In this document: positions 1 to 48,143 of the stretch, one piece after another | Layout: every line of letters starts with the position of its first letter | How positions within the stretch are numbered: the first letter of the stretch is position 1 | Assembly (NCBI GenBank): GCA_019116585.1 | Contig: DXBJ01000041.1 | Location: 1-48,143, forward strand | Origin: Candidatus Faecalibacterium gallistercoris | GTDB lineage: Bacteria > Bacillota > Clostridia > Oscillospirales > Ruminococcaceae | Reading direction: 5' to 3' | DNA: 48,143 nucleotides | Program-made: the position numbers and the translations under genes | The notes under the pieces: model-generated | Seen by the model: only the letters and a program-made list of their open reading frames with translations | Databases searched by the model: none | What the model was told of the DNA's origin: nothing

Positions 1-221
1 TGCCCATTACCGATTCTGCTTGCTTTGTCACACGAGTATCCCTCTGGGGGTCTCAACCTGCGTCAACCGAACGCTGCAATGAGATGGCGGAGAACAGTTT
101 GCGCGTACGAGCTTGGCAGCTCAAGCAAGGCGTCGTTCTCTCAGCACATCTTCATTGTAGCTTAGGTTTGGGCATCTGCATAGCTCACTGGCTGTGAGCT
201 TTCTGGAGCCAACACAATTGT

Positions 222-336
222 AGCAAGCAGGGCTTGCTGGTACCAAATATTCCAGCAAGCAATTCGCCTGGCTATCCACTTTGCCAGACGATACTTGTTG
301 GGGCTCGCCCCAAACCCCATGGAACGCAGAAGTTCT
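222..336 (+). repeat. 115-bp hairpin-rich repeat, copy 1
   Basis: This block matches 47910-48024 on the opposite strand over all 115 bases, with four substitutions by eye and no gaps. It folds into consecutive stem-loops: an AGCAAGC/GCTTGCT arm pair, a TCTGGC-like/GCCAGA arm pair and a GGGGC/GCCCC arm pair. No protein is recognised in any frame. It looks like a dispersed structured intergenic element (REP or MITE-like). If this window is a whole contig, the repeats may also explain where assembly stopped. Confidence 0.85.
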
Positions 337-388
337 TTCTGCGGCTGCGCGTTTCTGTGGAACGCTTTTCTATTTCCGCACAAGTGAA

Positions 389-436
389 AAGCACGCCAAA
401 GACCGGTGTAGAATCAGGCCTTTGGTGTGCTTCTTT
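389..436 (-). terminator. Terminator-like stem-loop after the long operon
   Basis: Arms 389-401 and 420-432 pair over 13 positions with one G-T pair, around an 18-base loop. The tail is T-rich in both directions (TTTTC on the minus strand, CTTTT on the plus strand). On the minus strand it lies about 330 bases past the last gene of the operon (765-1544), so it is a candidate for its 3' end. Confidence 0.5.
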
Positions 437-764
437 TATAGGTTCTGCTGGCGGTTCTGTGTACAAAGGTATTGCAGCCATCAACAGGCTGGACTGATTT
501 TCAGACAAAAGCCGGAACGGCTGCAAGCTATGATGGATATTTTTACCTTCGGCTATGATCACGCTGGTTTTTACGCCGGTCTGTGTGCGCTCTGTTTTAC
601 CCTTCGCGTTCCCGATTGACACGTCTGTCGACCTCTGACCTCTGGTAAGATAAATTGGAAAAAAACATGGGCGTAATGTCAGAACAATGTAAAGAGGGAA
701 AGAAGTATGTTACAGGTAGCGGTGTACGATCCGCTCCGATTTTTGCCGGCAGGAACACACTGCC

Positions 765-1544
765 CTAAAACGACTGCTGAGAGACCCGCATAAAAACCTG
801 CTGTTCCTGACGGGCGCTGCCCAGAAAGACGCCCCGCTCGATGGGGCAGTCCCCAAAATCCCGGCCTGCGCCGAAGCGCAGATAGCTTTCGTCGGTCCAT
901 TGCAGGCGGGTGGGGTCGATGCCGGTCCAAAGGCCGTCCAGCCACACCTCGCACCAGGCGTGGCTGACCCCTTCCCCCTGGGGCAGGCCGTTCACATAGC
1001 GGGCGGCCAGCCCGGCCTGGCGGGCCAGCGCCAGATAGACGTGGGCGAAGTCCTGGCAGACGCCCCGCCCATTGTGGAACGCCTGGGCCGCCGTGGTGGC
1101 CACGCCGGTGGCGCCGGGCGCATAGGTCAGGCGGCTGTGCACCGCCCGGGCCAGAGCCCAGGCCCGCTGGCGGGGCGTCTCGGGCAGGGGCAGCGCCGCC
1201 AGCCAGTCCAGCATTTCGGGGCTGGGGCGGGTAAAGGCCGACGGAAGGCAGAAGAGAGGGCTGCGGCGGGTGAGCTGCCGCCCGGACAGGTCCATCCGGG
1301 CTGTGCCGCACACGCCGTAGCAAAAATGGTCGTGGGGGCCGTCGATGCGGCCTGCCTGCAGCAGGTTGCCAAAACTGTCCTGCTGCACCGTATACGGCAC
1401 GGGTGGGTCCAGGGTTAGGGTCGCGCTCACGATCTGCTGCCCGGGCAAGCTGGGCGGCATACAGCGCAATACAAAGATATGCCGGGTCACCGGCGCGCTG
1501 AAGGTCAAGCGGATCTCGTAGGAAAAGCGCAGCGTCCTGCTCAT
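765..1544 (-). CDS. Transglutaminase-like cysteine protease
   Basis: A 259-residue member of the bacterial transglutaminase-like superfamily (papain-like fold). The expected triad is visible: Cys163 in GVCQDFAH, His195 in SHAW and Asp210 in GIDPT. Residues 1-110 fit the beta-rich N-terminal domain that often precedes this fold. There is no signal peptide, so it should act in the cytoplasm. It overlaps the alpha-E gene by 4 bases (ATGA), indicating translational coupling. Transglutaminase-like, alpha-E and circularly permuted ATP-grasp proteins form a known conserved trio, suggested by comparative genomics to make or process a peptide-like product; the real substrate is unknown. Being in one operon with D-glutamate and 5-oxoproline enzymes hints at glutamyl-type peptides, but that is inference. 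Confidence 0.88.
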   Translation of the reverse strand: MSRTLRFSYEIRLTFSAPVTRHIFVLRCMPPSLPGQQIVSATLTLDPPVPYTVQQDSFGNLLQAGRIDGPHDHFCYGVCGTARMDLSGRQLTRRSPLFCLPSAFTRPSPEMLDWLAALPLPETPRQRAWALARAVHSRLTYAPGATGVATTAAQAFHNGRGVCQDFAHVYLALARQAGLAARYVNGLPQGEGVSHAWCEVWLDGLWTGIDPTRLQWTDESYLRFGAGRDFGDCPIERGVFLGSARQEQQVFMRVSQQSF

Positions 1545-2212
1545 AGAACGAACAGCCCCTCCACGGCAGCCAGCAGAGCCTGGGGCTCCGCGGGCCGCTC
1601 TTCCAAAGCCTGCCGTTCGATGAGCGCCAGGGCGTCGGGCTGCGGGGCCAGGCCGGTCTTGTACAGCCGGTTGAGCAGCTTGCGCAGCTCCCGATCCACA
1701 AACTGGGGCTGCAGGCCCAGCCGCAGCATCAGGCTGAGCCGCTCCACCAGGCCCCCGGTCTTGGTAACGTTGCGGACGTTCTCGGCCTCCACCGTGTCGT
1801 CAAAGCTGCCGCGAAACGCCATGATGTCGTCCAGCACCCACTGCAGCTCTACCGCGGGCGCCTCGCTGCGGGCGGCCAGATCCATGGCGGACTGGGCCAT
1901 TTGCAGGTACGCCAGGGTGGGCGAGGTGATGGTCTCCCGCAGGGTCATACCGTTGCCCAGCATGGCGTCGACGCAGCTGCGTACCGAGGCGGGGTCCGCC
2001 GCGTCAAACAGGTAGCGCCGGCAGAATGCTTCCTCGCTCTCGTAGGGGCACGGGATGCCCATCCGGCGGCAGAAGTCCTGATAGGGGACGGGCTGGCCGT
2101 CGATCCGGGCGTCCAGCTTCTGCATCATATACCGGATGGAGCCATAAGCCCGCGAGGTGTAGCGGCCCAGCCAAAACAGGCGGTTCTGTTTGCTCAGCGT
2201 GACAGTATCCAT
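1541..2212 (-). CDS. Alpha-E domain protein (DUF403)
   Basis: A 223-residue protein opening with the typical NRLFWLGRYTSRAY stretch of alpha-E (DUF403) proteins: all-helical and of unknown biochemical role, almost always beside a circularly permuted ATP-grasp protein and a transglutaminase-like protein. Many family members are around 300 residues, so this is a short form. The ATG is preceded by AGGAGG about 12 bases upstream and overlaps the end of the ATP-grasp gene by 19 bases; its end overlaps the transglutaminase start by 4 bases. The three genes are therefore one translational unit. Family assignment is secure, function is not. Confidence 0.88.
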   Translation of the reverse strand: MDTVTLSKQNRLFWLGRYTSRAYGSIRYMMQKLDARIDGQPVPYQDFCRRMGIPCPYESEEAFCRRYLFDAADPASVRSCVDAMLGNGMTLRETITSPTLAYLQMAQSAMDLAARSEAPAVELQWVLDDIMAFRGSFDDTVEAENVRNVTKTGGLVERLSLMLRLGLQPQFVDRELRKLLNRLYKTGLAPQPDALALIERQALEERPAEPQALLAAVEGLFVL

Positions 2213-2985
2213 GTATCTTTAAAGCCTCCTCCCTGCGAAGAATTCACGATAAAGCTGTCCGGGTTGCGGGAAAAGCGGGTCAGCCCGCTGGGCCAGACCA
2301 GGGTCTCGCCGGCCCCCGAGAGGACAAAGGCACGCAGGTCCGCCTTGCGCTCTACCCTTTGCCCCTGGTCCATGATGGGCAGGTCTTGAAAATCGATCAC
2401 TTCCTGCGCGATGAACCGCCGGGGGTTTGCCAGGATCGTGTCCCGCAGGTCCGCCCGCTGGGCCTGGGTCAGCTTGCTGCCGAACACCACCCCGTAGCCG
2501 CCCGCCTCCGCCACATCCTTGACCACCAGGGTGTCCAGATGGTCCAGGATATACGCCTGGCCGTCGGGCTCGATGGGCAGGTAGGTGGGCGCGTTGGCAA
2601 GGATCGGTTCTTCGCCCAGATAGTAGCGGATCATTTTGGGCACAAAGAAATAGATGCCCTTGTCGTCCGCCGCGCCGTTGCCAAACGCATTCAAAACGGC
2701 TACGTTGCCCGCCCGGTAGGCTGCCATCAGGTTGGGGATGCCGATCAGGGAACCCGGCTCAAAGCAGAGGGGGTCCATGTACTCGTCCGACACCCGGCGG
2801 TAAATCGCCCCCACCCGCTGGTCCCCCTGGGTGGAGCGGTAATAAAGGACATCCCACTGCACATACAGATCCCTGGCCTCCGCCAGCATGGCGCCCGACT
2901 GCTCGGCCAGATAGGAGTGTTCAAAGTAGGCGGCGTTGTACCGCCCCGGAGTGAACTGCTGCTCATGCCGGATCAGATCGTCCAT
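2194..2985 (-). CDS. Circularly permuted ATP-grasp protein, C-terminal half only
   Basis: The 263 residues match the C-terminal portion of type 2 circularly permuted ATP-grasp proteins: YFEHSYLA, YRRVSDEYMDPL, IRYYLGEEPIL, VKDVAEAGGYGVVFG and NSSQGGGFKDTW are all in family order. Family members as I know them run about 470-500 residues. The N-terminal domain of roughly 200 residues is absent, and homology begins within about ten codons of the start. Even so, GGAGGAG lies 8 bases before the ATG, so this short form looks translated. Upstream is only a 71-base gap and then pxpA, with no detached N-terminal piece. It may be a truncated, possibly inactive enzyme, or a compact variant working with the short alpha-E protein. 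Confidence 0.85.
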   Translation of the reverse strand: MDDLIRHEQQFTPGRYNAAYFEHSYLAEQSGAMLAEARDLYVQWDVLYYRSTQGDQRVGAIYRRVSDEYMDPLCFEPGSLIGIPNLMAAYRAGNVAVLNAFGNGAADDKGIYFFVPKMIRYYLGEEPILANAPTYLPIEPDGQAYILDHLDTLVVKDVAEAGGYGVVFGSKLTQAQRADLRDTILANPRRFIAQEVIDFQDLPIMDQGQRVERKADLRAFVLSGAGETLVWPSGLTRFSRNPDSFIVNSSQGGGFKDTWILSR

Positions 2986-3010
2986 TCCAAAAACTCCTCC
3001 TTACACGCAA

Positions 3011-3028
3011 ACGGCAGAGACCTGCCGT
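3011..3028 (-). other. Stem-loop between pxpA and ATP-grasp gene
   Basis: A perfect 7-bp stem (3011-3017 with 3022-3028) and a 4-base loop lie just after pxpA and before the strong ribosome binding site of the next gene. The tail on the minus strand has only three T, so it looks like an RNA-processing or stability hairpin rather than a strong terminator. Confidence 0.45.
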
Positions 3029-3056
3029 CAAGGTACAAACAAGCGCCGCTCCCCGC

Positions 3057-3815
3057 TCAAAAAGGATGCAGCGCGACGCCGGCCGCCGGCAGAGCGGCCC
3101 GCAGCCTGCGGACAAAGCGCAGGGCCTTGGGCTGGTCGCCGTGGACGCAGACCGAGTCCGCCTGCAGCGGGATCACCGTGCCGTCGCAGGCGGGGACGGC
3201 GCCCTCCTGCACCATCCGCAGCACCCGGGCGATCGCTTGGTTCTCGTCCTCAATCAGGGACCCCGGCTCCCCCCGGGGCACCAGGGCGCCGTCCGGGCGG
3301 TAGCCCCGGTCGGCAAAGACCTCGCAGGCCACAGGCAGGCCGATGGCCCGGGCCGCCGCCACCATTTCGCTGCCCGACAGGGCCAGCAGCACCGCCCCGG
3401 GGGCGGCCGCCTGCACCGCCCGACAGATCGCGTCCGCCAGAGGGCGGTCCCGGGCCGCCATGTTGTACAGCGCCCCGTGGGGCTTGACGTGGTGCAGGGG
3501 CACGCCCGCTTCCCGGCAGAAGGCCTGCAGCGCCCCGACCTGATAGGCCACACAGTCGGCGGCCTCCGCCGGAGCGATCTGCATCCTCCGGCGGCCAAAG
3601 CCGGCCAGGTCGGGCAGGCCAGGGTGGGCCCCCACCTGCACCCCATACTTTTGGCACAGCAGGACGCTGCGGTGCATGACCGTGGGGTCCCCGGCGTGGT
3701 AGCCGCAGGCGATGTTGGCCGAGGTGATGTAGGGGATGACCTCCTCGTCGTTGCCGATGGTGTAAGCGCCAAAGCTCTCCCCCAGGTCGCAGTTGAGATC
3801 GATGGACCAAAGCAT
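3057..3815 (-). CDS. pxpA: 5-oxoprolinase subunit A (LamB/YcsF family)
   Basis: At 252 residues this is full length for the LamB/YcsF family. Hallmarks are present in order: DLNCDLGESFG near the start, NIACGYHAGDP, GAHPGLPDLAGFGRR, HVKPHGALYN, EVFADRGYRPDGALVPR and CVHGDQPKAL. With PxpB and PxpC it forms the prokaryotic ATP-dependent 5-oxoprolinase, which opens 5-oxoproline (pyroglutamate) to glutamate in the cytoplasm. AAGGAGGG precedes the ATG. It is last in the block pxpB-pxpC-DUF1445-pxpA, so all three subunits are encoded here, separated only by the DUF1445 gene. B. subtilis has a similar kipI-kipA-ycsI-ycsF neighbourhood. Confidence 0.95.
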   Translation of the reverse strand: MLWSIDLNCDLGESFGAYTIGNDEEVIPYITSANIACGYHAGDPTVMHRSVLLCQKYGVQVGAHPGLPDLAGFGRRRMQIAPAEAADCVAYQVGALQAFCREAGVPLHHVKPHGALYNMAARDRPLADAICRAVQAAAPGAVLLALSGSEMVAAARAIGLPVACEVFADRGYRPDGALVPRGEPGSLIEDENQAIARVLRMVQEGAVPACDGTVIPLQADSVCVHGDQPKALRFVRRLRAALPAAGVALHPF

Positions 3816-3831
3816 AGGGAACTCCCTCCTT

Positions 3832-4635
3832 TCACAGCCGGAGCGCGGCGTTGGTCACGTCGGTGATGAACATATGCCCCGGTGCGTGGGTGATGCAGAA
3901 GTCCGGCCGGGAGGCCATGACCGCCGCCTGGGGCGTGACGCCGCAGGGCCAGAACACCGGCACCTCGCCGGGGCGGATGGTCACGGCGTCCCCGTAGTCG
4001 GGGTGCGCCAGGTCCCGGATGCCAATGGCCTCCGGGAAACCGATCTGCACCGGCATGCCGTGGACCCGGGGCATCCCCGCGGTGACGGCCACCGCGGCAG
4101 GCACCAGGCGGTGCGGGATGGGCCGCATGCTCACCACCAGGTTGCCGTGAAAGATCCCCGCCGGGGCGCAGGGGATGCTGGTGTTGTACATGGGCACGTT
4201 GACCCCCTCCTCGATCTGGCGCACCGGGATGCCGGCCTCCAGCAGCGCACTCTCAAACGAGAAGCTGCACCCGATCAGAAAACTGACCAGGTCCGGGCGC
4301 GCGTCGAAGAGGTCGGAGACGTTGACAGGTTCATCCGTCAGTTTCCCTTTGATATAGACCCGGTAGCGGGGCAGGTCGGCGGCAATGTCGCTGCCCGGCG
4401 CGGACCGGGCGAAGGTGCGGCTGCCGGCGTCCGCCACTTCCAGCAGGGGGCAGGCTTTGGGGTTGCGCTGGCAGAACAGCAGAAAGTCCCAGGCCAGGGC
4501 TTTGGGCAGCACCACCAGGTTCCCCTGGGCATAGCCGGGGCACAGGCCGGTGGTGGGGCCGCTGAATTCGCCCCGCCGGATGAGGCTGCGGACCGCGGCG
4601 GGAGACAGGGAAGCCAGAGCGGATCGGTCGTTCAA
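3832..4635 (-). CDS. DUF1445 (YcsI-like) putative hydro-lyase / D-glutamate cyclase N-terminal-type protein
   Basis: A 267-residue protein with the family signatures PGYAQGNLVVLPKALAWDF, FCQRNPKACPLLEV, LPRYRVYIKGKL, CGVTPQAAV and ITHAPGHMFITD. DUF1445 is related to B. subtilis YcsI and, importantly, to the N-terminal domain of vertebrate D-glutamate cyclase (DGLUCY), which turns D-glutamate into 5-oxo-D-proline. The C-terminal domain of DGLUCY is DUF4392, encoded here four genes upstream. The start is TTG, chosen because AAAGGAG, embedded in the 3' end of pxpC, lies 9 bases before it. It sits between pxpC and pxpA. The family call is secure; the cyclase role is inferred from the human enzyme and from context. 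Confidence 0.9.
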   Translation of the reverse strand: MNDRSALASLSPAAVRSLIRRGEFSGPTTGLCPGYAQGNLVVLPKALAWDFLLFCQRNPKACPLLEVADAGSRTFARSAPGSDIAADLPRYRVYIKGKLTDEPVNVSDLFDARPDLVSFLIGCSFSFESALLEAGIPVRQIEEGVNVPMYNTSIPCAPAGIFHGNLVVSMRPIPHRLVPAAVAVTAGMPRVHGMPVQIGFPEAIGIRDLAHPDYGDAVTIRPGEVPVFWPCGVTPQAAVMASRPDFCITHAPGHMFITDVTNAALRL

Positions 4636-4641
4636 ATCGGG

Positions 4642-5655
4642 TCACTCCTTTCGGATGGGGTCCAGCCGCGCCCGCACCTGCTGCAGGCAGGCGGCCTGCG
4701 CGCGTGCGGCCGCAACGGCGCTGGCAGGGTCGGTCAGGGTAAAGGCCACCTCCTGCCCCGGGCGCAGTTGGGCCAGGGCCGGCAGGTCGGCGCCGATGAC
4801 CGTGGCGATCTTGGCATAGCCGCCGGTGGATTGATGGTCGGCCAGCATGACCATGGGCTGTCCGCTGCCGGACACCTGCACCGAGCCGCTGACGATGCCG
4901 TCCGAGAGGATGTCTGCCCCGGCCGCCGTCTCGATGGCGGGGCCCTGCAGCTTGCAGGCCATCCGGCTGCAATCCGATGTCAAGCGGTACACGCCGTGGG
5001 TGAAGGCCTGCTGCCCGGCCGGCGTAAAAGCCTGCCACTGGGGGCCGGGCACCGCCCGCAGCAGAGGGATCTGCCGGCCGCCGGTCCAGCGCCACAGCCG
5101 GTGGCCCCGGCGGGCGGCCGCATCCTCCAGGGGGCGGTCTGCCCGCAGCGAACGGATCTTTTTCCACCAGAGGGCGGCCAGGCTGCCGCGCTCCGTCAGG
5201 GGCAGCAGGTCGCCGGCTTTCAGGGCCCGGCCTTCCAGCCCGCCCAGGCGGCAGGCCAGGTCGGTGGACCGGCTGCCCTGCACCGGGGGCACGGCCAGGC
5301 CGCCCCAGACGGCCAGATAGCTGCGCAGCCCCTCTTGGGCGGCGCCCACCGCCAGCACACTGCCGGTTTGGGCGTACAGCGGGGCATAAAACGGGACCGG
5401 CTTGCCGTCCAGCACGGCGGGCGCTTCGGCCCCGGTCAGGGCGAACACGGCGGCGTGGGCAAACTGCAGCTGGGGCCCCTGCACGGTGGTCTCCAGCACC
5501 GCCGCGCCGGGGGCGTTGCCCACCAGCAGATTGGCCAGGCGGGCGGCGTAGGGGTCGGCCGCGCCGCAGCAGCGGTAGCCTTCGGCGGCGTGGCCGGCGC
5601 GGCCCAGATCCTGCACGGTGGTCAGGGGGCCGGCGGTCAGGACACGGATGCTCAT
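4642..5655 (-). CDS. pxpC: 5-oxoprolinase subunit C (biotin-dependent carboxyltransferase fold, KipA-like)
   Basis: A 337-residue AHS2/KipA-family protein beginning MSIRVLTAGPLTTVQDLGR, with TGAEAP, the GSRSTDL segment and the conserved LADHQSTGGYAKIATVIG near residue 280. PxpC pairs with PxpB as the carboxyltransferase-like half of 5-oxoprolinase. The open frame continues far upstream, but the true start is ATG at 5655: it overlaps the pxpB stop in an ATGA junction and homology begins there. The next gene follows after 6 bases and its ribosome binding site is inside this gene's end. Confidence 0.95.
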   Translation of the reverse strand: MSIRVLTAGPLTTVQDLGRAGHAAEGYRCCGAADPYAARLANLLVGNAPGAAVLETTVQGPQLQFAHAAVFALTGAEAPAVLDGKPVPFYAPLYAQTGSVLAVGAAQEGLRSYLAVWGGLAVPPVQGSRSTDLACRLGGLEGRALKAGDLLPLTERGSLAALWWKKIRSLRADRPLEDAAARRGHRLWRWTGGRQIPLLRAVPGPQWQAFTPAGQQAFTHGVYRLTSDCSRMACKLQGPAIETAAGADILSDGIVSGSVQVSGSGQPMVMLADHQSTGGYAKIATVIGADLPALAQLRPGQEVAFTLTDPASAVAAARAQAACLQQVRARLDPIRKE

Positions 5656-6338
5656 GCCGTCCCCTCCTTTGCGGCCAGCCGGGCAAACTGCTCCGGCGTG
5701 ATGGAAACGAAACGGATGCGGTCCCCGGCGGCGTAAAGAGGCGGCCGGTCCGGGGCGAACAGCCGCAGCGGGGTGCGGCCGATCAGCTGCCAGCCTCCCG
5801 GCGAAGCGACGGGATACACCCCCGTCTGCTCCCCGCCGATGCCCACCGACCCGGCGGGGATGGAGGTGCGGGGATTTTGCAGCCGCGGGATGAACAGGGC
5901 CGGGTCCAGCCCGCCCAGATACGGGAACCCCGGCAGAAAGCCCACCATATAAATGCGGTATTCCGGGGCGGTGTGCCGGCGGACGACCTCCTGCGGCGCG
6001 AGGCCGGCGTGCCGCGCCACCAGGGCCAGGTCGGGCCCAAACGCGCCCCCATAGCAGACGGGGATGGTCACCAGACGGCCGGCGTCGGCGGAGGCGGGGG
6101 CCAACCCTTCGGCCAGGGACGAGACGGCCTGCGCCACACGGTCGTAATCGGTTTGCAGGGGATCGTAGCGGATCAGCAGCGAAGCGAAGGCGGGCACCGT
6201 TTCCCCCAGGCCGGGGAGCCCTGCCGCCCGGACCGCGGCGTCCAGCGCAAAGACCTGTGCGCTGACCTCTTCCGAGATCTCCTGCCGGAACACCGCCAGC
6301 ACGCCGCTGTCCCCCACCGGGAAAAGTGAAACAGACAA
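5652..6338 (-). CDS. pxpB: 5-oxoprolinase subunit B (KipI-like)
   Basis: A 228-residue AHS1/KipI-family protein with the expected FPVGDSGVLAVF start, YMVGFLPGFPYLGGLDP, IPAGSVGIGGEQTGVYP and SPGGWQLIGRTPLRLF motifs. In B. subtilis the homologue KipI was first described as a KinA inhibitor; the enzymatic role is as a PxpABC subunit. The start is TTG with AGGAGGG seven bases upstream. It follows the DUF4392 gene after about 20 bases and overlaps pxpC by 4 bases, so PxpB and PxpC are coupled, as expected for subunits of one complex. Confidence 0.95.
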   Translation of the reverse strand: MSVSLFPVGDSGVLAVFRQEISEEVSAQVFALDAAVRAAGLPGLGETVPAFASLLIRYDPLQTDYDRVAQAVSSLAEGLAPASADAGRLVTIPVCYGGAFGPDLALVARHAGLAPQEVVRRHTAPEYRIYMVGFLPGFPYLGGLDPALFIPRLQNPRTSIPAGSVGIGGEQTGVYPVASPGGWQLIGRTPLRLFAPDRPPLYAAGDRIRFVSITPEQFARLAAKEGTA

Positions 6339-6358
6339 AGACGTCCCTCCTTTCGGCG

Positions 6359-7429
6359 TCAGCTGCGGTCAAAAAAGCCCTTGGCCAGCACCGGACCAAA
6401 CCAGCGCTCGCTCTCGTGGGAGCGGTGGATGGCATAGCCGGTGCATTGGCGCATCAGGCTGACCACCCCCACGTTCATCCGGGTGTCAAAGCCGTCCACC
6501 CCCGGCAGCAGCGAGCCGGTCATGTCGATCATCCCGTTGCGGGACAGCACCCGCATCACCTCGCTCTCCATTTCCTCCCGGTGCAGGATGTTCATATCCT
6601 TTTTCAGGTAGGCCAGGGCCGCCATCAGGGCGTAGCAGCCCCAGTCGGAGCAGGTGGCGGTGATGACGTTGTCGGCGGTGGTGGCGCTGAGGATCCCGCC
6701 GCCGCAGCCGCAGCGGCACTCGCCCCCGGCGGTAAAGGGGACGTAGCGCCGGATGTGGGGGCCGATGGCCCCCATCCCGATCTCGTTGCCCAGATCCCCG
6801 ATGGCGATGCTGAGGACGCCCCGGGCCCGCAGAGCCGTCCACAGCACGTCGCTCTTGGCCTGCAGGGCGCTGACGTCGTCGCCCATGGCGTTGTGATAGA
6901 CGCCCCGGGCGTTGGCGCCGCAGGCCTCGACGGCGACGGCGGCGGCCGGCGGGCAGGCGTCCAGGAGCCGGCGGGCCTGCTCCGCCGCATCTGCCCGGTC
7001 TTTGGTAAAGGGCACGATGCCCACGCTCAGGGGCAGGCGCAGGGCCGCAGCCAGGTCCTGGTAACTGTGCAGCCCCACCACGTTGGCGCAGCGGCTGAAC
7101 GCCTCCACGCTGTCCGGCGGACAGACGATCACCGGCTTTGCGTCAAAAGCCAGCACCAGGGCCCGCGCCAGCAGGATGGCGCTGACCGAGCCGTCCATCT
7201 CGGGCACCTGATGGGGCAGCAACACGAACCCCACCAGGATATACACCACGCCGCCCCGCTCCACCCGCCTGCAGAGGGCCTCGGCGGCGTGCATGGCCAC
7301 AGGCTCTCCGGCAAAAGCCCGGGCCCCCGCATACAGGATGCGGCAGACCCCGTAGCCCCGGGGGTCCAGGGTCATCAGCGCGTCCAGATTTTCGCCTACA
7401 TTGCGGCGTTCCAGTTCATCCCGTGTCAT
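6359..7429 (-). CDS. DUF4392 protein, D-glutamate cyclase C-terminal-type
   Basis: A 356-residue protein of the DUF4392 family. Recognisable parts are the N-terminal LERRNVGENLDALMTLDPRG, a central EACGANARGVYHNAMG, SIAIGDLGNEIGMG near residue 220 and a glycine/cysteine-rich GGECRCGCGGGI that could bind metal. DUF4392 forms the C-terminal half of vertebrate D-glutamate cyclase, whose N-terminal half (DUF1445) is encoded three genes downstream. In this organism the cyclase therefore appears split in two, with pxpB and pxpC in between. The ATG at 7429 is chosen over an upstream TTG because GAGGGGG lies 6 bases before it; this leaves an 11-base gap after the aminotransferase stop. Confidence 0.88.
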   Translation of the reverse strand: MTRDELERRNVGENLDALMTLDPRGYGVCRILYAGARAFAGEPVAMHAAEALCRRVERGGVVYILVGFVLLPHQVPEMDGSVSAILLARALVLAFDAKPVIVCPPDSVEAFSRCANVVGLHSYQDLAAALRLPLSVGIVPFTKDRADAAEQARRLLDACPPAAAVAVEACGANARGVYHNAMGDDVSALQAKSDVLWTALRARGVLSIAIGDLGNEIGMGAIGPHIRRYVPFTAGGECRCGCGGGILSATTADNVITATCSDWGCYALMAALAYLKKDMNILHREEMESEVMRVLSRNGMIDMTGSLLPGVDGFDTRMNVGVVSLMRQCTGYAIHRSHESERWFGPVLAKGFFDRS

Positions 7430-7440
7430 GGCAGGCCCCC

Positions 7441-8304
7441 TCAATCCAGCACCGACGTCTTGCCGGTGGCATCGTAATATTCCTGCAGCACGGCGTCCTG
7501 GATGGCCTTGAGGGCGGCAGGGTCTTTGCCGCCGGCGGGCCTGCCGTCCAGCTCGCAGGCGTGCAGGCAGAAGTTGGAGGAGGACGAGACGATGATCTCG
7601 TCCGCGTCCGCCAGCTGGGCCAGGGTGAAGGGTTTTTCCATCACCTGGATGCCCAGCCGGTAACAGGCCTGGATCATGTGGGTCTTGGCGATGCCCCGCA
7701 GGATCAGCTCGTCATTGGGGTGGGAGTAGAACACCCCGTCTTTCAGGATGGATACGTTGGAGTGGGCGCACTCGGTGACGATGCCGTCCCGGTGGAACAC
7801 CGTCTCGTCTGCGCCGCAGCGCCGGGCCTCCTGGGCCGCCATCACGCTGGGCAGCAGGTTGAGGGTCTTGATGTTGCAGTGGTAAAAGCGGGTGTCCGGC
7901 CGGGTCACCAGCCGGATGGGCTGGTCGGGGTCCCGCAGGTGGTTGGGGCGGATCATCACCCACAGCTTGCCGGCCATGTCCTCGGCGTAGGTGTGGTCGC
8001 GGTTGGCGGCCCCCCGGGTGACCTGCCAGTAGACGAACTGGGTGGAGCCTTCCACCTTGGCCAGCAGCCGGGTCAACAGGGCCCCCAGCTCGGCTTTTTC
8101 CATCGGGATGTGGATGTCCAGCGCCCGGGCGCTGGTGTAAAAGCGGTCCAGATGGTCCTGCAGCAGGTACACGGTGCCGCACGCCCCCACGGCGGCGTCG
8201 TAGACGCCGTCCCCAAAAAAGTGGACACGGTCGTGGAAGGGGATTTTGACCTCCTCCGGCGTGCCCCAGACGCCGTCGTAGTAAGCAAGCTCATGGAACA
8301 GCAT
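7441..8304 (-). CDS. dat: D-amino-acid aminotransferase (PLP fold type IV)
   Basis: A 287-residue class IV aminotransferase. The PLP-binding lysine is K146 in NIKTLNLLPSV, close to the D-amino-acid transaminase pattern IK(S/T)LNLL. The conserved Glu follows in GIVTECAHSNVSI (residue 178). FGDGVYDA at 30-37 is also typical. D-amino-acid aminotransferases exchange the amino group between D-alanine and 2-oxoglutarate, making D-glutamate and pyruvate. The branched-chain and aminodeoxychorismate-lyase relatives are alternatives, but the lysine motif and the neighbours (D-glutamate cyclase halves, 5-oxoprolinase) favour a D-amino-acid role. GGAGAGGAG precedes the ATG. Confidence 0.85.
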   Translation of the reverse strand: MLFHELAYYDGVWGTPEEVKIPFHDRVHFFGDGVYDAAVGACGTVYLLQDHLDRFYTSARALDIHIPMEKAELGALLTRLLAKVEGSTQFVYWQVTRGAANRDHTYAEDMAGKLWVMIRPNHLRDPDQPIRLVTRPDTRFYHCNIKTLNLLPSVMAAQEARRCGADETVFHRDGIVTECAHSNVSILKDGVFYSHPNDELILRGIAKTHMIQACYRLGIQVMEKPFTLAQLADADEIIVSSSSNFCLHACELDGRPAGGKDPAALKAIQDAVLQEYYDATGKTSVLD

Positions 8305-8346
8305 GGCAAATCACTCCTCTCCGTATCAAGCCAAACGGGCCTGGCC

Positions 8347-8994
8347 TCAGCCCCGGGGCAGCGCCACGCCGAACCGCAGGCAGAGATAGACCTCGATCAG
8401 GGAAACGCAGTTGTCCAGCCCCAGGGCGGCCGTATCCAGGCACAGGTCGTAGTTGGACAGGTCTTTCCACCGCCGGTCTGTATGGTAGGTGTAATAGTCG
8501 TTGCGGTATTTGTCCAGCCGGTCGATGTACCGACGGGCCTCGGCCTGGCTGATGCCCTGGCGCCCCATCTCCCGCCGGATGCGGTCCGGGTAGGGGGCGT
8601 CCAGAAAGACCGAGAGGACCCGGGGCCTGTCCCGCAGCACAAAATCCGCCGCCCGCCCCACGCAGACGTAGCTCTCCTGCTCCAGCAGCTTGCGCAGCAC
8701 CTTGGCCTGATGGGCGAACAGGGCCCGGTCGGAGGTGAAGTTGCCGCTTTCCGGCGGGATGTCCACCCCGTCGTAGACGCTGCGGGAAACTTTGTACAGC
8801 AGGCTGCGGCGGGTGGTTTCGTCCGCCTGGGCAAACAGGGCCTCGTTGATGCCGCTGTCCTCCGAAGCAAGGCGCAGCAGCTTGCGGTCGTAAAAGTCGA
8901 TACCGTAGTCGGCGGCCAGCTTGCGCCCGATGTAGCTTCCGCCGCCGCTGCCGCAGGTGCGGGTGATGGCAATGGCAAAATATCCCTCAGACAT
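8347..8994 (-). CDS. Cytidylate-kinase-like P-loop protein
   Basis: A 215-residue protein of the cytidylate-kinase-like family (Cytidylate_kin2). The nucleotide-binding loop is near residues 13-22 (CGSGGGSYIG). GRAADFVLR at about 115 and FLDAPYPDRIRR at about 130 are also typical, as is the pair of conserved Arg around RRYIDRLDKYRNDYY. It is not the housekeeping CMP kinase, and the substrate of this subfamily is unclear. It sits 12 bases after livF and 42 bases before dat, so it bridges the transporter and the enzymes. Whether it phosphorylates a nucleotide or senses one is unknown. Confidence 0.85.
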   Translation of the reverse strand: MSEGYFAIAITRTCGSGGGSYIGRKLAADYGIDFYDRKLLRLASEDSGINEALFAQADETTRRSLLYKVSRSVYDGVDIPPESGNFTSDRALFAHQAKVLRKLLEQESYVCVGRAADFVLRDRPRVLSVFLDAPYPDRIRREMGRQGISQAEARRYIDRLDKYRNDYYTYHTDRRWKDLSNYDLCLDTAALGLDNCVSLIEVYLCLRFGVALPRG

Positions 8995-9006
8995 GGCTGT
9001 CCCTCC

Positions 9007-9705
9007 TCACTGGCCCAAATAGGCTTTTTTGACCCGGGCGTCGTCCAGCAGGGCCCGGGCGTCCCCCGACAGGGTGATGTGGCCGGTCTCCAGCACATAG
9101 GCCCGGCTGGAGATGGAAAGGGCCATCTGGGCGTTCTGCTCCACCAGCAGGATGGTGATGCCCTGGCGGTTGATCTCCTGGATGATGGCAAAGATCTCCT
9201 GCACCAGCAGGGGGGACAGGCCCATGGAGGGCTCGTCCATCAGGATCATTTTGGGCCTGGACATCAGGGCCCGGCCCACCGCCAGCATCTGCTGCTCGCC
9301 GCCCGACAGGGTGCCCGCCAGCTGGCGGCGGCGCTCTTTCAGGCGGGGGAAGCGGACGTATACCTCCTGCATGACGGACTCCATCCCGTCCGGATCGGCG
9401 TAAGCCCCCATTTCCAGGTTTTCTTCCACCGTCATCTCGGGGAAGATATGCCGGCCTTCCGGTACATGGGCCAGCTTCAGGCCGATGATCCGGCTGGGCA
9501 CCGTCCGGCGCAGATCGTGGCCGTCAAAGGTGATGCTGCCGGCCGAAGCGGCCTCCAGCCCGCTGATGGTGCGCAGGGCGGTGGTCTTGCCGGCGCCGTT
9601 GGCCCCGATCAGGGAGACGATCTCGCCGTCCTTCACCGTCAGCGAGATGCCGTCCAGCGCCTGCACGGCGCCGTAGCTGACCTTCAGGTCCTTCACTTCA
9701 AGCAT
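9007..9705 (-). CDS. livF: Branched-chain-amino-acid-type ABC transporter ATPase
   Basis: A 232-residue LivF-type ATPase with Walker A GANGAGKTT near residue 37, signature LSGGEQQML near 135, Walker B LILMDEPS near 157 and the LivF-specific C-terminal GHITLSGDARALL. It energises uptake together with LivG. The start is ATG at 9705, overlapping the livG end by 8 bases, with AAAGGAGG upstream; longer frames read into livG and are spurious. The family carries leucine, isoleucine and valine, but also amides, urea and other amino acids, so substrate cannot be read from the ATPase. Confidence 0.93.
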   Translation of the reverse strand: MLEVKDLKVSYGAVQALDGISLTVKDGEIVSLIGANGAGKTTALRTISGLEAASAGSITFDGHDLRRTVPSRIIGLKLAHVPEGRHIFPEMTVEENLEMGAYADPDGMESVMQEVYVRFPRLKERRRQLAGTLSGGEQQMLAVGRALMSRPKMILMDEPSMGLSPLLVQEIFAIIQEINRQGITILLVEQNAQMALSISSRAYVLETGHITLSGDARALLDDARVKKAYLGQ

Positions 9706-10501
9706 GGTCCTGCGCCTCCTTTGTCTGCCTGCCCAGATAGGCTTCGATGACCCGCGGGTCGTTGGCGATCTGCTGGGGGGTGCCTGCCGCAATGGTGGTG
9801 CCAAAGTCCAGCACCTGGATCCGCTGGCAGATCTTCATGACCAGGCTCATGTCGTGCTCGATCAGCAATACCGAAATGCCGAACCGGGTGCGGATGCAGT
9901 CGATGATCTTCAGCAGCTCCTCGGTCTCGGTGGGGTTCATGCCGGCGGCCGGCTCGTCCAGCAGCAATAACTTCATATCGGTGGCCAGAGCCCGGGCGAT
10001 CTCCAGCCGCCGCTGCTGGCCATAGGGCAGGTTGTCCGCTTCCAGGTCCTCCTTGCCCGCCAGGTGGACCACCTCCAGCAGCTCTTTGGCCCGGGCGGTG
10101 ACGGCGGCTTCCTGTTCCCAATAGGCCCGGGTGCGGAGGATGGCCTGGGGCAGGCCGTATGTGAGCTGGTCCAGCATGGCGGCCTTGACGTTCTCGATGA
10201 CCGACATCTTTTTGAACAGCCGGATGTTCTGGAAGGTGCGGGCGATGCCCGCATGGACGATCTGGTGGGTCTTTTTGCCGTTCATCCGCTGGCCGCACAG
10301 ATAGAAGGAGCCTTCGGTGGGGCGGTAGACCCCGGTGATCAGGTTGAACACGGTGGTCTTGCCGGCGCCGTTGGGGCCGATCAGCCCCACCAGCTCGGAT
10401 TCCCCGATCTCGATGCTGAAGTCGTCCACCGCCTTCAGGCCATTGAACTGGATGCCCAGATTCTGCGCTTTCAGGACGGGGGTCTTTTTGTCGGCAGTCA
10501 T
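9698..10501 (-). CDS. livG: Branched-chain-amino-acid-type ABC transporter ATPase
   Basis: A 267-residue LivG-type ATPase with Walker A GPNGAGKTTVFN near 40, the family-specific GIARTFQNIRLF near 90, signature-region LPYGQQRRLEIARAL near 160, Walker B LLLDEPAAGMNP and the switch histidine in LLIEHDMSLV. It follows the livM C-terminal fragment after 3 bases and overlaps livF. It would hydrolyse ATP at the cytoplasmic face of the permease pair LivH/LivM. Confidence 0.93.
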   Translation of the reverse strand: MTADKKTPVLKAQNLGIQFNGLKAVDDFSIEIGESELVGLIGPNGAGKTTVFNLITGVYRPTEGSFYLCGQRMNGKKTHQIVHAGIARTFQNIRLFKKMSVIENVKAAMLDQLTYGLPQAILRTRAYWEQEAAVTARAKELLEVVHLAGKEDLEADNLPYGQQRRLEIARALATDMKLLLLDEPAAGMNPTETEELLKIIDCIRTRFGISVLLIEHDMSLVMKICQRIQVLDFGTTIAAGTPQQIANDPRVIEAYLGRQTKEAQDHA

Positions 10502-10504
10502 AGG

Positions 10505-10897
10505 TCACACCCCTTTCTCCGGGACGGCGCCGGCTTTGGGCGCGCCGCCGCGGGGCTTGCCGGCGCCGGCCAGCAGGCGGCTGAGGGAGAACTCCCAGCG
10601 GCCGAAGATGCCGCCCGGACGGAACAGCATGACCAGCACCAGCACCACCGAGTAGCCCAGCATCCGGTAGGTGGAGAACTGGCGCATCAGCTCGGGCAGG
10701 GCCGAGAGGAAGGCCGCCCCGATGATGGAGCCGGTGAGGGAGCCGGTGCCGCCGATGATGACTTCGCTGAGCAGCTCGGCGGAATAGTTGAAATCGAAGT
10801 TGGTGGGGATCATGGCCGTCATGTAGTGGGCGTAAATGGCGCCGCCGATCCCCGCGAAAAAGGAGGACACCGCAAAGGTGAGCACTTTATAAAACAT
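10505..10897 (-). pseudogene. livM: livM C-terminal fragment, separated by frameshift
   Basis: These 130 residues are the last third of a LivM permease: FYKVLTFAVSSFFAGIGGAIYAH, GGTGSLTGSIIGAAF and VLVLVMLFRPGGIFG, with about three membrane segments and a charged tail. It begins inside the duplicated heptamer at 10889-10902, whose second unit supplies an ATG that overlaps the TAA ending the N-terminal part. There is no ribosome binding site of its own, so any synthesis would need re-initiation after the TAA. Removing one heptamer would join it in frame to the upstream part and give an ordinary LivM of about 340 residues. Confidence 0.88.
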
Positions 10898-11528
10898 AAA
10901 ACGTGACGTTGATGCCCGAGGCCTCGGCCGCGATGTAATCCTCCCGGATGGCCTGCACCGTGCGCCCGAACTTGCTGCGGACGAACAGGAACATCACCGC
11001 CACACAGGCGACCATGATCCAGAAGGTGCGGCCAAAGGTGGACAGTTTGAGGATGCCGCTCATGGTGCGGCCCCCGCCGGTGATCGCAAAGTTGCAGAAG
11101 GCCACCCGGATGATCTCGGCAAAGGCCATGGTGACAATGGCCAGATAGTCCCCCCGCAGGCGCAGGGCGGGGATGCCCACCAGCACGCCGGCCAGGCCGG
11201 CCATCACCCCGCCGGCCAGCACCGCCACCAGCAGCAGGGCCAGATCGGACAGGCCCCGCCCGGCCAGCGCGCTGGACACAATGGCGGAGGTATAGGCACC
11301 CACCGACACAAAGCCCGCATGGCCGAGGGAGAACTCCCCCATAAAGCCCACCACCAGATTGAGGGAGGCCACCATGATGATGGTGTAGCAGGCGGTGGTG
11401 CACACCCCTTCCACGTAGGTGGTGGAACGTCCAAAGCCGTTGCAGGCGAACAGAGCGCTCAAAACCAGAAAGAGCGCCAGGACGCCGGCGGCGTTCAACA
11501 GGTAACTGAATGCGCGTTTTTGGGTCAT
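10887..11528 (-). pseudogene. livM: livM N-terminal fragment, truncated by frameshift
   Basis: These 213 residues are the first two thirds of a LivM-type permease: N-terminal membrane segments, LNLVVGFMGEFSLGHAGFVSVGAY, ALRLRGDYLAIVTMAFAEIIR, and finally GRTVQAIREDYIAAEASGIN, normally followed by a TFYKVL-type junction and more membrane helices. Here translation reads into a stop after three more residues because of a 7-bp tandem duplication. The start is ATG at 11528 with GAGGAGG 8 bases upstream. Without the C-terminal helices the permease should not work as is, unless both parts associate or the lesion reverts. Confidence 0.9.
10889..10902. repeat. 7-bp tandem duplication in livM
   Basis: On the plus strand ATAAAAC occurs twice head to tail (10889-10895 and 10896-10902). 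One copy would give the family-typical Thr-Phe-Tyr-Lys-Val junction; two copies shift the frame and create both the TAA stop and the overlapping ATG. This fits slipped-strand mispairing and could revert by the same route. Confidence 0.9.
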
Positions 11529-11541
11529 GCCGCACACCTCC

Positions 11542-12432
11542 TCATACTTTCTCGCCGACGCTGCGGCCCAGGATGCCCGAAGGCTTGACCAGAAGGATCA
11601 CGATCAGGGTGCCATAGGTGACGGCCTCGTACCACCCGGGGGCGAACAGGCGGACAAACACCTCGATCAGGCCGATCAGGATGCCGCCCAGCATGGCGCC
11701 GGGGATGACCCCGATGCCCCCCAGCACCGCCGCGATGAACGCTTTCATCCCCATGGTGGTGCCCATATCGTTGGTGACCCGGGGGTAGGTGGTACAGTAC
11801 ATCAGAGCGGCCACCGCCGCCAGGGCCGACCCGATGGCGAAGGTGATGGTGATGATGTGGTTGACGTGGATGCCCATCAGGGTGGAGGCGTCCCGGTCCT
11901 GCGGGACCGCGCGCATGGCTTTGCCCAGGCGGGTGTTCTTGACAAACAGCTGCAGGGCCAGCATGATGGCAAGACCGATGACGATGGTCAGCACCACGTT
12001 CAAAGAGACGGTGACCCCGGCCACCGTCACCGACGGCAGGGAGAAAATGCCCGAGACATTGTGGGGGCGGGAGCCGAACAGCACCATGGCCAGGTTCTGC
12101 AGGAAGATGCTCATGGCCAGGGCGGTGATGAGGGCGGACATGGGGCCGGCCTTGCGCACCGGACGGTAGGCAAAGGTCTCCACCAGGATCCCCACCAGGG
12201 CGCAGACGGCCACCGCCGCAAACACCGCCAGCCAGGCGGGCATGCCGGCCTGCACCATCAGGGGCACGGTGTAAAACAGGGTGTAGGCGCCGATCATGAT
12301 AAAGTCGCCGTGGGCAAAGTTGATCATCCGGATGATGCCGTAGACCATGGTATAGCCTAGGGCGATCAGGGAGTAGGTGGCGCCCAGGTTCAGGCCGTTG
12401 ATCAGAGATTGAAAAAACAGCGAAAAGCTCAT
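11542..12432 (-). CDS. livH: Branched-chain-amino-acid-type ABC permease
   Basis: A 296-residue LivH-type permease with the family start INGLNLGATYSLIALGYTMVYGIIRMINFAHGD, the EAA-like loop GKAMRAVPQDRDASTLMGI near 190 and the MGMKAFIAAVLGGIGVIPGAMLGGILIGLIE block near 240; roughly eight membrane segments. The ATG at 12432 has AAAGGAG 6-7 bases upstream; longer frames run into the leader and are not used. It should form the channel with LivM. It lies behind an intercistronic hairpin that probably lowers its expression relative to the binding protein. Confidence 0.93.
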   Translation of the reverse strand: MSFSLFFQSLINGLNLGATYSLIALGYTMVYGIIRMINFAHGDFIMIGAYTLFYTVPLMVQAGMPAWLAVFAAVAVCALVGILVETFAYRPVRKAGPMSALITALAMSIFLQNLAMVLFGSRPHNVSGIFSLPSVTVAGVTVSLNVVLTIVIGLAIMLALQLFVKNTRLGKAMRAVPQDRDASTLMGIHVNHIITITFAIGSALAAVAALMYCTTYPRVTNDMGTTMGMKAFIAAVLGGIGVIPGAMLGGILIGLIEVFVRLFAPGWYEAVTYGTLIVILLVKPSGILGRSVGEKV

Positions 12433-12477
12433 GGAATTCTCCTTTCGGCAATGGGAAGCGCTCCTTGCAGGCCGCCC

Positions 12478-12532
12478 AAAAAGCAGCGGCACACAGCCGG
12501 AACCCAAAGCGTCTTTGCCGGCTGCGTGCCGC
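12478..12532 (-). terminator. Intercistronic terminator between livK and livH
   Basis: On the minus strand arms 12532-12518 and 12500-12486 pair over 15 positions with one G-T pair, followed within a few bases by five T (plus-strand A at 12478-12482). It sits between the binding-protein gene and the permease gene. Such partial terminators commonly let the solute-binding protein be made in excess over the membrane parts. Confidence 0.75.
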
Positions 12533-12579
12533 CGTTGGGAGAAGGAACGCGGATGGTCCGGCGCGGGGAGAGGAGCAGA

Positions 12580-13848
12580 TCAGCCTTCCCGGCTGGCCAC
12601 CACTTCGCCGTCAGGGCCCAGGGTCTCGAACCACTGCACCTGGCCGTCCACAAACGTATTGAAAACGATCTGCTTGGCGGGGTCGCCATTCTCGTCCAGG
12701 GTGAAGGTGCCGCCCACGCCGGTGAAGGTCATGCCGGTCATCCCCTCGACCAGGCTGGCGGTGTCGGTGCCGCCGCCCTCCTGGGCCGCCTGGTAGATCA
12801 TATAAATGGCGTCGTAGTACAGCGAGGCGCAGGCGTTCAGGCTTTCGGTGCCGTAGAGCTCGGTGTATTTGGTGACGAAGTTGACCACCGCCTCCGAGGT
12901 GTCCTCGCTGGAATAGTGGTTGGTGAAATAGCAGTTTTCAAACTGCGCTTCCAGGCCGGTGGTGTCCGAGCTGTCCCAGCCGTCGCCGCCCATGATGGCC
13001 CCGGTAAAGCCGGCGCTGCGGGCCTGGCTGACCAGCAGCGGCACCGTATCCTGGAAGCAGGGGTAATAGAGGCACTCGGCCCCCGACGCCGCCACCTGGG
13101 ACACCTGGGACGAAAAATCGGTGTCGGTGGTGGTGCACTGGCCCTCGTAGGCCACCGTGATCCCGCTTGCCTCGCAGTTTTCGATGAAGGCGTCCTTCAG
13201 GCCGTTGGAGTAGTCGTCATCGTTGGCGTAGAGGACGGCCACGCTGCCATAGCCCTGGCTCTGGACAAACAGCGCCGCCATCCTGCCCTGATAGGGGTCG
13301 ATGAAGCAGTCGCGGAACACGGTGGGGCGGTCGATGGTCACATCCACGTTGGTGGCGCCGGTGGCCACCAGAAGCATATCGTCCACGGCGGCCTGCTGGG
13401 CAATGGGCAGGGTGACGGTGGAGAAAAAGCTGCCCACCAGCGCTTCGGGCCCGTCGGCCATCACCAGGTTATAGGCGTTCATGGCCTGGCGGGCGTCCTG
13501 GGCATCGTCGGCGATCTGGCCGCCGTTGACGATCTCGATGGAATACGGTCCGCCGCTGCTGTTCAGCTCCTCCACGGCCATGTCCACCGCGTTCTGCGCG
13601 CCCTCGCCGTAAATGGCCGAGCCGCCCGTCATGGGGCCGATGACGCCGATGCGGATGACGCCGTCCTCCGCGGCCGCCGCCGAAGAAGCGGCTGCGCTTC
13701 CGGCAGACGATGCGGCAGAGCTGGACGCCGTGCCGCCGGTCTGCTGAGCGCTGGACGAGCAGCCGCCCAGAACTGCGGCGCCCACAGCGACCGAGCCGGC
13801 CACAGCACCGGCTTTGAGAAAACTGCGTCGGGAAATGCGCTTTTTCAT
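12580..13848 (-). CDS. livK: Solute-binding lipoprotein of the Liv-type ABC transporter
   Basis: A 422-residue periplasmic-binding-protein-like lipoprotein (Periplas_BP_6 type). The N terminus has a twin-arginine motif (RRSFLKAG, residues 7-14), then a hydrophobic stretch and lipobox LGGC with Cys30 as the lipidated residue, followed by a Ser/Ala-rich linker. The mature part starts IRIGVIGPMTGGSAIYGEGAQNA, the typical opening of this family. It should be anchored outside the membrane and pass ligand to LivH/LivM. Ligand is not readable; the operon suggests a D-amino acid, 5-oxoproline or related compound rather than necessarily leucine. The ATG has AAGGAGG upstream. Confidence 0.92.
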   Translation of the reverse strand: MKKRISRRSFLKAGAVAGSVAVGAAVLGGCSSSAQQTGGTASSSAASSAGSAAASSAAAAEDGVIRIGVIGPMTGGSAIYGEGAQNAVDMAVEELNSSGGPYSIEIVNGGQIADDAQDARQAMNAYNLVMADGPEALVGSFFSTVTLPIAQQAAVDDMLLVATGATNVDVTIDRPTVFRDCFIDPYQGRMAALFVQSQGYGSVAVLYANDDDYSNGLKDAFIENCEASGITVAYEGQCTTTDTDFSSQVSQVAASGAECLYYPCFQDTVPLLVSQARSAGFTGAIMGGDGWDSSDTTGLEAQFENCYFTNHYSSEDTSEAVVNFVTKYTELYGTESLNACASLYYDAIYMIYQAAQEGGGTDTASLVEGMTGMTFTGVGGTFTLDENGDPAKQIVFNTFVDGQVQWFETLGPDGEVVASREG

Positions 13849-13896
13849 GATGTGCCTCCTTGGGTTTGCTTCTTGCTCGATCATCTTTTTCCTGCT

Positions 13897-13924
13897 GCAA
13901 AAGGAAGAAAAGGCGCGCAGCGCC
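13897..13924 (-). promoter_or_regulatory. Second terminator-like hairpin in the liv leader
   Basis: A 5-bp GC stem (13912-13916 with 13920-13924, 3-base loop) followed on the minus strand by a pyrimidine/T-rich run toward 13897. It lies between the first leader hairpin and livK. Alone it is short; in tandem with the upstream one it suggests attenuation of the operon. Confidence 0.45.
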
Positions 13925-13984
13925 TGATTCCAGGACTGCACGCCTTTGTGTAGCTTGCGGCATGATAAAGCCGGGCCAAAACAG

Positions 13985-14020
13985 AAAAAGGAGCCGCATA
14001 CCATCCTGGCAGGCGACTCC
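13985..14020 (-). promoter_or_regulatory. Terminator-like hairpin in the liv operon leader (attenuator candidate)
   Basis: Minus-strand arms 14020-14013 and 13997-13990 pair over 8 positions with one T-G pair; the loop can form a further 4-bp stem, and five T follow directly (13989-13985). It ends about 65 bases after the predicted transcription start and 137 bases before livK, so it would stop transcription unless something prevents it. I recognise no named riboswitch or T-box in it. Confidence 0.6.
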
Positions 14021-14057
14021 GTTGTCTGTTTTGTTTTGGTTGTTTGATGATGGCAGT

Positions 14058-14086
14058 ATTATAGCATCACAGTAAAGTGAATGCAA
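14058..14086 (-). promoter_or_regulatory. Promoter of the liv/D-glutamate operon
   Basis: On the minus strand a TTGCAT -35 box (14086-14081), a 17-base spacer and a perfect TATAAT -10 box (14063-14058). Start of transcription is expected near 14050, leaving a leader of about 200 bases before livK. The same TTGCAT-N17 layout recurs at four other promoters here. Confidence 0.8.
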
Positions 14087-14536
14087 GGGCTTTTTCGTAT
14101 CACGGTCAAAATTTGTCCAAATGCAGATTTTGGCCTCTCCCTGCCCGCCATTTTTGGCAAGAAACACCATACTTGCCTCTGCCCTTACAGCCAAAGAGAC
14201 ACCTCCTGCAGGCTGCCCAAAAGTCCCATCCGGCCGACATGGTGCGAGGCCGCAAGGCCGAGTGCACGGTTCAGCGCTCAATTTTGTCCCCAAGGGGAAG
14301 GAATTTCTGTCCCGCGTATGCGGGCAGAAATGGGTTCCCCCTGGAGCGTGTCGTTTTTCGACACGAGGACAGGCTCCAAAGCCTGTCCCTTTTTTGCCTG
14401 CGTGGGTGGAATTTCCGCCACGTTCGTCCCGGTTGACAGATTGCCAACCATGGTTGCTTGCCAAATGCCGCGCCTTCTGGCATACTGGTGCTGCGGCCGC
14501 ACCCTTTCCCTCACCGTCAGCACAAGGAGGCATACC
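14087..14536. other. Hairpin-rich intergenic region upstream of the XRE gene
   Basis: No protein family is recognised. Consecutive stem-loops occur at 14304-14330 (two stacked stems with one bulged base), 14347-14365 (7-bp stem, T loop), 14367-14395 (terminator) and 14401-14422. A perfect 12-bp palindrome, CAACCATGGTTG, lies at 14445-14456 and could be an operator for the downstream regulator. The region could be a structured small RNA ending at the terminator or a degenerate repeat element. Confidence 0.5.
14367..14395 (+). terminator. Intrinsic terminator upstream of the XRE gene
   Basis: A perfect 9-bp stem (14367-14375 with 14380-14388), a 4-base loop and then six T. It is a textbook plus-strand terminator, yet no plus-strand gene precedes it in this intergenic region, so it may end a small RNA starting somewhere after 14100. 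Confidence 0.7.
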
Positions 14537-14908
14537 ATGCAATTCAACGAAAAGATCATCAGCCTGCGCAAGTCCATGGGCCTGTCCCAAGAAGAACTGG
14601 GCACCGAGCTGCACGTGTCACGTCAGACCATTTCCAAGTGGGAGTCTGCCCAGTCCTACCCGGACTTCCAGCGGCTGGTCCTGCTCAGCGACTACTTTGG
14701 CTTGACTTTGGACGAGCTGGTCCGGGACGTGGATGTGGCCGACGTGCGGGCCAAGAACGTCAACAATGAAAAGCTCGATTCCATTTACAGCGACATCAAC
14801 TCCGCCAAGAAAACCATCAAATGGCTTTATAACTGCTATCTCGTCGTAGGCGGCGGAATTGTCGCCCTGCTATTGTTCTTTGCGTTCAGCGCCGCTTTTG
14901 TCTGGTAA
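14537..14908 (+). CDS. XRE-family DNA-binding protein with C-terminal membrane segment
   Basis: A 123-residue protein. Residues 1-65 form a Cro/C1-type helix-turn-helix (ISLRKSMGLSQEELGTELHVSRQTISKWESAQSYPD), then a linker, and residues from about 97 make one hydrophobic helix (CYLVVGGGIVALLLFFAFSAAFVW). Many Firmicute HTH proteins carry such a membrane tail. Target and signal are unknown. ATG at 14537 has AAGGAGG 7 bases upstream; the longer open frame passes through the terminator region and is not used. It diverges from the liv operon, so it could regulate that operon, but nothing proves it. Confidence 0.9.
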   Translation: MQFNEKIISLRKSMGLSQEELGTELHVSRQTISKWESAQSYPDFQRLVLLSDYFGLTLDELVRDVDVADVRAKNVNNEKLDSIYSDINSAKKTIKWLYNCYLVVGGGIVALLLFFAFSAAFVW

Positions 14909-14922
14909 ACAGCAGAACGCAC

Positions 14923-14960
14923 AAAACCGGGAGGCCCCGCGCGGGAGCCTCCCGGTTTTT
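14923..14960. terminator. Bidirectional terminator after the XRE gene
   Basis: A perfect 13-bp stem (14923-14935 with 14947-14959) flanked by AAAA on the left and TTTTT on the right, so it can stop transcripts from both sides: the XRE gene (+) and the GDSL gene with its small downstream frames (-). Confidence 0.9.
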
Positions 14961-15009
14961 GCATAGCCGGCGCTCCGGCCGGACCCGCGGCCTTTCCGGC
15001 GTTTGACAT

Positions 15010-15141
15010 TCACAAAAACCCTCTGTTTTTTGCTTCTTCGATCAGTTTGGGCTGGATTTGCGGATAGGTCCAATGTTCCACCAGACGGTCCGTGATCAGG
15101 ATTTTCTCGATTTCACTTTGGATATTGGGCCCGCCGGTCAC
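15010..15141 (-). CDS. Small open frame downstream of the GDSL gene (43 codons), hypothetical
   Basis: GTG-initiated frame of 43 residues, protein-like in composition (QSEIEKILITDRLVEHWTY, then QPKLIEEAKNRGFL) and predicted mostly helical. It overlaps the end of the preceding small frame (15138-15248) in a GTGA junction. No good ribosome binding site is visible and I recognise no family. The two frames may be one decayed gene with a frameshift, or a coupled pair of small proteins. Confidence 0.35.
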   Translation of the reverse strand: MTGGPNIQSEIEKILITDRLVEHWTYPQIQPKLIEEAKNRGFL

Positions 15142-15248
15142 CGCATTTCTTTTTCAAACCGAAAGAAATAGTCGTTTTCCTCCGGGATGTTGCCTGTGGT
15201 TTCGCCGGTTTGATGCGGGTCCTTGTGCCTCGGTTCATCTTTTGTCAC
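15138..15248 (-). CDS. Small acidic open frame (36 codons), hypothetical
   Basis: GTG-initiated frame of 36 residues ending NDYFFRFEKEMR, 54 bases after the GDSL stop and in the same frame as it. It has no convincing ribosome binding site. It runs into the next small frame (15010-15141) with a 4-base overlap. It may be the first part of a broken gene. Confidence 0.25.
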   Translation of the reverse strand: MTKDEPRHKDPHQTGETTGNIPEENDYFFRFEKEMR

Positions 15249-15302
15249 TCCAGATCGTGATTTTTCCGCCGGCGCGCTGCCGGCTTTGGGCCGCCGGGCG
15301 GC

Positions 15303-16277
15303 TCACTGTGCAAAGGCGCTGCCGGCCGTCCAGGGGCTGCCGGCGGCGTAGAGGGTGTGGCTGCGCAGGTAGTTGACCCAGGCGCCGTAGCCGTTGCCCG
15401 CCGACAGGTGGACCCCGTCCGGCGCGGCGCAGACCGCCTTCAGGTTGCCTTCACCGTCGGCCAGGGCCTCCCACAGGTCCAGATAGACGCAGCCCTTGCT
15501 GTCGGCCAGCTGGGCCAGCTGTTCGTTCACACGGCGGAGGTTATCGCTGGTCAGGCCGGGGCGCTCGGCGGCTGCCTCGGGGCGCACCGGCGGGATGGAC
15601 TGGACATAGATGACGCAGTCGGGGCCCAGAGCCTCCCGCAAAGCGTCCAGCATGGCGCCGTAGTAGGTCAAAAAGCGCTCCTCGGCCCCGGCGGTGGTCA
15701 GGGTGTTGGTGCCCAGCAGGATATACAGCTTTTTGGGCTGGGCCGCCGCCAGCACGTCCAGGGCCACCTCGTCCCCGCGGGTCATGTGGCTGACCGTCAT
15801 CCGGTTGACGATGGTGTCGGGGCCCGCCCCGATGTAGCCGCAGACCAGCGCACCCCCCAGGTTGATGTCGTAGTCGGTAAAGCCCACCGTCAGGCTGTCG
15901 CCCAGGAACGCCGCGTCCGCAAAATAGCTCAGGTCCACCTGGCCGGTGGCGGGCTGGCGGATGACGCTGCTGTCGTAGGCGCGGACGGTGTAGGCCCCCG
16001 GGCTCTGGCGGGCCGGGCCAAAGTCCAGCACCTCGGCCGCGGCGCCCCCCTCCCCCGGCTGCATGGGCAGGGGCGCCAAAATGCCCTCCACCGTGCCGCT
16101 GGGCTGGATGTCGGGCTGGGCGGGCGCGGCCTCCTCCTGAGCCGTCTGCAAAATGGCGGTGATGGCCAGGGACAGCAGCAGGATGGCTGCCACACAGGCC
16201 GCCCCTTTCAGTTTGCCGTATCTGCTCCGCTGCCGGGCCCGGCGGCGGGCGTAGTTGTATTCGTGTGAGATCCCCAT
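15303..16277 (-). CDS. SGNH/GDSL-family hydrolase, membrane-anchored
   Basis: A 324-residue protein with a cytoplasmic basic N terminus, one membrane helix near residues 27-45 (VAAILLLSLAITAIL), a proline-rich linker and an extracellular SGNH hydrolase domain. Catalytic blocks are visible: FLGDSLTVG with the nucleophile Ser, LLGTNTL for block III and the Asp/His pair in APDGVHLS near the end. It should remove acyl groups from an extracellular glycan or lipid; the substrate is unknown. The ATG at 16277 has GGAG 8 bases upstream; the longer frame lacks support. Confidence 0.9.
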   Translation of the reverse strand: MGISHEYNYARRRARQRSRYGKLKGAACVAAILLLSLAITAILQTAQEEAAPAQPDIQPSGTVEGILAPLPMQPGEGGAAAEVLDFGPARQSPGAYTVRAYDSSVIRQPATGQVDLSYFADAAFLGDSLTVGFTDYDINLGGALVCGYIGAGPDTIVNRMTVSHMTRGDEVALDVLAAAQPKKLYILLGTNTLTTAGAEERFLTYYGAMLDALREALGPDCVIYVQSIPPVRPEAAAERPGLTSDNLRRVNEQLAQLADSKGCVYLDLWEALADGEGNLKAVCAAPDGVHLSAGNGYGAWVNYLRSHTLYAAGSPWTAGSAFAQ

Positions 16278-16485
16278 GATAAAAACTCCAGGGGGCCGGC
16301 CTCTGCCCCGCCTGCGCGGGAGGGCGGGCGCCCCTTTTCCCCTTTCCGGCAGAGCGCCCCGCGGGCCGGGCGGCCGCACGCGGCGCGCGCCCTCTGCGGG
16401 ACCGCTGCCCTGGTCGCTGCCGGGCGCCGGGCAGCCAAGGCCCCCGTCCGGCCGGATCGAGCGATCCTGAAATGCAAGTGTATTG

Positions 16486-16514
16486 ATTTTATCATAAAAT
16501 TTTTCACTCTGCAA
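16486..16514 (-). promoter_or_regulatory. Candidate promoter of the GDSL gene
   Basis: On the minus strand TTGCAG (16514-16509), a 17-base spacer and TAAAAT (16491-16486). A second candidate, TTGTCA-N17-TATTGT at 16579-16551, overlaps the -10 box of the divergent phosphofructokinase promoter. Confidence 0.6.
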
Positions 16515-16526
16515 CCAAGTTGGGTC

Positions 16527-16555
16527 TTGCATACAACGCAAGAAACGGTTACAAT
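16527..16555 (+). promoter_or_regulatory. Promoter of the first phosphofructokinase gene
   Basis: TTGCAT (16527-16532), a 17-base spacer and TACAAT (16550-16555). The leader to the ATG at 16715 is about 150 bases and holds a GC-rich inverted repeat (about 16640-16675) that could fold in the transcript. Confidence 0.75.
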
Positions 16556-16714
16556 AGATTCGGGACCAAATTCTGACAACCTGCCAAAAGGCGTTTCACA
16601 GCAAAATGTTTTTTTGTATGGATTTCAGGCTTTCGGGGTCCCGCCCGGGGCGGTGCAATGCAGGGCCCGCCCCGGCGCAAGCGATAGGCGCATAAAGATA
16701 AGAAGGAGCAAACC

Positions 16715-17938
16715 ATGTCTAACAATGTGATCGTCGGCCAGTCCGGCGGCCCCACCGCCGTCATCAACTCCAGCCTGGCGGGGGTCTACAAGACTGCCCG
16801 CAGCCTGGGCGCTGGCAAAGTGTACGGGATGAAGTACGGCATCGAGGGCCTGCTCAAGGAAGAGATCGTGGACCTCGACATCCTGCTGGACGACCGGATG
16901 AGCATCGAGCTGCTCAAGCGGACCCCCTCCAGCTTTCTGGGCAGCTGCCGCTACAAGCTGCCCGACCCCGAGACGGACAGCGCGCCCTACGTCCAGCTGT
17001 TCACCCTCTTTGACAAGTATGGCATCTGCGCGGTGTTCTACATCGGCGGCAACGACTCGATGGACACCATCGCCAAGCTCAGCCGCTACGGCCAGAAAGT
17101 GGGCAGCCCGGTCCGCTTTATCGGCGTGCCCAAGACCATCGACAACGACCTGTGCCTGACCGACCACACCCCCGGCTACGGCTCGGCGGCCAAGTACATC
17201 GCCACCATCCTCAAGGAAGTGATCCGGGACTCGTCGGTCTACGACATCCGCAGCGTGACGGTGGCCGAGATCATGGGCCGCCACGCCGGCTGGCTGGCAG
17301 GCGCCGCCTGCCTGGCCTCCGGCGAGGACTGCGACGGCCCCGACCTGATCCTGCTGCCCGAGGTGCCCTTTGACCCCGAGGCGTTCCTGGCCCGGGTGGA
17401 CGAGCTGCAAAGCCGGAAATCCAACGTCATCATCGCCGCCAGCGAGGGCGTCCGCACCGCCGACGGCACCTACCTGTGCGACCTGGTCTCCACGGCGGGC
17501 CAGCTGGACGCCTTTGGCCACAAGGCCATCCTCAGCGGCACCAGCCGGTACCTGTCCGAGCTGATCCACAAGCGGCTGGGCTGCAAGAGCCGGGCCATCG
17601 AGTTTTCCACCCTGCAGCGGTGCGCCAGCCACCTGGCCAGCCGCACCGACGTCACCGAGGCATACGCCGTGGGCGGCGCGGCAGCCGCCGCGGCCTTTGC
17701 GGGCGAGAGCGGCCGCATGATCGCCCTCAAGCGGATGAGCGGCTATCCCTACCAGTGCGTCACCGAGTCGGTGGACGTGCAGAAGGTGGCCAATCTGGAA
17801 AAGAAAGTGCCCCTGGACTGGATCACCCCCGACGGGATGCAGGTGACAGCCAGCTTTGAAGAGTATGCCCGCCCGCTGATCCTGGACGAGCTGACCCCCA
17901 TCTATGTGAACGGCACCCCGCGCCACGTCCACCTGTAA
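16715..17938 (+). CDS. pfp: 6-phosphofructokinase, pyrophosphate-dependent type (copy 1)
   Basis: A 407-residue phosphofructokinase of the long PPi-using clade. It starts IVGQSGGPTAVINSSLAG and has KRTPSSFLGSCRYKLPD, then YIGGNDSMDTIAK near 110 and GVPKTIDNDL near 145. The Asp after Asn in GGND and the Lys in PKTIDND are what separate PPi enzymes from ATP enzymes (GGDGS, PGTIDND). VAEIMGRHAGW binds fructose 6-phosphate. It interconverts fructose 6-phosphate and fructose 1,6-bisphosphate in glycolysis, reversibly. The next gene is a close paralogue. The start has AAGGAG 8 bases upstream. Confidence 0.93.
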   Translation: MSNNVIVGQSGGPTAVINSSLAGVYKTARSLGAGKVYGMKYGIEGLLKEEIVDLDILLDDRMSIELLKRTPSSFLGSCRYKLPDPETDSAPYVQLFTLFDKYGICAVFYIGGNDSMDTIAKLSRYGQKVGSPVRFIGVPKTIDNDLCLTDHTPGYGSAAKYIATILKEVIRDSSVYDIRSVTVAEIMGRHAGWLAGAACLASGEDCDGPDLILLPEVPFDPEAFLARVDELQSRKSNVIIAASEGVRTADGTYLCDLVSTAGQLDAFGHKAILSGTSRYLSELIHKRLGCKSRAIEFSTLQRCASHLASRTDVTEAYAVGGAAAAAAFAGESGRMIALKRMSGYPYQCVTESVDVQKVANLEKKVPLDWITPDGMQVTASFEEYARPLILDELTPIYVNGTPRHVHL

Positions 17939-17991
17939 GGCCCGGGCCCTCCCGGCTGCCGGCCGTCCACGATGCCCCCTGAAGTTCTTTC

Positions 17992-18010
17992 CCGGGCAGG
18001 CCCTGCCCGG
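17992..18010 (+). other. Perfect hairpin between the two phosphofructokinase genes
   Basis: A 9-bp perfect inverted repeat with a one-base centre lies in the 112-base gap and is followed by A-rich rather than T-rich sequence. It is therefore more likely a transcript-stability or processing element than a terminator. Confidence 0.4.
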
Positions 18011-18050
18011 CCAAGATAAATAAAACACAATGTAAAAGGAGAAAAGAATC

Positions 18051-19274
18051 ATGGGAAAAAACGCGATCGTCGGACAGTCCGGCGGCCCCACTTCCGTCAT
18101 CAACGCGAGTCTGGCCGGTGTCTTTGAAAGCTGCAAGAACCGCGGCGCAGAGACCGTCTACGGGATGCGCAACGGCGTGGCCGGCCTGCTGGAAGAGCGG
18201 GTGGTGGACCTTGGCACCCTGCTGAAGGATGACCTGGACATCGAACTGCTCAAGCGGACCCCCTCCAGCTTCCTGGGCAGCTGCCGCTACAAGCTGCCCG
18301 ACTGGCACGAGGACGAAGCCGTCTACAAAAAGCTGTTCGCCATCCTGGAAAAGCTGAACATCGGCTACTTCTTCTACATTGGCGGCAACGACTCGATGGA
18401 CACCATCGGCAAGCTGGCCGACTACGGCGCACGGACCGGCAGCGACATCCGCTTTATGGGCGTGCCCAAGACCATCGACAACGACCTGATGGTCACCGAC
18501 CACACCCCCGGCTACGGCTCGGCGGCCAAGTACATCGGCGTCGTCATGAAGGAAGTCATCCGGGACGCCACCGTTTACGGCACCAAGTACGTCACCATCG
18601 TGGAGATCATGGGCCGCAACGCCGGCTGGCTGACCGCCGCCGCCGCCCTGGCCAAGGGCGACGACTGCGAGGGCGTGGACATGATCTGCCTGCCGGAGGT
18701 CCCCTTCCACGTGGACCGCTTTGTGGAAAAGGTCCGGGTCATGCAGGAAAAGAAGCCCAGCATCGTCATCGCCGTGTCCGAAGGCGTCAAGCTGGAGGAC
18801 GGCCGCTACGTCTGCGAGCTGGCCGACGACGTCCACGCGGTGGACGCTTTCGGCCACAAGGCCCTGACCGGCACCGCCCGTTTCCTGGCCAACACGGTGG
18901 CCCGCGCCCTGGACACCAAGACCCGCTGCATCGAGCTGTCCACCCTGCAGCGCTGCGCCGGCCATCTGACCAGCCGCACCGACATCACCGAGGCCTACCA
19001 GGTGGGCGGCGCGGCCGCCAAGGCTGCCTTTGAGGGCGTCACCGGCCAGATGGTGGCCCTGAAGCGGATCTCCAACAACCCCTACCAGTGCACCACCGAG
19101 CTGCACCCCATCAGCGAAGTGGCCAACCTGGAAAAGAAGGTGCCCCTCAGCTGGATGAACGAGAACCACACCCAGATGACCCACGAGTTCCTGGAGTACG
19201 CCCGGCCCCTGATCCAGGCCGAGCTGACCCCCCTCTACATCGCCGGCCTGCCCCACCACATCTACATGAAGTAA
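18051..19274 (+). CDS. pfp: 6-phosphofructokinase, pyrophosphate-dependent type (copy 2)
   Basis: A 407-residue paralogue of the preceding gene, same length and same motifs (IVGQSGGPTSVINASLAG, KRTPSSFLGSCRYKLPD, YIGGNDSMDTIGK, GVPKTIDNDL, VEIMGRNAGW). It matches family members that I recall as annotated PPi-phosphofructokinases slightly better than copy 1, which carries small changes around the MGR(N/H)AGW substrate loop and in the C-terminal third. The two may differ in substrate or regulation, or form a hetero-oligomer. AAAGGAG lies upstream of the ATG. A strong bidirectional terminator follows. Confidence 0.93.
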   Translation: MGKNAIVGQSGGPTSVINASLAGVFESCKNRGAETVYGMRNGVAGLLEERVVDLGTLLKDDLDIELLKRTPSSFLGSCRYKLPDWHEDEAVYKKLFAILEKLNIGYFFYIGGNDSMDTIGKLADYGARTGSDIRFMGVPKTIDNDLMVTDHTPGYGSAAKYIGVVMKEVIRDATVYGTKYVTIVEIMGRNAGWLTAAAALAKGDDCEGVDMICLPEVPFHVDRFVEKVRVMQEKKPSIVIAVSEGVKLEDGRYVCELADDVHAVDAFGHKALTGTARFLANTVARALDTKTRCIELSTLQRCAGHLTSRTDITEAYQVGGAAAKAAFEGVTGQMVALKRISNNPYQCTTELHPISEVANLEKKVPLSWMNENHTQMTHEFLEYARPLIQAELTPLYIAGLPHHIYMK

Positions 19275-19297
19275 GCCGCCCGGGTCCCTGAAAAGAT

Positions 19298-19341
19298 AAA
19301 ACGGCTCCCTCGACCGTATCCACGGAAGAGGGAGCCGTTTT
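19298..19341. terminator. Bidirectional terminator between converging genes
   Basis: A 13-bp perfect stem (19298-19310 with 19329-19341) with A on the left and T on the right, placed between the second phosphofructokinase gene (+) and the dehydratase gene (-), so it can end both transcripts. Confidence 0.9.
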
Positions 19342-19355
19342 GATTTGTCTGCTGC

Positions 19356-20678
19356 TCAGAAGCCGCCGATGGCGGGGGCGCCGCCGGCCAGCTCCTCGGC
19401 GGTGAGGGGCTTGAGCGGGGGCTGGCCCGCCTTGTTGTCCAGCCGCTCCTTGGCCACGGCCAGCATCAGCTTGATGCGGTTTTCCTGGTTGACCTTGGTG
19501 GCGCTGGGGTCGTAGTCGATGGGGGTGATGTTGGCGGAGGGGTACAGCGCGCGGATCTTGTTCACCATCCCCTTGCCCACGATGTGGTTGGGCAGGCAGC
19601 CGAAGGGCTGGGCGCAGACGATGTTGGGATAGCCGCCCTGCACCAGCTCGATCATCTCGGCGGTCAGCAGCCAGCCCTCCCCCATCTTGGCCCCCAGGGA
19701 GATGACCCCTTTGGGCTTTTCGATCAGCTCCTTAAAGGGGCCGGGGGCGTAAAAGCCCGCGTTGGATATAGCCTTGAGCATGGCCCGCTCGATGCCGTCC
19801 AGCCAGTCCAGCAGGCGGTCGGAGCCAAACTTGAGGGCCCCGTTGCCGCCGTAGAGGACGTAGTCCTCCCCCATGTTGAAGATGCAGTACTGGCAAAAGC
19901 CCATCAGGCCGGGGAAGTTGACCTCGCACCCCTCCGACTCCAGAAACTTCTGCAGGTCGTTGTTGCCCAGGGGGCTGTATTTGACGTAGATCTCGCCCAC
20001 GACGCCCACCTTGACCTTGGGCACCCGGGTCTTGGGGATGACGGCAAACTCCCGGGCGATGAGGGGGAAGGTGTGCTTCATTTCCCGGGCCGTGTAGCCC
20101 TTGCCGGCCAGCAGGGCCCGGCCCAGCCGGCCGATCCAGGTGTCCACCAGGCGGTCGGCGTCGCCGGGGTGGTCCTCGTAGGGGGCGATCTGGTTGCGCA
20201 GGGCGCACAGCATATCCCCGTAGAAGATGCAGGCCACCGCCTGCCGCAGCAGGGGCAGGTCCATCTGGAAGCCGCTGTCCTTCTCCAGGCCGGAAAAGTT
20301 CAGGCTGGCCACCGGAATCTGGGGGTAGCCCGCCTTGACCAGGGCCTTGCGCAGCAGGTGGATGTAGTTGGACGCGCGGCAGCCGCCGCCGGTCTGGGTG
20401 ATCAGCAGGGCGGTATGGTCCAGGTCGTACCGGCCGCTGTTCAGCGCGTCGATGAACTGGCCGATGACCAGCAGCGCCGGGTAGCAGGTGTCGTTGTGGA
20501 CGTATTTCAGGCCCAGCTGGGCCACCGCGCTGCCGCAGTTGCCCAGGATCTCGCACTTGTAGCCCTCGTGCTCCAGCGCGTATTTGAGCAGCCGGAACTG
20601 GGTCACCGCCATGTTGGGGATGAGGATGGTATGGGTCTTCTTCATCTCCTTGGTGAATTTGGGGTAATGGTATTCCAC
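19356..20678 (-). CDS. 2-hydroxyacyl-CoA dehydratase-family protein
   Basis: A 440-residue protein of the 2-hydroxyacyl-CoA dehydratase family (HgdB/HgdA-like, benzoyl-CoA-reductase superfamily). Several cysteines that could hold an iron-sulfur cluster are visible: GNCGSAV, NDTCYPALL, GGGCRASNY, GFCQYCIF and CAQPFGCLPN. In related Clostridia this region is often the C-terminal part of a single activase-dehydratase protein of about 1400 residues; here it is a separate gene 16 bases after the activase gene. Expected chemistry is radical removal of water from a 2-hydroxyacyl-CoA, started by the activase, but many such stand-alone pairs have no assigned substrate. Confidence 0.85.
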   Translation of the reverse strand: MEYHYPKFTKEMKKTHTILIPNMAVTQFRLLKYALEHEGYKCEILGNCGSAVAQLGLKYVHNDTCYPALLVIGQFIDALNSGRYDLDHTALLITQTGGGCRASNYIHLLRKALVKAGYPQIPVASLNFSGLEKDSGFQMDLPLLRQAVACIFYGDMLCALRNQIAPYEDHPGDADRLVDTWIGRLGRALLAGKGYTAREMKHTFPLIAREFAVIPKTRVPKVKVGVVGEIYVKYSPLGNNDLQKFLESEGCEVNFPGLMGFCQYCIFNMGEDYVLYGGNGALKFGSDRLLDWLDGIERAMLKAISNAGFYAPGPFKELIEKPKGVISLGAKMGEGWLLTAEMIELVQGGYPNIVCAQPFGCLPNHIVGKGMVNKIRALYPSANITPIDYDPSATKVNQENRIKLMLAVAKERLDNKAGQPPLKPLTAEELAGGAPAIGGF

Positions 20679-20694
20679 AGTTGCCCTCCTCTCA

Positions 20695-23676
20695 TCAGCG
20701 GACGGCGGCGGGCTGGGCCGGCTGTTCCGCTTTGTGTTCGGCCTGCTTTTCCCGGGCCAGCTCGTCCCGCTCGTCCAGCGCTGCGAACAGGCTGCGCAGC
20801 CGGATGTTCACCGCGCCCAGGTTGGTGATCTCGTCGATCTTGAGCTGGGTGTACAGCTTGTTGCCCGCCTGCAGGATCTCGCGGGTCTCGTCGGTGGTGA
20901 TGGCGTCCACGCCGCACCCGAAGCTGACCAGCTGCACCAGGTCCATATCAGGCTGGGCGGTGCAGTATTGGGCCGCGGCGTACAGCCGGCTGTGGTAGGT
21001 CCACTGGTTCAGGACGCTGGTGGGGAATTTTTCCACCCGGTCCGAGATGCTGTCCTCGGTGATGACCGCCGCGCCGTGCCGGACGATCAGCCGGTCGATG
21101 CCGTGGTTGACCTCGGGGTCCACATGATAGGGCCGCCCCGCCAGCACGATGATCCGCTTGCCCTGGCGGCGGGCCTCGGTGATGATCTCGCCGCCCCTGG
21201 CGCGGATCTTGGCCATGTGGCTGGCGTATTCGGCGTAGGCCGCGTCCGCCGCCTCCTGGACCTCCCGCTGGGAGATGCCGCCGAAGTACCTTGGCAGGAT
21301 CTCTTTGGTCATCTTGCGCACAAAGTCCTTGGGGCGGTGGATGCCGATGTAGTCACAGATAAACTTCTTGCCCTCCAGCTCAGGGCAGTTGCCCAGCAGC
21401 ACCTCGGGGTAATAGGCGACCACCGGGCAGTTGTAGTGGTTGTCCCCCAGGCCCTCGTCGATGTTGTAGGTCAGGCAGGGGTAGAAGATGGCGTCCAGCT
21501 GCATGGCGGCCAGGGCCTTGATGTGCCCGTGGCTGAGCTTGGCCGGGAAGCAGGCGGTGTCGCTGGGGATGGTGGCCTGGCCGGCGAGGTACAGCCCCCG
21601 GCTGGACACCGGGCTGACGTGGACCGCAAAGCCCAGCCTGGTCCAGAACGCGTGCCAGAAGGGCAGCAGCTCGTAAAAGTTGAGGCACAGGGGGATGCCG
21701 ATGGAGCCCCGCTTGCCGGGCACCGGCTTGTAGGCGGCCAGCAGCTCCTGCTTGTAGGCATAGAGGTTGAGGGAGTTGTCCTCGCTCTTGCCGGTGACAG
21801 GCTTGTCGCAGCGGTTGCCCGAAATGTACTTGCGGCCGTCGGCAAAGGTGTTGACGGTCAGCTGGCAGTGGTTGCCGCAGGCGCCGCACTTGACGCTGAC
21901 CACCTTCTGGCTGAAGGCCTCCAGCTCCTGCTGGTCCATCATGGAGGAGCGGCTCTGCCCCGCCTTATGGCTGCGGCGCAGGCCGAACAGGGCCGCGCCG
22001 TAGGCGCCCATCAGGCCGGCGATGTCGGGGCGGATGACCTCCACCCCCATCTCCTTTTCAAAGGCGCGCAGGACGGCCTCGTTGTAGAAGGTGCCGCCCT
22101 GGACCACGATCTTGCGGCCCAGCTCTTCGGGGCTGGAGGCGCGGATGACCTTGTACAGGGCGTTTTTGACCACGCTGATGGACAGGCCGGCGCTGATGTT
22201 CTCGATGCTGGCGCCGTCCTTCTGGGCCTGCTTGACCGAGCTGTTCATAAACACGGTGCAGCGGCTGCCCAGGTCCACCGGGCGGTCGGCAAACAGGCCC
22301 AGCGCGGCAAACTCCTTGACGTCGTAGCCCAGCGCCTGGGCAAAGGTCTGCAGGAAGCTGCCGCAGCCCGAAGAACAGGCCTCGTTCAAAAAGATGTTGC
22401 TGATGGCCCCGTCCTCGATCTTGAAGCACTTCATGTCCTGGCCGCCGATGTCGATGATGAAATCCACGTCGGGCATGAAATACTTGGCGGCGGTGAAGTG
22501 GGCCACCGTCTCCACCAGGCCGTAATCGCAGCGGAAGGCGTTTTTGACCAGGTCCTCGCCGTAGCCGGTGGTGGTCACACTGGCCACCTGCAGGCCGGGG
22601 TGGCCGCGGTAGATCTTCAGCAGCTGGTCCCGGATCAGGGGCAGCGGGTTGCCCAGATTGGGCTGGTAGTTGGTGTAGAGGATGCGGCTCTGCTCGTCCA
22701 CCACCACCAGCTTGACGGTGGTGGAGCCCGAGTCGATGCCGATGTGGACCGGCCCGCACTGGGCCCCGAAGGGGACGCAGGGCACGCTGTGGGACATATG
22801 CCGGGCGTGGAACGCCTCGTACTCCTCCCGGCTGGCAAAGAGGGGCGGCTCGCTGGCATAGGTGGCGGTGGCGGCGTAGCGGTCCAGGGCCGAGGCCACC
22901 TCGGACAGGCAGAACGCCTTGTCGGCGTAGAGGGCCGCGCCCAGCGCCACGTACAGCAGGCTGTGCTCGGGGCACTTGCCGGTGACCCCCAGCGCCTCGT
23001 CAAAGCTCTGGCGCAGCACCGAGCTGAAGGTCAGCGGCCCGCCCAGATAAAGGATGTTGCCCTGGATGGGGCGGCCCTGGGCCAGGCCGGCGATGGTCTG
23101 GCTGACCACCGCCTTGTAGATGCTGGCGGCGATGTCCTCAGCCCGGGCGCCCTGGTTGATGAGGGGCTGCACGTCGCTCTTGGCGAACACGCCGCAGCGG
23201 GAGGCGATGGTGTAGGTGCGCTGGGCGCCCTCCGCCGCACGGTTCATCTCGTCGGCGCTCATCTTCAGCAGGGTGGCCATCTGGTCGATGAAGGCGCCGG
23301 TGCCGCCGGCGCAGCTGCCGTTCATCCGCACCTCGGTGCCGCCGGTGAGGAAGAGGATCTTGGCGTCCTCGCCTCCCAGCTCGATCACGCAGTCGGTCTC
23401 AGGCACGAACCGTTTGACTGCCACCCGGGTGGAGAAAACTTCCTGCACAAAGGGCACGCCGCAGCTTTCGGCCAGGCCCATGCCCGCCGAGCCGGAAATG
23501 CTCAGCAGCGCCTGGGCGCCGTGGAGATACTCGCTGTCGATCCGGCACAGCAGCTCCTGCGCTTTTTCCAAAATATGGCTGTAATGACGCTCATAGGTCG
23601 AATACAGCAGGTTTTCCTGTTCATCCAGCACGGCGCATTTGATGGTCGTGCTGCCAATATCAAGACCAACTCTCAA
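20695..23676 (-). CDS. 2-hydroxyacyl-CoA dehydratase activase with two ASKHA domains
   Basis: A 993-residue protein. Domain 1 (about 1-280) begins RVGLDIGSTTIKCAVLD; domain 2 (about 310-580) begins HIGIDSGSTTVKLVVVD. Both are ATP-binding ASKHA activase domains. Cluster-ligand cysteines are seen in domain 2 (NEACSSGCGSF and GSRCTVFM) and partly in domain 1 (GSCAGGTGAF, ASRCGVF). The C-terminal part (from about 640) is a DUF2229-type domain with CGACGNHC. The activase uses ATP to push one electron into the dehydratase. The start is TTG at 23676, because AGGAGG lies 8 bases before it and the DIGST motif follows within a few residues; the longer frame to 23883 is leader. Confidence 0.88.
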   Translation of the reverse strand: MRVGLDIGSTTIKCAVLDEQENLLYSTYERHYSHILEKAQELLCRIDSEYLHGAQALLSISGSAGMGLAESCGVPFVQEVFSTRVAVKRFVPETDCVIELGGEDAKILFLTGGTEVRMNGSCAGGTGAFIDQMATLLKMSADEMNRAAEGAQRTYTIASRCGVFAKSDVQPLINQGARAEDIAASIYKAVVSQTIAGLAQGRPIQGNILYLGGPLTFSSVLRQSFDEALGVTGKCPEHSLLYVALGAALYADKAFCLSEVASALDRYAATATYASEPPLFASREEYEAFHARHMSHSVPCVPFGAQCGPVHIGIDSGSTTVKLVVVDEQSRILYTNYQPNLGNPLPLIRDQLLKIYRGHPGLQVASVTTTGYGEDLVKNAFRCDYGLVETVAHFTAAKYFMPDVDFIIDIGGQDMKCFKIEDGAISNIFLNEACSSGCGSFLQTFAQALGYDVKEFAALGLFADRPVDLGSRCTVFMNSSVKQAQKDGASIENISAGLSISVVKNALYKVIRASSPEELGRKIVVQGGTFYNEAVLRAFEKEMGVEVIRPDIAGLMGAYGAALFGLRRSHKAGQSRSSMMDQQELEAFSQKVVSVKCGACGNHCQLTVNTFADGRKYISGNRCDKPVTGKSEDNSLNLYAYKQELLAAYKPVPGKRGSIGIPLCLNFYELLPFWHAFWTRLGFAVHVSPVSSRGLYLAGQATIPSDTACFPAKLSHGHIKALAAMQLDAIFYPCLTYNIDEGLGDNHYNCPVVAYYPEVLLGNCPELEGKKFICDYIGIHRPKDFVRKMTKEILPRYFGGISQREVQEAADAAYAEYASHMAKIRARGGEIITEARRQGKRIIVLAGRPYHVDPEVNHGIDRLIVRHGAAVITEDSISDRVEKFPTSVLNQWTYHSRLYAAAQYCTAQPDMDLVQLVSFGCGVDAITTDETREILQAGNKLYTQLKIDEITNLGAVNIRLRSLFAALDERDELAREKQAEHKAEQPAQPAAVR

Positions 23677-23901
23677 GTTTTGATCCTCCTGCAAGGAAAT
23701 GGTCCGGCAGGGCCTCAGGATGCAGCAGAAAGCGCCCCAGCGCTGTCCCATTCTGCCCAAAAAGCGCTCCTGCACGTCGCGCCTGGATCTTCCGGGGAAC
23801 GGTCCAGCCTGTTTGCTGTTCCCGATACGCCCTGACACGCCCTGCCGGCTGTCGCAAAATTGTTGGATGGCAAACAGTATCATTTGTTCACATACGGTTT
23901 C

Positions 23902-23930
23902 ATTATATCGTATTTTTCCACGATATGCAA
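23902..23930 (-). promoter_or_regulatory. Promoter of the activase/dehydratase pair with operator-like inverted repeat
   Basis: On the minus strand TTGCAT (23930-23925), a 17-base spacer and perfect TATAAT (23907-23902). A 7-bp inverted repeat (ATATCGT with ACGATAT, 8 bases apart) runs through the spacer and touches both boxes, the position where a repressor dimer would sit. The leader to the TTG start is about 220 bases. Confidence 0.8.
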
Positions 23931-24120
23931 TCCACCGCCTCTATTTTACACGAAAAAAACAGTTTATCTGGCAACAAAAAGCAAACATTCTGTGAATGAC
24001 GCCCGTTCCGGCGGGATTTTTGGGGCAAAATGCTTGCGTTTTCGGCCCGGATGCAGTATCCTAGAGGCAGTTCTCCTTCCGCCGGCCCCGATGCCGACAC
24101 ATTTCACCACATTTTAAGCG

Positions 24121-24149
24121 TTGCATCAAGAGGGGCATCTCATTAAAAT
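24121..24149 (+). promoter_or_regulatory. Promoter of the Spo0A-like operon
   Basis: TTGCAT (24121-24126), a 17-base spacer and TAAAAT (24144-24149), about 90 bases before the first gene. It is divergent from the activase promoter; the rest of 23677-24239 holds no recognised gene. Confidence 0.75.
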
Positions 24150-24239
24150 AAAAGTAAAGTTCTTTAAATTTTCATTTCGTCACGCCTGATCGTGCGGCAG
24201 ATCGAAACAATGGTTATTTGCGGGAGGAGAATGTGAACC

Positions 24240-24539
24240 ATGATAGCACACGCGTCATTGACCAGGGAATTTTCTGCCATCGAGCCGTTGCAGCGGCCTT
24301 ACCTGCTGACATATGAGTTGGACGAGGCGGACGGCGGCTGCCGGCTGACCTTGTCCCGCACAGGCGAAACGGCCTGCCGCGACAGCCTGGTCCTGGATGC
24401 GCCGCCCCTGTTCTGCTACTCGGTCCTGCGTTACCTGTATGAAAATGCGGTCCAGCCGGAAATTTGGCGGGACGTGGTGGCCGAGTGTTATCCTGCGGCT
24501 GCGCGGCTGGCCGGAAAGGGCGTGCTGCCGGGTGAATGA
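24240..24539 (+). CDS. Small hypothetical protein, first gene of the Spo0A-like operon
   Basis: A 99-residue protein with no membrane segment. An N-terminal beta-rich part (YLLTYELDEADGGCRLTLSRT) is followed by a helical part (CYSVLRYLYENAVQPEIWRDVVAECY). The layout, especially the closing ENxVxPxxxxDVV stretch, resembles a group of short Firmicute proteins (DUF6514-like), but I am not certain. GGAGGAG precedes the ATG by about 10 bases. Its stop overlaps the GTG start of the Spo0A-like gene, so both are translated together and may act together. Confidence 0.7.
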   Translation: MIAHASLTREFSAIEPLQRPYLLTYELDEADGGCRLTLSRTGETACRDSLVLDAPPLFCYSVLRYLYENAVQPEIWRDVVAECYPAAARLAGKGVLPGE

Positions 24540-25350
24540 CGCATCGTACAGCGGCCGGCCGTGGGTGGCCATTGCCAGTTACGACCCGCGCTTTTTCCGC
24601 ATCTGCGAACATTACCTTGCCTGCCTGGACGGCGGCGCCATCCGGTGCGAGACGTTTCAGTCCGGGCAGGAGCTGCTAGCCCGGCTGGAACAGGGGGCTG
24701 CCTGCCAGGCGCTTTTGCTGGACAACGCCCTGGCCGATATGGACACCCTGACCTTCTGCCACCGCCTGCAGCAGCTGGACCCCGGCTGCCGCCCCGCTCT
24801 GCTGCTGGCGCTGACCTGCGACGTGCGGGAGCTGGACAGCCTTTTCCGGCCGGAAAACGGCGTGCGCCCCTGCGCGCCCCGGCTGTCCAGCCTGAGCAGC
24901 CTGCTGCTGGACCTGAAATCCCTGCTGGCCAGCAGCCCACGGCCCAACGCCGGCTCGGTCAACCGCCTGCTTGCCAGCTGGGGCGCGCCCTCCCAGATGG
25001 TGGGCGTGGTCTATCTGCGGGAGTCGGTCTGCCTGGCGCTGCAGTATGACAGCCACTTTGCCATCCGCAAGGACATCCTGCAGGAGGTGGGAGACTGGCA
25101 CACCATCACCGACGAGGCGGTGGACAGCGGCATCCGCCGCCTGATCGACGCCCTCGACCGGAAAAAGGCGCCTGCGTGGCTGAGCTTCCGGCAGAGGCAC
25201 CACCTGCCCCAGGGCAGCAAACTGACCACCGGTACATTCATCTACGAGGTCCGGGACGAGCTGCTGTCGCCGCCCCCGGCCCCCAACGCACCATCGGAAG
25301 GAGAACCACAGCCCGATGAACGAGAGCCCCAGCCTGCCGCATGCGTATGA
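24532..25350 (+). CDS. Spo0A-like response regulator with degenerate receiver
   Basis: A 272-residue protein. Residues 10-130 look like a receiver (VAIASYDPRFF with Asp18, phospho-acceptor candidate Asp64 in LLLDN), but the acidic pair is reduced and the conserved Lys-Pro near the end is missing. Residues 140-245 match the Spo0A DNA-binding domain: GAPSQMVGVVYLRESVCLAL, recognition-helix region DEAVDSGIRRLIDAL and TGTFIYEVRDEL. A proline-rich tail follows. The start is GTG at 24532, overlapping the previous stop. In sporulating relatives spo0A normally follows spoIVB; here it lies between an unknown gene and a kinase-like gene. It may be a diverged Spo0A in a lineage losing sporulation. Confidence 0.82.
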   Translation: MNDASYSGRPWVAIASYDPRFFRICEHYLACLDGGAIRCETFQSGQELLARLEQGAACQALLLDNALADMDTLTFCHRLQQLDPGCRPALLLALTCDVRELDSLFRPENGVRPCAPRLSSLSSLLLDLKSLLASSPRPNAGSVNRLLASWGAPSQMVGVVYLRESVCLALQYDSHFAIRKDILQEVGDWHTITDEAVDSGIRRLIDALDRKKAPAWLSFRQRHHLPQGSKLTTGTFIYEVRDELLSPPPAPNAPSEGEPQPDEREPQPAACV

Positions 25351-26230
25351 CGGACAGGCCCATGCAGATCCCGATGCGCTCCAAAAGGATCTTCTGGAGC
25401 GGTTTCCTGCATACGCATTCGAGAGCGAATGCCAGCGCTCACTGGACATGATCGCCCTGTGCCAGCGGTATCTGTCGCACCTTGCGCAGGACCGGGACGG
25501 CCCCGAAGCGGACGAGATGCGCCAGACTCTCAGCGACCTGGCGGTGGCCGCCAACCGGCTGGACCGGAACCTGAGCAGCCTGACTTCCCTGCTGCGCTGC
25601 GCCCAGCAGACCGAAGCGCCCCAGTGGGAGCCCGTGGAGCTGTGCGCCTTTGCCCAGACCCTTTGCGCCGAGCAGGAGCTGCTGCAAAAGGCCCTGGGGG
25701 TGCGGCTGGCGCTGGACTGCGGCGGGCTGGATGAGCTGACGGTCCAGGCCGACCGCCGCTATCTGACCCGCATCTGCCTCCACCTGATCTCCAACGCGGT
25801 GCGAGCCTGCACCCCGGGGGGCGGCCGGATCGACCTGACCCTCCGCGCCGACGGCCGGGGCGGGGCGGTGTTCTCGGTCACCGACACCGGCTGCGGCCTG
25901 CCGGACGGGACCCCGCGCAGCCAGCAGGAGAACCGCTCCCACTTTTTGGGCACCACCAAGAGCGGCCTGCTGCTCTGCCGCGAATACTGCCGGCTGGCCG
26001 GCTGGACCCTGGAACTGCGCCCCCGCGCCGCGGGGCATGGCGCCGAAGCCCTGCTGACCCTGCCGGCCCGGCCCGCCTTCGGCCAGACGCCCGTCCTGCG
26101 GTCCTGCGACGAGAGCGACGCCCGCCGGGACGCCCGGCGCCTCTGGTTCGACCTGGCCTTTGAGCTGCAATGCCTGCCCGGGCTGGAGACCGTCCATTTC
26201 GAGCCGCCCCCTTCCCTGCGCCAGATCTGA
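25316..26230 (+). CDS. Soluble histidine-kinase-like ATPase, likely partner of the Spo0A-like regulator
   Basis: A 304-residue protein without membrane segments. Residues 38-98 form a helical hairpin like a dimerisation domain, but no standard His-Glu phospho-acceptor motif is seen (His55 in YLSHLAQD is the only candidate). Residues 140-255 are a GHKL ATPase domain: N box LHLISNAVRACTPGG with Asn160, G1 box SVTDTGCGLP with Asp190, and an altered G2 box FLGTTKSGLLLCREY. A C-terminal extension of about 50 residues is unassigned. It overlaps the Spo0A-like gene by 35 bases, so the products are made together. It could phosphorylate or bind its neighbour. Confidence 0.82.
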   Translation: MNESPSLPHAYDGQAHADPDALQKDLLERFPAYAFESECQRSLDMIALCQRYLSHLAQDRDGPEADEMRQTLSDLAVAANRLDRNLSSLTSLLRCAQQTEAPQWEPVELCAFAQTLCAEQELLQKALGVRLALDCGGLDELTVQADRRYLTRICLHLISNAVRACTPGGGRIDLTLRADGRGGAVFSVTDTGCGLPDGTPRSQQENRSHFLGTTKSGLLLCREYCRLAGWTLELRPRAAGHGAEALLTLPARPAFGQTPVLRSCDESDARRDARRLWFDLAFELQCLPGLETVHFEPPPSLRQI

Positions 26231-26254
26231 CGCCGTCCAAAATCACCGACCCGC

Positions 26255-26282
26255 AAGCGCCCTCCTCGATAGGGCGCTTTTT
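26255..26282 (+). terminator. Terminator of the Spo0A-like operon
   Basis: A 9-bp stem (26255-26263 with 26271-26279) followed by T, 25 bases after the kinase stop codon and just before the yjdF promoter. Confidence 0.9.
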
Positions 26283-26289
26283 GTATTGC

Positions 26290-26318
26290 TTGCATCGGGC
26301 GGGCGTTTCCGGTATAAT
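26290..26318 (+). promoter_or_regulatory. Promoter of yjdF
   Basis: TTGCAT (26290-26295), a 17-base spacer and perfect TATAAT (26313-26318). Transcription should start near 26325, leaving a leader of about 120 bases. Confidence 0.85.
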
Positions 26319-26324
26319 GGAGGC

Positions 26325-26444
26325 AAACCCAATACGCGTGAAGATAAAAACACAGCCCCGGCCGGTAGTCCGGGCACAGGTCTCCTGTCAGTAACCCTCC
26401 TCCTCGGTCGTCCATTCTTCGCCGGAAAACGAGGAGTGTTTGCT
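26325..26444 (+). promoter_or_regulatory. yjdF-type riboswitch candidate with RBS sequestration
   Basis: The leader before yjdF folds into short helices: CCCGG...CCGGG around 26355-26373, ACAGG...CCTGT around 26379-26391, and a CTCCTC run (about 26397-26404) that can pair with the ribosome binding site GAGGAG at 26431-26436. The purine-rich GAAGATAAAAACACAGCCC stretch looks conserved. Known yjdF leaders carry the yjdF motif, reported to sense azaaromatic compounds. Hiding the RBS would fit translational control. A covariance-model search is needed for proof. Confidence 0.7.
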
Positions 26445-26864
26445 ATGCAAGAAAACGCGTGTTCCCTGACCGTGCTGTTTGACGCGCCCTTCTGGGTCGG
26501 CATCTACGAGCGCGTGTCCGGCGGGCAGCTGGAGGCCTGCCGCATCGTTTTTGGCGCAGAGCCAAAGGACTACGAAGTGTACGACTTCCTGCTGAAGAAC
26601 TGGCACCGGCTGCGTTTCAGCCCGCCGGTGTCCGCCCCGCCGCCCGAAAGCCGCCGGCCGAACCCCAAGCGGATGCAGCGGGCGATCCGCAGCCAGCTGC
26701 AGACAGGCGCCGCCGGCACCAAAGCCCAGCAGGCCCTGCAGCTGCAGCGGGAGCAGAACAAGACCGAGCGGCAGCGCCGCACCCGCGCCCAGCGCGAAGC
26801 CGAAGCCCGGCGCCGGTTTGCCCTCCGGCAGGAAAAGAAAAAAGCCCGGCATCGCGGCCGGTGA
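26445..26864 (+). CDS. yjdF: YjdF-family protein (DUF2992)
   Basis: A 139-residue member of the YjdF family. The N-terminal half has LTVLFDAPFWVGIYERVSGGQLEACRIVFGAEPKDYEVYDF; the C-terminal half is very basic (NPKRMQRAI, then TKAQQALQLQREQNKTERQRR and a terminal KKARHRGR) and could bind nucleic acid. The function of YjdF is unknown; its usual yjdF riboswitch upstream suggests a response to planar aromatic compounds. It is a single-gene transcript with its own promoter. GAGGAG precedes the ATG by 8 bases. Confidence 0.92.
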   Translation: MQENACSLTVLFDAPFWVGIYERVSGGQLEACRIVFGAEPKDYEVYDFLLKNWHRLRFSPPVSAPPPESRRPNPKRMQRAIRSQLQTGAAGTKAQQALQLQREQNKTERQRRTRAQREAEARRRFALRQEKKKARHRGR

Positions 26865-26882
26865 CCCCGCCGCCCCCATGAC

Positions 26883-26917
26883 AAAAGCCCGCCCCACCGG
26901 TTTCCCGGCAGGGCGGG
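26883..26917 (-). terminator. Terminator of the trpB transcript (probably bidirectional)
   Basis: A 7-bp GC stem (26888-26894 with 26911-26917) with inner pairing. On the minus strand TTTT follows, about 40 bases after the trpB stop; on the plus strand TCTTGTT follows, so it can also end yjdF. Confidence 0.75.
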
Positions 26918-26953
26918 TCTTGTTATGCTGTGGGCAGGTTCCCAGGCCGCTTG

Positions 26954-28342
26954 TTACATCCGGTTCTGGGGGATAGCGGGCAGCGAGTCGAAACCGCGCT
27001 GCAGGTCCTCGTCGGTGGGGATGGTGTCGGTCATCCGGCCCGACAGGTAGCTCTCGTAGGCGGTCATGTCAAAATAGCCGGTGCCGGTCAGGCCAAAGAG
27101 GATGGTCTTGGCCTCGCCGGTCTGCTTGCACTTCAGGGCCTCGTCCATGGCCCCGCGGATGGCGTGCGCCGACTCGGGGGCGGGCAGGATGGTCTCGTGC
27201 TTGGCAAAAAAGACCGCCGCCTCAAAGACCCGGGACTGCTCGTAGGCCACCGCCTCCATATAGCCGTCGTGGTACAGCTTGGAGAGGATGGGGCTCATGC
27301 CGTGGTACCGCAGGCCGCCGGCGTGGTTGGCCGAGGGGATGAACCCGCTGCCCAGGGTGTACATCCGGGCCAGCGGGGTCACGTGGCCGGTGTCGCAGAA
27401 ATCGTAGGCGTACCGCCCCCGGGTCAGGGAGGGGCAGGAGGCCGGCTCCACCGCCACGAAGCGGGTGTGGCTGCGGCCCTGCAGCTTGTCCGCCATAAAG
27501 GGGGCGATGAGGCCGCCCAGGTTGGAGCCGCCGCCCGCGCAGCCCACCACCACGTCGGGGTATTCGTCCAGCTGTTCCATGGCCAGTTTGGTCTCCAGCC
27601 CGATGATGGACTGGTGCAGCACCACCTGGTTCAGGACGCTGCCCAGCACATACCGCTTGGTCCCGCCGCTGGCCAGGGCGGCTTCCACCGCCTCCGAGAT
27701 GGCGCAGCCCAGGCTGCCGGTGGTGCCGGGGTTTTCGGCCAGGATCTGCCGGCCCACCTGGGTGGTGTTGGACGGGGACGCGGTCACCTGGGCGTCGAAC
27801 ACCCCCATCACCGCCTTGCGGAAGGGCTTCTGCTCATAGGAGCACTTGACCATATACACATCGCAGCTCAGCCCGAAGTAGGCGCAGGCCTCCGACAGGG
27901 CGGTGCCCCACTGCCCGGCCCCGGTCTCGGTGGTCACGCCGGTCAGGCCCTGCTGCTTGGCGTAGTAGGCCTGGGCCACGGCGGAGTTCAGCTTGTGGGA
28001 GCCGGATGTGTTGTTGCCCTCAAATTTGTAGTAGATCCGGGCCGGGGTGCCCAGGGCCTTTTCCAGCGCATAGGCACGGATCAGCGGCGAAGGCCGGTAC
28101 ATCTTGTAGACCTCCTGGACAGGCTCCGGGATGTCCACATAAGGGGTGGCGCCGTCCAGCTCCTGGCGGGCCAGCTCCTCACAGAAGATGGGCGCCAGGT
28201 CGGCCGTGCCCAGCGGCTGGAGGGTAGCGGGGTTGAGCAGCGGGTCGGGCTGCTGGGGCATGGCCGCACGCAGGTTGAACCACTGCTTGGGCATCTGCTC
28301 TTCGGTCAGGTACAGGCGGTGGGGGATCTTGGTCATACTCAT
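26954..28342 (-). CDS. trpB: TrpB-like tryptophan synthase beta chain (TrpB2 type)
   Basis: A 462-residue PLP enzyme of the TrpB2 branch, longer than the usual TrpB of about 400 residues. The PLP lysine lies in NNTSGSHKLNSA, preceded by RPSPLIRAYALEK; TETGAGQWG and the phosphate-binding GCAGGGSNLGG are also clear. It joins indole and serine to tryptophan. No trpA or other trp gene is nearby, so it probably salvages indole rather than completing de novo synthesis. The upstream leader is a tRNA-Trp-responsive T-box, so it is made when charged tRNA-Trp is short. ATG at 28342 has AAGGAG 9 bases upstream. Confidence 0.92.
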   Translation of the reverse strand: MSMTKIPHRLYLTEEQMPKQWFNLRAAMPQQPDPLLNPATLQPLGTADLAPIFCEELARQELDGATPYVDIPEPVQEVYKMYRPSPLIRAYALEKALGTPARIYYKFEGNNTSGSHKLNSAVAQAYYAKQQGLTGVTTETGAGQWGTALSEACAYFGLSCDVYMVKCSYEQKPFRKAVMGVFDAQVTASPSNTTQVGRQILAENPGTTGSLGCAISEAVEAALASGGTKRYVLGSVLNQVVLHQSIIGLETKLAMEQLDEYPDVVVGCAGGGSNLGGLIAPFMADKLQGRSHTRFVAVEPASCPSLTRGRYAYDFCDTGHVTPLARMYTLGSGFIPSANHAGGLRYHGMSPILSKLYHDGYMEAVAYEQSRVFEAAVFFAKHETILPAPESAHAIRGAMDEALKCKQTGEAKTILFGLTGTGYFDMTAYESYLSGRMTDTIPTDEDLQRGFDSLPAIPQNRM

Positions 28343-28383
28343 GTTCCTACGCTCCTTTGCAGTTGTTTGCGGGACGCAGGCAC

Positions 28384-28697
28384 GAAAAAAAGCCCTTGTC
28401 CCAAATTCCTCTGGGACAAAGGCTTGTAACCTCTGCGGTGCCACCCGGATTGACCTGTACCCTACGCACAGGCCCACTCGCTTTCGCGTGTCCAACAACA
28501 CGCGCTCCCCTGATAACGGGTGGAGTCCCCGTCGCGCTACCGGGCCGGCAAAGGCCCCTCGTTGTGCCCTCGAAAGTCCATTCGCCCGGCCGCCGCCTGC
28601 CGCGTTCCCACCGTCTGCGGCTCTCTGAGAGGGTTTGGTTCCAGGTTACTACTCTTTCTCAACGGTTTCATCGGTTCAGCTGCCTGAACTTTACCAC
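28384..28697 (-). promoter_or_regulatory. tRNA-Trp T-box leader with terminator
   Basis: The minus-strand leader has every T-box landmark: the early AGAAAGAGTAGTA stretch of stem I, a specifier codon TGG at 28580-28578 (Trp), the T-box core GGGTGGCACCGC at 28446-28435, and a terminator with 12 paired positions (28424-28413 with 28402-28391) followed by seven T. The UGGC in the core can pair with a GCCA tRNA end. Uncharged tRNA-Trp should prevent termination and switch on trpB. Confidence 0.93.
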
Positions 28698-28726
28698 AGT
28701 ATAACAGCAGCAGGACAAGCTGTCAA
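28698..28726 (-). promoter_or_regulatory. Promoter of the T-box/trpB transcript
   Basis: Minus-strand TTGACA (28726-28721), a 17-base spacer and TATACT (28703-28698), just upstream of stem I of the T-box. Confidence 0.88.
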
Positions 28727-28788
28727 GAGAGGATTCTTCATCTTTCCCGCCCTTCACACAAACGGCGCTGCAAAGAAGGCCGGCGGAT

Positions 28789-29244
28789 TCACATCCGGTC
28801 CGGGTCGGCCGCGCCGCAGGCTTCCCGCAGGCGCTGCTTCAGCAGCAGATACCGCTGGTATTTTTCTTCTTTGGCAAAGTGGACCTGCCGGGACTGCTCC
28901 GGGTTGCCCTGGTAGCAGAGGACCTCCCCGCCAAACTGTTCGCTGGTCAGGTCAAAGATATGGCCGTCCACCACATTGTAGCAGTGGTAGTTCCCGCCGG
29001 GGCGCAGGATGCCGTACACCTGCCCGCCGAACAGGTCCTGCACCAGAAAAGCCGTGATGGAGCACTGGCCCAAAGTCCTGTTCTCCGGGGTCCAGCGGGC
29101 CCGGAGCCGGGGCGCGCAGGTCTCGGCGCACCAGATCTGCGACAATTTGCCGTACAGATCCAGCGGGGTGTCAATGCCCGGCCAGCTCCGGTCCACCGCA
29201 GGCACGCCGGCTTGCTGCCAGCCGTAAAAACGATACGTTTGCAT
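28789..29244 (-). CDS. YunG-family protein
   Basis: A 151-residue protein with the YunG pattern: LDLYGKLSQIWCAETCAPRLRARWTPENRTLGQCSITAFLVQDLFGGQV, then GGNYHCYNVVDGHIFDLTSEQF. The Cys in GQC, a following His and an Asp are arranged like a small cysteine-protease-type fold, but no activity is known. ATG at 29244 is preferred to the one 24 bases upstream because AAGGAGG lies 8 bases before it. The gene lies between the trpB leader and the CPBP gene, on the same strand as both. Confidence 0.85.
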   Translation of the reverse strand: MQTYRFYGWQQAGVPAVDRSWPGIDTPLDLYGKLSQIWCAETCAPRLRARWTPENRTLGQCSITAFLVQDLFGGQVYGILRPGGNYHCYNVVDGHIFDLTSEQFGGEVLCYQGNPEQSRQVHFAKEEKYQRYLLLKQRLREACGAADPDRM

Positions 29245-29325
29245 GGTTTCCGCCTCCTTATCAGACATCTCTATGCCCTGTAACTCCCAACCGGACTCCC
29301 CTTGGCCGTGCCCCGGCGGGGGATG

Positions 29326-29958
29326 TCAGCTCCCCCATGTATTGAGCAGCGAATGGGCCAGCATCGCCGCATAGACGTTTTTGCACCGGTACCGGAGCAA
29401 CCCCAGCAGGACGCCGATGGCGCAGCCTGTGACCGCCTTCCCCAGCAGAACCTGGGGCACATCCGTGCCGGGGAAAAACAGCGCGGCCCGCCAGAGAACG
29501 GTATCCGCATAGCCCAAGTGCCACAGCCCGAACAGAAGGGCAGAAAGGAACAGGGCGGCCTTCTCGTTTTTCTCCCGGCTCAGAACCCGATAAAAGAACC
29601 CTCTGAACAGGAGCTCCTCAAAAACGACGGTGACGACGGCATTGTAAACCAAGGACAGCAGCCTGGCCGGAGTATCCACCCCCGTTACACCCAGCGTAAC
29701 AAGGAAAAAGCCCAAAACTGCCGCCGTGCCAAGCTGATACTTTCTGGTAAAAGCCGCCGGAAAGACCGTCCACGCCCCTTTTTCCCTGCGGGCTGCGGCC
29801 GCCAGCAGACCGGTCACGGCCAGCATATAAAGGCAGCTGGCCGCCGTATCCAGCAGGAGTGTCCTGTCTGTGAAAGAAAACACCCATGCTTTGAAGCCGA
29901 TCCTCAGCAGCTGCAGCCCCGCCGCTGCGGCGGCAAGGCCGGCAAATGTTTTGCGCAT
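29326..29958 (-). CDS. CPBP-family intramembrane metalloprotease
   Basis: A 210-residue membrane protein with about six hydrophobic segments and the CPBP (CAAX-protease/Abi) motifs: VVFEELLFRGFFY near residue 113 (EE..R), FGLWHLGY near 145 and an Asn/His-containing AMLAHSLLN near the end. Members cleave lipidated or signal-like peptides and some provide bacteriocin self-immunity; no bacteriocin gene is seen beside it. A promoter lies upstream at 30003-30031. Confidence 0.9.
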   Translation of the reverse strand: MRKTFAGLAAAAAGLQLLRIGFKAWVFSFTDRTLLLDTAASCLYMLAVTGLLAAAARREKGAWTVFPAAFTRKYQLGTAAVLGFFLVTLGVTGVDTPARLLSLVYNAVVTVVFEELLFRGFFYRVLSREKNEKAALFLSALLFGLWHLGYADTVLWRAALFFPGTDVPQVLLGKAVTGCAIGVLLGLLRYRCKNVYAAMLAHSLLNTWGS

Positions 29959-30002
29959 CTACATCCCTTCTTTTCCCGGCGCGGAAACCTTCATCGGCTG
30001 CC

Positions 30003-30031
30003 AGTATAACACACCAGAGCGCCGCAGGCAA
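30003..30031 (-). promoter_or_regulatory. Promoter of the CPBP protease gene
   Basis: Minus-strand TTGCCT (30031-30026), a 17-base spacer and TATACT (30008-30003), about 45 bases before the gene and downstream of the AraC-gene terminator. Confidence 0.7.
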
Positions 30032-30044
30032 TGGCCCCGCCGGG

Positions 30045-30087
30045 CAAAACGAGAAGAGCCTGCCGCCTGTTTTGCCAGACGGCAGGC
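30045..30087 (-). terminator. Terminator of the AraC-type regulator gene
   Basis: An 8-bp GC stem (30087-30080 with 30065-30058) followed on the minus strand by a TCTTCTCGTTTT tail, about 45 bases after the stop codon of the regulator gene. Confidence 0.8.
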
Positions 30088-30130
30088 CCTGCCTGCACGG
30101 CGGGAACGCCCCCTGCCGGGGGCGCCCGGT

Positions 30131-30988
30131 TCAGTTCTTTTCGACCGGGATCCAGACCTCGCAGTAATAGTCCTTGTCCTGGGTGCCTTCTTCAAACCGG
30201 CTGGCGTCGCTGTACAGTTCCACGTTGATGCCCGCGGCGATGCGGTAGTCGGTGTTGTTGGGTAGCCACTGGGAAAAGATCTGCTCGTTCAGCCCCTTCA
30301 GCGCCTGGGGCATCCGCCCGGTGCAGGGAAAGACCGCCCAGGTGTGGGCGGGGATGGTGCGGGTGGTGAACCCTGCCGGGATCTCTTTGGCGGGGTCGTA
30401 GTTGTCGGCAATGAGATATTCAAACTCGCTGCCGCTCATGCTCTCGTCCAGATTGATCCCGTACATCCCGCACACGGTGCTGCCGCCCCCTGTGCGGAAA
30501 TGTTCCGCCCAGAACCGGGGCACCTCCACCGCGCCTTCCTCGTACTTGAACGTCCTGGCACGGCACAGCACGGTGAACGCCTCTTTCTTTTGGATCCTGC
30601 ATTCCATGTTTTGACCACCTTCCAGTGTGATTTTGAGCTTCAGCGGAGCAAAGGAGCGCGCCGCGCCTCCGCTTTTTCGCAGTGCGGCAGGTGTAGACCC
30701 GTGGAATCGGGCAAAGGCTTTGGTAAAGCTGTCCGGCGAATCGTAGCCGAACTCCATGGCAATGTCGATGATCTTCCGGTCCGTCATGAGGACTTCCAGC
30801 CCGGCGGCGGAAAGCCGGCGCTGGCGAATGTATTCACCCACGGTCATGCCGCACAGCATGGCAAACCCTTTCTGGAAATAAAAGGGAGACAGGGCCGCCT
30901 GCCGCGCGATGTCCCGTATGGTCAGTTCCTCCCGGAGATTGGCCTCGATGTACTGGATGGCCCGCCGGATGCTCTCAACCCAATCCAT
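30131..30988 (-). CDS. AraC-family regulator with GyrI-like effector domain
   Basis: A 285-residue protein. Residues 5-105 are a two-helix-turn-helix AraC/XylS domain (LTIRDIARQAALSPFYFQKGFAMLCG, then IIDIAMEFGYDSPDSFTKAFARFHG). Residues 130-285 are a GyrI-like/effector-binding domain of the BmrR-ligand type (FTVLCRARTFKYEE...CEVWIPVEK), like Rob/SoxS-type drug sensors with small-molecule ligands. ATG at 30988 is chosen over the GTG nine bases upstream because AAGG sits at proper distance. It carries its own terminator and probably acts on distant genes. Confidence 0.92.
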   Translation of the reverse strand: MDWVESIRRAIQYIEANLREELTIRDIARQAALSPFYFQKGFAMLCGMTVGEYIRQRRLSAAGLEVLMTDRKIIDIAMEFGYDSPDSFTKAFARFHGSTPAALRKSGGAARSFAPLKLKITLEGGQNMECRIQKKEAFTVLCRARTFKYEEGAVEVPRFWAEHFRTGGGSTVCGMYGINLDESMSGSEFEYLIADNYDPAKEIPAGFTTRTIPAHTWAVFPCTGRMPQALKGLNEQIFSQWLPNNTDYRIAAGINVELYSDASRFEEGTQDKDYYCEVWIPVEKN

Positions 30989-31084
30989 GGACTGCACCTT
31001 CCTTCTGGAAGCAGTATAACCCAGGCGCGCCGGCCGCGCCCGATTTTCCGTGCCCTGTTTTGTCCGGGGCGGGGCCTTGGGGGG

Positions 31085-31471
31085 TCAGCTCTCGATCCCA
31101 TAGGTCCAGGTACGGATGCCCCCAAACTCATAGATGCTGGTGTAGCCCAGCTCTGCCAGGGCTTTGGCCGCCTTTTTGCTGCGGCTGCCGCTGCGGCAGT
31201 AGACCAGGACCGTCGTGTCCTTTTCCGGGATGACCCGGGCGGCGCTCTCCTCGCTGATGGAGCCCAGCGGCAGCAGGACCGCGCCGGGGATGTGGCCGCC
31301 GTCGTATTCGTCCTGTTCCCGCACGTCCAGGATCAGGACCTCCTGGGTGTCCATCATCTCCTTGGCCTTTTCCTGGCTGATCTCCTGGTAGGCCGCGCCC
31401 GACGCCGCGCCGCCGCAGGCGGTCAGCATCAGCAGGGCGGAAAACAGCAGGGGCAGAATGCGCTTTTTCAT
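31085..31471 (-). CDS. Rhodanese-domain lipoprotein
   Basis: A 128-residue protein with a lipoprotein signal (MKKRILPLLFSALLMLTAC, Cys19 lipidated) and a rhodanese domain: LILDVREQDEYDGGHIPGAV near 46 and the active-site loop YCRSGSRSKKAA with the catalytic Cys. Located outside the membrane, it would transfer sulfur or handle thiol/persulfide groups; the partner is unknown. AAAGGAGG lies before the ATG. Confidence 0.93.
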   Translation of the reverse strand: MKKRILPLLFSALLMLTACGGAASGAAYQEISQEKAKEMMDTQEVLILDVREQDEYDGGHIPGAVLLPLGSISEESAARVIPEKDTTVLVYCRSGSRSKKAAKALAELGYTSIYEFGGIRTWTYGIES

Positions 31472-31658
31472 GGGTGTTCCTCCTTTGCGGGCGGGCAGGC
31501 CTGCAGGGGCCTGCGCCGTTTGGCGCCCCGGGAGGCCGGCTGTGGCCGCGCCGCCGGGGGGCGTTCTATCATCCTATGTCCTTATCATACCACAACGGCC
31601 TGTCCCCTGCCACCTTTCCCGCCCCGGACCGTGACCGGCTCACCCTGTGGCCGGCCCC

Positions 31659-33551
31659 TCAGCGGGCGCGGCGGTTGAACCTGGGGTCCTGGTAAAAGAG
31701 GCGCTTGGCCTCGTACATGCGGCGCTCGGCGTCTTCCAGCAGCGGCCCCAGGTCCCCTGCGGGGGCGGGCGTCCAGGCCATGCCGGCGGATATATAGTAG
31801 CCCTTCTGCTTCAGCGCCTCCGTCGCGGCCTGGCAGCGGCGCTGGAGGTCCTGCCGGTCCTGGTCCACTGCAAAGACCACGAACTCGTCGCCGCCCACCC
31901 GGTAGGACCACCGGTCCCCAAAGCTCTGGCGGATCTGCCGGGCCACCTCCTGCAGCATTTGGTCCCCCGCCCGGTGCCCCTGGGTGTTGTTCAGCTCATG
32001 GAGGCCGTTGACGTCCACAAAGATGCAGCACAGTTCCTGCCGGCCTTCCGCTGCCAGGCGGGACAGGTCCTGCTGGTAGCGGTTGCGGTTGTACAGGCCG
32101 GTCAGCGCGTCCTCGGTCCCCTGCCGCTGCATCTCCTGGTAGGTCCGGGCGTTGTCCCACAGCTTGGCGTAGCTGAAGCCCACGCTGCGCAGCAGGGCCA
32201 CGCAGTCTTTCCGCCCGGGCAGGCCGCTGGCCGCCAGGACCCCCCGCAGCGCGCCGCCGCCGTCCTCCACCGGGATGGCGGTCAGGTCCTTCATCTCCTC
32301 CGGGGCGCAGGGCAGGATCTCCCGCACCTCCTGCGGGCTGTGGGCCGTGATCTCGCCCCCGCCCCCCGCAAAGCGGTCCATCAGGGCCGGCGCGCTCTCC
32401 AGCAGGGCGGCGCCCAGCCCGGTCCGGCCATCCTGCTCCCAGAGGTAGCCCCCGGCCTCATCCCCCGCCATGGCGAACGCCACCCGCCGGGCGGCCAGCA
32501 TCCGGCCGGTCACCTCCAGGGAGCGGACGATGTTCTCCCGGTGCTGGTGGGCGTCGAACAGCAGTTTTTCCACTTCGTAGATGTAGTTCAAGGCGTCCAG
32601 CTGGCGCTGTTTTTCGCCGGTCTGGCGCCGGACGTAGCCGATCATCCAGACGATGTAGGCCAAAAAGGCCAGCCCCTCGGCCGCCAGCATCTTGTTCAGC
32701 AGGCCGCGGATGTCCTGCGCCCGTGAGAACACCAGCTCTTCCGGCACCGACAGGGCTACCCGCCACCGGTTGACGCTCAGGGGCGTATAGTAGAAATAGA
32801 GGTATTCCCGGGTGGTGTTGGAGCGAAAGACCACAAAGTTGCTCTCCCCGTTCACCAGCCCCTGGCGCAGCTGCGCGTCGTTGTAGCCCTCCGCCATGGG
32901 GCGGCTGCCCAGGGCCCAGATGTTCCCGGGTTCTTCGCCGGTGTGCCAGGTGTCGATCAAAAAGTCGCCGGTGGCCCCGTCGATCAGGTACACCGCCGCC
33001 TGGCCGCCGTAGGGCTTATAGGGCAGCTCCTGCACCAGGCTGCCCAGCTCGATGACCCCGCAGAGCATCGCCACCGTCTCGCCCTGCCGGACCACCGGCA
33101 CATAGTGCCGCACCACCTGGCCTTCTCCGTCCAGGTCCAGCTCCCGGTCCGAGATATGGGCCCCCAGGGCCGCCTCCTGCCGGAACGAAAGTTTGCCGGC
33201 GGCGCTGGTCCAAAGGCCGCCGGCGGTGACCACCTGGTCGCCGGGCAGCAGCACTTCCAGCCGGGAGAAAAAGGTCCCGGTGCCCTGGTACAGGGCAAGG
33301 AAATCTTCCCGTTCCCCCACCCCCATGGCCAGGAGCCGGGCCAGGAGGGTCAGTTTTTCCCGGTCGCTGTCCACCATCGCCTCGATGCTGCGGGCCATCT
33401 TGTCCGCCTCCTCGGCCAGGCGGTCGAAGCTGGCCTGCTCCTCCTGCCTGTTGACCCGTTCGGCGACCAGAAAGCCGGCCAGGCTCACCAGCAGCACCAG
33501 AACCACCGCCGCCGCCAGCGGTCCTCCCCAGTATCCTCTGTTTTTCCGCAT
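31659..33551 (-). CDS. Membrane sensor with dCache-like domain and GGDEF domain
   Basis: A 630-residue protein: N-terminal membrane helix (about 12-30), an extracellular sensor domain (about 31-270, dCache-like), a second membrane helix (about 285-305), a linker with a GAF-like region (about 325-460), and a C-terminal diguanylate cyclase domain (DALTGLYNRNRYQQDL, IFVDVNGLHELNNTQGH, GGDEF near 560). It should make cyclic di-GMP in response to an external signal. No RxxD inhibition site is seen before GGDEF. The ATG at 33551 has GGGGGAG 6 bases upstream; a longer open frame continues past 33700 into the divergent gene and is spurious. Confidence 0.92.
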   Translation of the reverse strand: MRKNRGYWGGPLAAAVVLVLLVSLAGFLVAERVNRQEEQASFDRLAEEADKMARSIEAMVDSDREKLTLLARLLAMGVGEREDFLALYQGTGTFFSRLEVLLPGDQVVTAGGLWTSAAGKLSFRQEAALGAHISDRELDLDGEGQVVRHYVPVVRQGETVAMLCGVIELGSLVQELPYKPYGGQAAVYLIDGATGDFLIDTWHTGEEPGNIWALGSRPMAEGYNDAQLRQGLVNGESNFVVFRSNTTREYLYFYYTPLSVNRWRVALSVPEELVFSRAQDIRGLLNKMLAAEGLAFLAYIVWMIGYVRRQTGEKQRQLDALNYIYEVEKLLFDAHQHRENIVRSLEVTGRMLAARRVAFAMAGDEAGGYLWEQDGRTGLGAALLESAPALMDRFAGGGGEITAHSPQEVREILPCAPEEMKDLTAIPVEDGGGALRGVLAASGLPGRKDCVALLRSVGFSYAKLWDNARTYQEMQRQGTEDALTGLYNRNRYQQDLSRLAAEGRQELCCIFVDVNGLHELNNTQGHRAGDQMLQEVARQIRQSFGDRWSYRVGGDEFVVFAVDQDRQDLQRRCQAATEALKQKGYYISAGMAWTPAPAGDLGPLLEDAERRMYEAKRLFYQDPRFNRRAR

Positions 33552-33584
33552 AACGTTCTCCCCCGCACGTTGTTTTCTCCCATC

Positions 33585-33614
33585 ATTGTACACATCCGGC
33601 ATACGCCCTGTCAA
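33585..33614 (-). promoter_or_regulatory. Promoter of the GGDEF gene
   Basis: Minus-strand TTGACA (33614-33609), an 18-base spacer and TACAAT (33590-33585), 34 bases before the ATG. Confidence 0.8.
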
Positions 33615-33713
33615 GCGGGGCCGCCTGCCGTCCGGAACGCGGAGCGATCGGCTCTGGAAGTCGGGCCGTTCCTGTTGTATACTGGTAGAAAAACACGAGA
33701 GGAGCATCCCTTT

Positions 33714-34625
33714 ATGAAGATCATCGACGCCCATGTCCATCTGGTGCAGTGCATTGCCGGCACCGGCGCGGGAGGCGAGCTGCGCAGCTGCGGGCAGGGC
33801 CGCGGAATGTACGCCGACGGCTCCACCTGCCAGCTGCTGCCGGCCGAATGGAACACCGACCAGGCCACCCCCGAGCGCATCCTGCAGGTCATGAACGAGA
33901 ACGGCGTGGAGCGGGCCGTCCTGCTGCAGGGCGGATACCTCGGCTTTCAAAACCTGTACAGCTGGCAGGCCCAGCAAAAGTGGCCCGAGCGCTTTCTGGC
34001 CGCCGGGGCCTATGACCCCTGCAGCCGCAACCGCGACGGCATCGTCCGGCATCTGTTCGAGGAGCTGGGCCTGCGGGTGGTGAAATTCGAGGTCAGCACC
34101 GGCTCGGGGCTGATGGCCACCCACCCGGTCTTTGCCCTGGACGGAGACATGATGGAGCGGGAAGCCGCCTTTGCCGACGAGCACGGCCTGGTGTTCGTCC
34201 TGGATATTGGCAAGCTGGGCAGCCCCAGCAGCCAGGTCCAGGCGCTGCGCCGCCTCATCCAGCGCCACGCCGGGATGAAGTTCGTGGTCTGCCACCTGCT
34301 CGCCCCCAAGCAGACCCAGCTGCGCGAGATGGCCGACGGCCTGGCCGCCCTGGCCCTGCCCAACGTCTGGTTCGACCTGGCCTCCCTGCAGCACAACGTC
34401 CGCCCCGACCAGCCGCCCTACCCGGTGACCCGGCGCTTCCTCGCCCGGGCGGCCGAGACGGTGGGGACCGACCGCCTTCTCTTCGGTACCGACACGCCCC
34501 AAAACCTCTGCCAGTTCCGTTATGCCGACCTCGTCGCCACCATCACAGAGGACCCCGCCCTTACCCAAGAGCAAAAGGAGGCCATCCTCTACCACAACGC
34601 CATGCGGGTATTCTGGGGAGAGTGA
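33714..34625 (+). CDS. Amidohydrolase (TatD/ACMSD-like TIM-barrel hydrolase)
   Basis: A 303-residue amidohydrolase-2-type protein. It starts MKIIDAHVHLV (metal-binding HxH), carries KFEVSTGSGL at about 125, FVVCHLLAPK near 200 with a metal His, and ends with LLFGTDTPQNL containing the catalytic Asp. Substrate unknown; this family includes decarboxylases and lactone or amide hydrolases. The ATG has GAGAGGAG about 9 bases upstream. It diverges from the GGDEF gene. Confidence 0.9.
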   Translation: MKIIDAHVHLVQCIAGTGAGGELRSCGQGRGMYADGSTCQLLPAEWNTDQATPERILQVMNENGVERAVLLQGGYLGFQNLYSWQAQQKWPERFLAAGAYDPCSRNRDGIVRHLFEELGLRVVKFEVSTGSGLMATHPVFALDGDMMEREAAFADEHGLVFVLDIGKLGSPSSQVQALRRLIQRHAGMKFVVCHLLAPKQTQLREMADGLAALALPNVWFDLASLQHNVRPDQPPYPVTRRFLARAAETVGTDRLLFGTDTPQNLCQFRYADLVATITEDPALTQEQKEAILYHNAMRVFWGE

Positions 34626-34769
34626 CGGGGCTGCAAAGCGACCATGGCGCCGCCTGCAAAACCTGCGCCGCCTTGCCGCCGGGCCAGGACGCTCCCCTGC
34701 AAAAATGCCTCCCTGTTCTCATAAGATGAAAATGAATGCGTTCATCCATGAGAGCAAGGAGGCCTTTGT

Positions 34770-35216
34770 ATGCTGTTGGCTCTGCTTCAGTTTTTCTCGG
34801 CACAGTTCCTGTATCTGGCGCTTCATCTGGAATCGGGCAGCTTTCCGCGGCCGCTGACCCCCAAAGAGGAGGCCGCCGCTTTCGCGGCTCTGCGCGCCGG
34901 CGACCCGGCCGCACGGGAAACGATCATCCAGCACAACCTGCGCCTTGTGGCCCACATCGCCAAAAAATACTACGCCCTGCCCGGCGACCAGGACGACCTC
35001 ATCAGCATCGGCACCATCGGCCTGATCAAAGCGGTCAGCACTTTCGACAGCACCCGCCGGGCCAGATTTTCCACCTATGCCAGCAGGTGCATTGAAAATG
35101 CGACCCTCTCGCCAAGGCCCTTTTGGAGGACCTGGCTGGAAAGGCGGGCCGGATTTTCAGGCTCCCGCCGGGGTGGCTCCTCTTTGAACAAATTGCGCCC
35201 CGTATCTTTCTTATAA
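34770..35216 (+). pseudogene. sigK: sigK N-terminal fragment, interrupted
   Basis: The first 110 of 148 residues match the sporulation sigma factor SigK: a hydrophobic pro-sequence (MLLALLQFFSAQFLYLALHL), LTPKEEAAAFAALRAGDPAARE, HNLRLVAHIAKKY, DLISIGTIGLIKAV and TYASRCIEN. Homology stops abruptly after IEN at 35099; the next 38 residues are unrelated. Regions 3-4 of the sigma factor are not found in the window. AAGGAGG sits 7 bases before the ATG. In B. subtilis and C. difficile sigK is interrupted by a skin element, and I recall the B. subtilis junction being at the same residues. Either an element is integrated here or the gene was lost. Confidence 0.88.
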
Positions 35217-35725
35217 GCCGCGGTGGGACATTATTTGCGCCTCTTTGCCTCCACTCGTTCCATCTGCCTCCGGCCTGCCGAATATCGGAAGCCAAGAAGC
35301 TCCCGCACCTTGGCGGCAGTTATGCACAAGCGGTCACTGTACCTGAACGGCTGCGCTGGCTCCGCCACAGCCAAGGCCTGCTGCAGAAGGAGGCCGCCGC
35401 CCAGGCAGGCATTCCCCTTCCTCGTTACATCGACATGGAGACCGGCGCCTGCACCCACTACCCTGCCGCCACCATGGACAAGCTGGCGGCGCTCTATCAG
35501 GTTCCTGTGGAAGATCTGCTGGATGAATACAACCTCTTCCTTTATAAAGGCCAGGCCCGGCAGATTATTGCCCTGCGGGAGAGACTGGGCCTGCGCCGCA
35601 CCGCCTTTGCCCGCAAGTTCGACATCAGCGAGCGCTCCCTGCGGGCATGGGAAAGCGAGGAGAAAGTTATCAGCAAGGGGTGTTGGGAGAAATATTTTCG
35701 GAAGCTGGCGGGGGTATTGCAGTAA
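35123..35725 (+). CDS. Double helix-turn-helix protein behind the sigK break
   Basis: The convincing part is residues 70-200 of a TTG-initiated frame: one XRE-like HTH (PERLRWLRHSQGLLQKEAAAQAGI), a linker VEDLLDEYNLFLYKGQ and a second HTH (LGLRRTAFARKFDISERSLRAWESEE). This layout is frequent in Clostridia. The first 70 residues look untranslated and I find no better start, so the gene may be 5' truncated by the same event that broke sigK. It could regulate the element carrying the Wadjet genes. Confidence 0.6.
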   Translation: MEDLAGKAGRIFRLPPGWLLFEQIAPRIFLISRGGTLFAPLCLHSFHLPPACRISEAKKLPHLGGSYAQAVTVPERLRWLRHSQGLLQKEAAAQAGIPLPRYIDMETGACTHYPAATMDKLAALYQVPVEDLLDEYNLFLYKGQARQIIALRERLGLRRTAFARKFDISERSLRAWESEEKVISKGCWEKYFRKLAGVLQ

Positions 35726-35942
35726 GAAACATTCCTCCTAAAAAGTCAAGAAAACGCCTGCGGAAAACCGTTTTGATCTTGCTTGCATTCTTCGGAATCC
35801 TCTCGTATTTCTCTTGTACAGGTTTCGCTGCAAGGCTCTTTCAAAACCCTGTGGGGGGATGTTCAGGAAGGCAGCTGGCCTTTGAGGTTGATACAAAATG
35901 GGACAGGCTCTTCTGTTGCTTTGTACGCTCACGATTTCTATC

Positions 35943-37181
35943 TTATGTCAAAAACGCCTCCTGCTCGATGCTGACGCCATACTTCAGAATAGCCTCCCCG
36001 ACCTCCTGAAAAAGCGGAAACTCTCCAGCGTCCAGCGCCGCTCTCAGCTTGCTTAGATAGACCATATCCCTCTTGAGACCGTTTGCGCGGTGGGCTTCAA
36101 CATCCTCCGCTGACATTCTCATAGGTTCAAGTCCAGGAAATATTTGCTGTAACCGCTCGAACATTCGAAACCCACCTAGATCAATATCTGCCCAGAAAGA
36201 AACATTGACATCTTTCGGCAGGCCGGTCGCGATTTTGGCAAAGAGTTTCCTCTTCTGCGGGCTTAGAAAACCGCCGTGGTAGACCGCCAGCTCGCTGGCA
36301 CGCCGTTCACTGGTAATATATTCATCGTAATTTGTCTTATTTTCAATAAAAGTCACCGCATCCACTTTGTTCAGATCCAGCGCTGTGATGTGATCGACCA
36401 GAGTACTGGGCAGGGCAAGGCCACAGGAGGTCGCAGCCGCAAAGTCGATCGTCCCAGCTGCCGTCTCCACCACGCAAGGGCCCGACAATTCGTAAAGCTC
36501 TGGCCGGGCATAAATCCCCATAAAAGCAAGTTGTTCTCGAATGCCAAGTTCACCTTGTTCACATACTTCAGATAGGGCAGGGTTGTATTGCCGTGCCTCC
36601 CGAAGGAAACGGTCTCGTACTACCCGTTCAAAAAATTTGCTGTCTTGATAGCACCGGCTGCTGAACGCTCGCATGGTGATCGTTTCGCCGTGGAGCGCGT
36701 CATAAACCACAAAGGCTGTCAGCAATTCGTCGAGCTGGGTGAGTTCCTGTCTGCAATAAGCCGGGACTACATATCTTTCCTGCGCCTGTGCACATAGGTT
36801 ATCTCGCCACGCTGCGATCCAACCGACAGTCACCGCCCCCAGCCGTTCTTTGGCTCTGGTTGCCACAATTTCAGCCCGTTCTTTTGGATGAAGCCGTCCC
36901 ACTGCGCGGTAGCACTCCATGACATGGTTCAAATTGAGAAACACCCGCGACAATACCGGCCGCCCCTTCACCCACTCGATCGAAATGAGGCCCTGCAACT
37001 CCAATTCTCTGGCCACAGCATTCCATTCATCGCGGACGCCCGCATTTTCATAGTCATACTCTGGGAACTCTTTTTTATCCACCCGCAGCATGACCCGCCG
37101 GGTAGAAACATCTGGGTGATAAAGATGAACACTCTGCTCATACTTGTGCAGGAGCCGTTCAAGGATCAGCTTCTGTTTCAC
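35943..37181 (-). CDS. jetD: Wadjet anti-plasmid system nuclease subunit JetD
   Basis: A 412-residue JetD (DUF2220 type). The C-terminal TOPRIM region shows AVTFIENKTNYDEY (catalytic Glu), then SFWADIDLGGFRMFERL with the DxD pair. JetD nicks or cleaves circular DNA after the JetABC motor has extruded it. The start is GTG at 37181, which overlaps the jetC stop in a GTGA junction; the longer TTG frame is unlikely. It is the last gene of the operon. Base composition is clearly lower in GC than the genes before sigK. Confidence 0.9.
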   Translation of the reverse strand: MKQKLILERLLHKYEQSVHLYHPDVSTRRVMLRVDKKEFPEYDYENAGVRDEWNAVARELELQGLISIEWVKGRPVLSRVFLNLNHVMECYRAVGRLHPKERAEIVATRAKERLGAVTVGWIAAWRDNLCAQAQERYVVPAYCRQELTQLDELLTAFVVYDALHGETITMRAFSSRCYQDSKFFERVVRDRFLREARQYNPALSEVCEQGELGIREQLAFMGIYARPELYELSGPCVVETAAGTIDFAAATSCGLALPSTLVDHITALDLNKVDAVTFIENKTNYDEYITSERRASELAVYHGGFLSPQKRKLFAKIATGLPKDVNVSFWADIDLGGFRMFERLQQIFPGLEPMRMSAEDVEAHRANGLKRDMVYLSKLRAALDAGEFPLFQEVGEAILKYGVSIEQEAFLT

Positions 37182-40100
37182 GTCCGCAGCACTTCCTTTC
37201 CCCAATCAAGGACCCACATTCGATATTTGTCCTTGTTCACAAGCAAGGTCTTATCGGCCAGCGGCATGATGTCCGACAATTTGTCCGGTGGAGTACAGAT
37301 GATGGCCTGCAGCCCCATCTTGCGCAGCAGACGGACGCTCTCCACAATGCGGTCGCTGTCCATTTTATTGAACGCTTCATCGAATATCACCAGACGGACT
37401 GTGTTGTTGGCAAGCCCCGATGGGTTGTTGACCTGATACATCTGAGCAAAGGAAGCCAACACCGCAATGTAAAATGGCGTCTGAGTCTCGCCGCCTGATT
37501 TCGTGTTCAGTGTCTGTGACAGCAACTGTTTGGAACCGTTTTGGTCTGTGGTCTCCAAATCGAACTTCAAATAGGTGCGGAAATCAGTAAATTTTTCAAT
37601 ATTTTGTTGCAGTTCACTTTGCTTGCGGGCGTTGAGCTGGGTGTCGTCAGACATCGTGATCTGGTCAAACAGTGTCTGGATCAGATCGCCGTATTTTTGT
37701 TGAAAAGGCAGAGCAAACAATCCCGCGTCTCCTTCCATCAACTCAGGGGCCATGATCATATCATAATAATCTGCGTAGTCCGGGTTGCGCCCCACCTTAA
37801 ATTGATAGCGGTCTGTCCCGAACTGCGCCTGTTTGAGGGCCTTGTTGAGACTGCGCACCTGTTCCTGCACCTGGTCGATACTGGATTTCAGCTTGGCCAA
37901 AAAATCATTCTGGAACTGTTCCATTGCACTTTCTCGCGCGGCCTTGATCTTTTCATGGTACCGGGGCAGTTCGCTTTCCTCTAAAAGGAGCTGTTCTGCC
38001 TCATATTCTCCGTTATCCATTGCATCAACTGAAAATGGGCAAGGCTTAAAGCGGTCTGCATAAGCTGCCCGGGCATCGAACAACTTCTTTTTCGCCTGTT
38101 CCTGCTCGTTACGGGTGCGGTTCAATTGGCCACTGAAATTTTTGGAGACAACAGCCGGCTTTTTCAGCCGCTTTAATTCCTGTTGATAGCGGGGAATACC
38201 CGTCTGCTGCTGGTATTCCTGCGAAAAATTCTCAGTAATCCGCTCCTCCGCATCTGTGCGCTTCTGATATAGCTCTGGCAGTGTACCATACTCCAGCTGA
38301 CGGATGGTTTCCTGCAGCTGCCCTTCCTGTTTGAGCCGCTGCTCCTTTTGTTGATGAAGTGCAGCGATCTCTTTTTTTAGATCTGCGATGGCCTGCCGCT
38401 GGGTATCCAGCCAAAGCAAGTCCAGATGGGACAGCCGGTCGTCGATTTCCTCCGTCTCTTTTTTGATGGTAAGGACCCTCAGATAGCTTTCCTGTGCAGT
38501 TTTGACGTTGTTTTGTACAAAGTACGGGGTGAACAAAAAATCGTATTTTGAAGCCAACACTTTGCCGACCGGCTCCCACTGTCTGGTTTCCGCTTCGATC
38601 TGGCCCAGTTCTTTTTCCAGCCGCTTCATGCGAAGAGACACTGCCTGCCGCCCGATAAAAGCGTCTTCCATCCAATCACGGCGTATAGGTCGGGCCACAT
38701 ACCCTTGATAAAGCATACCATCGGCGGTGATAGCGGTTTTATACTGGCGCAACTGATCCACATGGGCGCAACACACCACCCGTCCCAGCAGGTAGTCGAT
38801 GTAACTGCGAGCCAGGGAATGATCTGTCTTTATCTTTTGGGCAAGGCTGTCCTTCCGCGGGGCGATGGTCTCGCGCTCCCGCAGTTTTCCCACATCGACA
38901 AGGCCGAAGGATTTATTTCCAAAATCTTTTTTGATGCGGTCATAGATGCGCAGGGCTTCGTTGTAATACGAAGGATCCACCAGCAAATAAAACTTTTGGG
39001 TGTTCAGATAACCTTCCACCGCCCCACGCCAGGCTTCCTCCGTGACCTCAAGTACATCTGCCAGAATATCGATCTCAACCGGGCAGCCTACCGACCGCTC
39101 CAGCTCACCCGACAGCCGTGTTTTCAATGCCAGCAGCCCACCGGAATAATCCTTGATATCCTTTTTCAAATTGGCCAAAGCGGCGCGTTTCTGGGCAGAC
39201 TGCTCTTGAAGATCCGCTAAGCGCCGGTTCAGCGTATAGGCCGCATCCTGCAGTGCTGAAGACAGTCGCTCCACAGCATCCTGCACTGCCTCAAAAAGCG
39301 CAAGCGGTCGGGCGAACATTTCGCGTCCCGCTTCTGCAAAGGCAGCGCAAGCCTGCCTGGCCGTCGCCGCCGCCTCTTGCACACAGCAGAGAGACTCGTC
39401 CGGCGCCCAACCTTGTACAGTTGTATGAAGTTTTTCCACACGCAAGGCTACCTGCCGGATATTAAGTCCCAGCTTATCCATTTCATTGACGAGTTTTTCC
39501 CGTTCCTGTTGAAGCGTGCCTTTTTGATCGCGCAGCCGTCTTTCCTCTTGGAATACGTCACTTTGGACACAGTCCCTTTCCAATGCTTCTCTTTGTTCTT
39601 CCTTCTGGGCGGCCTGTGCAGTCAGTTCCTGGATGGTTTGTCCGGTCTCGGTCAGCTCGTCCAGGGCCTGCTGCCGTCGGGTTTCCTGCTGGCGGATGTC
39701 GGCTTCGAGTTTCTCCTTTTCTCCCCACTGGGCCAGAAAGAAATGGATCTGCCATCGTTCCACCGCCTGCTGCATCTCCCGGTACAGCCGTGCAATCTCC
39801 TGCAGGGCCGCCAGTTTTTCTTCCTGCTGTTTAGCCAGCTGCTCATGGCGTTTATAGTCGCGGATATTCTGCTGCATAGCCACGATATCCGGTTTTTCGG
39901 GGATATCGCAGGTATTTTCGGTGATAAACTTCTGAATATCTGTGATAGGTTTGAAGGATACAGCCTTCTTCATCATCCGCATGACTTGTTCGTTATGGAC
40001 ATTCCATTTGGCCAGCAGATCATCCCGGTATTCTTTTTGGATATCGTACAGTTTACCCCGTGCACCATATTCCTGTTTGATATAGGCGCGGAGCATATGG

Positions 40101-40534
40101 ATATCCATAGCCGCACCTTCTCGAATAAAGCAGTCTTCCGGAACCACGCCGTCATAGAGAAAGAACCGTTCCTGCCGGTTGCCGTCGTTGGTGCAATCAA
40201 AGACGATACCCGCAACAAATACCTTTCCTTCGATGTTGTCCCAGAACTCACAGGCAATGTAGCTGGAGAAATCCTTTCCCCGCCGGGAATGGGGATTGTT
40301 TTCATCCATGTCGGCTCGCAGGTAACCATCCAGCGTCCGCTGCGATTTTTCGTTGGCAGCCTGGTTAAAATTGCGGGCATTGGTCTCTCCCAGCAGTACG
40401 ATCTGCAAAGCGTCGATGATGGTTGATTTACCTGCGCCATTGAACCCAGTAAGGAAATTGACATCCCCCACCTCGATCACCTGTTTGGAAAAGTAAAGCC
40501 AGTTAATCAGAAGTATCTTCTTCAGTCTCTTCAT
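37178..40534 (-). CDS. jetC: Wadjet SMC-like ATPase JetC
   Basis: A 1118-residue SMC/MukB-like ATPase. Walker A is GFNGAGKST at 30-38 after LLINWLYFSKQVIEVGDVNFLT, a long coiled coil spans about 220-950 with a hinge region near 480-620, the signature is TKSGGETQTPFYIAVL near 1000 and Walker B is VRLVIFDEAFNKMD. It pumps DNA loops with JetA and JetB and thereby detects small circular plasmids. The ATG at 40534 overlaps the end of jetB by 32 bases; its ribosome binding site AAGGAGG lies inside jetB. Confidence 0.93.
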   Translation of the reverse strand: MKRLKKILLINWLYFSKQVIEVGDVNFLTGFNGAGKSTIIDALQIVLLGETNARNFNQAANEKSQRTLDGYLRADMDENNPHSRRGKDFSSYIACEFWDNIEGKVFVAGIVFDCTNDGNRQERFFLYDGVVPEDCFIREGAAMDIHMLRAYIKQEYGARGKLYDIQKEYRDDLLAKWNVHNEQVMRMMKKAVSFKPITDIQKFITENTCDIPEKPDIVAMQQNIRDYKRHEQLAKQQEEKLAALQEIARLYREMQQAVERWQIHFFLAQWGEKEKLEADIRQQETRRQQALDELTETGQTIQELTAQAAQKEEQREALERDCVQSDVFQEERRLRDQKGTLQQEREKLVNEMDKLGLNIRQVALRVEKLHTTVQGWAPDESLCCVQEAAATARQACAAFAEAGREMFARPLALFEAVQDAVERLSSALQDAAYTLNRRLADLQEQSAQKRAALANLKKDIKDYSGGLLALKTRLSGELERSVGCPVEIDILADVLEVTEEAWRGAVEGYLNTQKFYLLVDPSYYNEALRIYDRIKKDFGNKSFGLVDVGKLRERETIAPRKDSLAQKIKTDHSLARSYIDYLLGRVVCCAHVDQLRQYKTAITADGMLYQGYVARPIRRDWMEDAFIGRQAVSLRMKRLEKELGQIEAETRQWEPVGKVLASKYDFLFTPYFVQNNVKTAQESYLRVLTIKKETEEIDDRLSHLDLLWLDTQRQAIADLKKEIAALHQQKEQRLKQEGQLQETIRQLEYGTLPELYQKRTDAEERITENFSQEYQQQTGIPRYQQELKRLKKPAVVSKNFSGQLNRTRNEQEQAKKKLFDARAAYADRFKPCPFSVDAMDNGEYEAEQLLLEESELPRYHEKIKAARESAMEQFQNDFLAKLKSSIDQVQEQVRSLNKALKQAQFGTDRYQFKVGRNPDYADYYDMIMAPELMEGDAGLFALPFQQKYGDLIQTLFDQITMSDDTQLNARKQSELQQNIEKFTDFRTYLKFDLETTDQNGSKQLLSQTLNTKSGGETQTPFYIAVLASFAQMYQVNNPSGLANNTVRLVIFDEAFNKMDSDRIVESVRLLRKMGLQAIICTPPDKLSDIMPLADKTLLVNKDKYRMWVLDWGKEVLRT

Positions 40535-41132
40535 TCTCTTCCTCCTTTTTCAGCACTGCCACCACAGCATTCAGTTTTTCGCTGGATACTGCTGCCAGCA
40601 CGGTAGGCAGGATCGCAAACTTACAGCTGCCCTGATTGAATTTGCCATCGATTCGCTGGATCACTGCATGGTTTTCCAGCAGAGTCAGCGCCCGTTTGAC
40701 CTCCTCCATGTTGGGCTTGGCAGGGAGAATGGCGTAATCGGTCACTACCTTTTCCAACAAATCGCGGACAGTGCAGATGGCATCCTGTTCCAAACCAAGA
40801 TGTTCCAAATTTTCCTCATAGAGCATCCGGACAGCAAGCAGAATCGCTGTTTCTTTTTTGTCCAAATTACAGCGGTTAACTTCATCCGTATTCAAGATGT
40901 AGAAATAGCCGTTTCTGTCATCTCTGCGCAGATCCCAGTCCAGAAGGGACAAATAATCCCGCACTTCTTCGTAATGAGTGGTAAGGAAGATATAATTTGG
41001 GTTTGTGACCCGGCCATTGCCAGGTTTATACACCGTTCTGACAATATAGGTTCGGCTGAGCAACTGGTTGCAGACAGCTTTGAAACTATCCAGTTCTTTT
41101 TGGCTCGCACCGTTGATCCAATCAAGATTCAC
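40503..41132 (-). CDS. jetB: Wadjet kite subunit JetB (DUF4194)
   Basis: A 209-residue DUF4194 protein (MukE/kite-like): winged-helix features such as LDWDLRRDDRNGYFYILN, then CNLDKKETAILLAVRMLYEE and ALTLLENHAVIQRI, ending in an acidic tail (EEENEETEEDTSD). It should bridge JetC heads and the JetA kleisin. The start is GTG at 41132 with AAGGAGG 6 bases upstream, overlapping jetA by 11 bases. Confidence 0.92.
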   Translation of the reverse strand: MNLDWINGASQKELDSFKAVCNQLLSRTYIVRTVYKPGNGRVTNPNYIFLTTHYEEVRDYLSLLDWDLRRDDRNGYFYILNTDEVNRCNLDKKETAILLAVRMLYEENLEHLGLEQDAICTVRDLLEKVVTDYAILPAKPNMEEVKRALTLLENHAVIQRIDGKFNQGSCKFAILPTVLAAVSSEKLNAVVAVLKKEEENEETEEDTSD

Positions 41133-42525
41133 TCTTATCCTCCTTGCGTGTGATTACAAGTTGTGGGATGGTATAACCGTTTTCAGTAAAAGACCCATCC
41201 AGTACTTCAATTTGATAGGCCGCATCTGACCGGTGTCCTGCCAGCACAGCCAGCAAGCTCATTACATAGGCTTTGTCATTGTCCAAGTTCATATCTTTCG
41301 AGTAGCAAATCCCAGACGCCGCAAGCCATTGTTCCACATAGGCAGCTACTGCCACTCGGTCGTACTCGGTGTTCAACAGCCGCATCGCCTGCGCTGATGC
41401 CATTGCATCCACCGGCGTTTCCTCGATCAGTACCGGCGCCGAGCGCGTTCGCTTGCCGGGCCGCCTGCGATACCAGAGGCTCCTTTCAGAAAGGAATGAT
41501 TGCTCATGCAGCTGGAATACCGGCTGGATCTGTTCTACCAAATCCGTTGCACGGCGGTTTCTGGATAACGCCTGCAGCAAATAATTCAAATTACCTCGAA
41601 TATTCTGGTCATGGTTGGTCAGATTTTCGATTTTTTGTGTCGTAGCTCTGGTATAACGACGAACCTGCCAATCGATTTCGTCCAAATACTCGTGCTCTAT
41701 ACTGTTGTATTGGTCCTTGACCCAGAACATCTTTTGCAGCAGATCCGAGCGGCAGGCTTTCAGCGTTGCTCCGCGGCGGTCCTGCAATGCGGCATTGGCC
41801 AGAGCCATCAACGTACTTTCATCTTCCGCCCAATCCGTCAGATATCTCTCGATGTACACACGATATTTGGGCACCGAATCCTTGATCTTGAGCGGTCGGA
41901 TATATGCCTCCACCACTCGCTGTCCAAAGTCATCGAAGTGAGAGGCAAGTACCTCATTGACTTCGTGCATTTCCACTTGTTTTTGGAAGAAATGCTTCAC
42001 ATTATGGTAGATCATCTGCAGCAGTTTTATTAAATCCCGCGTGTTGTCATACGCGCTGTAGACGGCTGCCATTTTGTCGTAGACGTTGTCTCCCTCATAA
42101 GCAACTTTTAAGCTTGAATAGGTGCCAAACACATAGGAATATCCGCGTGCTGGACTGTCATCCCGCAGCTGATGGAATAATTCCAGCAGGCGGCTGCTAT
42201 ACCCAGGAACAGTGATGTATTCCTTGAAGTTCTCTCCACGTTCTTTCTCGAACCAGCCTTTGCCCCACAACTTGCGGATCAAAAAACGAGCCCTTCCTGA
42301 GATATCTCGCAACTCATCCTCGTCGATATCCTCTCCTTCAAAATTTGCATCTGCCAGCTGTTGCTCCAGCTTGCTGCGCAGCATTGAGTAGAGCATCTCT
42401 TCCGGGATCTTTAGTTTTTCCTGATAGGCCGCATACAGGACATCCAGCGCGTCGGCATATAGTTCCCGGTTTGGCGACGCCAGAACTGAAAACAACTCTT
42501 TCGGCAGCGCTTCAAATAATTTCAC
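41122..42525 (-). CDS. jetA: Wadjet kleisin-like subunit JetA (DUF5716)
   Basis: A 467-residue JetA-family protein (DUF5716 type, placing the system with type II Wadjet as I recall the scheme). It opens VKLFEALPKELFSVLASPNRELYADAL, contains ISGRARFLIRKLWGKGWFE near 80 and FGTYSSLKVAYEGDNVYDKM near 130, and ends in a beta-rich domain (DGSFTENGYTIPQLVITRK). The start is GTG at 42525, because GGGAGG lies 7 bases upstream; an ATG 15 bases earlier overlaps that site. It is the first gene of the jetABCD operon. TATACT at about 42590 on the minus strand is a possible -10 box with a weak -35. Confidence 0.9.
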   Translation of the reverse strand: MKLFEALPKELFSVLASPNRELYADALDVLYAAYQEKLKIPEEMLYSMLRSKLEQQLADANFEGEDIDEDELRDISGRARFLIRKLWGKGWFEKERGENFKEYITVPGYSSRLLELFHQLRDDSPARGYSYVFGTYSSLKVAYEGDNVYDKMAAVYSAYDNTRDLIKLLQMIYHNVKHFFQKQVEMHEVNEVLASHFDDFGQRVVEAYIRPLKIKDSVPKYRVYIERYLTDWAEDESTLMALANAALQDRRGATLKACRSDLLQKMFWVKDQYNSIEHEYLDEIDWQVRRYTRATTQKIENLTNHDQNIRGNLNYLLQALSRNRRATDLVEQIQPVFQLHEQSFLSERSLWYRRRPGKRTRSAPVLIEETPVDAMASAQAMRLLNTEYDRVAVAAYVEQWLAASGICYSKDMNLDNDKAYVMSLLAVLAGHRSDAAYQIEVLDGSFTENGYTIPQLVITRKEDKSES

Positions 42526-42814
42526 TTCAGCACCTCCCATGCATATTATCTGTAATCGACGATTCGGTTTTTGTATATTTAGTATAGCATAGTGAAAGCG
42601 GCTTTCTTAGAGTCCTTTCTTTTATTGTTGAAAATCAGTCGATTGCACAAAGCAAAACAACGTGGTTTGTGCAAATCTCCCATATTTTTATGTATTACGC
42701 AAACCGTATCCGGCTGAAAAATCTCCCACAGCGGCGCACATCTCCGCAGCATTGAGCCATCGACAAAAGCACCAATTGCCCAAAATGAACAATTGAACGG
42801 GACCGCCAGCCCCA
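42526..42814. other. AT-rich region between jetA and the IS3 remnant
   Basis: It holds the jetA upstream region on the minus strand and otherwise no recognised gene. Its base composition is lower in GC than most of the window, consistent with acquired DNA. Confidence 0.5.
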
Positions 42815-42916
42815 CCTATCGATTTGATCGACGAGTTTATCCATTTCTATAACCACGAGCGGCTCCAGACAAAAACTGACCTGGCTCCGCTTTCGCTTCG
42901 CCAGGCCAGTCTTTGA
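42815..42916 (+). mobile_element. IS3-family transposase C-terminal remnant
   Basis: A 33-codon frame ending in TGA reads DLIDEFIHFYNHERLQTK and then DLAPLSLRQASL, the closing pattern of IS3/IS150-type DDE transposases (the (F/Y)IxxYNxxRxQ motif followed by the xxPxxxR tail). The upstream catalytic region is absent and the frame breaks directly before it, so this is a relic. It marks one flank of the Wadjet region. Confidence 0.78.
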
Positions 42917-43007
42917 TTCGTTTATTCTGCCCCTTGCAGGCCTTTTTTGTATTGTCCGCACATTATGAGGCGGTTCACAAGAGAATGAGAGGGCGCCGCT
43001 TTTACTC

Positions 43008-46308
<3,301 letters not shown>

Positions 46309-46394
46309 CGTATTCCTCCTTTTTTAGATGCCGGGCCCAAAGCCCATAAGTAAAACAGGCAAATTTTATGTCCAGCAGGGGCCGCGGTCCCCTG

Positions 46395-47249
46395 TCAGTC
46401 ATCGGGTCGGGTAATACGCCGGATGTAGACTGTGAGATACATCATTTCCTCTTCCGGGATGGCAATGGCGTAGTCCTGCCAGATCATGGCGGCAATTTTT
46501 TCAGCACAGGCGTATTCTTGGCGGTACTGTGTCCGCACCAGCCCCTGCAGCTCTCTGTCATCGGTGTCAAGCATCTCGTCTTTGAACAACCGCTGGGCAA
46601 AGAACTTCAGATGTGTGATAAAGCGCGTATAATGCAGGGATCTTTCATCCAGTTTCACTCCGATGCTGTCCCTAAAGACACGCAGGATCTTTTGGATCAG
46701 GAGGGTAGTCTTGGTAGCCTGATTTAAGTTATCGTATTGCAGTTCCCCATTGACGAGATGCATAGCAATCGCGCCAGCCTCGTCTTCCGGCAGAACAAAT
46801 CCCGTCTTTTCCCGAATCTGCTCTAAGCCGTACAGCGCCACCTGGAATTCCTGCGGATAAAAGGTCCGTATCTCTGGCAGAAGAGAATTATGAAAACCAA
46901 GCCCCTTTTTCAGCCGTGTCACCGCAAAACTGATGTGATCTACCAGGTCCAGATAGACGCCCTCATCCAGCTCAGTATGCACCAGTTCCTGAAATTTTTC
47001 CAGAATCGCCTCAACAACTTCCAGATAGACTACTGGCACATCCGCCAGCATCGCATAGCGCTGATTCCCAATCACTTTGTTTTTGGGAACGAATTCCCTC
47101 ACCACGATGCGGCGGTCCACTTCAGCGCCAGGATGCTGCTTGAAGCCGACTCCTTTCCCCAGCAGGACACGCTCCTGTCCCCGTTCGTTGACAGCCAGCA
47201 CGACGTTGTTATTGACGATACTGCGGATCCAAAGACGCTCGCTGCCCAT
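46395..47249 (-). CDS. licT: BglG/LicT-family transcription antiterminator
   Basis: A 284-residue regulator: an RNA-binding CAT domain (about 1-60, IRSIVNNNVVLAVNERGQERVLLGKGVGF) and two PRD domains with phosphorylatable His (YLDLVDHISFAVTRL near 105 and TRFITHLKFFAQRLF near 210). Sugar-dependent phosphorylation by the PTS lets it bind its RAT site and prevent termination. A matching RAT/terminator lies in its own leader, so it controls itself and the bglP-bglA genes downstream. Confidence 0.94.
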   Translation of the reverse strand: MGSERLWIRSIVNNNVVLAVNERGQERVLLGKGVGFKQHPGAEVDRRIVVREFVPKNKVIGNQRYAMLADVPVVYLEVVEAILEKFQELVHTELDEGVYLDLVDHISFAVTRLKKGLGFHNSLLPEIRTFYPQEFQVALYGLEQIREKTGFVLPEDEAGAIAMHLVNGELQYDNLNQATKTTLLIQKILRVFRDSIGVKLDERSLHYTRFITHLKFFAQRLFKDEMLDTDDRELQGLVRTQYRQEYACAEKIAAMIWQDYAIAIPEEEMMYLTVYIRRITRPDD

Positions 47250-47305
47250 AGTGTCACCTCTTTCTCAACGCAGTCCGCGGGCACCATTGCCCGCAAAATG
47301 GGCAG

Positions 47306-47390
47306 AAAAAAACCCGATATTGCCCTGGCCGGTACGTCAACCATACCAGCCGGCCAATATCAGGTGTTGCCTGTTTGCCAGTTACAATCC
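47306..47390 (-). promoter_or_regulatory. RAT site overlapping a terminator (LicT target)
   Basis: On the minus strand GGATTGTAACTGGCAAACAG begins at 47390 and continues to 47362, closely following the LicT/BglG antiterminator-site consensus. Its 3' end overlaps the left arm of a long terminator hairpin (47364-47350 with 47332-47313) followed by seven T (47312-47306). LicT bound to the first hairpin would block the second. Confidence 0.9.
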
Positions 47391-47418
47391 CGACGGATCC
47401 TACTCAATTTTCACATTT

Positions 47419-47447
47419 ACTATACATTTTTTGCTTTTGAATGTCAA
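47419..47447 (-). promoter_or_regulatory. Promoter of the licT-bglP-bglA operon
   Basis: Minus-strand TTGACA (47447-47442), a 17-base spacer and TATAGT (47424-47419), just upstream of the RAT site. Confidence 0.9.
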
Positions 47448-47909
47448 CAATCAAAGAAAAATTCCACACAACGCACAAGTTTCACACCCAGATTTTATGC
47501 ATTTGGCTCAAATTCTTGCTTGCTTCGACGGCACAGAAAGATAGCACCTGTGCAGGAGCCAGGCCTTTTCCGCTGGTTGCTGCCAGAAAGCGCTGCGTGT
47601 CCCAGTTGACAGGGATCCCACTTTGCTTTCCAAGGCGATCTATAGTACGGGAGCTTTTGATTTAGCTATTTTCCTTCCGCACTGCCCCGTTTTATTTCAT
47701 GCTGCAGCGGCACTTCTCGTCCAAACGCTCTCTGCAACGCCACAGAACACGCTAAAACCATGGAACGTCCCTGCCCTATCATCCAACTGAACCTTTGCGT
47801 CTGCAAAGGCAAGGTATGCCTTATAGATTATTTTTCTATTTGATGTCAATCGAGCAGGTGCACCTGATGCTAAGCGCATTTGCCCGCTTTCAGCGTTCGC
47901 AGAACGCGC
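47448..47909. other. Intergenic region, possible gene relics
   Basis: No gene with a credible start is seen. A minus-strand frame at about 47482-47661 (ending in KNLSQMHKIWV) and one ending at 47697 are protein-like in composition but lack start signals and resemble nothing I know. They may be decayed remnants. Confidence 0.4.
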
Positions 47910-48024
47910 AGAACTTCTGCGTTCCATGGGGTTTGGGGCGTGCCCCAACAAGTATCGTCTGGCAAAATGGATAGCCAGACGAATTGCTTGCTGGAACATT
48001 TGGTACCAGCAAGCCCTGCTTGCT
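47910..48024 (-). repeat. 115-bp hairpin-rich repeat, copy 2
   Basis: Reverse-complement partner of 222-336 with four substitutions by eye. In this copy the stem-loops are more complete: CCAGCAAGC with GCTTGCTGG, GTCTGGC with GCCAGAC, GGGGC with GCCCC, and a further GAACGC/GCGTTC arm pair just outside the shared block. Confidence 0.85.
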
Positions 48025-48143
48025 GGTATACTGTTATCGATGAAATAAAAAACATTTCATCGAGAATGGTGTACGGTTGTGCCGGTTCTGAAAACATTGT
48101 AACATAGAACTATCATGCGGGGCTGAAAGTGGCAAAATTGCTT

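Follow-up and report, generated by a model that had tools for sequence, protein, structure and literature searches.

The operon and its gene products

The window, a 48,143-nucleotide stretch of DNA from Candidatus Faecalibacterium gallistercoris, carries six intact open reading frames on its minus strand, which run from 8304 to 3057 in the order dat, DUF4392, pxpB, pxpC, DUF1445 and pxpA. In the direction of transcription the intergenic spacings are -4, 20, -4, 6 and 16 bp, most of the starts have a purine-rich site resembling a ribosome-binding site upstream, and the Pfam matches of all six products far exceed the curated cut-offs; the adjacency of the six genes claimed in the original prediction is borne out. 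The true start of DUF4392 is probably the ATG at 7429, in which case the first spacing would change from -4 to +11 bp.

The first gene (dat, 7441..8304) encodes a class IV aminotransferase that matches Aminotran_4 with 131 bits and has D-amino-acid transaminase as its best match. Residues Y31, R98, H100, K145 and E177 of the Bacillus D-amino-acid transaminase are identical in the window's protein (Y35, R102, H104, K146 and E178); we take K145, E177 and the carboxylate-trap residues Y31, R98 and H100 to have catalytic roles. The name Dat is likely correct, but the score of 203 bits for the best NCBIfam model, TIGR01121, lies under the trusted cut-off of 277.

The DUF4392 protein (6359..7444; PF14336 'GLUCM-like_C', 271 bits, cut-off 27.9) belongs to a long subtype of about 360 amino acids with a C-x-C-x-C insert. 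Each of the six acidic residues that bind metal in TON_0340 is retained (as E82, D84, E173, D217, E221 and D317), as it is in 36 of 36 aligned DUF4392 proteins, and the predicted structure (pLDDT 95.7) matches TON_0340 with a TM score of 0.90 by target length and 0.67 by query length. The one activity found in the literature for a lone DUF4392 protein, TON_0340, is that of a weak Mn-dependent phosphatase, best on AMP (PMC5132392). A classical subtype, 22-26% identical to the window's long subtype, differs from it at conserved positions 174, 218, 267 and partly 83; because conserved positions have changed, three of them adjoining metal ligands, the substrate of the long subtype may differ from that of the classical one.

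All three PxpABC families are encoded in the operon, with DUF1445 separating pxpA from pxpBC. The products of pxpB (5652..6338, TTG start) and pxpC (4642..5655) match CT_C_D with 257 bits and CT_A_B with 288 bits, and score above the cut-offs of TIGR00370 (210.7 bits, cut-off 145.6) and TIGR00724 (276 bits, cut-off 230), respectively; against the equivalog NF045499 the PxpC product reaches 249 bits, under the cut-off of 500. The pxpA product (3057..3815) matches LamB_YcsF with 349 bits and the subfamily model NF003814 with 367 bits (cut-off 226), and is under the cut-offs of all three PxpA equivalog models. The DUF1445 protein (3832..4635, TTG start) matches PF07286 'D-Glu_cyclase' over 143 of 143 positions (231 bits, cut-off 25), and also NF003969 'putative hydro-lyase' with 397 bits, above the cut-off of 324.

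The transcription unit probably begins ahead of dat: further minus-strand genes lie upstream of it, and no gap in the series up to dat exceeds 72 bp. They are a livK-type substrate-binding protein (12580..14004), a livH-type permease (11542..12507), a livM-type permease (10505..11537), a livG-type ABC ATPase (9698..10501; at most 86% identical to its counterpart in named relatives), a livF-type ABC ATPase (9007..9705, ATG start at 9705) and a Cytidylate_kin2 family gene (8347..8994). The livH, livF and livK assignments are profile matches, and the Cytidylate_kin2 assignment is from Pfam. The livM gene is divided between two open reading frames in different frames (10887-11537 and 10505-10897), and is a single frame in relatives (351 amino acids in L068, 358 in L093). 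The Cytidylate_kin2 gene has a conserved place, after the transporter genes and before dat, and is present in 27 of 80 named loci; the order of liv genes, Cytidylate_kin2 and dat is retained in many relatives. The same genome also encodes a glutamate racemase.

Recurrence of the gene set

The neighborhood was surveyed in 80 named loci that share the window's long DUF4392 subtype. For 50 of them, 5.5 kb or more of flanking sequence is available to the left and to the right, and all five partners (dat, DUF1445, pxpA, pxpB and pxpC) are present at 42 of these 50, in varied gene orders. An alanine racemase gene is found in 22 of the 80 loci; in L073 it is about 8 kb off and on the opposite strand. 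Most of the gene set recurs in Gammaproteobacteria, where Pseudoalteromonas plasmids carry consecutive genes for GH3, DUF1445, PxpA, DUF4392 and a class IV aminotransferase (Dat); no PxpB or PxpC is annotated in the Pseudoalteromonas stretches read.

DUF4392 and DUF1445 also co-occur at the level of genomes. DUF1445 was found in 10 of 11 DUF4392 genomes versus 9 of 280 others in a 291-genome panel (Fisher test, 1e-12), and in 9 of 12 versus 6 of 188 in a 200-genome Lachnospiraceae panel (9e-10); chance association is excluded by these counts, the tests themselves ignoring shared ancestry. The two genes are unlinked in five of the ten genomes with both in the first panel and in two of nine in the second. 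The original prediction would have been refuted by a lack of co-occurrence elsewhere; instead the pair is found together far above chance, whether linked or not. DUF4392 without DUF1445 is limited to 1 of 11 and 3 of 12 panel genomes, and one of the latter three (G355) is cut inside DUF1445 by a contig end; G155 and G373 are panel genomes with DUF4392 and without DUF1445. No match to DUF1445, PxpA or Dat was obtained in the DUF4392-bearing Clostridia genomes of L055, L057 and L095 (that of L056 being left out), and PF14336 has no match in any of 14 control genomes. The gene set is real, recurrent and widely conserved; it and its recurrence are observed directly, as are the co-occurrence, the domain identities and the conservation of the metal ligands.

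Probable consecutive steps and the question of handedness

The original prediction described a D-glutamate cyclase split between two genes. The pairing of the two proteins is upheld by their co-occurrence, but the idea that they are subunits of one enzyme fares less well. At panel DUF1445 loci, dat is present at 10 of 12 with linked DUF4392 and at 1 of 21 without it, whereas pxpA occurs at 12 of the 21 DUF4392-free loci; DUF1445 adjoins pxpABC even where DUF4392 and dat are both absent, often together with an NRAMP gene. Moreover, one DUF1445 clade (SH-aLRT 99) partners both the window's long DUF4392 subtype and the classical one. Because Dat tracks DUF4392 while DUF1445 tracks pxpABC without either, and because one DUF1445 clade serves two distant DUF4392 subtypes, DUF4392 and DUF1445 are most likely consecutive enzymes rather than the subunits of a co-adapted heterodimer. 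Nor does the word split fit if it implies fission: no DUF1445-DUF4392 fusion frame was found in 123 stretches scanned, the window included, and the fusion is known from animals, from fish on (PMC5132392). Bacteria normally encode the two in separate genes, and the fusion is vertebrate.

Our preferred reading, for which we judge the case about evenly balanced, is a conserved D-amino-acid recycling operon of two modules, with DUF4392 and DUF1445 in consecutive steps; its reactions and their order, the transported substrate, and the place or occurrence of a stereocenter inversion are what we infer, and the chemistry and handedness of the steps are predictions. In the first module (dat and DUF4392, at times with alanine racemase), Dat would exchange D-alanine and D-glutamate, and DUF4392, as an enzyme that has a Mn site and folds like TON_0340, would convert D-glutamate to 5-oxoproline. 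In the second (DUF1445 and PxpABC), DUF1445 would pass 5-oxoproline on in a form that PxpABC accepts, and PxpABC would open the ring with ATP to give glutamate. D-alanine and D-glutamate from peptidoglycan or the gut lumen would be the likely sources, imported by the Liv-type transporter.

The claim of a complete route back to glutamate is weakened. If the D-configuration were kept throughout, conversion of D-glutamate to 5-oxo-D-proline and on to glutamate would be futile, spending ATP only to remake D-glutamate. For net conversion, the stereocenter must be inverted at some step, PxpABC must be unusual, or the operon must run in another direction. DUF1445, with its invariant cysteines, is a candidate for the inverting enzyme. 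In an alignment of 13 diverse DUF1445 proteins, one of them divergent, C62, C123, C231, H192 and H250 do not vary. In cofactor-independent two-cysteine racemases, two invariant cysteines face each other in the active site. Yet the fold of DUF1445 is unlike that of known racemases; the Foldseek matches to DUF1445 in the PDB are 2pif and 3db9 only, followed by the NrpR-like MJ0159 (3nek) at TM 0.38-0.45, and include no known two-cysteine racemase fold. We tentatively raise the possibility that DUF1445 acts on 5-oxoproline as a racemase (or isomerase) and, with DUF4392 as D-glutamate cyclase and an L-specific PxpABC, would form an ATP-driven, effectively one-way inversion of D-glutamate to L-glutamate. 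Against the preferred two-module reading, a route from D-glutamate to L-glutamate is not required, because the genome has its own glutamate racemase, and DUF1445 with pxpABC and without dat or DUF4392 is common, so that DUF1445 need not concern D-glutamate. The phosphatase activity reported for a lone DUF4392 protein, the genomes that have DUF4392 and lack DUF1445, the altered positions of the long subtype and the missing PxpB and PxpC annotations in the Pseudoalteromonas stretches read count against it as well.

It is also possible, though in our judgment unlikely, that DUF4392 and DUF1445 together make up a single D-glutamate cyclase, each being a subunit needed for the one step from D-glutamate to 5-oxo-D-proline, and that a D-tolerant PxpABC then acts on the product. 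The domains are fused in vertebrates, the mouse protein 9030617O03Rik (DGLUCY), which has both, converts D-glutamate to 5-oxo-D-proline (PMC5339696), and DUF4392 without DUF1445 is rare in the panels. However, DUF1445 is common without DUF4392, a single DUF1445 clade is paired with two distant DUF4392 subtypes, three Clostridia genomes searched have DUF4392 alone, an archaeon has a lone DUF4392 protein while archaea are reported to lack DUF1445 (PMC5132392), and the D-retaining loop would be futile.

A catabolic direction would suit the transporter, Dat and Alr: imported 5-oxoproline, perhaps host-derived 5-oxo-D-proline, a compound that people excrete (PMC5339696), would be opened by PxpABC, Dat would convert D-glutamate and pyruvate to D-alanine and 2-oxoglutarate, and Alr would yield L-alanine, with DUF4392 aiding the opening, e.g., as a glutamyl-phosphate phosphatase, in keeping with the Mn-dependent phosphatase TON_0340 (PMC5132392). 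We think this improbable, since many genomes have pxpABC without DUF4392, and C. glutamicum needs PxpABC for growth on 5-oxo-L-proline (PMC13274462) and manages without DUF4392 (no PF14336 match in the control genomes); a cyclase would oppose the direction, cyclization being thermodynamically favored (Keq about 0.035 for [Glu]/[5-OP]; PMC13274462), and the descriptions of PxpABC found, in the passages cited, concern the L form only. Finally, an ordinary 5-oxo-L-proline scavenging operon might simply lie beside an alanine/Dat unit, DUF4392 being unrelated, e.g., a house-cleaning phosphatase. The activities of the bacterial products are predictions, and classical DUF4392 is also found in different surroundings, at three plasmid loci of Alphaproteobacteria and at six of the seven classical loci that were read in the class panel; but the linkage is strong and repeated over gene orders, Gammaproteobacteria included, and DUF4392 and DUF1445 co-occur even when unlinked, and we think a loose grouping improbable too.

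Significance and comparison with known systems

DUF4392 and DUF1445 are widespread families with solved structures, named for function mainly through one mammalian protein. A conserved bacterial operon in which they are joined by Dat, PxpABC and, at some loci, Alr provides substrate hypotheses for each cyclase half separately, and makes the breakdown of 5-oxo-D-proline and D-glutamate testable by gene deletion. If gut Clostridia run the operon, it would be a candidate microbial sink for D-glutamate and for the 5-oxo-D-proline that people excrete (PMC5339696). Were DUF1445 a 5-oxoproline racemase, the inversion pathway would be distinct from the reversible glutamate racemase, Alr and Dat could drain D-alanine and D-glutamate into central metabolism, and the pairing of DUF1445 with PxpABC in bacteria that lack DUF4392 would be explained, since it would allow them to use 5-oxo-D-proline.

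We take ycsI of B. subtilis to be a DUF1445 gene; PF07286 and PF03746 both match in the B. subtilis control genome. The window's operon resembles the B. subtilis PxpABC operon with ycsI (PMC10448178) in having pxpA, pxpB, pxpC and DUF1445 together. The latter includes the NRAMP gene ycsG according to the same source, whereas the window's operon has no NRAMP gene and adds dat, DUF4392 (absent from B. subtilis) and an upstream Liv-type transporter. The long DUF4392 protein shares the fold and six acidic ligands of the lone Thermococcus protein TON_0340 (4dwz, 4fc5, 5gkx, 5gl2, 5gl3), but is only about 24% identical to it and about 90 residues longer. Like vertebrate DGLUCY, the operon has both PF07286 and PF14336, with the DUF4392 metal ligands conserved, a conservation that extends up to human (PMC5132392). 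Unlike the one-chain vertebrate protein, as it is described, the domains lie here in two genes with pxpB and pxpC in between, and the long DUF4392 has a cysteine-rich insert and is accompanied by dat and pxpABC. The link of the two families to D-glutamate cyclase is not wholly new, being present in the Pfam domain names and in a table row of PMC11580864, which for GLUCM_HUMAN counts no full-length homologues and six split ones in the gut microbiome. The split reported there is of the same kind as the one described here; that row and the passages cited with it give no operon, partner genes or mechanism, whereas here the two genes are placed in an operon with their partners.

The operon and its recurrence

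The six genes named in the original prediction, dat, DUF4392, pxpB, pxpC, DUF1445 and pxpA, are all found in the window, in that order on the minus strand from 8304 to 3057, with Pfam matches far over the cut-off for every one. NCBIfam backs PxpB, as well as PxpA and PxpC at subfamily or domain level; Dat is the best NCBIfam model for the aminotransferase, though its score is under the model's cut-off. The window Dat keeps Y31, R98, H100, K145 and E177 of the Bacillus D-amino-acid aminotransferase, which we take to be the functional residues of that enzyme. In transcription order the core genes are preceded by livK, livH, livM (in two frames), livG, livF and a Cytidylate_kin2 gene, and intergenic gaps from livK through pxpA range from -11 to +72 bp; livF has an ATG start at 9705 on the minus strand and a gap of -8 to livG.

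The surroundings have features of their own. The livM gene (10505-11537) is split into two ORFs that overlap and are read in different frames, 10887-11537 and 10505-10897, the result of either a frameshift or an assembly error; it is a single ORF at two relatives' loci, L068 (351 aa) and L093 (358 aa). Downstream of pxpA by 71 bp begins a stretch (765-2985) with three genes: a circularly permuted ATP-grasp gene, whose match is confined to the C-terminal part of its profile (149-373 of 374); an Alpha-E gene, which covers profile positions 7-164 of 294; and an ORF at 765-1544, a candidate transglutaminase-like gene judged by reading.

A scan for the window's kind of DUF4392, with one genome per species, gave 275 pattern stretches; 222 of these were relatives, of which the best 80 were kept. 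Record names among these best 80 of 222 include Lachnospiraceae, Clostridium, Oscillospiraceae, Selenomonadaceae and Treponema, and the closest named loci by identity are from Gemmiger and Subdoligranulum records. When partner genes were sought by tblastn with the window proteins as queries, these 80 loci yielded dat at 66, DUF1445 at 69, pxpA at 64, pxpB at 69 and pxpC at 65, and alanine racemase at 22. At the 50 of them with at least 5.5 kb on either side, the counts are 44 for dat, 47 for DUF1445 and 46 for each of pxpA, pxpB and pxpC, and all five partners are present at 42. Among the exceptions, dat alone is absent at L048, L049, L091 and L094, pxpABC at L082, DUF1445 and pxpABC at L073, and all five partners at L055 and L095. 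Some missing partners lie elsewhere in the genome: DUF1445 and PxpA for L073, PxpA for L082 and Dat homologues for L049.

Gene order differs between loci (at L078 it is Lrp-dat-DUF4392-DUF1445-pxpA-alr-pxpB-pxpC). The operon is thus real and conserved, and its constant content in variable order points to the gene set as a functional unit. The spread of the two families is patchy, neither being matched in any of the three other genomes of the window's family or the eight of its order in the class panel.

The Cytidylate_kin2 gene (8347-8994 in the window) adjoins Liv-type transporter genes in 27 of the 80 named loci (best 80 of 222), and it stays with the transporter block even when on the opposite strand from dat (L065, L068, L081). 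Doublings occur at L042, where livG-livF-dat is present twice, and at L045, with two Cytidylate_kin2 matches; these may reflect local duplication, repeats in the assembly or split matches.

Two modules within one gene set

The co-occurrence of DUF4392 with DUF1445 expected by the original prediction is borne out in both panels, where 10 of 11 and 9 of 12 DUF4392 genomes hold DUF1445. Among the 291 genomes of the class panel, PF14336 is over the cut-off in 11, PF07286 in 19 and both in 10 (Fisher 1e-12, ignoring shared ancestry; the 10 span eight family codes), and the two genes are unlinked in five of the 10. The Lachnospiraceae panel (200 genomes) has PF14336 in 12, PF07286 in 15 and both in nine (Fisher 9e-10, again ignoring shared ancestry), unlinked in two; three of its DUF4392 genomes have no DUF1445 call, and in one of these, G355, a contig end truncates DUF1445. 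These counts leave out sub-cut-off PF14336 matches in one genome of the class panel (G105) and two of the Lachnospiraceae panel (G436, G493), and score G480 as DUF4392-negative despite a cut copy at a contig end. The dependence is one-sided: DUF1445 occurs without DUF4392 in 9/19 and 6/15 genomes, and DUF4392 seldom without DUF1445.

The DUF1445 loci separate the set further. Of 22 without a linked DUF4392 call, G480 was set aside for its cut DUF4392, leaving 21 (a second DUF1445 match of G382 was left out of the locus set). These 21 have pxpA at 12, an NRAMP match at nine and dat at one, L167, on the strand opposite to DUF1445. By comparison, where a panel DUF1445 locus has DUF4392 linked to it, dat is present at 10 of 12 (Fisher 7e-6, omitting G355 and G480, whose contigs are cut inside the operon), although dat may be overlooked at some loci without DUF4392, which cover 7-14 kb and in part stop at contig ends. 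Plasmid loci without DUF4392 have the same composition: in Lactiplantibacillus and Klebsiella, DUF1445 is accompanied by PxpA, PxpBC, biotin carboxylase and NRAMP, and in Paracoccus by PxpBC, biotin carboxylase and NRAMP, with PxpA unannotated.

From these counts and plasmid loci, dat tracks DUF4392, and DUF1445 tracks pxp. The simplest reading of this pattern is that DUF4392 would act on D-Glu, the product of Dat, and that DUF1445, next to PxpABC, would act on 5-oxoproline. DUF4392 and DUF1445 are separate proteins, as had been proposed, and the way they partition between dat and pxp fits consecutive steps better than the further proposal that they are subunits of one enzyme. No DUF1445-DUF4392 fusion ORF was found in 123 stretches scanned, where the sole core-gene fusions are of PxpB with PxpC (L145 and L146).

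At L066 (15581-17352), L144, L145 and L146 the neighbour of pxpBC, or of a PxpB-PxpC fusion, is biotin carboxylase, and L066 and L144 have a biotin carrier gene as well. This hints at a possible biotin-dependent variant of the 5-oxoprolinase system.

Diversity of DUF4392 and its settings

The window DUF4392 (6359-7444) is of a long subtype with a C-x-C-x-C insert, in which C243 and C247 are invariant among 49 aligned proteins. C245 is nearly invariant in these 49 sequences, and the Cys-rich insert (about residues 243-247), a confident loop in the predicted structure, may form an additional metal or redox site. The model of the long protein (pLDDT 95.7) matches only chains of TON_0340, the lone classical DUF4392 of Thermococcus, with E up to 0.001. 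The classical proteins encoded in such operons share 22-26% identity with the window protein; all six metal ligands are kept in 36 of 36 proteins of both kinds, and positions 174, 218, 267 and partly 83 separate the two. The classical kind is in a dat operon at four of seven Lachnospiraceae classical loci (L122, L123, L124, L127), while in the class panel L020, alone of seven classical loci, has it beside DUF1445-pxpABC, with dat absent.

Among 53 DUF1445 proteins selected for a tree, the Clostridia dat-operon members share one clade (SH-aLRT 99). Both DUF4392 kinds are represented in it, as are three NRAMP loci that lack DUF4392; the L020 protein is outside. The FastTree drawing suggested two independent swaps of DUF4392 subtype within this lineage, a scenario unsupported by AU tests: they rejected neither a single DUF1445 clade of the four classical-type operons (p 0.46) nor one of the long-type operons (p 0.46 in comparison with those four, 0.10 in comparison with all).

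Long DUF4392 lacks partner genes at L055, L056, L057 and L095, although at L056 and L057 the contig stops just past DUF4392. DUF1445, PxpA and Dat were all without a match in the genomes of L055, L057 and L095, which may be incomplete, and these have no MurI over the cut-off (that of L057 has a sub-cut-off match). The class IV aminotransferases at the four loci are of branched-chain type as judged by length, and also by sequence for that of L055 and one of L095's two; L056 and L057 have partial ORFs of the Asp/Glu racemase family. That long DUF4392 stands in for glutamate racemase is unsupported: MurI is found in the window's own genome and in four of five long-DUF4392 genomes of the Lachnospiraceae panel, where 25 of 200 genomes are without a MurI match.

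Outside Bacillota, two of three Pseudoalteromonas plasmid records have consecutive genes for GH3, DUF1445, PxpA, classical DUF4392 and a class IV aminotransferase. PxpA is absent from the gene table of the third, and pxpB/pxpC from those of all three, these tables being incomplete. The aminotransferase, 26% identical to the window Dat, scores best with the D-amino-acid transaminase model, at 247.8 bits (cut-off 277). The best model of GH3 is the beta-N-acetylhexosaminidase PRK05337 (190.9 bits against 207), and GH3 therefore hints, weakly, at a peptidoglycan source. Independent assembly is not claimed: the DUF4392 proteins cluster with the four Lachnospiraceae classical operon proteins (FastTree support 0.85), so that a shared or transferred origin is possible.

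Three alphaproteobacterial plasmid DUF4392 loci (L141, L142, L143) have three different neighbourhoods. In one, the neighbouring protein carries an Asp/Glu racemase family annotation (its best NCBIfam model is EutA, with a score under the cut-off); in another there are Thr/Ser dehydratase and RidA, DUF1445 being about 2 kb off; and in another, alanine racemase together with an ABC transporter for amino acids.

The stereochemical puzzle

The predicted route through 5-oxoproline back to glutamate has a gap in its stereochemistry. Opening of 5-oxoproline by PxpABC consumes ATP, and if the D configuration were kept at every step, the loop would merely burn it. A useful route would therefore need one step to invert the stereocentre, or a PxpABC of unusual specificity running in another direction. 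Glutamate cyclisation is downhill, with a Keq of about 0.035 for [L-Glu]/[5-OP] in PMC13274462, which also has C. glutamicum with pxpTABC growing on 5-oxo-L-proline. In our control panel C. glutamicum is matched by PF03746 and not by PF07286. PxpABC can thus use 5-oxo-L-proline independently of DUF1445, so DUF1445 would add a function where it lies beside PxpABC.

Could that function be inversion? Cofactor-independent racemases feature two cysteines, and 13 diverse DUF1445 proteins, among them a divergent Agrobacterium one, all keep Cys62, Cys123, Cys231, His192 and His250. The cysteines would fit DUF1445 as a candidate inverter of 5-oxo-D-proline, a role we regard as rather doubtful. Against it, the structure search with the DUF1445 model (pLDDT 91.5) found no known racemase fold: the model matched only 2pif and 3db9, plus a weak match to the NrpR-like MJ0159, and its fold is unlike known racemases. 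Also against inversion, PMC5339696 reports that the mouse two-domain protein makes 5-oxo-D-proline and that D-Glu loading in people elevates it.

The operon therefore poses a testable chemical puzzle. Among titles and abstract starts, with partial coverage, no paper was found on the operon of Dat with PxpABC, its conservation or the two-module logic. The domain names, the fusion and the gut split are already known: the Pfam names of PF07286 and PF14336 both derive from D-glutamate cyclase, PMC5132392 notes the vertebrate fusion of DUF1445 and DUF4392 and suggests sequentially linked functions for them, and PMC11580864 gives the human protein, GLUCM_HUMAN, as split in gut bacteria.
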